Below, piece after piece: positions 1 to 64,000 of a stretch of DNA of 64,000 nt. The notes below the pieces were generated by a model that did no database searches, was not told the DNA's origin, and saw only the letters and a list, made by a program, of their open reading frames with translations. The stretch is from Strigops habroptila (Eukaryota > Chordata > Aves > Psittaciformes > Psittacidae). The stretch is from the NCBI RefSeq assembly GCF_004027225.2, contig NC_044301.2, forward strand, positions 26,682,629-26,746,628, in the 5' to 3' direction. The stretch's first letter is position 1, and the number at the start of each line of letters is the position of its first letter. The position numbers were made by a program, and so were the translations under genes.

Positions 1-660
1 CTGACAGGGATGGGGCAGCCACAGCTTCTCTGGGCAACCTGTGCCAGTGTCTCACCACTCTCATAGTAAAGAACTTCTTCCTAATGTCTAATCTAAATCT
101 ACCCTCTTTTGGTTTAAAACCATTCCCCCTTGGCCTATCACTACACGCCCTTGTCAAAAGTCCCTCTCCAGATTTCTTGTAGACCCCCCTTTAGGTACTG
201 GAAGACTTATAAAAGTCTCCCTGGAGCCTTCTCTTCTCCAGGCTGAACAAGCCCAGCTCTCTCAGCCTGTCTCCAGAGCAGAGGTGCTCCAGCCCTTGGA
301 GCATCTCCATGGCCTCCTCTGGACTCACTCCAATAGCTCCATGTTCCTCTTGTGTTGTTGCTCCCAGAGCTGGACGCAGGACTGCAGGGGGGCTAGGGAG
401 GTGGGGTGTCTCTCCAGAGCACAGCAGAGGGGGAGAATCCCCTCCCTTAACCTGCTGCTCATGCTGCTGGGGATGCAGCCCAGCACACAGGGTTTTCTGG
501 GATGCAAGTGCACACTGCCAGGTCATGGTGAGCTTCTCATCAACCATCAGTCCTTCTCAGGGCTGCTCTCCACTCAGTCTCTGCCCAGCCTGTGTTTGTG
601 CTTGGGATTGCCTCGACCCAGGTGCAGGACCTTGCACTTGGCCTTGTTGAACTTCATGAG
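1..660 (-). repeat. CR1 LINE 3' region, antisense
   Basis: The segment reads as the reverse complement of an avian CR1 3' end: a tract resembling the CR1 3' untranslated part, then on the minus strand the CR1 reverse-transcriptase C-terminal region (phrases such as 'lead/[11 protein letters not shown]' near 200-260). It is cut by the left window edge and fades at about 650-660. It lies in the AMFR intron downstream of exon 9. The right boundary is approximate. Confidence 0.8.
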
Positions 661-1226
661 GTTTGCTTTGAGAGTACTTATAACACACCACCGAAAAAAA
701 GAAAACCCTGTTCTGGTTACATGATTCCTTCTAAGAATAAGCTTCTGTGGCTAACCAAGCATTGCAAATTTCTTGTAAATTGAGTGGCAAATGGACTTTT
801 GACAACTTCCCATTAGCTAGGGGATAGGGGAAAGATCAACTTTAAGACCATACCACAGAGGTTTTTTTCCTCTTTGACTGTCACTGATTAACTGCCACTT
901 GGTAACAAAATAAGACACATGAATTTCCCATGCTGCTCATCAATATGGCAGGCAATGAATAAATGCCAATATTAAAGCTGCTAAGCACAACACATCAAGA
1001 AAAAGGGAGCACTTGTACAAAATCTTTCAAGAAATCTCTGCAGCTCTGGACAACCTCAGAGACACATATCTGAGCTCTTGCAAAAGAACCATAAGATATA
1101 CATGTTTGACAAACATATGCAGAAGCATGGTTTGAGTTTCAACTGAAGCATGGACAGAATGCCCTTCTACAGAAGGCTGTTCCCTTCATTATTTGCAGCA
1201 CCACATGTCAAATCTGCTTAACTCAC
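661..1226. other. AMFR intron 9 sequence, no gene seen
   Basis: AT-rich intronic sequence between the CR1 copy and AMFR exon 9. No open frame with recognisable content, RNA gene or repeat was found. Confidence 0.6.
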
Positions 1227-1417
1227 CATCAAAGTGGAAGAAGTGATTATGTTGGTTCAAGCGTGGTCTGCCTTCTCCTACTGCCACGGGGCCCAGGTTC
1301 TCATCCAGATTTTCCCTTTGGTGATCCTCCCTCACATGATGGCTGTCAGTGATATTAAGAGACATTCTGCAGGTGGGGCAAGATGTATCTTGTTCCAGCC
1401 AGGACCGCAGGCATGAG
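1227..1417 (-). CDS. AMFR: AMFR coding exon 9 (second half of RING finger)
   Basis: Encodes [16 protein letters not shown], the final zinc ligands of the RING finger (H..C, CPxC), then a conserved linker ending [11 protein letters not shown]. The acceptor is TGTCAG before CTCATGC and the donor is GTGAGT at 1221-1226. It joins exon 8 through an AA|C codon. Confidence 0.97.
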
Positions 1418-4400
1418 CTGACAGGAAAACAGTAATAATATGGTGAGCTTGCAGCATTTTTCCAAGACACCAGTATCACGAGTACATCAAGCAGCTGTAG
1501 CAGATTCTGCACAGAACATCAACGCATGGACTGCTCAGAGATAATTTGTGAGGTACACTTGATGAGCTCCCGATGGCTCTGGCATAGGTTTCTCATTTCT
1601 TTCAGCTGAAAACACTCAAGTGTTCACTTTTTATAAATAAGCATGCAGATTTATTACAAACTTAAAACACTCTGAGTTTGTTGTCCCTCTAGCTCAGAAC
1701 AAGCAAGTTTTGCCTGGAAGGGGGAACAAAGCATTTCTCTTCTCTCACCATCTCCAACTGAAAAAGGAAAAAATCAAGCTGGACAAATATTTAATATACA
1801 CTAACACATTTCTATAGCAGTTCTGACAGTGTGATATGGCAATGGCACCCCCAAAGTTTTTCAAATATCTTTTCAATGCTATCAATACCCAAATCACCAC
1901 CAAAGTAAGTACCACTCTGGGAACTCTCTAAACAGATTTATTAATGAGTGCTGTGCTATTTACAATGCTTACTTAATTCTGAAGATTTTCTGTCTTGCAG
2001 AAAGTGAGAAGTGTTTGAAATGCAGGTTTAAACACTCAGAGCTGTGCTTACTTTTTGATTCACACTGATATGACCCAATTGTGGTATTTATTGGTGAGTT
2101 AAACCTAATTTTCAGTATGAAAGAACTGAACTTCAGAGAACTGAACACATCTCTATATTACAACACATACTTCACACTTGCAGGGTGGATTTTGTTCCAG
2201 CAGAAGCTCTCAAAACAGTTTAGAAAGGTAGAGAATCATAGAATGGTTAGAGTTATAAGGGACCTTTAAAGATCATCTAGTTCCAAGCCCCTGCCACAGG
2301 CAGGGACACCTTCCACTAGACCAGGTTGCTCTAAGCCCCATCCAACCTGGCCTTGAACACTGACAGGGATGGGGCAGCCACAGCTTCTCTGGGCAACCTG
2401 TGCCAGTGTCTCACCACCCTCATAGTAAAGAATTTCTTCCTAATGTCTAATATATATCTCCCCTCTGTCAGTTTAAAGCCATTCCCCCTTGTCCTGTCAC
2501 TACATGCCCTTGTCAAAAGTCCTTCTCCAAATTTCTTATAGAATCACAGACTAGTTTGGGTTGGAAGGGACCTTCAAAGGTCATCTAGTCCAACCCCCCT
2601 GCAATGAGCAGGGACATCTTGAACTAGATCAAGTTGCCCAGAACTACAATCCAGCCTGGCCTTGAAGACATGCAAAAAGGTCAAATAAACTTGTTTCCCA
2701 AATTGTGTATTTGCAAATAGAGTAAAGGCACAAGATCACAGGTTTAGGCTGACAGAGCAAGGAAAAAAACCTAATTGCAGGACTATAGCAAAGTCAAGGA
2801 TATGAACACTCCATACAGTTCCTGAAGCTGTAGCCTATAGACACATTGCCATAGTGTTCTCCGTCATATTTACATTGAGGGATATGCAGTGTTCAGAAAT
2901 TACAATGATGGGTTTCCCAGAACCAAAGCACTACAGTAAAAATCTACCATCTTGGTCATCAGCACAGCCAGCATGTTAGCACTGTCAATGCTGTCCAACT
3001 TCATCTCCATCACCACAGCAAAACCACCCTGCACACAGCAAACTCAAACCTCTGCTAGAGTTGTACTCAAAAGGTCACCTGTGAAACATGCAGAGTGACC
3101 CAAGCTACCACCATGCTGGTGCTCCTCAATGGCTCAACCACCGATGCTGGAAGGGGCACGAACCCCTGTCAGGCTGCATCAGCACCAAGCCCTAAAGGCT
3201 TGCAGTAAGCCAGCTATGGTTATACCCATTTTGTACCACACAGGCAGAAGGGCTTGGTTGCCTGCAGCATCTCAGTAGAAGGATGACTAACAACAGGTCA
3301 TTGCCATCAACACTTCAGAGCAACAACTCTTTTGAAACTGACAGCTTCCTAAAAGATAAAGGAAAGGGTTTTAACAGAGTCTAAAAGATTCAGACACCTA
3401 CTCCCAATAAACTTCCTCAATACTTAGGCACAGAGTTCATCTCAGCAATGTGAATCTTCGCTGTCATCTTCTCTTCTACTCCAAATAAATGGTCATGAAA
3501 AAGAATGCCCTGTAACTGAGAATGAACGCAATGTTTAGCCTATTGGCAAAATCACCAGGCTTTTATGAGGAGAGAAACCATTCTTAGGTTATAAATAAGG
3601 TTGTTAATTACATCTGGTTTTACATGCACATGTAAGTCATACGCTGTAACAGGTTCCCTCCCTAAATGCACAAAGGAGGTAAGTGTAACTTAAGCTTCAG
3701 AAAAAAACACAGAAGCATCCTTTTAGATACAGAGAAAACAACTCTGAAGACCTTGGGCTTCTCAAGTGCTCAGTAGCTGATTAAATATTCATATGATTCA
3801 GTAGCATTGGAAGAGGAGTCTGCTACAGAGACACATTATCTCATTAAAGACTTCTTGGAACACAGATAAATATTTATGGCAAAGGTTGTCACAAATGACA
3901 ACAAATTAGCACACAGATTATAACCTCTGGTTTGACGGTTACCAGAAAAGTAAAAAGCTATTTGCAGAAAGTAACTTGCTCATATGGCAGAACAGGGACA
4001 ATCTAATGGACCATACATGTTAATCACATGGAACTTGAGAAATTCCCAATTCGATCCCTATATCTCCTTTCATTTTTAAGCACAAGTATGAAAATGTAAG
4101 CACTGCTACAGAAAATCTAAGAAAAGCACATCTAGCACAGTACACTGTCTCCACAAGCACCTGCTACTATTCACTACCTGAGTGTAAAACACAGTAGAGA
4201 GATCCTTTGGCCAAAAGCCTCCCAGTTCCAACTACCAGCTTCTTAGGGACCTCTTCAACTAATTTGGTCAACCTCCTTTACAGCCCAGATGGACTGATCA
4301 CACCATGAAATCATTTAATCAGACCTGTCCTTCACAACTGTCCTTGGGGCCTCATCACCATGCAAGGATGCACTATATAAAAACATTCCCTGTTCTCTCT

Positions 4401-7400
4401 TAAAAGCCGGTATCTGAAAGTTACTTAAGGATCTAACTCCAATTTTTCTTCCTCACCTGAAAAATCAACACACCCTCATGGATAAAGTAAGGAGAAAAAG
4501 AGTGTGTTTTACCAAGCAGTTACACAGCAAGGCAGGGTACAGACTTGTAACTGAAATAGCATAACTCAACACTACCTACCCATTTGTTGACAAGATACAT
4601 GCTCTTAGTTTGGGGGGTGAAAAGAATGCACCAGGTGAAACAACTCAAACATGGAAACAAATCATGTGAACATGACTTGTGCTTTGTTATTAGAAGCAGA
4701 CCAAGATGACCCGGGCAGTAAGCATGCACAGCTTTACTGATGGTTCATTACTTGTCATCCTGCTGTAACTTTCAGACATGCTGTTGTGGTTTAAGCCCAG
4801 CCAGTAACTCAGAACCATGCAGCTGCTCACTCACTCCCCCCCTCTTCTTCCTCCCCCCGCTCCTGGAGGGATGGGGAGGAGAATCGGAAGAATGTAACTC
4901 CCACGGGTTGAGATAAGAACAGTCCCGCAACTAAGGTATAATACAAAACCACTACTGCTACCACCAATGATAATAATGATAAGGGAAATAACAAGGGGAG
5001 AGGATACAATTGCTCACCACCCACCGACCGATAACCCAGCCCGACCCGAGCAGCGATCCGGGCCTTCCAGGTAACTCCCCCCAGTTTCTATACTGGGCAT
5101 GATGTACTGTGGTATGGAATACCCCTTTGGCTAGTTTGGGTCAGGTGTCCTGTCTCTGCTTCCTCCTGGCTTCCTGTGCCCCTCCTCCCTGGCAGAGCAT
5201 GAGACTGAAAAGTCCTTGATTGGAGTAAACATTACTTAGCAACAACTAAAAGCATCGGTGTGTTATCAGCGTTGTTCCCAGGCTGAAAGTCAAAAACACA
5301 GCACTGCACCAGCTACTAAGAAGGAGAAAAATGACTGCTACAGCTGAACCCAGGACACATGCCATAGCTCCCTTCCGTTCTACAGTCAGGTGCACCCTCT
5401 CTGGCCCCAGAAACGTACTTGTGGAAGAAGTGCCCACAAGGGAGTTTGCGTGCAGATTGCATGGAGTCCCAGCAAATGGCACAGTCATCATTATTGGCTG
5501 CTAGCTCCTCCGGTGTTGCAACTGCAAACCTACAAAGAAGAAAAAGGAAGAAACAGAAGTAATGACTACACCAGCTGAGCATGGCCTCCTGTCTAGAGGA
5601 TCCTGCACTGAGAAAGCCTTATCCTCCTTGATAACTTTTCCTTGGGAGAGGTGTGCCAGCAGGTTTGCTATTTTTTTCCGTAACTCAGACTCACACTAAA
5701 AAGTAACACAAACACACTAATCCCTCCCATGCCTTCTGACAGGCACACTTTTTTGCACACCTCCACATATATCCCAAGTGCAGAAAGCTTTGACTTAGTA
5801 TCTTCTAAGAAGTATGATGAGGTTGAGAACCTCAAGTTATAATCTGTCTAGATTTGGCTTATGTCATTTTTCTAAATGAGTTTTAATAGCTGTACCCATT
5901 AAGATGTCTTCTTGGGATCATAAGCATTTATGGTCTGACTAATTTCTTTTTTTTTTTAAACAAAAACCAAAAAACCAATAACAAAAAAACCCAGCACCGA
6001 AACACAGACAATATAGAGATGAATTGTATAACAACATTTCATAGTATTGCTGGTGGGGAATATAAGTGAAGAACAACTACACAAAGGCAGGAAGTTCACT
6101 GTCATTGGCAGCTTCAAGAAGCAGCTAGAATGTGGTTCTTGGAGAAAAATCAGAATGTCGAAAACACATCAAGTGGCTCAGACAAGAAGTCTGAAGCACC
6201 TGCAACTCAAACAGCTTTATGAACAGCTTAAAGGAGTTTAGTGGCTGCATCTTACTGAAAAGAAACAAAGCTTTATGGAAGAACTTTATTATACAGCTCA
6301 TAACCTGATATCACAGCCACTAAAGGACTTATGACAAAAAAACCACTCGGGAATTTCTAGAGAAGTCTGTCTTCTTTCTCCATTTGGACTACAGCAGCAG
6401 GCATCAGAGCTAGCCAAACCCATGGAAGTCTACAAGGAAAATGGTACAGCAACATACAAAGAGAGTAAAACTCGCTGTTGCTCTTAAAATTATCATCGTG
6501 GTTTAAGCCCAGCCAGTAACTCGGAACCATGCAGCCGCTCGCTCACTTACTCAGTCCCCCCCTCCCTTCTATATCCCCCCGCTGCCGGAGGGATAGGGAG
6601 GAGAATCGAAAGAATGTAAATCCCACAGGTTGAGATGAGAAAAGTCCAGTAACTAAGGTATAATACAAAACCACTACTACTACCACCAATAAAAATAATG
6701 ATAAGGGAAATAACAAGGGGAGAGGATACAATTGCTCACCACCCGCCGCCCAATACCCAGCCCGACCCGAGCAGTGATCCGGCCCTCTGGGTAACTCCCC
6801 CCAGTTTATATACTGGGCATGGCATGCTGTGGTATGGAATACCCCTGTGCGTAGTTTGGGTCAGGTGTCCTGTCTCTGCTTCCTCCCAGCTTCCTGTGCC
6901 CCTCCTCGCTGGCAAAGCATGAGAGACTGAAAAGTCCTTGATCAGGGTAAACATTAATTAGCAACAACTAAAAACATCAGTGTGTTATCAGAGTTGCTTT
7001 TATGCTAAAGTCAAAAACACAGCACTGCACCAGCTACCAAGAAGGAGAAAAATGACTGCTACAGCTGAAGCCAGGACAGTATCTACCCTTTATTCCATAC
7101 TATTCACGTCACGCTCAGATCGTATTTTTTTAAAATGTACCACTGCTTTTTGTCTCATATATATATATACACACACACATACACGAACACAAAGAGAAAG
7201 AGATGTCATTCCTTAGTCCATGGACCAATCCCTATAAAGCTGCTGAATTCATTCAGTCCATGATGTCAGGCTCCATCTGTTGTAACAGTCTTTCAGGGCA
7301 GGAAGGACGGTGTGTAGTGTTGGGTTGTTGCCTGCTGATGACACTGCCAAACTCATCTGGTCACTGCTGAACTCGTCTGGTTTCCTCAAAATTCATTCTT

Positions 7401-10400
7401 TGTTGAGGTGATGATTGGAAGGAAGTCAGGGTCAGTTGCTGGCGACCTGAAGATATCTAGCTGGTGGGCTATAAAAGTGTTAGAGAGCAGGCAACAGCAT
7501 GCAACTGAATTCATTGGTTGCTTTCCCCAAAATTAAATCCTCTTGAGGTACACATCGGACTTCCCCATCTTCCCGCATTACCCACCAAGTATATCCAGGT
7601 CCCTGAGCAAAAGCAACCCCACGAGTGGGTTTGCCTTTACCTGAAGCAGGAATAACCCAGACTGTCTTCCCCTGCAAATACTTTATGTGCACCACAGGAA
7701 ATTTATCCCCCTCTACAGTACGTAAAAGTTCTGATTGGGCTGGGCCAGCCCTGTTGGCAGATCCCCTAGTGTTGACCAACCAGGTGGCTTTTGGTAAATG
7801 TGTATCCCAGTGTTTGAAAGTCCCACCACCCACTGCTCTCAGGGTAGTTTTTAACAGCCCATTGTACCGCTCGATTTTCCCAGAGGCTGGTGCATGGTAG
7901 GGGATGTGATATACCCACTCAATGCCATGCTCTTTGGCCCAAGTGTCTATAAGGTTGTTCCGGAAATGAGTCCCATTGTCTGACTCAATTCTCTCTGGGG
8001 TGCTGGGTCGCCACAAGACTTGTTTCTCAAGGCCCAGGATAGTGTTCCGGGCAGTGGCGTGGGACACAGCGTATGTTTCCAGCCAGCCGGTGGTTGCTTC
8101 CACCATAGTAAGCACATAGCACTTGCCTTGGTGGGTTGGTGGGAGTGTGATATAGTCAATCTGCCAGGCCTCCCCATACTTGGACTTCAGCCATAGTCCT
8201 CCATACCAGAGAGGCTTTAACCATTTGGCTTAACTGCAGCACATGTTTCACATTTGTGAATAACCTGGGCAATAGTGTCCATCATTAAGTCCACCCCTCG
8301 ATCACGAGCCCATCTACATGTTGCATCTCTGCCTTGATGGCCTGAGGTGTCATGGACCCACCAGGCTAAAAATAATTCACCCTTATGTTGCCAATCTAAG
8401 TCCATCTGAGCCACTTCAATCTTAGCAGCTTTATCCACCTGTTGGTTGTTCTGGTGTTCCTCAGTGGTGTGACTCTTGGGTACATGGGCATCTACGTGGC
8501 GTACCTTCACCACCAGTTTCTGCACCTCGGCAGTGATATCTTGCCACAATGCAGCAGCCCAGATGGGTTTACCTCTGTGTTGGCAGTTGCTCTGCTTCCA
8601 TTGCTGTAACCACCCCCACAGGGCATTTGCCACCATCCATGAGTCAGTTTAGAGATCAAGTACTGGCCATTTTTCTCGTTCAGCAATGTCCAAGGCCAGC
8701 TGGATGGCTTTCACCTCTGCAAACTGCAAACTGACTCTATTCACCCTCACTTCAGCAGTTTCTGCAACTTGTCCCAGGGGACTCCATACAGCTGCCTTCC
8801 ATCTCCAATGCTTTCCCACAATAGGGCAGGACCCATCAGTAAACAAGGCATATTGCTTTTCACTCTCTGACAGTTCATTATATGGTGGGGCCTCTTCAGC
8901 ACGCGTCACCTCCTCTTTTGGTGACATCCCAAAATCTTTGCCCTCTGGCCAGTCCATGATGACTTCTAGAATTCCTGGATGACTGGGATTTCCTATTTGA
9001 GCTCATTGTGTAATTAGTGCGGCCCACTTACTCCATGTAGCATCAGTTGCATGATGTGTAGAGGAGACCCTGCCTTTGAACATCCAGCCCAGCACAGGCA
9101 ACCGGGGTGCCAGGAGAAGCTGCGCTTCAGTACCAATCACTTCTGAAGCTGCTCGAACCCTTTCATAGGCTGCCAGTATCTCTTTTTCAGTAGGAGTATA
9201 GCTGGCCTCAGATCCTTTATATCCCCGACTCCAAAAGCCGAGGGGTCAACCTCGAGTCTCCCCTGGAGCTTTCTGCCAGAGGCTCCAGGTAGGACCATTC
9301 TCCCTGGCTGTGGTATAGAGCACATTTTTTACATCTGGCCCGGCTAAAAAAGCTTGTGCTTCTTTCATGTTAGTTGGTGGAGACATTGCTGTTATCTTGT
9401 TGATCACATCTGTTGGGATCTGTTGACGTCCATCTTGCCATTTTATTCCCAAAAAGTCAATCTCCTGTGCAGGTCCCTTGATCATACTCTGTTTTATGAC
9501 AAGAGCAGTCTTCAGAATGATTTGGATTATCTTCCTCCCTTTCTCAAAAACAAGTTCTGCTGTATCACCCCACACAATGATACCATCAATGCACTGAAGG
9601 TGTTCTGGAGCTTGCCCCTGTTCTAGTGCAGTCTGGATCAATCCATGGCAGATGGTAGGGCTGTGTTTCCACCTCTGGGGCAGTCGGTTCCAAGTGTACT
9701 GGATGCCCCTCCAAGTAAAAGCAAACTGTGGCCTGCACTCTGCTGCCAAAGGAATTGAGAAAAATGCATTGGCAATATCAATTGTGGCATCCCACTTGGC
9801 TGCCTTTGACTCCAGTTCATATTGAAATTCTAAACAAGTCCGGTACAGCAGCACTCAATTGTGGCGTGACTTCAATCAGGCCACGATAGTCTACTGTTAG
9901 TCTACTCTCTCCATTAGACTTTGGCACTGGCCATATGGGGCTATTAAAGGGTGAGCGGGTCCTGCTGATCACTCCTTGGCTCTCCAGTCTACGGATCAGC
10001 TTAAGGATGGGAATCAGGGAGTCTCGGTTGGTGCAATATTGCCACCGGTGCACTGTTGTGGTCGCAATTGGCACTTGTTGTTCTTCGACCTTCAGCAACC
10101 CCACAACAGAAGGATCCTCTGAGAAACCAGGCAAGGGGGACAGCTGCTTCATTTCCTCTGTCTCCAAGGCAGCAATACCAAAAGCCCATCTATACCCTTT
10201 TGGGTCTTGGAAGTACACTCTCCTGAGATGGAAGTACCCTTTGAAGTACCCTCTCCTTGTCTATGCCAAGGATGCATGGAGCCCCTGGACCAGTCACAAT
10301 GGGGTGCTTTTGCCACTTCCTCCCAGTCAGGCTGATTTCAGCCTCCACTACAGTCAACTCTTGGGATCCTCCTGTCACTCCAGAAATATAAATGGCTTCC

Positions 10401-13400
10401 ACCCCTTGATACCTTGATGGTATCGGAGTACACTGTGCACCGGTATCTACTAGAGCCTTATACTTCTGTGGGACTGATGTGCCAGGCCATCTGATCCACA
10501 CAGTCCACTAAACCCGATTGTCCCTCTCCTCCACCTGGCTGGAGGCAGGGCCCCTCTAATAGTGATCATAAAATTCTCCACTTATGTCTTGTAGAAAGGG
10601 ATTAGTATTCCTTATCACAGGAGCTGGAGTAAAATCAGCTCTTCCACTCCATCTGGGAAACTGCTCACCAGACACTGGAGCAGCAGCTTTCCTGGGAGGA
10701 TCATCCTTGACCATTGTTCTCCTCTTCAGTTCACGCACCCGTTGCTCCAGAGCTGAAGTAGGTTTTCCATCCCACTTTCTCATGTCTTCTCCGTGATCCG
10801 ACAGGTAAAACCATAGGGTGGCCTGTGGCGTTTACTTCCTTTATCTTCTTTCTTGAGCAGTAGGGCGCCTTCTGTTAATAGCTGAGACATGGGTTGGTAC
10901 GCGTGGGGAGCTGGATAGATCGGATAAATGGTCTCTCAATTGTTTGAACTCCTGGGACAGTTTTTCCACAGCTGAAATGATGGAAGGGGTGAGATTGTCT
11001 TCGAACTCTCGGAGTTGATGAATCAGGCAATCCACTGTTGGTGATACTCTGTCATTCCAGGTCATTGATGCCAATGAGTGGGCATATGATGATGGTGCAC
11101 TCCGTGTAAGTTTCAACCACATGGGTCGTGTACATTCGACTTCATCTGGATCTACAGATGTGTTCCTGGCATCCGGCCTACAATAGATCATCTCTAGAAT
11201 GGCTGATTCCCTCAGGGACTGGATGCCTTTCTCTATCGTGGTCCACTTGGCTGAGGGACTCCTAACATCGTCTTTGTGGGGAACCTTTCTTTCACAGTTG
11301 CCAAGAGCCGTCTCCAAAGGCTGAGGGCTTGCTTCTCTCTTGCAATCGCTTTGTAAATTCCTCCTTCCCTAGGAAGTGATCCCAGCTGCTTGGCTTCCCT
11401 ACCTTCTAGTTCGTGACTGTCGGCCCCATTGTCCCAGCATCGGAGCAACCAGGTGACAATGTGCTCCCCTGGAAGATGGGTGAAATCTTTTTGCATATTC
11501 CGCAGCTCGGCTGAGGTCCGGCGTCGAGAAGTCACCTTTTCTTCTTCTTCCTCTGATCCACATAGTAGTAACTCTTGTTCAGATGCTGTCCTCTGTACTA
11601 AGTGCACTGGGACTTCATCTTTGTTCACTATACAGGTTGCTCTTTGTGCCTCTCGTTTGCTTTTGCTTACAGGGGCAACAGATATTGTCGCAAACTGGCC
11701 ATTTGGTTTAGCTGCAGTGTTTGTCACTGTGGTTGGAGTGGCTGCAGTGTCTGTTGCCGGGGTTGGTGCAGCTGTTGCGCTTGGGGGTTGAGTAACACCA
11801 ATAGCTGCGTTGTCTGTTGTGGTCAGGGTTTGAGTAGCTGCTGTGCTTGTCACTGGGGTTGGTGGAGCTGCTGTGCTTGGAGTTGGAGTAGCTGCTGTGT
11901 CTGTTGTTTTACCATCAGATCCAGAGACATTTTTTTCCCTTTGAAGGTTAGTACTGAAAAGGGCTCTGGAGCCTGAGGCCAAGCCCCAGCATGCTGCAGT
12001 GAGCTTACCATCTCTGGTATAACCAGAACGACAGCACAACTCCTTTAAGTGTTCTACTACTTTTTCTGGATTTTGCACTTTTTCAGTGGTGAAGTTCCAA
12101 AGCACTGGAGGGGCCCACTGGCCTAGGTGCTTGCCAATACTATCCCACACACCCTGCCACTCATGACTGTCCAGCCTCAGGGAAAATCTCTTGGTGGTCC
12201 TCCTATATCGTCGTCTAACCCTAGACCAGATTCGAACCCGATACTGCTTGACTTTCGAAATCAGATGAACTAGGGTGTTCCCAAGGTGGGATGGTTGTGA
12301 GTAAAACACACTCCGTATGTGTGCCAACATGGTGATCCCCAGCACAATCAGCAGGCAGATCTCAAGGGTATTCAAAGGCCATCCAAAACCTTCAGCACTC
12401 TCAAATGCTGTTGTAAATAGGCTGGTGGGAGAGCGGGGGGTGTAAGGGAATTCCTCCTTCGAAGATTGACCCCCCAAGGGGAAAAAAAAAAAAAAGCTAT
12501 GTAATTTCAAAAAAATTCCATTGTATACCTCTCAAAGTATAGAGGTGATGGCCACACCGGAAGCACAAACCAGACCAGTTTCATGATCCATGAGTCTATT
12601 GTATTACAAGTCATTACCATGAAGTACAGTGAAACAAGAACCTTAGCCCAGGCCCCCCAGCCGATAAACACTAAAACAGCAAATACTGGCTCTAAGTAAG
12701 GTACGACATGCTGAAACTCTCAAATCAAGCGCAGTGACTCTGAGAGCAAATAAATCACCATTGTGACAAGTAGTAACAATGAATGCTTATCACAAATATG
12801 ATTAGACACACTCTGGTCAGATCTGTCGTTATCTCAACCCTTTGTGCCCCACGTTGGGCGCCACAAAGAACTGTCGTGGTTTGAGCCCAGCCGGTAACTC
12901 GGAACCATGCAGCCGCTCACTCACTCCCTCCCTTCTTCCTCCCCCCGCTCCCAGAGGGATGGGGAGGAGAATCGGAAGAATGTAACTCCCACGGGTTGAG
13001 ATAAGAGCAGTCCCGCAACTAAGGTATAATACAAAACCACTACTGCTACCACCAATAATAATAATGATAAGGGAAATAACAAGGGGAGAGGATACAATTG
13101 CTCACCACCCACCGACCGATACCCAGCCCAACTCGAGCAGTGATCTGGGCTTTCCAGGTGTCTCCCCCTGGTTTATATACTGGGCATGATGTGCTGTGGT
13201 ATGGAATACCCCTTTGGCTAGTTTGGGTCAGGTGTCCTGTCTCTGCTTCCTCCCGGCTTCCCCTCCTCCCTGGCAAAGCATGAGACTGAGAAAGTCCTTG
13301 GTCGGAGTAAACATTACTTAGCAACAACTAAAAACATCGGTGTTATCAGCATTGTTCCCTGGCTGAAAGTCAAAAACACAGCACCGCACCAGCTACTAAG

Positions 13401-16400
13401 GAGAAAAGTGACTGCTATAGCTGAACCCAGGACATGGGGGAGCAGAGCGTGTGAGGGACTATCTCCTCCATTGGTTGACCCCCTGAGCGAAAGAAAAAAG
13501 AAAGATGTGTAATTGTTAAAAATTCCCAAAGCTTCCCATGCTCCTCCTCACTGGCAGAGCATGAGACTGACAAAGTCCTTGATGGGAGTAAACATTAATT
13601 AGCAACAACTAAAAACATTGGTTTATTATCAGCGTTGTTCTCAGGCTAAAGTTGAAAACACAGCACTGCACCAGCTACTAAGAAGGAGAAAAATGACTGC
13701 TACAGCTGAACCCAGGACAATTATTAAGGACATAACTGAGTTATGAAAACTTGGGATCAGAGATGTGGAAATATCTGCCACAATACTAGGTTTTAGCAGG
13801 CCTCCCAGTTCCTCTATATTGCCTCCAACAGGGGGATGGACTAAAGTAATCCCAAAGTGTTCTCAGCTCCCCTACAAGTACAGAGTCTGTTTAGAGTTGG
13901 CTTCAGGTTTAATAAATTAATACTTAAAGCTGAGCAGATTTTAATTAATATTTTTATTTCAGGTAGTATCTGAATAGTATGGCCAAATGAAATTAAGAGT
14001 ATTTATTTCTATCACAGCCAAAGCCACTACCTGACAACTGAAACAGGCAGAGCTCTGCAGAGCTTATGTCACCCCACCAGGGTAGCATACAAGAGAATAC
14101 ATGAGAGAAATACTGGACTGGGGAGTTCACTTGTTGCCACTAATACTGCTATTATAAAAGTCAATCCTACGTATCTGCTAAAAGTAGAAAGTGTGTCCCC
14201 AGTAACAAATAAAATGGATAAAAACATACTCTAAGTGTAAAGACTTTAGAGCTGGATTTGCAAGATTGCATCTCTCCAGCTTATACCATGCTATCATGTA
14301 TGAAAGGAACCTAAAAGAATCCCAACTTCTTCATCAGGATCCTCTCTCCAAGATCCACATCAAGATCCCAGGGGAAATAAAAGGCTCACCTAGCTTCCAT
14401 GTTTCCAACCACATGCAGGTAGTTCTTGTGCCGCCGAATTCTTCGTTGAACCTCATGAAACAGGTAACGTAGCTGCATGAAAATCACCAGGCTTGCCATT
14501 GACAGCCAGATATTGCCAAACAGCTTGGGAAAAAACAGAAGGGTGATTAGAAACTACCACAAGAGACTGCACCAGGTCTTAAGAGGAAAAGAAATGGAGA
14601 AACCAGCACTGAAGAATTTTTCTTTCACCAAGACATTCAGACTAACCACACATGGCCAGGTTGGACAGGGCTTGGAGCAACCTGGTCTAGTGGAAGGTGT
14701 CCCTGCCCATGGCAGGGGGTTGGAACTAGAGGAGCTTTAAGGTCCTTTCCAACCCAAACCATTCTGTGATTCTGTGTTCACAGGTATTACCACTCATTAT
14801 GTCTCAGATACAACTTAAGCACCACAGCATTTATAATAAGAATAAACTTGTATTCAGTCCTGTTCAGCTTAATATCCCCTGCTGCCAATGAAAATAATTC
14901 AGGCTGGCATTACTCAATAGCAAAGCTAATTAAACACCTATTAAACAGGTAATTACACAGTAGTTAACACTCCATAACAAAGTTATTTGTGAGGACTCCA
15001 ATTACACAGGAAGAGAGAAAGCCAAAATCCCCCCCTACATTTTCCTCTTATTTAAATAACTTCTCTTTAATATTTGGTTCCTAAAATAAGCAAAGCAAAA
15101 AAAATATATCAAATATGTATACCCAAGTACCCTTTATTTTAAGGCCAGTCTATTTGCTCAACTTTATGTCTAGTATTCCATACCAGCATATGAATATGAT
15201 GCATCAAGTCCAGTGAAAGCAAGATTAGCTCCATGAAAAAATCAGTGTAGTAGATGTATGTGCCTTTGCCCTCCCACATTCCTTCATGGTTGAGATCCCA
15301 GAGGTGAATTACATATCTGCAAGAGCAGGGAAATTAACATTATTCTGTCTTTTTGTTAAATAGCATCTCTAGCATTCAAACTATTTTATCCATTTTACAA
15401 ACAGCTTCTGGATATGAATTCTTTGTCCCTCCTAAGCCCAGTGCCCACTCTCTGCATGTTCCTGAGGGACATTTTAATGTTACTGGCTTCAAACAGCAAC
15501 ATTTTAAAAAGGCAAAAAGCAATGGCCACACTGGCATTACAGATACCACCAGCTGACAGATATATCATTTGCTAACAATTTCTGCATGTACCAAAAAAGG
15601 GATTATAGTAACTACAGACCCATACTTTTCAGTACGTGAGGTGTTTCCCAGGTGAGGCATTACAGTTTGGCGACAGACCCCAAATGCCAGCATTGACCTG
15701 GACTAAGAGGTTCTGCTCTACATGTCACATCCTACATTTGCACACACACATGCATTACAGATATACAGGCATGCTACTCTTCTGAACCAAAAGTTCTAGA
15801 GATCACCCAGTAGAATAACATTAAGTAACATGTATCAACCCTCATACAGCAGCACCAATCCATTTTAATCCATGCCTCAAGCTATTAGCACCCACTAAAG
15901 CTATCCATGCACTGCAGAATTCATGCTTAAAAATAGCACAGGCTAAAGTTAACCACCTTTGCCCATCACCAAATGCACTTCTGCAATTTAACAAGATAAT
16001 TATATACACCTCTTAAATCAACAGGCTATAGGCACTACCTTCTTCAACCACCATCCTGCCAAACATCAGCTACTCACCGTAAAATCACATGAGCAGTTCT
16101 GATTGTCACAAGTAGAGACTGCAGAAGAGGGGAAAAAGGAAATAAAAAAAAAAATGATATGTTAACAACATTCCAGCAGGGACAGTGGTCCAGAGGCAGG
16201 AGCTAAAGGGCTAAAACACAAAATCCATTTATTGCAGTGTATTAAAAAGTTCCTGTAAAACAACAGTCACTATAGACAACTGTGTGCACAATATACCTGT
16301 GACAAACATGAAGCTTATAAATAAATATGGAAGAAATTGTCCTCAAGCACACAGTGCTCTCAGAGCACTAGCATCACTGCTAAATCTTGTTTTTTCCCTG

Positions 16401-19400
16401 CCACTAGACAGGACGTATTGTTTTTTTCAGTTCTTACCACTCAGTGAGTGCCAAGACCACAATCCCACCAACTACCTCTCCTCATCCCACTGCTCAAGAA
16501 AAATTTGAAGAACCAAATAGTAGCAGGAATTTGAGGAAGAACGATGGAAGCACTTCAAAATAATTTCCCCCACTTTTTTCTTGAATCATACTTACATGTC
16601 TAGGCTAAGTACAAAGAAAAAAGCCTGAGTATATCAGAACTGTTTCCAGAATACCTAACCACATCTCCATGGGCTCTTATCATCTAAAAAACATGGGCAC
16701 ATCACCTCTATCTAATCCATTAGGCCCACAGTGCCCTGTCCCCTCATTGTATCCTGACAGTGAAAGAAAATGGGACAAAACAAATCCTTCAGAGGATTCA
16801 CAGGGGTCAAATGTCACCAAGATGCAGAGGATTTAGAATGAACAACTGAAACCATTTCTGTAAAACTGGTCTGATGGCATGCCTTCATCAAAAGTATTAA
16901 AAACAATACAGAAGAACTATCAAAACCACAAACTTCCAAACATAGCAATAAAGCAGTTGGTTTGAATGATTTCTTCCACCTGTAAAAAGCTGACGTGGTT
17001 TAAGCCCAGCCAGGAATCCCCCCCAGTTTATATACTGGGCATGACATACCGTGGTATGGAATACCCCTTTGCCTAGTTTGGGTCAGGTGTCCTGTCTCTG
17101 CTTCTTCCCAGCTTCTTGTGCCTCTCCTCAATGGCAAAGCATGAGAGACTGAAAAGTCCTTGATCAGGGTAAGCATTACTTAGCAACAACTAAACGGTCA
17201 GTCTGTTATCAGCATTGTTCTCAGACTAAAGCCAAAATACAGCACTGCACCAGCTACTAAGGAGAAAAATTACTGTTACAGCTGAACGCAGGACACTCAT
17301 TGAGCAATGTCTAAGGCCAGCTGGATGGCTTTTACCTCTGCAAACTGACTCAATTTGCCTTCTCCTTCAGCAACTTGTTGTAGGGGACTCCATACAGCTG
17401 CCTTCCATCTCTGACACTTTCCGACAAAATGGCAGGACCCATCAGTAAACAAGGTATATTGCTTTTCACTCTCTGACAGTTCATTATATGGTGAGGCCTC
17501 TTCAGTGCGCATCACCTCCTCCTCTGGTGACATTCCAAAATCTTTGCCCTCTGGCCAGTCCATGATGACTTCTAGAATTCCTGGACAACTGGGATTTCCT
17601 ACTCAAGCTGTAATTAGTGTGGCCCACTAACTCCATGTAGCATCAGTTGCATGATGTGTAGAAGAGACGCTGCCTTTGAACATCCAGCCCAACATGGGCA
17701 ACCGGAGTGCCAGGAGGAGCTGTGCTTCAGTGCTAATCACTTCCAAAGCAGCTCAACTCCTGTGGGACTGACATGCCAGGCCATCTGATCCACACAGTCC
17801 AGTAAACCCGATTGTCCCTCTCCTCCACCTGGCTGGAGGCAGGGCCCCTCTAATAGTGATCATAAAATTCTCCACTTCTGTCTTGTAGAAAGGGATTAGT
17901 ATTCCTTATCACTAAGAGTTGGAGTAAAATCAGCTCTTCCACTCCATCTGGGAAACTGCTCACCAAAGACTGGAGCAGCAACTTTCATGGGAGGATCATC
18001 CTTGACCGTTGTTCTCCTCTTCAACTCACACACTCGTTCCTCCAGAACTGAGGTAGGTTTTCCATCCCACTTTCTCATGTCTTCTCCGTGATCCCGCAGG
18101 TAAAACCATAGGGTGGCCCATGGCATGTACCTCCTCTATCTTCTCTCTCGAGCAGTAGGGCGCCTTCTGTTAATAGCCGAGATGCGTGTCTGTACACATG
18201 GGGAGGAGAACAGATCGTCTCTCACTTGCTTAAACTCCTGGTACAGTTTTCCAGAATTGAAATGACAGAAGGGGCAAAATTGTCTTCAAACCCCCAGAGC
18301 TGATAATTCACTTCATCCACTGTTGGTGCCGCTGCATCCCTCCAGCTCATTGATGCCCTGTAAATTTCCACCACATGGGTCATGTACTTTCAACTTCATC
18401 TGTACCTACGAGTGTATTCCCAGAGTCCAACTTAGGATAGGTCATGTCTAGAATGGCTGATTCCCTCAGGGACTGGAGGCCTTTCTCTATCATGGTCCGC
18501 TTGCCTGGGTGACATATAACATTGTCCTCATAGGGATAACCTTTCCTTCACAGCTGCCAAGAGCCGCCTCCTCCAGAGGCTGAGGATTCGTTTCTCTTTT
18601 ACAATCACTTTGTCGATTCCCCCTTCCCCAGCAAGTGATCCCAGCTGCTTGGCTTCCCTACCTTCTAGTTCGTGACCATCAGCCCCAGTGTCCCAGCATC
18701 GGAGCATCCAGGTGATGATGTGCTCACCTGGAAGACTGCCAAAATCTTTTCGCATATTCTGCAGCTCAGTCCAGGACAGGGATCAAGAAGTTACCTCTTC
18801 CTCTGTTTCTTGTACTAATTCCTCTTGTTCAGGTGTCACCCTCTTTAGTTCATGCATTTAGACTTCATCTTCCTTTACTACATGAGTTGCTTTTCGTTTG
18901 CATCTCCTCTTGCTTATAGGGGCAAGTACTACTGTCTTTCACTGGGGTTGGAGTAGCCATGTTGTCTGTTGCTTTGCCATCAGATCCAGAGACATCTTTT
19001 TCCAGAGACGCTCTGTAGACGTAGGCCAAGCCCCAACATGTTGCAGCAAGTTGTCCCTCTCTTGTATTGCCAGGACAACAGCACACCTCATTTAAGTGTT
19101 CTGCTAATTTCTCCGGATTTCGCACTTGTTCAGGGGTGAAGTTCCAAAGCACTGGAGGGGCCCACTGGCCTAGGTACTTGCCCATGCTATCCCACACACC
19201 CTGCCACTCATAACTGTCCAGCCTTAGGGAAGATCTCCAGGTGGTATTGTTAGCTAGTTGCTTAACCTTAGACAAGCCCCAAGCCTGACCCTGCTTAGCT
19301 TCCGATATCAGATGAGATCAGGCGTTCTCATGGTGGTATGGCTGTAGGCAAAACATATGCAGCATATGCAGCAGCATGCTGGTTCCCAGCAAAAGGAGCA

Positions 19401-22400
19401 GGCTGGTTTCAAGGGTACTCAAAGGATATTCCGAATCTATAAAATTCTCAAATGCTACTGTAAATAACCTGGTGGGGGAGGGGAAGGTGCAGGAGGATGT
19501 GTCCTCCATAGGTTGGCCTTCCAAGGAGGGGGGGGCATGAGGTGATGGCAACGTTACCATAAAAGTCGGTCGGAGAAACTCTCTAAGACTCAATTTGGAG
19601 TTTTAGAAAGCAGGCATTCTTTATTGCAGCACTGGGCACACACACAAATTGTTTTGCAAAGGTGAGTGCACCCATTACTTGCTATATATTTAGCATACTC
19701 ATGCATATTCATAGCTTTCCCAGGAACTAATTATAATATTTGTATTCTAATTAAGCATGCGCTTTCTTGCTGAGTGGGAGTCTCTGGTGGTTGCTGATAG
19801 TCTTCCTCACTGTGTTTACTGAATGACCTCAGTGCTTGCGCACGCTCGCAAGGTCCTAGTGCTGAGTTACCAGTTGGTATGTCCTTGCTTCTGTTCTGTT
19901 CCAGTCTCGCTCCACATTGGGTGCCACTCTGCTGTCTTGAAGGCTGGCATCCTTGGTCTTATTTACTGTCTCCTTAGTTGTTATCAGGATGTTCCTTCCC
20001 CCGTCAGCCAAACATTCCTTTCTCTCTACATGTTAGTAAGTTAGAGCAGTTTGGTCTATTCTACTATGTGAAAGGCACACACACTATTGTTAGTTTAAAA
20101 TTTAAGCCTACAGCAATGCTGAAAACACATACCAGGTCAGTTTTATGATCAATAATTCTATTGTATCACAAGCCATTATCATAAAGTACAATGAAACGAG
20201 AACCTTAACCCAGGCCCCAAAGCCGATAAACACTAAACCAAAAAATACTGGCTGCAAGTAAGGTGTGACATACTGAAACTCTGAGACCAAGCGCAACAAC
20301 TCTGAGAGCAAATAAACCAACATTGTGACAAGTGACTATTAATCTGAAACAATGAATGCTTATCACAAATTCGTTTTGACACACTCTGGTCAGATCTCAA
20401 CCCTTTGTGCCCCACATTGGGCACCACAAAGGATTATCATGGTCTAAGCCCAGACAGTAACTCACCATGCAGACGCTCACTCCCCCCCTTCTTTCTCCCC
20501 TCTCTGCACAGGATGGGGAGGAGAAAGGAAACAATGTAAACCCCATGGGTTGAGATAAGAACAGTCCAGCAACTAAGGTATAATACAAAACTACTACTGC
20601 TACCACCAATAATAATAATAAGGGAAATAACAAGGGGAGAGAATATAAAACTAAAAAGGGAAGGAAAAAAAACCCAACAATAAACCCAAGTGACGCACAA
20701 TACAATTGCTCACCACCTGCCAAACGATACCCAGCCCAACCCGAGCAGCAATCTGCCCATCTGGGTAACTCCCCCCAGTTTATATACTGGGCATGATGTG
20801 CTGTGGTATGGAATACCCCTTTGGCTAGTTTGGGTCAGGTGTCCTGTCTCTGCTTCCTCCCGGCTTCTTGTGCCTCTCCTCAATGGCATAGCATGAGAGA
20901 CTGAAAAGTCCTTGATTGGGATAAGCATTACTTAGCAACCACTAAACTGTCAGTGTGTTGTCAGCATTGTTCTCAGACTAAAGCCAAAACACAGCACTGC
21001 ACCACAGCTACTAGGAAGGAAAAACTGTTACAGCTGAACCCAGGACGAAAGCATTCTTAAAATGCTTCTATGTGTATTTAATCCTTAGTAATAGCCAACA
21101 TATCTGCCAACTGTTTACTAGCTGGCTTTAAAATAGTTCCTGTGACTACTTAAACACTGGTGCAATCTTTCATCCATAGAAGGGCTTTAGGATAAGATGC
21201 TCACATCACACAAAAAAACCATCAAGATAACAGCAAGTCACCTAGCACATTGTGCTGTTCTCATTACAAACATCTTCCATAAAAGTTAAATTAATACACT
21301 AGCTGCTCCTGCAAGGCACATTACAAGACCCTGTGCTGTCTACTGTTCCCCTGTATGTGGGTACCAGAAAAAGACTACACCTTGTTCACACAAGGTCTTT
21401 GGCTATGGGGAACCATTGGACAGACCACAGAGGACAAACAAATAGGTCCAAATTCTAAACATCCAAGTGGTGAAACAGAATGATTACCTGAGTTGCTGGA
21501 TCAAAATAAAATAAACCTGTGTCAAAACCAGTACCTGTGGCATAAGGTCTCCAGCATGGGGTCTCCAGCATGGAAAACATCTATCAGGCAGACATCTGAA
21601 GAATCTAGTCTCTGCAACTATTAAGAAGTTAGTATTTCCAAGACTGACCCGATTTATACTCGTTAATGCTGAGTCAGCAGGAGCATCAAAATTAAAAGGA
21701 TGAGCTAAGTGCAGACTGGGTCAAGGCCCTGGTCTCTGGTTCCTCCACAGTTTCCAGAAACATGTTTCAACATTCTGACATGAGAAATGCTTTGCAGGAA
21801 GTACAACGCTACCTCACAAGCTACACAACTCCACAATCTGAGGTTCTAAATGTACAGCAGGCCATTTTCAGTACCAACACCTCGAGAGCTCTTGCTCCGC
21901 TTGAAACAAACTGCTTATCCCCCATGGACTCTGTGATACTGGCAGATACTAGTCACACAGATTAGCACACGACTGGAAGGCACTCAAACCATGGGATAAT
22001 GGATGTGGCATGAGAAGCCTTGCAGGAAAATATCTGCAAGGTACAATTCTAAGATTTGAATATCACTATCATCATACAGTCTTAACTGAGATGTATGAAA
22101 CAGGATCAGAGGATAGCTGCTATAGGAACGGAGTAAGTCCTTCTTACAATAAAAAAAGGTGCAAAGATAGACAGACTGGACACTACTTGCTATACTATAA
22201 TTCTCAAATACCATATATTAAGACTAAAAAGCTCAATGTTTACTCAAAATTACAGACTGTTCCCATTCAACCTTCTCTGGGCATTTGCACATTTCACATC
22301 CATCCTTTGCAGGAAAGAAAATGCTGACAAACAATCCAGAACAAGGGGAAGCCTAACTAAAACCTGAGAAAAACATCTATATTGCTTTACTGAAAACCCC

Positions 22401-25400
22401 GAGGCATCAAGCTAAATCAATGTTTGCAGAGTCAGGAGAGAGATGAATAGCTTAGTGTGTATTTAATTACATTAAGTTACATTAACGGAATACACTTGGC
22501 AGGGTCCCTCTCGAACAGCATCACACAAGCCACCACCAGGAAGACATTTTAGTCTGCAAGATTTAATGCTTTTTGCTGAGAGCTTGAGGACTGCCATGAG
22601 GTGTCACTGCTAGTACCTCTACAGAAAGAAACCTAAATGTTTTATTCCACTTCCATCACTGCTGGGTATTAAAATCAAGGAAACTACTCGCGGTTGCCCA
22701 ATCCATATAAAGGCATATTTAAAATGTTCATGAAAGGACAAGATATTAGACACATTCATATAAGGAAAGATTAAACAGACTAGAATTCTTTTGCTTGGAA
22801 GGGAAGTCAAAAGGGGAACAGGAGAAAGGTCTATAAAAATCACAAATGGTATGAAGAAGAGTAAACAAGGAATGATTCTTTGCAGTTTTTCACTGTAAAT
22901 GTATTATATGACAGCCAAAGACATTATCAGACAGAAGATTCAGAACAAATAAAAGAGCTCTTTCACGTACACAAAGCCAAGTTAAAGGCAGAATTTGTTG
23001 CCTTTGGATATTGCAGAGGCCAAACTATAAATGAGTTCAATAAACAATCAGACAGCTTTCCAGAGTCCATCTGAGGCTATCAAACCTAACAGGCTTGTGC
23101 AACCCTCAGCTCAGGCACACCCTCAAAAACCAGCAGCTGCAAGGATAAGAGACCCTTTCCAGCAGCACAGCAAGATGTGCGGATCCACAACTTAGCTGAG
23201 CACCACACACTTCTGCTGACTGAGCTACTCCTTTGTTCATGACCAGACAGAACAGCTCCCACTGAAATGAATAGCTGGGCCACACCCTGCAACCCAAAAC
23301 ACACCACCACAGCACCAAGGAGGCAAAACTTGGGCAATGCAACACTCCCTGATAAACCTACACCATGCTGGCACACATACGATGCATCCTTCTGCCACAC
23401 CAAGATAAGAGACACACCCACCACCAAGACCCCACCTATTAAAGACACTGACAAATCTTCAATACGTTCCACTGTGTAATTACAAATCTGGCCTTGCATA
23501 TTTTCTTATTTAGGGAAAAGTAAGCTGACATATGAAACTGAACTGTTGTGTGACCAGCATCATACTATCAGCTAACTCCAAGTATGAATTCAAGATAGGA
23601 GAAGAAAAACAAACTGTACATGCTACTTGTTATCTGAACTAAGGATATGCTAACACGACTGAAATGCAATTATACTGGTTACCTCCCTGTTGCTGAAGAT
23701 TATCACTTCCTCAGGCAGAGTGCAACAACCCACTGTAACATCAAAAACATACTGACGCTCGTTCCACAAGCATACTGTTTACTCCATGCTGTCAAGGGTT
23801 CAGGAGTGCAAAAACACGTGCTGCTCATCTCAGTTGAGACACTATTCTTGGCACAAACATAGTCTCATTCTTTTTGGGAAGAAATTAAAAAGGAAATAAA
23901 ACCTCAAAGGAACAAGCTGAGGTGCACATTACACTTTGATGGACACTGTCTCCCTCTCTCTAGCAGCTATTTCAACTAACCCTTCTTGCAACATTCATGA
24001 AGCACAACCATTATTTTCTCATAGGCTGCCATTTGGTTTCAACATCATCTTACGGATTTATCCTCTCATTCGCTCCTTCAGACAAAGATTTTTTTTTGAA
24101 GGCTTAAAATCTAAAGAGAAAAAGCATGCAGACCCAGCAACTACTCTAAAACAAGGAAAGGCTTGTTTGCATCTTTGGAGTTTCTTCCTTGTAGAGTGTC
24201 CAGGGTTCAGCTATAGCAGTCATTTTTCTCCTTCTTAGGAGCTGGTACAGTGCTGTGTTTTTTAACTTTCAGCCTGGGAACAACGCTGATAATACACCAA
24301 TGTTTTTAGTCGTTGCTAAGTAACGTTTACTCTGACCAAGGACTTTCTCAGTCTCATGCCCTGCCAGGGAGGACGGGAAGCCGGGAGGAAGCAGAGACAG
24401 GACACCTGAACCAAACTGGCCAAAGGGGTATTCCATACCACAGCACGTCATGCCCAGTATATAAACCGGGGGGAGTTACCCGGAAGATCCAGATCACTGC
24501 TTGAATCAGGCTGGGTATCGGTCGGCGGGTGGTGAGCAATTGTATCCTCTCCCCTTCTTATTTCCCTTATCGTTATTATTATTGGGGGTAGCAGTAGTGG
24601 TTTTCTATTATACCTTAGTTACTGGACTGCTCTTATCTCAACCCGTGGGAGTTACATTCTTCCAATTCTCCTCCCCATCCCTCCGGGAGCAGGGGGAGGA
24701 AGAAGGGGGGGAGTGAGTGAGCGGCTGCGTGGTTCCGAGTTACCGGCTGGGCTCAAACCACGACAGTTCTTTGTGGCGCCCAACGTGGGGCACAAAGGGT
24801 TGAGATAACGACAGATCTGACCAGAGTGTGTCTAATCATATTTGTGATAAGCACTCATTGTTACTACTTGTCACAATGGTGATTATTTGGCTCTCAGACT
24901 TATTGTGCTTGATCTCAGAGTTTCAGCATGTTGTACCTTACTTAGAGCCAGTATTTGCTGTTTTAGTGTTTATCGGCTGGGGGGCCTGGGCTAAGGTTCT
25001 TGTTTCACTGTACTTCATGGTAATGACTTGTAATACAATAGACTCATTGATCATGAAACTGGTCTGGTTTGTGCTTCCGGTGTGGCCATCACCTCTATAC
25101 TTTGGGAGGTATATAATGAAATATTTTAGCAATTGCATAGCTTTTTTTTTCTCCTCAGGGGGTCAACTTAGAAAGGAGGCATTCCCTTTCACCCCCTGTT
25201 CCAACACCAGCCTATTTGCAACAGCAGTTGAGAGTTCTGAAGGTTTTGGATGGCCTTTGAATACCCTTGAGACCTGCCTGCTGATTGTACTGGGGATCAC
25301 CATGTCGGCAAACATATGAAGTGTGTTTTAACCATGGCCATCCCACCCTGGGAACACCTTATTTCGTCTGATCTCAAAAGTTAAGCAGTATCGGGTTCAA

Positions 25401-28400
25401 ATCTGGTCTAGGGTTAGACAACGATATAGGAGGACCACCGAGAGATTTTCCCTGAGGCTGGACAGTCATGAGTGGCAGGGTGTGTGGGATAGTATGGGCA
25501 AGTATCTAGGCCAGTGGGCCCCTCCAGTGCTTTGGAACTTCACCCCTGAACAAGTGCAACATCCGGAAAAACTAGTAAAACACTTAAACGAGGTGTGCTG
25601 TCGTTCTGTTTATACCAGAGAGGGACAAATCATGGCAACGTGCTGGGGCTTGGCCTACGCCTACAGAGCCCTGCTCAACACTAACCTTCAAAGGGAAAAA
25701 AATGTCTCTGGATCTGATGGCAAAGTAACAGACAATGCAGCTACACCAACTACAAGCACAGCAGCTACTCAAACCCTGACCACAACAGACAACGCAACTA
25801 CTCCAACTTCAAATACAGCAGCTACACCAACCCCAGCGACAAGCACAGTAGCTACTCAAACCCCGACAGCAATAAACAATGCAGCTGTTGCTGTTACTCA
25901 ACCCCCAAGCACAACAGCTGCACCAACCCCGGCAACAGACACTGCAGCTACACCAACCCTAGTGGCAGACGCTGCAGCCACTCCAATCCTAGTTGCAGAC
26001 ACTGCAGTCACTCCAACCACAGTGACAAACACTGCAGCTAAACCAAATGGCCAGCTTGTAACAATGTCTGTTGCCCCTGTAAGCAAAAGCAGACGAGAGG
26101 CACAAAGAGCAACCCCTGCAGTCAAGAAAGATGAAGACCCAATGCCATTACTACATGCAACAGCATCTGAACAAGAGTTACTACTACGTGGATCAGAGGA
26201 AGAGGAAGAAGAAGTGACTTCTCGACCCCGGACGTCAACTGAGCTGCGGAATATGCGAAAAGATTTCACCCGTCTTCCAGGGGAGCACATTGTCACCTGG
26301 TTGCTCCGATGCTGGGACAATGGGGCCGACGGTCACGAACTAGAAGGGAGGGAAGCCAAGCAGCTGGGATCACTTCCTAGGGAAGGAGGAATTGAAAAAG
26401 CGATTGCAAGAGAGAAGCGAGCCCTCAGCCTTTGGAGGCGGCTGTTGGCAGCTGTGAAGGAAAGGTTTCCCTACAAAGACGATGTTAGGAGTCCCTCAGC
26501 CAACTGGACCACGATAGAGAAAGGCATCCAGTCCCTGAGGGAATCAGCCATTCTAGAGATGATCTATTGTAGGACGGATGCCAGGAACACATCCGTAGAT
26601 CCAGATGAAGTCGAATGTACACGACCCATGTGGTTGAAACTTACACGGAGTGCACCATCATCATATGCCCACTCATTGGCATCAATGACCTGGAATGACG
26701 GAATATCACCAACAGCAGATTACCTGATTCGTCAACTCCGAGAGTTCGAAGACAATCTCACCCCTTCCATCATTTCAGCTGTGGAAAAACTGTCCCAGGA
26801 GTTCAAACAATTGAGAGACGATTTATCCGATCTATCCAGCTCCCCACGTGTACCAACCCATGTCTCAGCTATTAACAGAAGATGCCCTACTGCTCGAGAA
26901 AGAAAATATAGGAGGTACACGCCACGGACCACCCTATGGTTTTACCTGTGGGATCACGGAGAAGACATGAGAAAGTGGGATGGAAAACCTACCTCAGTTC
27001 TGGAGCAATGTGTGCGTGAACTGAAGAGGAGAACAATGGTCAAGGACGATCCTACCAGAAAAGCTGCTGCTCCAGTGTCTGGTGAGCAGTTTCCCAGATG
27101 GAGTGGAAGAGCTGATTTTACTCCAGCTCCTGTGATAAGGAATACTAATCCCTTTCTACAAGACATAAGTGGAGAATTTTATGATCACTATTAGAGGGGC
27201 CCTGCCTCCAGCCAGGTGGAGGAGAGGGATAATCGGATTTACTGGACTGTGTGGATCAGATGGCCTGGCACATCAGTCCCACAGAAGTATAAGGCTCTAG
27301 TAGATACCGGTGCACAGTGTACCCTGATGCCATCAAGGTGTCAAGGGGTGGAACCCATTTGTGTTTCTGGAGTGACAGGAGGATCCCAAGAGTTGACTGT
27401 ACTGGAGGCTGAAATCAGCCTGACTGAGAGGAAGTGGCAAAAACACCCCATTGTGACTGGTCCAGGGGCTCCATGCATCCTTGGCATAGACTGTCTCAGG
27501 AGAGGGTACTTCAAAGACCCAAAAGGGTATAGATGGGCTTTTGGTATCGCTGCCTTGGAGACAGAGGAAATTAAGCAGCTGTCCACCTTACCCGGTCTCT
27601 CAGAGGATCCTTCTGTTGTGGGGTTGCTGAAGGTCGAAGAACAACAAGTGCCAATCGCGACCACAACAGTGCACCGGCGGCAATATCGCACTAATCGAGA
27701 CTCCCTGATTCCCATCCATAAGCTGATCCGTAGACTGGAGAGCCAAGGAGTGATCAGCAGGACCCACTCACCCTTTAATAGCCCCATATGGCCAGTGCAA
27801 AAGTCTAATGGAGAGTGGAGACTAACAGTAGACTATCGTGGCCTGAATGAAGTCACACCACCATTGAGTGCTGCCGTACCGGACATGCTAGAACTTCAAT
27901 ATGAACTGGAGTCAAAGGCAGCCAAGTGGGATGCCACAATTGACAGTGCCAATGCATTTTTCTCAATCCCTTTGGCAGCAGAATGCAGGCCACAGTTTGC
28001 TTTCACTTGGAGGGGCGTCCAGTACACTTGGAACTGACTACCCCAGAGGTGGAAACACAGCCCTACCATCTGCCATGGATTGATCCAGACTGCACTGGAA
28101 CAGGGACAACCTCCAGAACACCTGCAATACATTGATGACATCATCGTGTGGGGTGATACAGTGGAAGAAGTTTTTGAGAAAGGGAGGAAGATAATCCAAA
28201 TCCTGCTGAAGGCCGGTTTTGCCATAAAAGGGAGTAAGGTCAAGGGACCTGCACAGGAGATTGAATTTTGGGAAATAAAACGGCAAGATGGACGTTGCCA
28301 GATGCCCACAGACGTGATCACAAGATAACAGCAATGTCTCCACCAACTAATAAGCAAGAAACACAAGCTTTCTTAGGTGTTGCAGGGTACTGGAAAATGC

Positions 28401-31400
28401 ACATCCCAAATTACAGTCTGATTGTAAGCCCTCTCTACCATGTGACCCGGAAGAAAAATGATTTCAAATGGGGCCCTGAGCAACAACAAGCCTTTGAACA
28501 AATTAAATGATAGCTCATGCAGTAGACCTTGGACCAGTCAAGGCCAGGCCAGATGTAAAAAATATGCTCTATACTGCAGCCGGGGAGAATGGTCCTACCT
28601 GGAGCCTCTGGCAGAAAGCTCCAGGGGAGACTCGAGGTCGACCCCTCGGCTTTTGGAGTCGGGGATATAAAGGATCTGAGGCCGGCTATACTCCCACTGA
28701 AAAAGAGATACTGGCAGCCTATGAAGGGGTTCGAGCTGCCTCAGAAGCGATTGGAACTGAAGCGCAGCTCCTCTTGGCACCCCGGTTGCCTGTGCTGGGC
28801 CAGATGTTCAAAGGCAGGGTCTCCTCTACACATCATGCAACTGATGCTACATGGAGTAAGTGGGCCGCACTAATTACACAATGAGCTCAAACAGGTAATC
28901 CCAGTCGTCCAGGAATTCTAGAAGTCATCATGGACTGGACAGAGGGCAAAGATTTTGGGATGTCACCAGAAGAGGAGGTGACGCGTGCTGAAGAGGCCCC
29001 ACCATATAATGAACTGTCAGAGAGTGAAAAGCAATATGCCTTGTTTACTGATGGGTCCTGCCATATTGTGGGAAAGCATTGGAGATGGAAGGCAGCTGTG
29101 TGGAGTCCCCTGGGACAAGTTGCAGAAACTGCTGAAGGAGAGGGTGAATAGAGTCAGTTTGCAGAGGTGAAAGCCATCCAGCTGGCCTTGGACATTAATG
29201 AATGACAAAAAATGGCCAGTACTTGATCTCTATACTGACTCATGGATGGTGGCAAATGCCCTGTGGGGGTGGTTGCAGCAATGGAAGCAGAGCAACTGGC
29301 AAAGCAGAAGTAAACCCATCTGGGCTGCTGCTTTGTGGCAAGATATTGCTACCCAGGTGCAGAACCTGGTGGTGAAGGTATGCCACGTAGATGCTCATGT
29401 ACCCAAGAGTCGGGCCACTGTGGAACACCAGAACAACCAGCAAGTGGATAAAGCTGCTAAGATTGAAGTGGCTCAGATGGTCTTAGACTGGCAACATAAG
29501 AGTGAATTATTTTCAGCCCTGTGGGCCCATGACACCTCAGGCCATCAAGGCAGAGATGCAACATATAGATGGGCTCGTGATCGAGGGGTGGACTTAACAA
29601 TGGACACTATTGCCCAGGTTATTCACAAATGTGAAACATGTGCTGCAATTAAGCAAGCCAAACGATTAAAGCCTCTCTGGTATGGAGGACGATGGCTGAA
29701 GTACAAGTATGAGGAGGCCTGGCAGATTGACTATATTACACTCCTGCCGATCCGCCAAGGCAAGCGCCATGTGCTTACCATGGTGGAAGCAACCACCGGC
29801 TGGCTGGAAACATACACTGTGTCCCACGCCACTGCCCAGAACACTATCCTGGGCCTTGAGAAACAAGTCCTTTGGCGACACGGCACCCCAGAGAGAATTG
29901 AGTCAGACAATGGGACTCATTTCCAGAACAACCTTATAGACACTTGGGCCAAAGAGCATGGCATTGAGTGGGTATATCGCATCCCCTACCATGCACCAGC
30001 CTCTGGGAAAATCGAATGGTACAATGGGCTGTTAAAAACTACCCTGAGAGCAATGGGTGGTGGGACTTTCAAACACTGGGATACACATTTACCAAAAGCC
30101 ACCTGGTTGGTCAACACTAGGGGATCTGCCAACAGGGCTGGCCCAGCCCAATCAGAACTTTTACCTACTGTAGAGGGGGATAAAGTTCCTGTGGTGCACA
30201 TAAAGAATTTGTTGGGGAAGACAGTCTGGGTTATTCCTGCTTCAGGTAAAGGCAAACCCCCTCGTGGGGTTGCTTTTGCTCAGGGACCTGGATATAGTTG
30301 GTGGGTAATGTGGGAAGATGGGGAAGTCCAGTGTGTACCTCAAGGGGATTTAATTTTGGGGGAAAACAGCCAATGAACTAAATTGTACACTGTTGCCTGC
30401 TCTATAACACTTTTTTAGCCCACCAGCTAGATATCTTCAGGTCGTCAGCAACTGACCCTGACTTCCCTCCGATCATCACCTCAACAAAGAATGAATTTTG
30501 AGGAAACCAGACGAGCTCAGCAGTGACCAGACGAGTTTGGCAGTGTCATCAGCAGGCAACAACCCAACGCTACACACCGTCCTTCCTGCCCTGAAAGACT
30601 ATTACAAGAGATGGAGCCTGACATCATGGACTGGATGAATTCAGCAATTTCATAGGGATTGGTCCATGGACTAGGGAATGATATCTTTCTCTTTGTGTTT
30701 GGGTGTATATATATGTGCATATATGGGACAGGGGCGATGGTGTGTTGAGAGATCTGGGATCTGAGCATGACCTGAATGGTATGGAATAAGGGGTGGATAC
30801 TGTCCTGGGTTCAGCTATAGCAGTCATTTTTCTCCTTCTTAGTAGCTGGTGCAGTGCTGTGTTTTTTAACTTTCAGCCTGGGAACAACGCTGATAACACC
30901 GATGTTTTAGTTGTTGCTAAGTAATGTTTACTCCGACCAAGGACTTTCTCAGTCTCATGCTTTGCCAGGGAGGAGGGGAAACCAGGAGGAAGCAGAGACA
31001 GGACGCCTGACCCAAACCGGCCAAAGGGGTATTCCATACCACAGCACGTCATGCCCAGTATAGAAACCAGGGGGAGTTACCCGGAAGGCCCAGGTCACTG
31101 ATCGGGTCAGGCTGGGTATCGGTCGGCGGGTGGTGAGCAATTGTATCCCCTCCCCTTGTTATTTCCCTTATTGTTATTATCATTGGTGGTAGCAGTAGTG
31201 GTTTTGTATTATACCTTAGTTACTGGACTGCTCTTATCTCAACCCGTGGGAGTTACATTCTTCCGATTCTCCTCCCCATCCCTCCGGGAGCGGGGGGAGG
31301 AAGAAGTGGGGGAGTGAGCGAGCAGCTGCGTGGTTCCGAGTTACCGGCTGGGCTCAAACCACGACAGTGAGTAACTAAAAAGAAACCCACTGCATGCCAC

Positions 31401-34400
31401 GATACCCCCAAGTAAGGGGTGAAAAGCAAAGCAGAAACCACGACACACGAAGGAAGTCTCACCTCTGCTGCCATGAAAGCCCATGTGTGCATGCCATGGG
31501 TGTAGCCGATAACACCACAGATGACGGCTAATCCGCAGCAGGACAGGAGCATGGCTACAAGCAGGGTCATGACTCTTATGTGGCTGCTCATGGGTGTGGT
31601 AGGAGAGAAGGAAAGCTGCAACACAAATACATAAACACAAAACATGTTTAAAGGAGTACTTCATCCACCCTGCCTTCCATAGTCACCTCACCAAACAAGT
31701 CCTCATCCAGGAAAATCTTTTGCTTTCTAGAATAAAACAGATTTCATAACCTCAACCACACAGTGTAGTAACAGATGACCCAGAATAAAGCTAAAACCAC
31801 ACACCATCCCTAAGCCTCATCCGTTTCACTGTCATTTACAGTCACCAGGCTTTTAAAGCCAGAAGGGATCATTACGATTATCTGATCTAATGTTTAGATC
31901 ACCTGTGCAAGAAAACCACAGGCACTTTCTCACACAGTAGTTTCTGCATCAAATCTACAGCATTTGCATAGGATGAACATGCATTTTACAAAGACACCCA
32001 ACCTTAATATACAGTCTTTGAGAAATGAGAATTGTTCTGCCAATTTTTCATCTGAACTTGTCCAGCTTTATCTTCCAGCCTGTAGCTCTTCCAATGTCAT
32101 CTTCTTCTGGAAGGAGACATCTCCCCCAAAAATTCAACCTGCAGCTAGAGACTGCTGGAGAGAGTCTGCTTAAAATAGTTGTCTCATTCAATAGCGTGCA
32201 TAGCATACTAATTCTCTAAACTGCCTTAACAGTAGGCTACACGTAGGTTGTTGAAATCAAAGACAACCCAAGAGGCAAAGTATTGGTGGCCCACCCCTTT
32301 ATTTTCAGGGCAGGAAAGGGAATAACAGGACAAGGAAAGGAGTTGCCCAAAGCTTCCCTCTGGTCCAGTTGATGAAGTTGACTTCCATGTTTTGTTTTTA
32401 AATTGCTTTTCTTCCTCCTTTATATCTGGTTCAGTGCCGCATCCCCCCAAGTCTGCAAGGCAGATCACACAAGTACTGTTTGTCCAAGTAAAGAATTACA
32501 ATACATGCTTTGAATGCAGAAGGAATATAATAAGGATTTTTTTCCATGAGCTTTGTTCTTTCACAGCTTTCTGAACAACACTAAAAATATCAGATGGCTG
32601 CCTTGTTTGCTTCTGTCTCCATTTTCCTAACCTCAACCAATCTAGTTTCAAGCTTAGTGCTTAGCTTCTTGTGAAGTAACAGCCCTTACTGGATACTAAA
32701 CAAAAAAAAAAAAAAAAAAGCAGCAAAGCACAGAGCTACCAAAAGGAAATTCATGGATTCAACTTAGTTCAAACTTTCATTGCAGGACAGAGAAGCTGAG
32801 GAAAACACATGTCCATTATAGACATTAAAAGATGTTTCTGTTAACATTCCAGTTCCTTCTTCCTTGCCCAGCCTTCAATTTCTGCATCTCTACTGAATTT
32901 ATTCTTGGTATTAACAGAAACTGGGATGTAGCTTATGGAGAAAGTTGCACTGTATAAAGACAATATTTGGTATATGCAAACGAGCTTGAAACCTGAGCGC
33001 AGAATCCGCAGAAACAGGCTTCATAGACCAATCCTAGAGGGCACCAACCTAAGGGATGTTCTACTATCAAGATTTCTCTGCTCAGCAGAGCTATGAAGAC
33101 ATCTCACAGAGTTATGTAATAGTAATTATAGAGCACGTAGAAGGAGCAATTTATCAAAGAAAAAAAAAGTATATCTTCAGCTCCATTTGACTCATGGGAA
33201 AACTGAAGGAGTACAATTCATGTGCGCTTTAAAGCAAGTATTTGAAGCTACTGGGAGGTGCACATGTTCAGTGCCACAGGGTAGGGAAAAGGTCTAAATA
33301 ATCTGTTTGTAACTGATCACGAGGCAGTGCCCAAACTAGAAACTGAATTTGCATGGCCCAAAAAACAGCCCTCAATCAAAACTCACATATTCAAAGCGAT
33401 CCTTGCAGAGCTGAACCATAAGATGAAGAAACACAAGTCCAAAGAACCAGAGGCACCACATCACCACTTCTTCCACTGTCTGAACATTCAGCACACCAAA
33501 AATGAAGATGAACTTGTAGAAAATGAAATTCCAGAATTTATCCTTGAGATGCTGTAAAGGAAAGACATTTGGTTACTGAAGCGAGAGCACTGACAAGCCA
33601 TGAGCTGTGCCAGGGGAAGTTTAGACTGGATATTAGGAGAAATTTCTTCACTGAGTGAGAGGATGATCAGGTATTGAAACAGGCTTCCCAGGGAAGTGGT
33701 AGAATCACCGTCCCTGGAAGTGTTCAAAAAATGTGTAGATGAGGCCCTTAGTGACATGGTTTAGTGGTGGCCTTGACAGTGCTGGGGTAAAGGTTGGACT
33801 TGATGATCTTCAAGGTCTTTTCCAGCCTAGTTGATTCTATGATTCTACATGCAGGGGAGAGAAGGAGAGAAAAAAAGAGAAAGGAAAAAAACCAAGATGG
33901 AAGTAGAAATGCAACAATATGTTAGCAAAAGCCTGCTGCACACACTTCTTGAATAGCATTTATTACCCTTAGCTTAGCACAAACCAAGTTTGATCTTAGT
34001 TTGATTCTCCATGCCCAAGAAATACAGCTATTGGGCTGTGAACAAAGTCCTCTTTGCTAAGAGAAGTGCCACGGTTAGTTATACAAGATGCCCAAATAGC
34101 CTAGCACCTTGCTTCCAAGAACCTGTCAAAAGTACAGATGATTAAGGGAAGATGACAAAGTCTGTTCTTAAAAAGCACAATGCCTGCAGTGGAGAATGAG
34201 ACAAATGAGCAATGAAAAAAAACCCTATTCCCATGCACGCACAGTACGAAAGAAACAATACAATGGTCTCAAGCAGCAGATAGCGAGCCAGCTCATTGGG
34301 GATAAAAGCATTCATGAAATAAAATGCTTTGTTAAAGAACATGACAAAATCACCAGGAGTTTAGTTAAGACAGGCCCAGAATTCCTTCACAATGCAGACA

Positions 34401-37400
34401 TTTTTGGCTTGCCAATATTAATAACCGGCTTTCCTTTATGTGGAAAACAGAAGCATACTCCCACTGCTCAAACACAAATGGATCCACACTGTTCCTGCTT
34501 TTCTCTTCAGTTTTTAAGAGGGTAGAGAACATTCTGGAAATTATCGCTGGTTAAAATTCCACATCCTTGTAGTTGACGCAGACTGGAAAGTAGATCTGGC
34601 CCAAAGCAGTTTGATAGTGCCTTGTTTTTCATAGGCTTCACTCGGAGGCTCTATTTGTGAATTACAAATACAACAGGCTTTGAGAGACCCATGGTTATTA
34701 GTGAAACTTTATGTGCCCCAGTTCTGCATGCCGAAAATCATCATGGCCTGATTTCTCCTGAAAAACTGCATTTACATACTTTTAACTAAAATATGCAAAC
34801 ACATTTCAAACCACTGCTATTGCATTTACACAGAGCAACTTATGCCTTTGACTTTCCTTTTAAAAAAATATACAGAATCTATTCAAACTGCTGCTGCTAC
34901 TTTCATCTTTTGCAGGATCCTGTTTGTAAAAAGCCTGGGGTTCAATGCTAAATTTTTAAAAACATTCTCACCTAGCCCAAGAGCAAGACTAAACCACCTG
35001 AGTTTTCAGCCCTGCTTAACTCCTTTCTCTGGGCATATGCCTGCCTACTCCCTCTTAAACATGAGGGCAGATAAACCATGCACTCAGCATATGAGGACAG
35101 AAAGCACTCCTCCAGCAATCAAGGCACAAAACAAGGTACAATAGGGAACTTGGACTGCCAGTGCTGATAAATGACTACAAAACACACTGGAGAAATGCTA
35201 CCAAGCACAAACCAAGTACAGCAGAACCCATGTTATAAGTATTCTGAAATTTTGCACTTGAAAAAAAAAAATCTGACAAAGTTCATTAAGGAAGCAGGAG
35301 TTTCAAGTTGGGCTTAGAAAACACAATAGGAACACTGGAAAAGTTCGCTTCAGAAATGTCGTGGTTTAAGCCCAACCAGTAACTCAGAACCACACACCCA
35401 TTCACTCACACACACACACCCCCCTTCCCCCCCTCCAGGCAGGATGGGGAGGAGAATCGAAAGAATGTAAACCCCATGGGTTGAGATAAGAACAGTCCAA
35501 TAACTAAACATAAAACTACTACTATGTCGTGGTTTGAGCCCAGCCGGTAACTCAGAACCACACAGCCGCTCGCTCACTCCCCCCCTTCCCCCCCCCGCTC
35601 CCGGAGGAATGCGGAGGAGAATCAAAAGAATGTAACTCCCACGGGTTGAGATAAGAGCAGTCCCGCAACTAAGGTATAATACAAAACCACTACTGCTACC
35701 ACCAATGATAATAATGATTAGTGAAATAACAAGGGGAGAGGATACAATTGCTCACCACCCGCCGACCGATACCCAGCCCGACCCGAGCAGTGATCTAGCC
35801 CTTCCGGGTAACTCCCCCCGGTTTATATACTGGGCATGACGTGCTGTGGTATGGAATACCCCTTTGGCTGGTTTGGGTCAGGTGTCCTGTCTCTGCTTCC
35901 TCCCAGCTTCCCCTCCTCCCTGGCAAAGCACGAGACTGAGAAAGTCCTTGGTTGGAATAAACATTACTTAGCAACAACTAAAAACATCAGTGTTATCAGC
36001 GTTGTTCCCAGGCTGAAAGTTAAAAAACACAGCACTGCACCAGCTACTAAGAAGGAGAAAAATGACTGCTATAGTTGAACCCAGGACAGTATCCACCCCT
36101 TATTCCATACCATTCACGTCATGCTCAGATCCCACATCTCTCAACACACCATCACCCCTGTCCCATATATACACATATATACACACCCACACACAGAGAA
36201 AGATATCATTCCCTAATCCATGGACCAATCCCTATGAAATTGCTGAACTCATCCAGTCCATGATGTCAGGCTCCATCTCTTGTAACAGTCTTTCAGGGCA
36301 GGAGGGACGGTATGTAGGGTTGTTGCCTGCTGATGATACCGCCAAACTCGTCTGGTCACTGCTGAGCTCGTCTGGTTTCCTCAAAAGTCATTCTTTGTTG
36401 AGGTGATGATCGGAGGGAAGTCAGGATCAATTGCTGGCGACCTGAAGATATCTAGCTGGTGGGCTATAAAAGTGTTATAGAGCAGGCAACAGCGTACAAT
36501 TGAGTTCATTGGCTGTTTTACCCCAAAATCAAATCCCCTTGAGGTACACATCGGACTTTGCCATCTTCCCGCATTACCCACCAAGTATATCCAGGTCCCT
36601 GAGCAAAAGCAACCCCACGAGTGGGTTTGCCTTTCCCTGAAGCAGGAATAACCCAGACTGTCTTCCCCAGCAAATTCTTTATGTGCGCCACAAGAACTTT
36701 ATCCCCCTCTACAGTAGGTAAAAGTTCTGATTGGGCTGGGCCAGCCCTGTTGGCAGATCCCCTAGTGTTGACCAACCAGGTGGCTTTTGGTAAATGTGTA
36801 TCCCAGTGTTTGAAAGTCCCACCACCCATTGCTCTCAGTGGAGTTTTTAACAGCCCATTGTACCCTTCGATTTTCCCAGAGGCTGGTGCATGGTAGGGGA
36901 TGTGGTATACCCACTCAATGCCATGCTCTTTGGCCCAAGTGTCTATAAGGTTGTTCCGGAAATGAGTCCCATTGTCTGACTCAATTCTCTCTGGGGTGCC
37001 GTGTCGCCACAGGACTTGTTTCTCAAGGCCCAGGATAGTGTTCCGGGCAGTGGCGGGGGACACAGCGTATGTTTCCAGCCAGCCGGTGGTTGCTTCCACC
37101 ATGGTAAGCACATAGCGCTTGCCTTGGCGGGTCGGTGGGAGTGTGATATAGTCAATCTGCCAGGCCTCCCCATACTTGTACTTCAGCCATAGTCCTCCAT
37201 ACCAGAGAGGCTTTAACTGCTTGGCTTGCTTAATTGCAGCACATGTTTCACATTCGTGAATAACCTGGGCAATAGTGTCCATTGTTAAGTCCACCCCTCG
37301 ATCACGAGCCCATCTATATGTTGCATCTCTGCCTTGATGGCCTGAGGTGTCATGGGCCCACAGGGCTAAAAATAATTCACCCTTATGTTGCCAGTCTAAG

Positions 37401-40400
37401 TCCATCTAAGCCACTTTAATCTTAGCAGCTTTATCCACTTGCTGGTTATTCTGGTGTTCCTCAGTGGCCCGACTCTTGGGTACATGAGCATCTACGTGGA
37501 GTACCTTCACCACCAGGTTCTGCACCCGGGCAGCAATATCTTGCCACAATGCAGCAGCCCAGATGGGTTTACTTCTGCGTTGCCAGTTGCTCTGCTTCCA
37601 TTGCTGCAACCACCCCCACAGGGCATTTGCCACCATCCATGAGTCAGTATAGAGATCAAGTACTGGCCATTTTTTGTCATTCGGTAATGTCCAAGGCAAG
37701 CTGGATGGCTTTCACCTCTGCAAACTGACTCTATTCACCCTCTCCTTCAGCAGTTTCTGCAACTTGTCCCAGGGGACTCCACACAGCTGCCTTCCATCTC
37801 CAATGCTTTCCCACAATAGGGCAGGACCCATCAGTAAACAAGGCATATTGCTTTTCACTCACTGACAGTTCATTATATGGTGGGGCCTCTTCAGCACGCA
37901 TCACCTCCTCTTCTGGTGACATCCCAAAATCTTTGCCCTCTGGCCAGTCCATGATGACTTCTAGAATTCCTGGACGACTGGGATTTCCTATTCGAGCTCG
38001 TTGTGTAATTAGTGCGGCCCACTTACTCCATGTAGCATCAGTTGCATGATGTGTAGAGGAGACCCTGCCTTTGAACATCCAGCCCAGCACAGGCAACCGG
38101 GGTGCCAGGAGGAGCTGCGCTTCAGTTCCGATCACTTCTGAGGCAGCTCGAACCCCTTCATAGGCTGCCAGTATCTCTTTTTCAGTGGGAGTATAGCTGG
38201 CCTCGGATGCTTTATATCCCCGACTTCAAAAGCCGAGGGGTCGACCTCGAGTCTCCCCTGGAGCTTTCTGCCAGAGGCTCCAGGTAGGACCATTCTCCCC
38301 AGCTGCGGTATAGAGCACATTTTTCACATCTTGCCCAGTCTGGACTGGTCCAAGGGCTACTGCATGAACTATTTCTCGTTTAATTTGTTCAAAGGCTTGT
38401 TGTTGCTCAGGGCCCCATTTGAAATCATTCTTCTTCCGGGTCACATGGTAGAGAGGGCTTACAATCAGACTGTAATTTGGGATGTGCATTCTCCAGAACC
38501 CCACAACACCTAAGAAAGCTTGTGTTTCTTTCTTGTTAGTTGGTGGAGACATTGCTGTTATCTTGTTGATCACGTCTGTGGGCATCTGGCGATGTCCATC
38601 TTGCCATTTTATTCCCAAAAATTCAATCTCCTGTGCAGGTCCCTTGACCTTATTCCGTTTTATGGCAAAACTGGCCTTCAGCAGGATTTGGATTATCTTC
38701 CTCCCTTTCTCAAAAACTTCTTCTGCTGTATCACCCCACAAGATGATGTCATCAATGTACTGCAGGTGTTCTGGAGCTTGCCCCTGTTCCAGTGCAGTCT
38801 GGATCAATCCATGGCAGATGGTAGGGCTGTGTTTCCACCCCCGGGGCAGTCGGTTCCAAGTGTACTGGATGCCTCTCCAAGTGAAAGCAAACTGTGGCCT
38901 GCATTCTGCTGCCAAAGGGATTGAGAAAAATGCATTGGCAATGTCAATTGTGGCATACCACTTGGCTGCTTTTGACTCCAGTTCATAATGAAGTTCTAGC
39001 ATGTCCGGTACGGCAGCACTCAATGGTGGTGTGACTTCGTTCAGGCCACGATAGTCTACTGTTAATCTCCACTCTCCATTAGACTTTTGCACTGGCCATA
39101 TGGGGCTATTAAAGGGTGAGCAGGTCCTGCTGATCACTCCTTGGCTCTCCAGTCTACGGATCAGCTTATGGATGGGAATCAAGGAGTCTCGGTTGGTGCG
39201 ATATTGCCGCCGGTGCACTGTTGTGGTCGCAATTGGCACTTGTTGTTCTTCGACCTTCAGCAACCCCACAACAGAAGGATCCTCTGAGAGACCGGGTAAG
39301 GTGGACAGCTGCTTAATTTCCTCTGTCTCCAAGGCAGCGATACCAAAAGCCCATCTATACCCTTTTGGGTCTTTGAAGTACCCTCTCCTGAGATAGTCTA
39401 TGCCAAGGATGCATGGAGCCCCTGGACCAGTCACAATGGGGGGCTTTTGCCACTTCCTCCCAGTCAGGCTGATTTCAGCTTCCAGCATAGTTAACGCTTG
39501 GGATCCTCCTGTCCCTCCAGAAATATAAATGGGTTTCACCCCTTGATACCTTGATGGCATCAGGGTACACTGTGCACCGGTATCTACTAGACCTTATACT
39601 TCTGTGGGACTGATGTGCCAGGCCATCTGATCCACACAGTCCAGTAAATCCGATTATCCCTCTCCTCCACCTGGCTGGAGGCAGGGCCCCTCTAATAGTG
39701 ATCATAAAATTCTCCACTTATGTCTTGTAGAAAGGGATTAGTATTCCTTATCACAGGAGCTGGAGTAAAATCAGCTCTTCCACTCCATCTGGGAAACTGC
39801 TCACCAGAGACTGGAGCAGCAGCTTTCCTGGGAGGATCATCCTTGACCATTGTTCTCCTCTTCAGTTCACGCACCAGTTGCTCCAGAGCTGAAGTAGGTT
39901 TTCCATCCCACTTTCTCATATCTTCTCCGTGATCCCGCAGGTAAAACCATAGGGTGGCCCGTGGCATGCACCTCCTATATTTTCTTTCTCGAGCAGTAGG
40001 GCGCCTTCTGTTAATAGCTGAGACATGGGTTGGTACGAGTGGGGAGCTGGATAGATCGGATAAATCGTCTCTCAATTGTTTGAACTCCTGGGACAGTTTT
40101 TCCACAGCTGAAATGATGGAAGGGGTGAGATTGTCTTTGAACTCTCAGAGTTGACGAATCAGGCAATCCACTGTTGGTGATATTCCGTCATTCCAGGTCA
40201 TTGATGCCAATGTGTGGGCATATGATGATGGTGCACTCCGTGTAAGTTTCCGCCACATGGGTCGTGTACATTCGACTTCATCTGGATCTACGGATGTGTT
40301 CCTGGCATCCGGCCTACGATAGATCATCTCTATAATGGCTGATTCCCTCAGGGACTGGATGCCTTTCTCTATCGTGGTCCAGTTGGCTGAGGGACTCCTA

Positions 40401-43400
40401 ACATCGTCTTTGTAGGGAAACCTTTCCTTCACAGCTGCCAACAGCCGCCTCCAAAGGCTGAGGGCTCGCTTCTCTCTTGCAATCGCTTTATCAATTCCTC
40501 CTTCCTTAGCAAGTGATCCCAGCTGCTTGGCTTCCCTCCCTTCTAGTTCGTGACCGTCGGCCCCATTGTCCCAGCATCGGAGCAACCAGGTGACAATGTG
40601 CTCCCCTGGAAGACGGGTGAAATCTTTTCGCATATTCCGCAGTTCGGTTGAGGCCCGGGGTCGAGAAGTGACCTCTTCTTCTTCTTCCTCTTCCTCTGAC
40701 CCACGTAGTAGTAACTCTTGTTCAGATGCTGTTGCATGTAGTAATGGCATTGGGTCTTCATCTTTCTTCGCTTCGCGGGTTGCTCTTTGCGCCTCTCGTC
40801 TGCTTTTGCTTACAGGGGCAACAGACATTGTCACAAACTGGCCATTTGGTTTAGCTGCAGTGTTTGTCACTGTGGTTGGAGTGGCTGCAGTGTCTGCCAC
40901 TAGGACTGGAGTGGTTGCAATGTCTATTGCTGGGGTTGGTGCAGCTGTTGTGCTTGGGAGTTGAGTAACACCAACAGCTGCATTGTCTGTTGCTGTCGGG
41001 GTTTGAGTAGCTACTGTGCTTGTCACTGGGGTTGGTGTAGCTGCTGTATTTGAAGTTGGAGTAGCTGCGTTGTCTGTTGTGGTCAGGGTTTGAGTAGCTG
41101 TTGTGCTTGTCACTGGGGTTGATGTAGCTGCCGTACTTGGAGTAGCTGTGTTGTCTGTTGCGGTCAGGGTCTGAGTAGCTGCTGTGCTTGTAGTTGGCAT
41201 AGCTGCGTTGTCTGTTGCTTTGCCATCAGATCCAGAGACATTTTTTTCCCTTTGAAGGTGCTGGATAGTGTTGAGCAGGGCTCTGTAGGCGTAGGCCAAG
41301 CCCCAGCACGTTGCCATGATTTGTCCCTCTCTGGTATAACCAGGACGACAGCACACCTCGTTTAAGTGTTTTACTTGCTTTTCCGGATGTTGCACTTGTT
41401 CAGGGGTGAAGTTCCAAAGCACTGGAGGGGCCCACTGGCCTAGTTACTTGCCCATACTATCCCACACACCCTGCCACTCATAACTGTCCAGCCTCAGGGA
41501 AAATCTCTTGGTGGTCCTCCTATATCGTCGTCTAATCCTAGACCAGATTCGAACCTGATACTGCTGAACTTTTGAGATTAAACGAAATACGATGTTCCTA
41601 CGACGGGATGGCCATGGGTAAAACACACTCCGTATGTTTGCCAACATGCTGATCCCCAGCACAATCAGCAGGCAGGTTTCAAGGGTATTCAAAGGCCATC
41701 CAATACCTTCAGAACTCTCAACTGCTGTTGCAAATAGGCTGGTGGGGGAATGGGGGGTGAAAGAGAATGCCTCCTTCGTAAGTTTACCCCCCGAGGAGAA
41801 AAAAAAAGATATGCAATTGCTAAAATATTTCATTATATACCTCCCAATATATAGAGGTGATGGCCACGCTGGAAGCACAAACCAGACCAGTTTCATGATC
41901 AATGAGTCTATTGTATTACAAGTCATTACCATGAAGTACAGTGAAACAAGAACCTTAGCCCAGGCCCCCCAGCCAATAAACACTAAAACAGCAAATAGTG
42001 GCTTTAAGTAAGGTACAACATGCTGAAACCCTGAGATCAAGCGCAACAAGTCTGAGAGCCAAATAATCACCATTGTGACGAGTAGTAACAATGAATGCTT
42101 ATCACAAATATGATTAAACACACTCTGGTCAGATCTGTCGTTATCTCAACCTTTCGAGCCCCACGTTGGGCGCCAAAAAGAACTGTCATGGTTTGAGCCC
42201 AGCCGGTAACTCAGAACCACACAGCCGCTCGCTCACTCCCCCCCTTCCTCCCCCCGCTCCCGGAGGGATGCGGAGGAGAATCAAAAGAATGTAACTCCCA
42301 CGGGTTGAGATAAGAGCAGTCCCGCAACTAAGGTATAATACAAAACCACTACTGCTACCACCAATGATAATAATGATTAGTGAAATAACAAGTGGAGAGG
42401 ATACAATTGCTCACCACCCGCCGACCGATACCCAGCCCGACCCAAGCAGTGATCTGGGCCTTCCGGGTACCTCCCCCCGGTTTATATACTGGGCATGACG
42501 TGCTGTGGTATGGAATACCCCTTTGGCTAGTTGGGGTCAGGTGTCCTGTCTCTGCTTCCTCCCGGCTTCCCCTCCTCCCTGGCAAAGCACGAGACTGAGA
42601 AAGTCCTTGGTTGGAATAAACATTACTTAGCAACAACTAAAAACATCAGTGTTATCAGTGTTGTTCCCAGGCTGAAAGTTAAAAAACACAGCACTGCACT
42701 AGCTACTAAGAAGGAGAAAAATGACTGCTATAGCTGAACCCAGGACATACTACTACTAATAATAATAATGATAAGGGAAATAACAAGGGGAGAGAATATA
42801 AAGCTAAAAGGGGAAAGGAAAAAAAAAAAACCCACAAACAATAAACCCAAGTGATGCACAATACGATTGCTCACCACTCACCGACCGATACCCAGCCTGA
42901 CCCGAGCAGCAATCGGTAACTCTCTCCAGTTTCTATACTGGGCATGATGTGCTGTGGTATGGAATACCCCTTTGGCTAGTTTGGGTCAGGTGTCCTGTCT
43001 CTGCTTCCTCCCGGCTTCTTGTGCCCCTCCTCACTGGCAGAGGATGAGAGACTGAAAAGTCCTTGATCAGAGTAAACATTACTTAGCAACAACTAAAAAT
43101 ATCAGTGTGTTATCAGCACTGTTCCCAGACTGAAGCCAAAACACAGCACTGCACCAGCTACTAGGAAGGAAAAAAAAAACCCTAACTGTTACAGCTGAAA
43201 CCAAGACAAGAAATAAACTGGAAGCTTGTCGCTGTGAATATAGTAGCTAACCAGATGGTGAGATTTAACTTTATGTTGTCCTGAAATTTACTTTTCATGT
43301 GTACTTTCAGCAATTCCATACGGAAATGTACAGACACCAGTCACACACCAAGAAATAACGAAACACAATATCTGAGGCAACACATTGCAGTCTTACCTGT

Positions 43401-45149
43401 CTCTCACTGACACGGAGAGGACCGAACACCATACACTGGATGAACTTAGCCACCAACATCAGAAAACAGCAGGCAGTGTTCACTAGTACCTGGAAAGAAA
43501 GCGAGCAGTCAGCGACAAATACTTTTGCTCTATTTAGAAGGAAAGGGAGAGAAGGAGAATGAACGAGTCTAATAAAACCTGCTATTGTTCACAGAACAGT
43601 ATTGGTTGTCTTTTTTTTGAGAGGGCTGAAATTTAAGCCTGGCTGATTCCAAGACACATACAGTAGCTAATAAGTCACTTAACTTTCTTTTCTAGAAATA
43701 CTGACATGGTCATTTTGATACACCGGTATAGCCAACGAACTAACCTACCTCTTCACGATAAATTGTTTTATACAGATCAGCAAATTTTAGCACCAAGGAA
43801 AAATGGGGACAAAACTTACAGATCCCAGAGGTGCTCATTTTGTTTAACACAGGACAGATAAGAAAACTACAGTTTGAATCTGTTGCTACAGGAACCAGAT
43901 TCAGACATTGTCTAGAAGGATTAGAAGCATTACCCCTCCTGTAACAACACTGCTTTAATCCTGCTTGGGAAACTGCTTTAAAGCAAAACAGCAAGGAACA
44001 TAATATACAGGCCTGGGAAAACTGCTTCTCACATCTGACAAAGACACTTGTAATTAACTTTTGACCTATGCAGAATACTGAAAGGGGGGAGGGGGGGGAT
44101 GAAGAAGCAGCCTCACCCTGTCATTTCTAAAGGACATACAGTAAACTTTTCCAGGGCTCTTAATTTAAGGTCCTGAGACAAAGTTTCAACAGGCTGAATG
44201 TGCTTGGTATATTCAAAACCCAGTGCCTCAGTCAAGCAAGCATGTTGTAAAGGAGATGTCCAACTAACACCACCTTTGAATGAGGCAAAGCTCAACAGCA
44301 GCAGCTCAGCTGGGTTTCTGATATCCCTTTGATGAGCCTTTATTTAAACTATGGAAATTAGTGAGCCAAGAATCATATACTGTTGCCAGGTTTAGGTTTA
44401 AATAGCTACACAAAATTATTTTATTTTCTTAAATGGTGAGAATGCTTCCTCTCACTGGCATGACTTTAAACGTTGTTTTAAAATTGAACACCCGGTGGTC
44501 TCCTCCACAGATCTCCAGCTGAGGGGACACGCAATGCTTGAGGCAGCACTCACCGGGCACCCACTGCCGAGAGCTTCACCCCAAACCCGCCTATGGCGAA
44601 GGGGAATGGGCACCAGCACCGGGCTGGACCTTCAGGGCGCTCAGCTCTAACGCAACCCCATCATTCGGCCACGGGAGGGAGGCGGTAGCGGCCCGGGGAG
44701 TGCAGGGGCGCATCCCGGACCAGAGCGGGCAGCCGGCCCGGCAGCACCCCCTCCGCGCCCCGCTGAGTCCCCTCGTTATACCGGGCGCAACTTCCGAACA
44801 AGAATAACGAGACGTCCCGCCCGCCCGCCGTGCTGAGGAGCCGGCAGAGGCCTCTCTGCAGGCCACGGGGCCCACAGTGCCGCCCGGGCCCGCAGGCCCC
44901 ACCGCCACCCGCCCGTCCCGAGCTCACCCAGATGCAGAGGCTGTCCGACAGCAAGTAGTAGACTACATCCAGGGCCCGCGGCCCGCCGCGGCGCAAGGGC
45001 TCGGCCGATTTAATGCCCGCAGCCCCGCCGGGGGCCTGGCTGAGAGCGCGGTAGGCGCTGAGGCCAGTGCCCAGCAGGGCCACGGCGCTAAGCGCCGTAT
45101 AGGTGCGGAGACTAGGCCAGGGGAAGCGCTCCAGGAACAAAAGCGGCAT
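1227..45149 (-). CDS. AMFR: AMFR (gp78), ER-membrane E3 ubiquitin ligase; spliced, 3' part outside window
   Basis: AMFR is a multi-pass endoplasmic-reticulum E3 ligase for ER-associated degradation; it works with UBE2G2 and p97/VCP and also targets sterol-regulated proteins such as HMG-CoA reductase. Nine coding exons are visible, in gene order: 44928-45149, 43397-43489, 33387-33551, 31463-31615, 16078-16118, 15184-15316, 14390-14523, 5419-5529, 1227-1417. Every junction has GT and AG ends, and the phases add up to one frame of about 414 codons. The start [18 protein letters not shown] is nearly identical to human AMFR. The visible part covers the membrane-spanning region and the C3H2C3 RING finger, which is split between exons 8 and 9. 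The CUE, UBE2G2-binding and p97-binding regions would lie left of position 1. No frame break was seen. Introns 2, 4 and 7 each hold at least one provirus, and a solo LTR sits in intron 8. Confidence 0.97.
1418..2229. other. AMFR intron 8, no gene seen
   Basis: Intronic AT-rich sequence. Nothing recognisable on either strand. Confidence 0.6.
2230..2670 (-). repeat. CR1 LINE 3' fragments, antisense (two adjoining pieces)
   Basis: 2230-2540 starts with the reverse complement of the CR1 terminal motif (AGAATCATAGAATGG) and repeats the left-edge CR1 almost word for word (GACAGGGATGGGGCAGCC). A second start, AGAATCACAGACTAG at about 2541, opens another antisense CR1 tail running to about 2670. These are two separate 5'-truncated insertions, or one target hit twice, inside AMFR intron 8. 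Confidence 0.85.
2671..4781. other. AMFR intron 8, no gene seen
   Basis: About 2.1 kb of intron with no recognisable repeat, RNA or coding signal. Short open frames here have no family features. Confidence 0.55.
4782..5357 (-). mobile_element. Solo LTR of the ERV-L-like family
   Basis: 576 bp, read on the minus strand from TGTCCTGGGTTCAGC to ...CAACA. It is flanked by a perfect 5-bp target duplication, CATGC, at 4777-4781 and 5358-5362. The sense strand carries a TATA-like box in the CAGTATA(G/T)AAA region and the GTTATTTCCCTTATT tract seen in the other LTRs. It has the same orientation as AMFR. Its U3 end lies only 61 bp from the splice donor of AMFR exon 8. Confidence 0.93.
5419..5529 (-). 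CDS. AMFR: AMFR coding exon 8 (first half of RING finger)
   Basis: Encodes [20 protein letters not shown] through KLPCGHFFH, the first RING ligands (CAIC, CGH, H). The acceptor is TTTGTAG at 5530-5531 and the donor is GTACGT starting at 5418. It begins with the third base of an Arg codon started in exon 7. It is unusually close to the solo LTR at 4782-5357. Confidence 0.97.
5530..6488. other. AMFR intron 7, no gene seen
   Basis: Intron sequence with a T/A-rich stretch near 5945-5990. No supported feature. Confidence 0.55.
6494..7078 (-). repeat. ERV A 3' LTR
   Basis: 585 bp, ending ...CCAGGACA at the internal side and CATCGTGG at the outer side, where other copies have TGTCGTGG. The internal side is preceded, in sense, by a purine-rich tract (GGAATAAAGGGTAGATAC), a likely polypurine tract. 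Confidence 0.9.
7145..7205. repeat. TA/CA microsatellite inside ERV A
   Basis: Alternating TATATATA and ACACACAC between integrase and the 3' LTR. Related repeats lie at the same viral position in C (about 36160-36205) and E (about 57368-57425), so the seed repeat is part of the viral 3' region. Confidence 0.8.
7480..10555 (-). pseudogene. ERV A pol (PR-RT-RNase H-IN), degenerate
   Basis: Broken retroviral pol. In sense order: protease with a DTGAQC motif (about 10440), reverse transcriptase where the usual YIDD box reads CIDG (about 9590), RNase H with LFTDGSC (about 8840), and integrase with an IESDNGTHF block and a downstream GKIERYNG glutamate (about 7870). The frame changes several times. 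An extra TAG occurs just after the gag stop, where B, C and E read TAC. The closest family by motif order and wording is ERV-L. No dUTPase was recognised between integrase and the LTR. Confidence 0.88.
10556..12761 (-). pseudogene. ERV A gag, degenerate
   Basis: Starts at an ATG at 12759-12761 in a CACAATGG context, runs through a hydrophobic leader (with an early stop in this copy), a basic stretch [18 protein letters not shown], a short Thr/Ala/Pro repeat (11700-11905), an acidic run, and a capsid-like block ([17 protein letters not shown]). It ends at the TAG at 10556-10558. At least two frameshifts are present near 11233-11317 and 10783-10841. No CCHC zinc knuckle was seen. Confidence 0.87.
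12846..12863 (-). promoter_or_regulatory. Primer-binding site, tRNA-Lys1,2 type (ERV A)
   Basis: The minus strand reads TGGCGCCCAACGTGGGGC, the 18-nt complement of the tRNA-Lys1,2 3' end known from foamy and Mason-Pfizer-type viruses. It is separated from the LTR end by 8 nt (GTTCTTTG). Confidence 0.9.
12872..13434 (-). repeat. ERV A internal full LTR (5' side)
   Basis: 563 bp, TGTCC... to ...CGACA in sense. It is followed in sense by the primer-binding site, so it serves as the 5' LTR, but it is not the outermost viral sequence: a gag-leader piece and a partial U3 lie further out. Confidence 0.9.
13435..13719 (-). repeat. Extra gag-leader piece and partial U3 at the outer 5' end of ERV A
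   Basis: 13435-13534 matches the pyrimidine-tract part of the gag leader (compare 12420-12520) in the same orientation. 13535-13719 matches the first about 185 bp of the LTR and ends CCCAGGACA right at the ATTAT target duplication. The order in sense is U3 start, gag-leader piece, complete LTR. Confidence 0.85.
13725..14389. other. AMFR intron 7, no gene seen
   Basis: Ordinary AT-rich intron up to the exon 7 donor at 14384-14389. Confidence 0.6.
14390..14523 (-). CDS. AMFR: AMFR coding exon 7 (last membrane span and cytosolic linker)
   Basis: Encodes [20 protein letters not shown] followed by [15 protein letters not shown] and NMEA. Acceptor CCCAAG, donor GTGAGC at 14384-14389. 134 bp, leaving two bases of an Arg codon completed in exon 8. 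Confidence 0.97.
14650..14775 (+). repeat. CR1 LINE 3' tail, sense
   Basis: Reads GGCCAGGTTGGACAGGGCTT..., then GGAAGGTGTCCCTGCCCATG, and ends in ATTCTGTGATTCTGTG, the CR1 terminal octamer repeat. Inside AMFR intron 6. Confidence 0.9.
14776..15183. other. AMFR intron 6, no gene seen
   Basis: AT-rich intron with no recognisable element. Confidence 0.6.
15184..15316 (-). CDS. AMFR: AMFR coding exon 6
   Basis: Encodes [20 protein letters not shown] then a membrane span ending LMHHIHML. Acceptor CTTGCAG, donor GTATGG. 133 bp: one base completing an Arg codon plus 44 codons. Confidence 0.97.
15317..16077. other. AMFR intron 5, no gene seen
   Basis: Intron. Short open frames have no family features. 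Confidence 0.6.
16078..16118 (-). CDS. AMFR: AMFR coding exon 5 (41-bp micro-exon)
   Basis: A 41-bp exon encoding [14 protein letters not shown], which matches the human AMFR peptide at this place. Acceptor TTCTGCAG, donor GTGAGT at 16072-16077. It is easily missed by frame-based searches. Confidence 0.95.
16119..16985. other. AMFR intron 4, no gene seen
   Basis: Intron up to provirus D. Nothing recognised. Confidence 0.55.
16991..17295 (-). repeat. ERV D 3' LTR with internal deletion
   Basis: 305 bp only. After the outer 24 bp the sequence jumps to the CCCCCCAGTTTATATACTGG region, so roughly 260 bp of the R/U5 part is missing. It ends ...GCAGGACA at 17295 and meets RNase H sequence directly. 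Confidence 0.88.
17296..17849 (-). pseudogene. ERV D pol remnant (RNase H piece joined to protease start)
   Basis: 17296-about 17755 matches the RNase H part ([20 protein letters not shown]) and the segment before it. Around 17756 the match jumps to the protease N-terminus near the gag stop. Reverse transcriptase is absent. In RNase H this copy reads TTG (17351-17353) where B, C and E have TAG. Confidence 0.85.
17850..20323 (-). pseudogene. ERV D gag, split by a solo LTR
   Basis: Begins at ATG 20321-20323 with an open hydrophobic leader of 71 codons ([16 protein letters not shown]...), interrupted at 20112 by a foreign LTR, and continues at 19553 through the basic region, conserved [18 protein letters not shown] block and capsid-like block to TAG 17850-17852. 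The Thr/Ala/Pro repeat found in A, B and C is almost absent (near 18940-18975). Frameshifts and stops are frequent. Confidence 0.85.
19554..20112 (-). mobile_element. Solo LTR of a second ERV family inside ERV D gag
   Basis: The ERV D sequence is interrupted between GCAACG (19548-19553) and GCAATG (20113-20118), a 6-bp duplication with one mismatch. The insert, read on the minus strand, starts TGTAGGCTTAA and contains an AATAAA (GCAATAAAGAATGCC, near 19630). A 6-bp duplication is typical of alpha/beta-type retroviruses, not of ERV-L. The 3' terminal dinucleotide is not a clean CA, so the exact end may shift by a few bases. Confidence 0.75.
20409..20426 (-). promoter_or_regulatory. Primer-binding site of ERV D (two substitutions)
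   Basis: Minus strand TGGTGCCCAATGTGGGGC, the tRNA-Lys1,2-type site of the other copies with two C-to-T changes at former CpG sites. Confidence 0.85.
20435..21047 (-). repeat. ERV D 5' LTR, insert-bearing subfamily
   Basis: 613 bp. It contains an A-rich insert (on plus: near 20648-20706, with GGAAGGAAAAAAAACCCAAC) that is absent from the LTRs of A, B and C but present in the LTR at 42748-43208 and in the one at 63172-63488. Confidence 0.88.
21053..22659. other. AMFR intron 4, no gene seen
   Basis: About 1.6 kb of intron without recognisable element. Confidence 0.55.
22660..23070 (+). repeat. Old CR1-type LINE fragment, sense
   Basis: A diverged match to the old amniote CR1 3' region: GGTCTATAAAAATCACAAAT, AGAGTAAACAAGGAATGATT, then GCAGAGGCCAAACTATAAAT and GAGTTCAATAAACAATCAGA in the expected order. 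Heavily mutated, so much older than the other CR1 tails here. Boundaries approximate. Confidence 0.65.
23071..24191. other. AMFR intron 4, no gene seen
   Basis: Intron up to provirus B. An open stretch at 23086-23499 has no family features. Confidence 0.55.
24197..24765 (+). repeat. ERV B 5' LTR
   Basis: 569 bp, TGTCCAGGGTTCAGC to ...AACCACGACA. A TATATAAA box lies at 24458-24465. No AATAAA hexamer was seen downstream of it inside the LTR. Confidence 0.92.
24458..24465 (+). promoter_or_regulatory. TATA box of ERV B 5' LTR
   Basis: TATATAAA in the context GCCCAGTATATAAACCGG, conserved in most LTRs of the family. In the 3' LTR of the same provirus it reads TATAGAAA. Confidence 0.75.
24774..24791 (+). 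promoter_or_regulatory. Primer-binding site, tRNA-Lys1,2 type (ERV B)
   Basis: TGGCGCCCAACGTGGGGC, 8 nt downstream of the LTR terminal CA. The same site and spacing occur in A, C and (mutated) D. Confidence 0.92.
24876..27194 (+). pseudogene. ERV B gag with multi-pass hydrophobic N-terminus
   Basis: The frame from ATG 24876 (CACAATGG, A at -3 and G at +4) to TAG 27192-27194 is 773 codons and is interrupted only by a TGA (25317-25319) and a TAA (25329-25331). In order: about 130 residues with three hydrophobic segments (near 24880-24920, 24935-25035, 25045-25100), an FFFSS run, a fourth hydrophobic segment ([10 protein letters not shown]), a basic stretch, a conserved [18 protein letters not shown] block, a Thr/Ala/Pro repeat (25735-26046), an acidic run, and a capsid-like block [17 protein letters not shown]. 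No CCHC knuckle. The product would be the structural precursor; the membrane N-terminus is unusual for Gag. Confidence 0.88.
25735..26046 (+). repeat. Thr/Ala/Pro tandem repeat in ERV B gag
   Basis: Imperfect repeats built from units like ACAGCAGCTACTCAAACCC and ACTGCAGCTACACCAACC, coding TAATPT/TAATQT-type peptides for about 100 residues. The counterpart is longer in C (40848-41216), shorter in A (11700-11905) and nearly missing in D. Confidence 0.85.
27192..27222 (+). promoter_or_regulatory. Gag/pol amber codon with downstream hairpin
   Basis: TAG (27192-27194) is followed in the same frame by pol. Ten bases later an inverted repeat CCTCCA (27205-27210), loop GCCAGG, TGGAGG (27217-27222) can pair perfectly. 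The same TAG AGG GGC context is present in A (10556-10558), C (39692-39694), D (17850-17852) and E (61515-61517). The layout is like the readthrough signal of gammaretroviruses. Confidence 0.75.
27195..30376 (+). pseudogene. ERV B pol (PR-RT-RNase H-IN), broken
   Basis: Polyprotein in frame with gag past the amber codon. Protease DTG at 27303-27311; reverse transcriptase with [20 protein letters not shown] and YIDD at 28128-28139; RNase H LFTDGSC near 29044 and DLYTDSWM near 29225; integrase zinc-binding H-x3-H and CETC (about 29528-29645), IESDNGTHF (about 29900) and GKIEW (about 30007). Breaks: TGA 28035-28037, a one-base loss near 28320, TGA 28508-28510, TGA 28882-28884, TAG 29149-29151, and a frame change near 29200. 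No dUTPase or env follows integrase. Confidence 0.9.
30801..31366 (+). repeat. ERV B 3' LTR
   Basis: 566 bp, preceded by a purine-rich tract (GGAATAAGGGGTGGATAC). It ends ...ACCACGACA 96 bp short of the AMFR exon 4 donor. The TATA box is mutated to TATAGAAA. Confidence 0.92.
31463..31615 (-). CDS. AMFR: AMFR coding exon 4
   Basis: 153 bp, 51 codons: [16 protein letters not shown], then a membrane span ([17 protein letters not shown]) and [15 protein letters not shown]. Acceptor GTTGCAG, donor GTGAGA at 31457-31462. Confidence 0.97.
31616..33386. other. AMFR intron 3, no gene seen
   Basis: Holds an A-run at about 32702-32719. No repeat, RNA or coding feature recognised; no provirus in this intron. 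Confidence 0.6.
33387..33551 (-). CDS. AMFR: AMFR coding exon 3
   Basis: 165 bp, 55 codons: [34 protein letters not shown] and [13 protein letters not shown], matching two membrane segments of human AMFR. Acceptor TTTACAG, donor GTGAGT at 33381-33386. Confidence 0.97.
33590..33848 (+). repeat. CR1 LINE 3' end, sense
   Basis: GACTGGATATTAGGAGAAAT, then CAGGCTTCCCAGGGAAGTGG, GGTTGGACTTGATGATCTTC and a terminal GATTCTATGATTCTA, a standard CR1 3' end. Lies in AMFR intron 2 just upstream of exon 3. Confidence 0.92.
33849..35351. other. AMFR intron 2, no gene seen
   Basis: About 1.5 kb of intron without recognised elements. Confidence 0.55.
35525..36088 (-). repeat. ERV C 3' LTR
   Basis: 564 bp, TGTCCTGGGTTCAAC to ...CACGACA in sense. 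The purine-rich tract ends at 36089. Confidence 0.93.
36518..39691 (-). pseudogene. ERV C pol, few breaks
   Basis: A two-base loss near 39590 breaks the protease start. Then 39560-38226 is one open frame of 444 codons from protease into reverse transcriptase and its connection ([23 protein letters not shown]). 38135-37731 is open to a TAG at 37731-37733 in RNase H. 37405-36518 is open across integrase, with H-x3-H, CETC, SDNGTHF and GKIEGYNG. No dUTPase or env. Inference: only a handful of lesions separate this copy from a complete frame, but it is not intact. Confidence 0.92.
39692..42073 (-). pseudogene. ERV C gag, 794 codons with two stops
   Basis: ATG 42071-42073 to TAG 39692-39694 is a multiple of three and has no frameshift. 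Only a TAA (41441-41443) and a TGA (40145-40147) interrupt it. The hydrophobic N-terminus (four segments in about 170 residues), basic stretch, [10 protein letters not shown] block, the longest Thr/Ala/Pro repeat of the window (40848-41216), acidic run and capsid-like block follow in the same order as in B. Extends B by 21 codons, mainly in the repeat. Confidence 0.9.
42158..42175 (-). promoter_or_regulatory. Primer-binding site of ERV C
   Basis: Minus strand TGGCGCCCAACGTGGGGC, 8 nt from the LTR end (spacer GTTCTTTT). Confidence 0.9.
42184..42747 (-). repeat. ERV C 5' LTR
   Basis: 564 bp, bounded outside by the TACTA duplication and inside by the primer-binding site spacer. Confidence 0.93.
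43397..43489 (-). CDS. AMFR: AMFR coding exon 2
   Basis: 93 bp, 31 codons: VLVNTACC, a hydrophobic span and GPLRVSERQ. Acceptor TTTCCAG, donor GTAAGA at 43391-43396. Confidence 0.96.
43490..44540. other. AMFR intron 1, no gene seen
   Basis: Intron. Includes a G-rich run near 44085-44099. No supported feature. Confidence 0.6.
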
Positions 45150-45470
45150 CGCAGAGCCCTCGCCGCCGCCCAGCCGCGCTGCCTCGGCTCCTGCGGCCTA
45201 ATGCCGTGTCCCACCCCACCGCCACCCCTCCCCGCGGCCGGGGAAGGGAACGGACCCGAACCCCCCGGCCCAGCACGCCACAACCACCCCGTCACAGACA
45301 AGGCCTAGCACGCTGAGTCACGGCCGGGGTGGTGCTTCCCCGGGACCCGGCCCCGCCCCTGGGGCGGCCTCCACACGACCAGCCGGGGCGAGGAGGGGGG
45401 AAGAGAACAGATCTCCCTCGATATCCATAAAACCTGGAGGCAGGGAGTGGAGGCTGCGCTTGCAGCGCTC
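44560..45470. promoter_or_regulatory. CpG island at the AMFR promoter
   Basis: Strong rise in G+C and CpG around AMFR exon 1. A TGAGTCA (AP-1 type) site lies near 45313-45319. No TATA box at a typical distance was found. Overlapping open frames in this block are by-products of base composition. Confidence 0.8.
44928..45149 (-). CDS. AMFR: AMFR coding exon 1 with start codon
   Basis: 222 bp, 74 codons from ATG 45147-45149: [18 protein letters not shown], a first membrane segment, and [10 protein letters not shown]. Donor GTGAGC at 44922-44927. The start is fixed by the near identity with human AMFR from residue 1. Confidence 0.97.
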
Positions 45471-45540
45471 CTGTACAGGCCGCGTGGAACTAATTGTGGT
45501 TTCTCAAACTAGCACACAAGGGAAGATGAGGGGGGAGCTG

Positions 45541-46105
45541 TGTCCTGGGTTCAGCTGTAGCAGTCATTTTTCTCCTTCCTAGTAGCTGGTGCAGTGCTGT
45601 GTTTTTGACTTTAGCCTGAGAACAACGCTGATGGCAACAACTAAAAACATCGGCATGTTAAGTAATGTTTACTCCGATCAAGGACTTTTAGTCCCATGCT
45701 CTGCCAGTGAGGAGGGGCACAAGAAGCCGGGAGGAAGCAGGGACACAACACCTGACCCAAACTGGCCAAAGGGATATTCCATACAATGGCAAGTCATGCC
45801 CAGTATATAAACTGGGGGGAGTTGCCCAGAAGGCCCAGATCACTGCTCAGGTTGGGCTGGGTATCAGTTGGCAGGTGGTGAGCAATTCTATCCTCTCCCC
45901 TTGTTATTTCCCTTATCATTATTATTATTGGTGGTAGCAGTAGTAGTTTTGTATGGTACCTTAGTTACTGGGCTGCTCTTATCTCAACCTGTGGGATTTA
46001 CATTCTTTCGATTCTCCTCCCCATCCCTCTGGGGGGGGGGGGAAGGCAGGGAGTGAGCAAGCGGCTGTGTGGTTCTGAGTTACTGGCTGGGCTTAAACCA
46101 TGACA
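45541..46105 (+). mobile_element. Solo LTR of the ERV-L-like family between AMFR and NUDT21
   Basis: 565 bp, TGTCCTGGGTTCAGC to ...ACCATGACA. Flanked by AGCTG (45536-45540) and GGCTG (46106-46110), a 5-bp duplication with one change. It lies about 390 bp upstream of the AMFR start codon, pointing away from AMFR and opposite to both neighbouring genes. Confidence 0.92.
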
Positions 46106-46236
46106 GGCTGTTAAATGCCAGGCCTTGAAAGCAGTGCTGTGCAGCTTGTTCTCATAGCATCTGACTTCCAAACCTCCACCTTCCCTTCCTCCCTGCTCCA
46201 TGCAAAAGCTGTTGTGTTCTACACTCCCCCACTAGC

Positions 46237-47591
46237 TTTATTTTCCCCATGTGGCAGCAGCCTAAGAAACCATATATTCTGCTAACCATACATCTAGGTT
46301 GGATGTTCCATCCATAAGACTGAAGTGAACAGTCCCACCACTACATTTTCCAGTATTTTTTTCCAGTATCAATCCTGTACTGCACAGCTTCAATTTGGCT
46401 GAAGCACCAAGCTCTTGCAATTGTTCTGTACATGGCTTATCAGCATTACCAGCAACAGAACCAAGCCCCATGGCAAGTTTCAATTCTCTTGGCAGCACGT
46501 GCTCTCCAACAATGCCTCTGTAAAAGAGGACAGCATACAAGCAACAGTGCATCTTCTGACCTGAGGCAGAATTTGGAAACAAGTCTTTAAAAGAGTTATT
46601 AAGCAAAACCGTGGAAGGCTGGAGGCATTAGGAAGCGACACATCCAACTGGAATTGATATTTAGCCAAGCACAGTAAAAAAAACAAAACTATAAAGGTTG
46701 GTATTTGCAACCTGAGACTGAAATGTTGAGAAATAGCAGAGGTCTGGGCATCTCTTCCAGGATGACACAGCACACTGGTCTGACAGCTCGGCATAATGTG
46801 GAGCCACTTGCATATGGTATCAGCAAAACATTTCAACATCACCCAAATTCTGTTTGTAGCTATAGAAAAATAAATAAAATTAATTTCACTCCCAGTATTT
46901 TAACTGGATCTCAGGCCAGTTCAACAGTTTGTTGGGTTGTTATTTTCTTAAGGAGGCACAGCAGGAGAAGATACATGTTTCATCTCCTCTAAGCCCTGTA
47001 CAAGCAATAATGCTTCTAGATCAGTTCTGGCAAGCTTTGAACAAAGGCTACACCTGCCTTTAAATACTCATACTCCCTCAAAACAGCAATTCTGTTCTCT
47101 AAGCTAAAACTCAAAATTATATTGCACCTACTTTTACTGTTTAATTTCTCCCTCAGACTAATTCCCTGCTCAGGGATGCAGATCAGCACATCTGAATAGT
47201 CCCTGAATGTTTAGGTCCTCCTCTTGTTTACAAGATCTTCTGCACACCTGAAGTAGTAAAGTTTAAAATATGTACTTAAAATTAGGAGAAAACTAAAGCA
47301 AAAAAGAAAGAAAGAAAACTACAAACCGAAGGCAATCTTAACCATTTTGTTTAATGTTGTACCAAAAAAAAAAAAAAAAAAAATTACAATGAAAAGTGAT
47401 TAAAACACTGATAACACATTGCCATCCCATTACTTAAACAGTTGTGATTCACTTCTCTATTCACACCATGGAAAGTTTAGTAGCCTTCAGGGAAAGAATG
47501 ACATAAAAAACCCTGTGTTTTTTTCTCTACATTTTAAAGCTGTGCTCACAGAGACGGCTGCTTCTCTCAGACTCTTCAGGTATACAGGACC
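46237..47591 (-). other. NUDT21: Probable NUDT21 3' UTR region
   Basis: Sequence downstream of the NUDT21 stop. Possible poly(A) hexamers on the minus strand are ATTAAA (47350-47355 and near 47143) and AATAAA (46237-46242). Which is used cannot be told from sequence alone. A long A-run (about 47365-47385, plus strand) lies inside. Confidence 0.5.
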
Positions 47592-54804
<7,213 letters not shown>

Positions 54805-55514
54805 GGCAGCGGGAGCGATCGGTACTCAGAGGCGATCGCCGTCAGCCTCCAGTCAAGCCGCGCTCCCTTTCGCACGCCGCCACATCGGAACTTCCGCCGC
54901 GACCATAGAAAGGAGCCGCCCTGCTTTCGTGCGGTGCGGTTAGGTCAGCGGGCAGCGCGAGGGTTGCTAGGAGTCGCGGTGCAGGGTCAGGGCTGCGACC
55001 ATGGGCGCCAAGCGGGGCACTGGGGAAGAAGTGCAGGAAACGGGAGATGTGCGCCGAGCTCAGTGACGTGGCACTGTGGGAGCGGGCGGCGGAGGCCTGG
55101 GCCCGCGAGGAGCCGCTCCGACACGGTACAGTTTGACCCGACACCACCCGCCCTGACCTTTGTCTCCTCTCCTCACTGGTGGCGCTTCCCCTGCTGCAGA
55201 GGCGGTGGCGGTGGAGCCAGCTCCCTTCCGGCACGGCGTCATCCTCGACTTCCTGGCGGGCACGGCCTTCGTGGAGGCGCTGCGCGACGAACTGCTGGGC
55301 CTCGGCTTCCATGGGCGACGCAACGAACTTCTCTTGCTGTGGCAGGTGGGCCCCGGGCCGCGCCGGGACGAGCTGGGCAGCGCTAACCCCTATCCTTTCT
55401 TTTCCAATAGGCCGCCGCATTCCGAGGAGCTGGGGGAAGGGCGGAGCCGCAACGTCGCGGCGCTGAGGTAAAGCGTCGGCTCGGGGCCTTGCCGGCTCCG
55501 GATGGGGAATTAAA

Positions 55515-55660
55515 GACTTGCAGACTGGTTTGGGTTGGAAGGGACCTTAAAGCTCATTCAGTTCCAACTCCCTGCCATGGGCAGGGACACCTTCCACTAG
55601 ACTAGGTTGCTCCAAGTCCTGTCCAACCTGGCCTTGAACACAGGGACAACCAGGGAGGGG
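55515..55660 (-). repeat. CR1 LINE 3' tail, antisense
   Basis: CAGACTGGTTTGGGTTGGAA, then CCCTGCCATGGGCAGGGACA and CTGTCCAACCTGGCCTTGAA, the reverse complement of a CR1 tail. It lies where OGFOD1 exon 4 would be sought. Confidence 0.85.
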
Positions 55661-56014
55661 CAGGGGATGAATTAAAACTGCCTGTACCTTCAGGGTGGGC
55701 TAATCTGCCAATTGCAGTGTGGTCCCATAGAAGTTAATCTTGCAAATCTTGGGCTGGTGATGCTGACGAGTGAAAATGCAGTTCTTGGAAGAGGTGTGGT
55801 TTTTTTTCTTGTATCCTTGTGGGACAAAGCTGGGAAGCAGTCATTAGAATGAATCATGTGTGTACTGGAAAGATGCTACAGCAGCAAAACGTGTGTAATT
55901 GCGGATGTCTTGCTGTGCCATGATGATGAGTTGGAAGGTCGGAGAATTGCTTTCATCCTGTACCACCCTGGGAGAAAAGGGACGGGGGAACGTTGGACCT
56001 GTACAGCACAGATG

Positions 56015-56485
56015 GTAAGAGCCCCGAGCTCTGCTGCAGGTGGCTGAAAAAAATGAAGCTTGTGCGCCCCTTGCAGCAACTCTCCTCAAAGAGTAGAAGG
56101 GAGAGAAAGAGTTTCTCCTTTGTCCAGAGAAGATGATGGGTAGGTAAAATTTGTACCTTAGGGATGGGCTGTAGCGGGCTTTGCATGCAATGCTAATGGG
56201 AGACAGCAGACAAAGAAATGTCCTTTTTTTCCATTGGCAAGAGCCAAGAGCGGAGGCAGGATGGAAGTGATGCCAGTAACTGTACTTGGAAAGCTAAACT
56301 GATGATGATAACTTCCCTTTCCAGCAGCAGAATTCCACTGATTGCTCACCAAGCCCTTGCTCTCAGCTCCATCTCTTAAACCCAGGTGTCTCACCAGTCA
56401 CAATGTCATGAAGTCAGAGAGAAACAGCAGTTTCTAGGAAGTTCCCGTTCATATCTTAACCAGAGTGTGTTTTCTTCCTCCTCAG
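56015..56485. other. OGFOD1 intron, no other feature seen
   Basis: Between the two recognised OGFOD1 exons. Donor GTAAGA at 56015, acceptor CTCCTCAG at 56485. Confidence 0.6.
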
Positions 56486-57367
56486 AACACTTTGAACCCC
56501 AGCAAACTGTCAAGTCATTGGTACCTTCATGGAACACGCTGGTTTTCTTTCAAGTGTCTCCAGTCTCCTTCCACCAGGCAAGGAGATGTCTCTTGTTCAT
56601 TTTCTGATTCTCATTGTTGTGGTTATAAACTGTTTGTTATGACAATCCTGATGGGGAGGGAGAAGGGAAAGGGAGAAGTGTGGGTAGAGCAGATAGTCAT
56701 GGAAAGTACTTTGTGTTAAAGGCAGGGCTTCTTAAGAGGAACTGTAAGGAGGACAAGAGAACCACGCAGCTGCTCGCTCACTCCCCCCTTTTTTCCTCCC
56801 CCCGCTCATGGAGGGATGGGGAGGAGAATAAAAAGAATGTAAATGCCATGGGTTGAGATAAGAGCAGTCCAGTAACTAAGGTATAATACAAAACCACTAC
56901 TGCTACCACCAATGATAATAATGATAAGGGAAATAACAAGGGGAGAGGATACAATTGCTCACCACCAGCTGACCGATACCCAGCCCGCTGCGAGCAGCCA
57001 TCTGGGCCTTCTAAGTAATTCCCCCAGTTTATATACTGGAAATGACATGCTGTGGTATGGAATACCCCTTTGGCCAGTTTGGGTCAGGTGTCCTGTCTCT
57101 GCTTCCTCCCGGCTTCCCCTCCTCCCTGGCAAAGCATGAGACTGAGAAAGTCCTTGATTGGAATAAACATTACTTAGAAGGAAGTAAAACCATCGGTGTG
57201 TCATGAGCGTTGTTCCCAGACTAAAATCAAAAACACAGCACTGTGCCATCTACTAAGAAGGAGAAAAAAGACTGCTACAGCTGAACCCAGGACAGTATCC
57301 ACCCCTTATTCCATACCATTCACGTCAGGCTCAGATCCCACATTTTTCAATATACCATCGCTTTTGT

Positions 57368-57425
57368 CTCATATATATACAGACACATATATATATATAC
57401 ACACTCACGCACACACACACACAGA
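57368..57425. repeat. TA/CA microsatellite in ERV E
   Basis: ATATATAT followed by ACACACAC tracts at the same viral position as in A and C. Confidence 0.8.
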
Positions 57426-57869
57426 GAGAGATGTCATTCCTTAGCCCATGGACCAATCCCTATAAAGTTGCTGAATTCATCCAGTCCATGATATCAGGCT
57501 CCATCTCCTGAAACAGTCTTGGAGGGCAGGAGAGACAGGGTGTAGTGTTGGATCATTGTCTGCTGATGAGACCACCAAACTCATCTGGTCACTGCTGAGC
57601 TTGTCTGGTTTCATCAAAGTTCATTCTTTGATGGGGTAATGATCAGAGGGAAGTCAGGGTCAGCTGGTGGTGTCCTGAGGACAGTTCTGCTGCTGCTGGC
57701 TTCTCTCATGATTTTATTTTCTGCTGATGATCATGATAGCACATATCTTCTCTTCAAAGCCCAGACTGGTGGAGAGGGGCATCTAGCTAGTGGGCTATAA
57801 AAGTGTTATATAGCACGCAACAGCATATAATTGAGCTCATTGGCTGTTTTCCCCCCAAAATTAAATCCC

Positions 57870-60800
57870 CTTGAGGTACACATCAGACTTCCCCATCTTC
57901 CCACATTACCCACCAAGTATATCCGGGTCCTTGAGCAAAAGCAATCCCACAACTGGGTTTGCCTTTACCTGAAGCAGGAATAACCCAGACTGCCTTCCCC
58001 TGCAAATTCTTTATGTGCACCACAGGAACTTTATCCCCCTCTACAGGACGTAAAAGTTCTGATTGGGCTGGGCCAGCCCTGTTGGCAGATCCCCTAGTGT
58101 TGACCAACCAGGTGGCTTTTGGTAAATGTGTATCCCAGTGTTTGAAAGTCCCACCACCCATTGCTCTCAGTGTACTTTTTAACAGCCCATTGTACTGTTC
58201 AATTTTCCCAGAGGCTGGTGCATGGTAGGGGATGTGATATACCCACTCAATGCCATGCTCTTTGGACCAAGTGTCTATGAGGTTGTTCCGGAAATGAGTC
58301 CCATTGTCTGACTCAATTCTCTCTGGGGTGCCGTGTCGCCACAGGACTTGTTTCTCAAGGCCCAGGATAGTGTTCCAGGCAGGGGCGTGGGGCATAGCGT
58401 ATGTTTCCAGCCATCCGGTGGCTTCTTCTACGATGGTAAGCACATGGCGCTTGCCTTGGCGGGTCGGTGGGAGTGTGATAGAGTCAATCTGCCAGGCCTC
58501 CCCATACATGTACTTCAGCCATGGTCCTCCATACCAGAGAGGCTTTAACTGTTTGGCTTGCTTAATTGCAGCACGTTTCACGTTCATGAATAACCTGGGC
58601 AATAGCGTCCATCGTTAAGTCCACCCCTCTATCACAAGCCCATCTATATGTTGCATCTCTGCCTTGATGGCCTGAGGTGTCATGGGCCCACAGGACTAAA
58701 AATAATTCACTCTTATGTTGCCAATCTAAGTCCATCTGAGCCACTTCAATCTTAGCAGCTTTATCCACCTGTTGGTTGTTCTGGTGTTCCTCAGTGGCCC
58801 GACTCTTGGGTACATGAGCATCTACGTGGCATACCTTCACCACCAGGTTCTGCACCTGGGTAGCAATATCTTGCCACAATGCAGCAGCCCAGATGGGTTT
58901 ACTTCTGTGTTGCCAGTTGCTCTGCTTCCATTGCTGCAACCACCCCCACAGGGCATTTGCCACCATCCATGAGTCAGTATAGAGATCAAGTACTGGCCAT
59001 TTTTCTCCTTCAGCAATGTCCAAGGCCAGCTGGATGGCTTTCACCTCTGCAAACTGACTCTATTCACCCTCTCCTTCAGCAATTTCTGCAACTTGTCCTA
59101 GGGGACTCCACACAGCTGCCTTCCATCTCCAATGCTTTCCCACAGTACAGCAGGACCCATCAGTAAACAAGGCATATTGCTTTTCACTCTCTGACAGTTC
59201 ATTATATGGTGGGGGCTCTTCATCATGCATCACCTCCTCTTCTGGTGACATCCCAAAATCTTTGCCCTCTGGCCAGTCCATGATGACTTCTAGAATTCCT
59301 GGACGACTGGGATTTCCTATTCGAGCTCATTGTGTAATTAGTGTGGCCCACTTACTCCATGTAGCATCAGTTGCATGATGTGTAGAGGAGACCCTGCCTT
59401 TGAACATCCAGCCCAGCACAGGCAACCGGGGTGCCAGGAGGAGCTGTGCTTCAGTTCCAATCACTTCTGAGGCAGCTCAAACCCCTTCATAGGCTGCCAG
59501 TATCTCTTTTTCAGTGGGAGTATAGCTGGCCTCGGATCCTCTGTATCCCAAACTCTAAAAGCCCAGGGGTCAACCTTGACTCTCCCCTGGAGCTTTCTGC
59601 CAGAGGCTCCAGGTAGGACCATTCTCCCTGGCTGTGATGTAAAGCACATTTTTGACATCTGGCCCGGCCCAGACTGGTCCAAGGGCTACTGCATGAACTA
59701 TTTCTCATTTAATTTGTTCAAAGGTTTGTTGTTTTTGTTAAACCGGTCTAACACTGTGGAATTGGTCCGTGGTGGACCACCCCGATCATCTAGAATGAGT
59801 GTGTATGGCACAGGGCCGGCAAGGCCACTCCTCCTGGCGCAGACTGCCCCCCTGCATCAGGATGAGTCTGCACTTTCGACATATAAAAAGCCCGGGGTTC
59901 GAGAGAGATTGAGAAGGAGGCAGATCCAACTACCTTTTATGGTTCACTTTATCTCCGTGGGGACGCCTGCTAAAGTAGTGCCTGCCACCCCATCTCTTCA
60001 CGATGCACCTCGGAGTTGGCCTCTTGGTCATTTTATAAGTGTGTGGGTCGGTAAGAATCTGTGCCTAACCTAGTTTGTGGTAGCCTTTACTTATCTCTCT
60101 TTCTAGCTGGTTATATTTCTGGTTTTTATATCTATTCTGGATCTTGTAATAAACTTTCTAGCAGTTTGGTGTGTGTGTGTGCGTGGCTTACACCCTTCTC
60201 CACCCAGAATCCTTCAATCCCTGGAACATTGTTGCTCACGGCCCCATTTGAAATCATTCTTCTTCTGGGTCACGTGGTAGAGAGGGCTTAAAATCAGACT
60301 GTAATTTGGGATGTGCATTCTCCAGAACCCCACAACACCTAAGAAAGCTTGTGTTTTTTTCTTATTAGTTGGTGGAGACATTGCTGTTATCTTGTTGATC
60401 ACGTCTGTGGGGATCTGGCGACATCCGTCTTGCCATTTTATTCCCCAAAATTGAATCTCCTGTGCAGGTCTCTTGACCTTGCTCCATTTTATGGCAAAAC
60501 CGGCCTTCAGAAGGATTCGGATTATTTTCCTCCCTTTCTCAAAAACAGCTTCTGCTGTATCACCCCACACGATGATGTCATCAATGTATTGCAGGTGTTC
60601 TGGAGCTTGCCCCTGTTCCAGTGCAGTCTGGATCAATCCATGGCAGATGGTAGGGCTGTGTTTCCACCCCTGGGGCAGTCGGTTCCAAGTGTACTGGATG
60701 CCCCTCCAAGTAAAAGCAAACTGTGGCCTGCATTCTGCTGCCAAAGGGCTTGAGAAAAATGCATTGGCACTGTCAATTGTGGCATCCCACTTGGCTGCCT

Positions 60801-61514
60801 TTGGCTCCAGTTCATAGTGAAGTTCTAGCATGTCCGGTACAGCAGCACTCAATGGTGGTGTGACTTCATTCAGGCCATGATACTCTATTCTTAGTGTCCC
60901 CTCTCCATTAGACTTTCGCACTGGCCATATGGGGTTATTAAAGGGTGAGTGGGTCCTGCTGATCACTCCTTGGCTTTCCCGTCTATGGATCAGTTATGGA
61001 TGGGAATCAGGGAGTCTCGATTAGTGCGATATTGCCGCCGGTGCACTGTTATGGTCACGATTGGCACTTGTTGTTCTTTGACCTTCAGCAACCCCACAAC
61101 AGAAGGATCCTGTGAGAGACCAGGCAGGGTGGACAGCTGCTTCATTTCCTCCAAGGCAGCTGTACCAAAAGCCCATTGGTACCCTTTTGGGTCTTTGAAG
61201 TGCCTTCTCCTGAGAGAGTCTATGCCAAAGACACATGGAGCCTCTGGACCAGTCACAATAGGGTGCTTTTGCCTCTCCTTCCCAGTTAGGCTGATTTCAG
61301 CCTCCAGTACAGTCAACTCTTGGGATCCTCCTGTCACTCCAGAAATACAAATGGGTTCTACCCCTTGATAGTTTGGTGGCATCAGGGTACACTGTGCACC
61401 GGTATCTGCTAGAGCCTCATACTCCTGTGGGACTGACATGCCAGGCCATCTGATCCACACAGTCCAGTAAACCCGATTGTCCCTCTCCTCCACTTGGCTG
61501 GAGGCAGGGCCCCT
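57870..61514 (-). pseudogene. ERV E pol, broken and split
   Basis: In sense order: protease (ADTGAQC near 61405), reverse transcriptase ([11 protein letters not shown] near 60580), RNase H (LFTDGSC near 59160), TAG at 59060-59062, RNase H C-terminus, and integrase (SDNGTHF near 58310, GKIEQYNG near 58200). A foreign LTR interrupts the end of reverse transcriptase. A stop appears near the integrase C-terminus. Confidence 0.87.
59736..60228 (+). mobile_element. Solo LTR of a third ERV family inside ERV E pol
   Basis: About 493 bp, from TGTTAAACCGG to ...CCCTGGAACA, on the plus strand. It contains a TATA-type CATATAAAAAGCC near 59880 and a poly(A) signal TGTAATAAACTTTC near 60147, followed by a GT run, as expected for U3-R-U5. 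It interrupts ERV E where other copies read on without a gap (TTGTTG at both edges). The exact duplication is unclear because the target is T/G-rich. Confidence 0.78.
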
Positions 61515-61914
61515 CTAATGGTAACCATAAGATTCTCCACTTATGTCTTGTAGAAAAGGATTAGTATTCCTTATCTCAAGAGTTTGAGTAAAATCAGCTC
61601 TTCCACTCCATCTGGGAAACTGCTCACCAGAGACTGGAGCAGCACCTTTCTTGGGAGGATCATCCATGATGACTTCTAGAATTCCTGGATGACTGAGATT
61701 TCCTATTCCAAGTCGCTGTGTAATTAGTGCGGCCCACTTACTCCATGTAGCATCAGTTGCATGATGTGTAGAGGAGACCCTGCCTTTGAACATCCAGCCC
61801 AGTACGGGCAACCAGGGTGCCAGGAGGAGCTGTGCTTCAGTGCCAATCACTTCCAAAGCAGCTCAAAGCCCTTCTAAGGAGGAGAAAAATTACTGCTACA
61901 GCTGAACCCAGGAC
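61515..61914 (-). repeat. ERV E junction block: gag end, RNase H-adjacent piece, U3 start
   Basis: Gag C-terminus ([13 protein letters not shown]) with TAG at 61515-61517 is joined at about 61664 to a piece normally 3 kb away in pol, at shared bases TCCATGATGAC. That piece ends CTTCCAAAGCAGCTCAA as in ERV D (17755) and is followed by the first bases of an LTR (CAGCTGAACCCAGGACA on plus). Confidence 0.8.
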
Positions 61915-63171
61915 ATGTGTTTATATGCATTGTGGCAAATCTACTACCGGAATCAGGAACATACCCGAGGTAAAAATAAGCGAACTTTGTGAACTCAAGC
62001 CACTTATGGTTTGGAGGACAACTTAGTCCTAACCTTGATGAAGGGGTTTGCAACCACCCTCAATGAATCTAGTATTACTGCTTGCTTGCCTCTGCCTAAA
62101 TCTGTAGCAGACCCCCTTCCCATGGGTATTCTTCCCATGGACATAGCAGGAAGTTTGCTATGACTGTGGAATACCCAGGGTATCCTTGAAATAGTGAATC
62201 CTTTTTCCTCGGATGGAAGGCAAGTTTCTGTACAAATTAATCAGCCATTCAATTTTTCCACCATCAATAGCACAACCTGCATGTGTTATGAAGAAGGCTT
62301 AAACGTAACTTTTACCTGTGATCAGATTTTATGGGGAACAACAGATTTATAACTGGGGATATGACACTAACATCCTACTGTATAGTCAACCCATAAATAC
62401 AACCTGGTGCATACAATGGAACAGAGGACAATATTGCCCCAAAAGAAAAGGAAAAAAAACCCCAACAATAATAATTGTACCTGGTTTGGGTTAGATGGTC
62501 AGGGTTTCACACCATTTGATCCAGGATTCTCTTTTGCCTCAGTATCAAAAAAGTGAGCATTGTGGTCTTGATAAAATGTAATAAATTGCTCTAACTGGAA
62601 ACAATACAATTGGGTAAAATACTATTGGTCAGTTTACATCACCTTAAAAATGGCCTGTTTGTGCTGAAATCACAGCATGCTAGTCAGTGAGTGCAAATTT
62701 TGCATGTCGTAATGACTGTTGTGTTGCCTCTAATGATGCTCCAGCTGGTTTGATCTGGGCCTGTAATGATGGTAATATGTGTACATCTTTATGGGCTGGG
62801 TGTGTGGAAATCTGTTTTCTTGCTGCCTATGCGAATCCCAACCCCAGCAGACCAGGGAAGTGTGGCCATCAGCCTCTGCATTGACCACAAGGGCCACAGT
62901 CAACAACCATGACCATCTTTGCATCACTGGAGACCCAGGAATAACACAAAAAGGTACTCCCCTGTCATGATATAGACAACAAATCAATCGGTGAATTATA
63001 CTGCCAGAAGAGTCACAAGAAGAAAGGAAAAAATGTTGTACACAGCCATGTTAGTTTATACTGGATCAATTATTCTTTTAGGTATTGCTGTAATTATTAT
63101 TTTAATATGTGTGTGTTTGCTTTGTGATTGCCATTGTGGACAGTCATCTTCCTCCACTTGCCCCCTTCTTT
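61915..63171 (+). pseudogene. Env-like retroviral remnant
   Basis: Broken plus-strand peptides of retroviral envelope character: TFTCDQILWG and NTTWCIQWNRGQYCPKRKG (about 62310-62460), a Cys-rich stretch [20 protein letters not shown] with ICFLAAY (62750-62835) like the C-terminal surface subunit, and a hydrophobic anchor SIILLGIAVIIILICVCLLC (about 63070-63130). Stops and frame changes abound. Family not identified. It runs straight into a partial LTR of the ERV-L-like family. Alternative: an unrelated ERV fragment placed there by rearrangement. Confidence 0.6.
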
Positions 63172-63488
63172 CGCTGCCTGGGTCAGGCTGGGTATCAGTC
63201 AGCAGGTGGTGAGCAATTGTATTGTGTATCACTTGTGTTTATTGTTTATTTTTCCCTTCCCTTTTTAGTTTTACATTCTCTCCCCTTGTTATTTCCCTTA
63301 TTATTATTAGTGGTGGTGGTAGTAGTTTTGTATTATACTTTAATTATTGGACTGTTCTTGTCTCAACCTGTGGGAGTTACATTCTTTCGATTCTCTTCCC
63401 CACCCCGCCTGGAGCAGGGGGGGAAGAAGGGGGCAAGTGAGTGAGCGGCTGCGTGGTTCTGAGTTAGTGGCTAGGCTTAAACCACAAC
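63172..63488 (+). repeat. Partial LTR, insert-bearing subfamily, plus strand
   Basis: Begins at GGGTCAGGCTGGGTATCAGT, i.e. after the TATA region, and ends ...TTAAACCACAACA. It includes the about 55-bp insert (TTTATTGTTTATTTTTCCC). The U3 part is absent. Confidence 0.85.
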
Positions 63489-64000
63489 AATATGTTACTG
63501 TTTAAAGAAGATATTGTTAATGATTTGCATAGCTACTATGTGATGTATGATTACGTGTGTTGTTACTTCTTCTTCTTCTATACTTCCTTCTGATCTTATG
63601 TGCCTATAACCTCCGTGGATGAAGACACCCAACACTGAGCCCAGCAGTGTTTGAGCCCCACTGGGTGGTGTGAGAGCCTAGACACTGAGCTTGTCTGAAA
63701 CACCGGTTACATTTCATAGCGTGAGAGTCAGAGACAGGAAAATGAGCTTGTCTCAGGCACCATTTGCATTTGACCATAGGAGGCCTTGAGCTTAAAGGAA
63801 GCAAACGACAAGGATGTTAGCTCTCTATACTGTGTAGATAGGATTGTTCTGACCCCTTTGTTTGAATCTGATATGCCTCCACAGGACTGTGAAAGATGCT
63901 TAACTCAAAGGATGACTCAAGGATGAGCTGACTCAGAGGATGGAGTCCGGTAGCGGACACCACAATATGAGGGACAAGGACCACCCAGAGGACCACCCAG
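63489..64000. other. Unassigned right-edge sequence with internal repeats
   Basis: No gene seen. Two copies of a motif (TGAGCTTGTCTGAAACACC at about 63690 and TGAGCTTGTCTCAGGCACC at about 63744), a CTTCTTCTTCTT run near 63570, and GGACCACCCAG twice at the end. The remaining OGFOD1 exons were not found here. It may be retroviral non-coding sequence, but no family was recognised. Confidence 0.4.

Follow-up and report, generated by a model that had tools for sequence, protein, structure and literature searches.

A predicted membrane-spanning N terminus of Gag in an env-less, ERV-L-like retrovirus lineage of birds

In MLV, an in-frame N-terminal extension sends Gag into the secretory pathway; in the account cited here (PMC5120145), the resulting glycogag is an extra form that starts at an upstream CUG and carries 88 residues in type II orientation, with the N terminus inside and the C terminus outside. 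The preliminary description of the locus studied here regarded gammaretroviral glyco-Gag as the only Gag with a membrane leader, which overlooks the mouse IAP, whose nascent Gag is brought to the ER membrane by SRP, albeit with no translocation in vitro, and the likewise ER-directed Gag of the yeast Ty1 (PMC3945221). Both IAP and MuERV-L lack env, and their Gag or particles go to the ER (PMC3945221, PMC8096092, and PMC5930517). The Gag of foamy viruses, which is not myristoylated and has no membrane signal of its own, relies on the membrane-anchored leader of Env, to which it binds (PMC7828637). The frog class III endogenous retrovirus XtERV-S, in the sections cited, has an ERV-L-like Gag without a myristoylation signal or a Cys-His box and with polybasic regions near the N terminus; it retains an env gene, and its tagged Gag reaches the plasma membrane and the nucleus (PMC8278194).

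The window analyzed here (the whole stretch of 64,000 nt from Strigops habroptila) contains several copies (A, B, C, and D) of one retroviral family, in which gag opens with a leader of three to four hydrophobic segments (Table 1). Similarly to that of glycogag, this leader is an in-frame N-terminal extension; in contrast to it, the leader has its start at the first AUG in copies A, B, and C, and its charges predict that the C terminus is inside. The start in these three copies is not that of glyco-Gag, an extra form initiated at a non-AUG codon ahead of the usual AUG of Gag, and the candidate N-glycosylation motif N-x-S/T, seen in 22 of the 25 leader-bearing relatives described below, is absent from its place in all three. 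The lack of env is shared with IAP and MuERV-L, which were compared by description; a polytopic leader with a glycosylation site is not mentioned for either in the cited parts of those papers, and it is the leader profile by itself that suggests an IAP-like SRP route to the ER for the bird Gag. With foamy viruses, the family shares a related pol, a Gag without myristate, and membrane contact (predicted here) through a membrane-anchored leader, which in birds is fused to Gag instead of belonging to Env. As to homology with the foamy Env leader, 17 Gag relatives matched 10 Pfam families at E values up to 1, none of them a foamy one. XtERV-S likewise has no myristoylation signal or Cys-His box, but differs in its polybasic N-terminal regions, its env gene, and the destination of its Gag. 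Searches of the open-license literature, several of them aimed at known parallels, returned no polytopic leader as the regular start of Gag.

Table 1. Features of the retroviral copies, in window coordinates; E values refer to a profile built from 12 leaders that lie outside it
Copy	Feature	Position	Strand	Basis or remark
C	Primer-binding site	42158..42175	-	Starts 102 nt ahead of the leader ATG; no other ATG in this interval
C	Putative membrane leader of Gag, 209 codons, open	41447..42073	-	ORF; profile E = 9.8e-22
C	First hydrophobic helix pair, residues 2-34, break near residue 20	41972..42070	-	Hydrophobicity; model pLDDT 63
C	Second hydrophobic helix (a long one, or two short ones), residues 37-69	41867..41965	-	Hydrophobicity; model pLDDT 63
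C	Place of the conserved N-x-S/T, residues 86-88, here NCI (lost)	41810..41818	-	Alignment with relatives
C	Last hydrophobic helix, residues 129-150	41624..41689	-	Hydrophobicity; model pLDDT 63
C	Basic stretch past the last hydrophobic helix, residues 153-190	41504..41617	-	Sequence, alignment
C	In-frame TAA between leader and gag body	41444..41446	-	Sequence; no stop at this junction in copy B
C	gag body, to the next in-frame stop at 40145	40145..41443	-	ORF
B	Leader, two in-frame stops	24876..25502	+	ORF; profile E = 5.4e-24
A	Leader, interrupted by stops and a frameshift	12130..12761	-	Profile E = 7.8e-13 (first piece)
D	Leader, first 69 codons, divergent subfamily	20117..20323	-	Profile E = 1.1e-14
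D	Leader, rest beyond the insert	19175..19528	-	Profile E = 2.5e-7

The class of this family was judged from several features. Among solved structures, to which this comparison was confined, the integrase of copy C best matched PFV integrase (E = 3.2e-15, versus 7.9e-6 for the first match taken as non-foamy), and its RT best matched Pr125Pol (8.1e-44), which we take to be foamy, with p80 RT, presumably of the MLV type, close behind (1.2e-43). In these match lists, the integrase is thus by far nearest to the foamy type, and the RT is nearly equally close to the foamy and MLV types. Table 2 of PMC8278194 gives QX3EX4(hydrophobic)X2R as the major homology region of ERV-L; in its strict form, this pattern was not found in any of the 25 leader-bearing relatives, and neither was the Cys-His box CX2CX4HX4C. 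Within the integrase ORFs of copies B and C, the Pfam matches include no dUTPase, a domain that in ERV-L proper follows integrase. Copy C has no env-sized frame: only ∼520 nt separate the end of the integrase ORF at 36518 from the LTR, and none of the three sense frames in this gap has an open run much over 50 codons. ERV-L proper carries a Leu primer-binding site, and copies A, B, and C have instead TGGCGCCCAACGTGG, which we take to be of the Lys type. Given this primer site and the absence of the strict major homology region, "class III, ERV-L-like" is a fair label, whereas "ERV-L" is not established; from its sequence features, the family can fairly be described as an avian retrovirus lineage of class III, ERV-L-like and without env.

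The leader start codons given in the preliminary description, at 42073 (C, minus strand), 24876 (B, plus strand), and 20323 (D, minus strand), are all correct, and the translations confirm the order of hydrophobic stretches, basic stretch, and gag in one frame. The leader is longer than the ∼170 residues assigned to it, reaching 209 codons in copy C, up to the TAA at 41444-41446. Leader and gag body share a frame in copies B and C, as had been noted, but are separated by this stop in C, and the leader of B, whose gag body (25482-27194, plus strand) follows in frame, contains two stops. Copy D does have its ATG and a hydrophobic opening, but its frame is broken at about codon 69 by an insert, beyond which the leader picks up again at 19528. 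Copy A (12761-12130, minus strand), missing from that description, is a fourth member of the set. The gag body of copy C comprises a W.PP..W.FTPEQ domain, a T/A/P-rich linker, and part of a capsid-like region. This repetitive linker, which joins the N-terminal domain to the capsid part, varies in length (C, 40145-41443; B, 25482-27194) and is very long in ducks, where it consists of AP repeats (P0058 and P0077). In copy B (27150-27260, plus strand), Gag closes at a single TAG, and the next ORF, with protease and RT matches, lies in the same frame, an arrangement that resembles those of Gag-Pol made by stop readthrough.

The good start context reported earlier applies to copies A, B, and C, which share CACAATGG around an ATG that follows the start of the primer-binding site by 102 nt, none occurring in between, so that the leader begins at the first AUG past the primer site and in a strong context. 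In copy D, the context reads CACAATGT, an intact primer site is lacking, and the stretch upstream holds other ATGs.

The preliminary description suggested looking for the same N terminus in gag entries of other birds, and it was found there. The gag body of copy B, used as a query, gave 215 protein matches, and a profile search gave 544; 120 matches of each search were listed, and the 153 Gag relatives fetched in all were examined. These are predicted database proteins, with a bias to open frames. Among the matches listed, all named sources are birds except for one entry filed under Klebsiella; this protein, P0072 (Klebsiella pneumoniae), is the same bird gag and, therefore, probably represents bird DNA in a bacterial assembly. 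Altogether, 98 of the 153 relatives match a profile of the leader and the next domain, and 25 of the 153 carry a nearly full leader that shares its reading frame with gag: 8 from Anas, 5 from Morphnus, 2 from Buteo, 1 each from Anser, Theristicus, and Manacus, and 7 further entries. Such Gags are thus predicted in duck, goose, eagle, buzzard, ibis, and manakin. The remaining 73 of the 98 do not have the complete leader: they begin inside it or after it, or other sequence stands in front. The gene models that carry joined gag include USP4 models of Buteo, Accipiter, and Tyto, and matches to gag extend to AMFR models of parrots and owls; gag in bird gene models could be either exonised retroviral gag or an annotation artefact. 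Scanning of viral contigs and genome contigs found no DNA of the relatives for a codon test.

For the reverse comparison, 12 outside leaders less than 75% identical to each other, cut 22 residues before a W-x-G-x-W motif, were made into a profile and run against 2,666 stop-to-stop pieces of the window. Its only matches below an E value of 0.05 were the leaders of the four copies (Table 1); the second piece of copy A reached only 0.31. The next-best piece, at 13594-13418 on the minus strand (E = 0.058), resembles the loop part of the leader and may be what is left of another copy or a chance match. In leave-one-out profiles, all 12 nonredundant leaders were recovered with E values of 1e-20 to 1e-55, calculated for a search space of one sequence.

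Capture of a host gene was considered as the origin of the leader and rejected. No Pfam family matches the leader of copy C at E values up to 1; there is one NCBIfam match (E = 0.13), which falls far below the cut-off of its family, and the best solved-structure match over the leader has an E value of 0.2. With residues 1 to 195 of P0003 as the query, 7 of 414 length-limited candidates matched at E values up to 10, each of them with this gag. Whole Gag relatives gave weak Pfam matches, reported without positions, the best being Mucin (E = 0.0096; 3 of 17).

The leaders have diverged widely in sequence: among 13 of them, copy C included, 45 of 78 pairs are less than 35% identical, the lowest value being 20%. 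Where residues differ, they nevertheless tend to agree in hydropathy, z being below -2 for 64 of the 78 pairs and for 38 of the 45 most divergent ones. Hydrophobic stretches recur across the family at about residues 2 to 34, 37 to 69, and 127 to 150. In the loop that separates the second stretch from the third (60 columns), acidic residues average 5.5 and basic ones 2.5, whereas the 20 columns that begin where the third stretch ends contain 4.7 Lys or Arg residues on average. The candidate glycosylation motif, placed by alignment for some of the 25 rows and by residue number for the rest, occupies the same place in this loop, with Y, Q, R, S, or D in the middle; the 3 leaders that do not have it are goose and duck entries (P0101, P0127, and P0128). 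Copy B, which, like A and C, has lost it, has another such motif further on. The Asn lies ∼17 residues past the second helix, far enough by the usual distance rule for N-glycosylation. An AlphaFold model of the copy C leader, of low confidence (pLDDT 63), has helices at 2-19, 23-34, 37-69, 73-92, and 129-150; the fourth of these passes through the place of the motif, which, weak as the model is, counts against a lumenal glycosylated loop. The full-length Gag model reached a pLDDT of only 41. The alignment of relatives has an invariant W-x-G-x-W just past the leader. Gly2, as needed for myristoylation, is present in none of the 25 leader-bearing relatives, and myristoylation at an MGKYLG sequence downstream of the leader was discarded as a candidate, its sixth residue being Glu in many relatives (judged by eye). 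A PPTY late-domain-like motif is found in the gag body of 4 of the 25, from Morphnus and Buteo (P0042, P0047, P0051, and P0020); the other late-domain patterns searched for were not found in any of them.

Taken singly, the leader is unremarkable in its hydrophobicity, which is not above chance. In Wimley-White segment count, 27% of 2,000 random 627-nt window pieces, translated after deletion of stops, equaled or exceeded copy C, in which another sense frame has as many hydrophobic segments as the leader frame. For the 12 leaders, 22 to 879 of 1,000 residue-order shuffles reached the leader's own number of Kyte-Doolittle segments. Shuffles and random pieces do not set the leader apart and were dropped as a discriminating test; what places it above chance is its homology to the outside leaders and not the hydrophobicity of copy C. 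Within the proteins of 12 relatives, there are 2.83 hydrophobic segments per 100 residues in the leader versus 0.22 in the rest of gag.

The dN/dS ratio over the leader was 0.75 to 0.78 among A, B, and C and 1.23 between C and D; another alignment gave 0.75 to 0.91 and, against D, 1.10 to 1.24. For C and D, the ratio was 0.37 in the next domain and 0.53 in the capsid part; among A, B, and C, it was 0.63 to 0.64 and 0.52 to 0.79, respectively, with 0.52 to 0.56 in RT and 0.58 to 0.97 in integrase, and the bootstrap intervals of the leader values are wide and, for these three copies, overlap those of all four regions. By the C-D values, the evolution of the leader is more rapid than that of the remaining gag. 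The preliminary description had named a dN/dS near 1 as evidence against its proposal, and the window copies did give such values (0.75 to 1.24), an outcome of the neutral decay of old copies and of the rapid evolution of the leader; given this decay and the wide, overlapping intervals, the ratio among window copies was not retained as the deciding test. Over 186 codons, the leaders of C and D differ by 137 substitutions and contain 1 stop, compared with 6.4 expected under neutrality (P = 0.008) in a simulation with a substitution spectrum derived from 71 noncoding differences. In amino-acid identity, change of hydropathy, and mean hydropathy, the pair did not depart from this simulation (P = 0.80, 0.13, and 0.75, respectively). 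We read the shortage of stops as a frame that was kept open with its residues loosely constrained.

These observations allow more than one reading. The leader might act as a separate or cleaved small polytopic membrane protein, a viroporin-like or glyco-Gag-like accessory factor, leaving the mature Gag soluble. The W-x-G-x-W directly past the leader is compatible with a domain border, and the leader changes faster than what follows (C-D omega of 1.23 versus 0.37 and 0.53); accessory extensions are known from glyco-Gag, of which the N-terminal 66 residues seem to be enough (PMC5120145). We nevertheless consider such a product unlikely, as the leader and gag form one ORF in 25 relatives. A shade less probable still is a glyco-Gag-like division of labor, with the leader on only a share of Gag and the bulk, made from a downstream start or a spliced RNA, assembling in the cytosol. 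Many fetched proteins do open at downstream Met codons. In 8 Mycteria models (P0004, P0021, P0052, P0062, P0080, P0125, P0126, and P0137) and in Tyto P0049, foreign sequence is joined, as judged by eye, near the end of the last hydrophobic segment, and the profile matches of Buteo P0019 and Accipiter P0037 and P0136 open at about the same place. Such joins make leader-less messages possible and hint at a 3' splice site near the end of that segment; if proviral RNA used this site, leader-less Gag would also be made. However, the joined sequence is foreign to the element and may be a gene-model artefact, no clear splice donor was seen by eye between the primer site and the ATG of copy C, an element without env has no known need for splicing, and in A, B, and C the strong-context AUG of the leader is the first one that follows the primer site.

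A reading at the RNA level, in which the leader is a pyrimidine-rich packaging, splice, or regulatory signal whose translation is only incidentally hydrophobic and yields no membrane protein, would account for the chance-level segments of copy C, their presence in another sense frame, and the window dN/dS near 1. It appears highly improbable in view of the protein-level homology across leaders down to 20% identity, the detection of the window leaders by the 12-leader profile, the retention of N-x-S/T while its middle residue varies, and the few stops between C and D.

The data support the leader as the in-frame N terminus of predicted Gags from ducks to a manakin. On balance, it is probably the true N terminus of Gag, acting as a signal anchor for ER insertion, with a lumenal loop, a cytosolic capsid part, and assembly on ER-derived membranes. 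The earlier proposal that Gag is membrane inserted in its normal form gains from the in-frame leader in 25 relatives, the use of the first AUG in A to C, and the absence of Gly2, but not from the window dN/dS near 1. According to this signal-anchor reading, Gag would be made on ER-bound ribosomes, the nascent leader being recognized as a signal anchor and inserted co-translationally into the ER membrane. It would cross the membrane three times, or four times if the first helix pair counts as two. By the positive-inside rule, the charges of the acidic loop and of the basic stretch make a loop outside and a capsid part inside the natural layout, so that the loop with its N-glycosylation site would be lumenal and the basic stretch and capsid part cytosolic; the basic turn near residue 36 favors three crossings with the N terminus outside, four crossings with the N terminus inside being a possible alternative topology. 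Gag would thereby be concentrated on ER-derived membranes, with particles assembling there, on the cytosolic face. The leader may replace myristate and matrix, or the Env leader that foamy virus Gag needs, and targeting borne by the leader would fit a mainly intracellular cycle without env. Of the two roles suggested previously, a stand-in for env or for plasma-membrane targeting, membrane targeting and assembly is the better reading, and a role in entry in place of env is unsupported.

In its strongest form, to which we give slightly less than an even chance, the idea is that the only Gag of a widespread bird retrovirus lineage would be an obligate polytopic membrane glycoprotein with three or four passes, a glycosylated lumenal loop, and hard-wired ER assembly that depends on neither myristate nor Env. 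If true, this would add to the means by which retroviral capsids are brought to membranes. With a Gag that carries its own polytopic anchor, it would become possible to test how env-less retroviruses amplify inside germ cells, and the predicted open copies in duck and manakin make the idea testable now.
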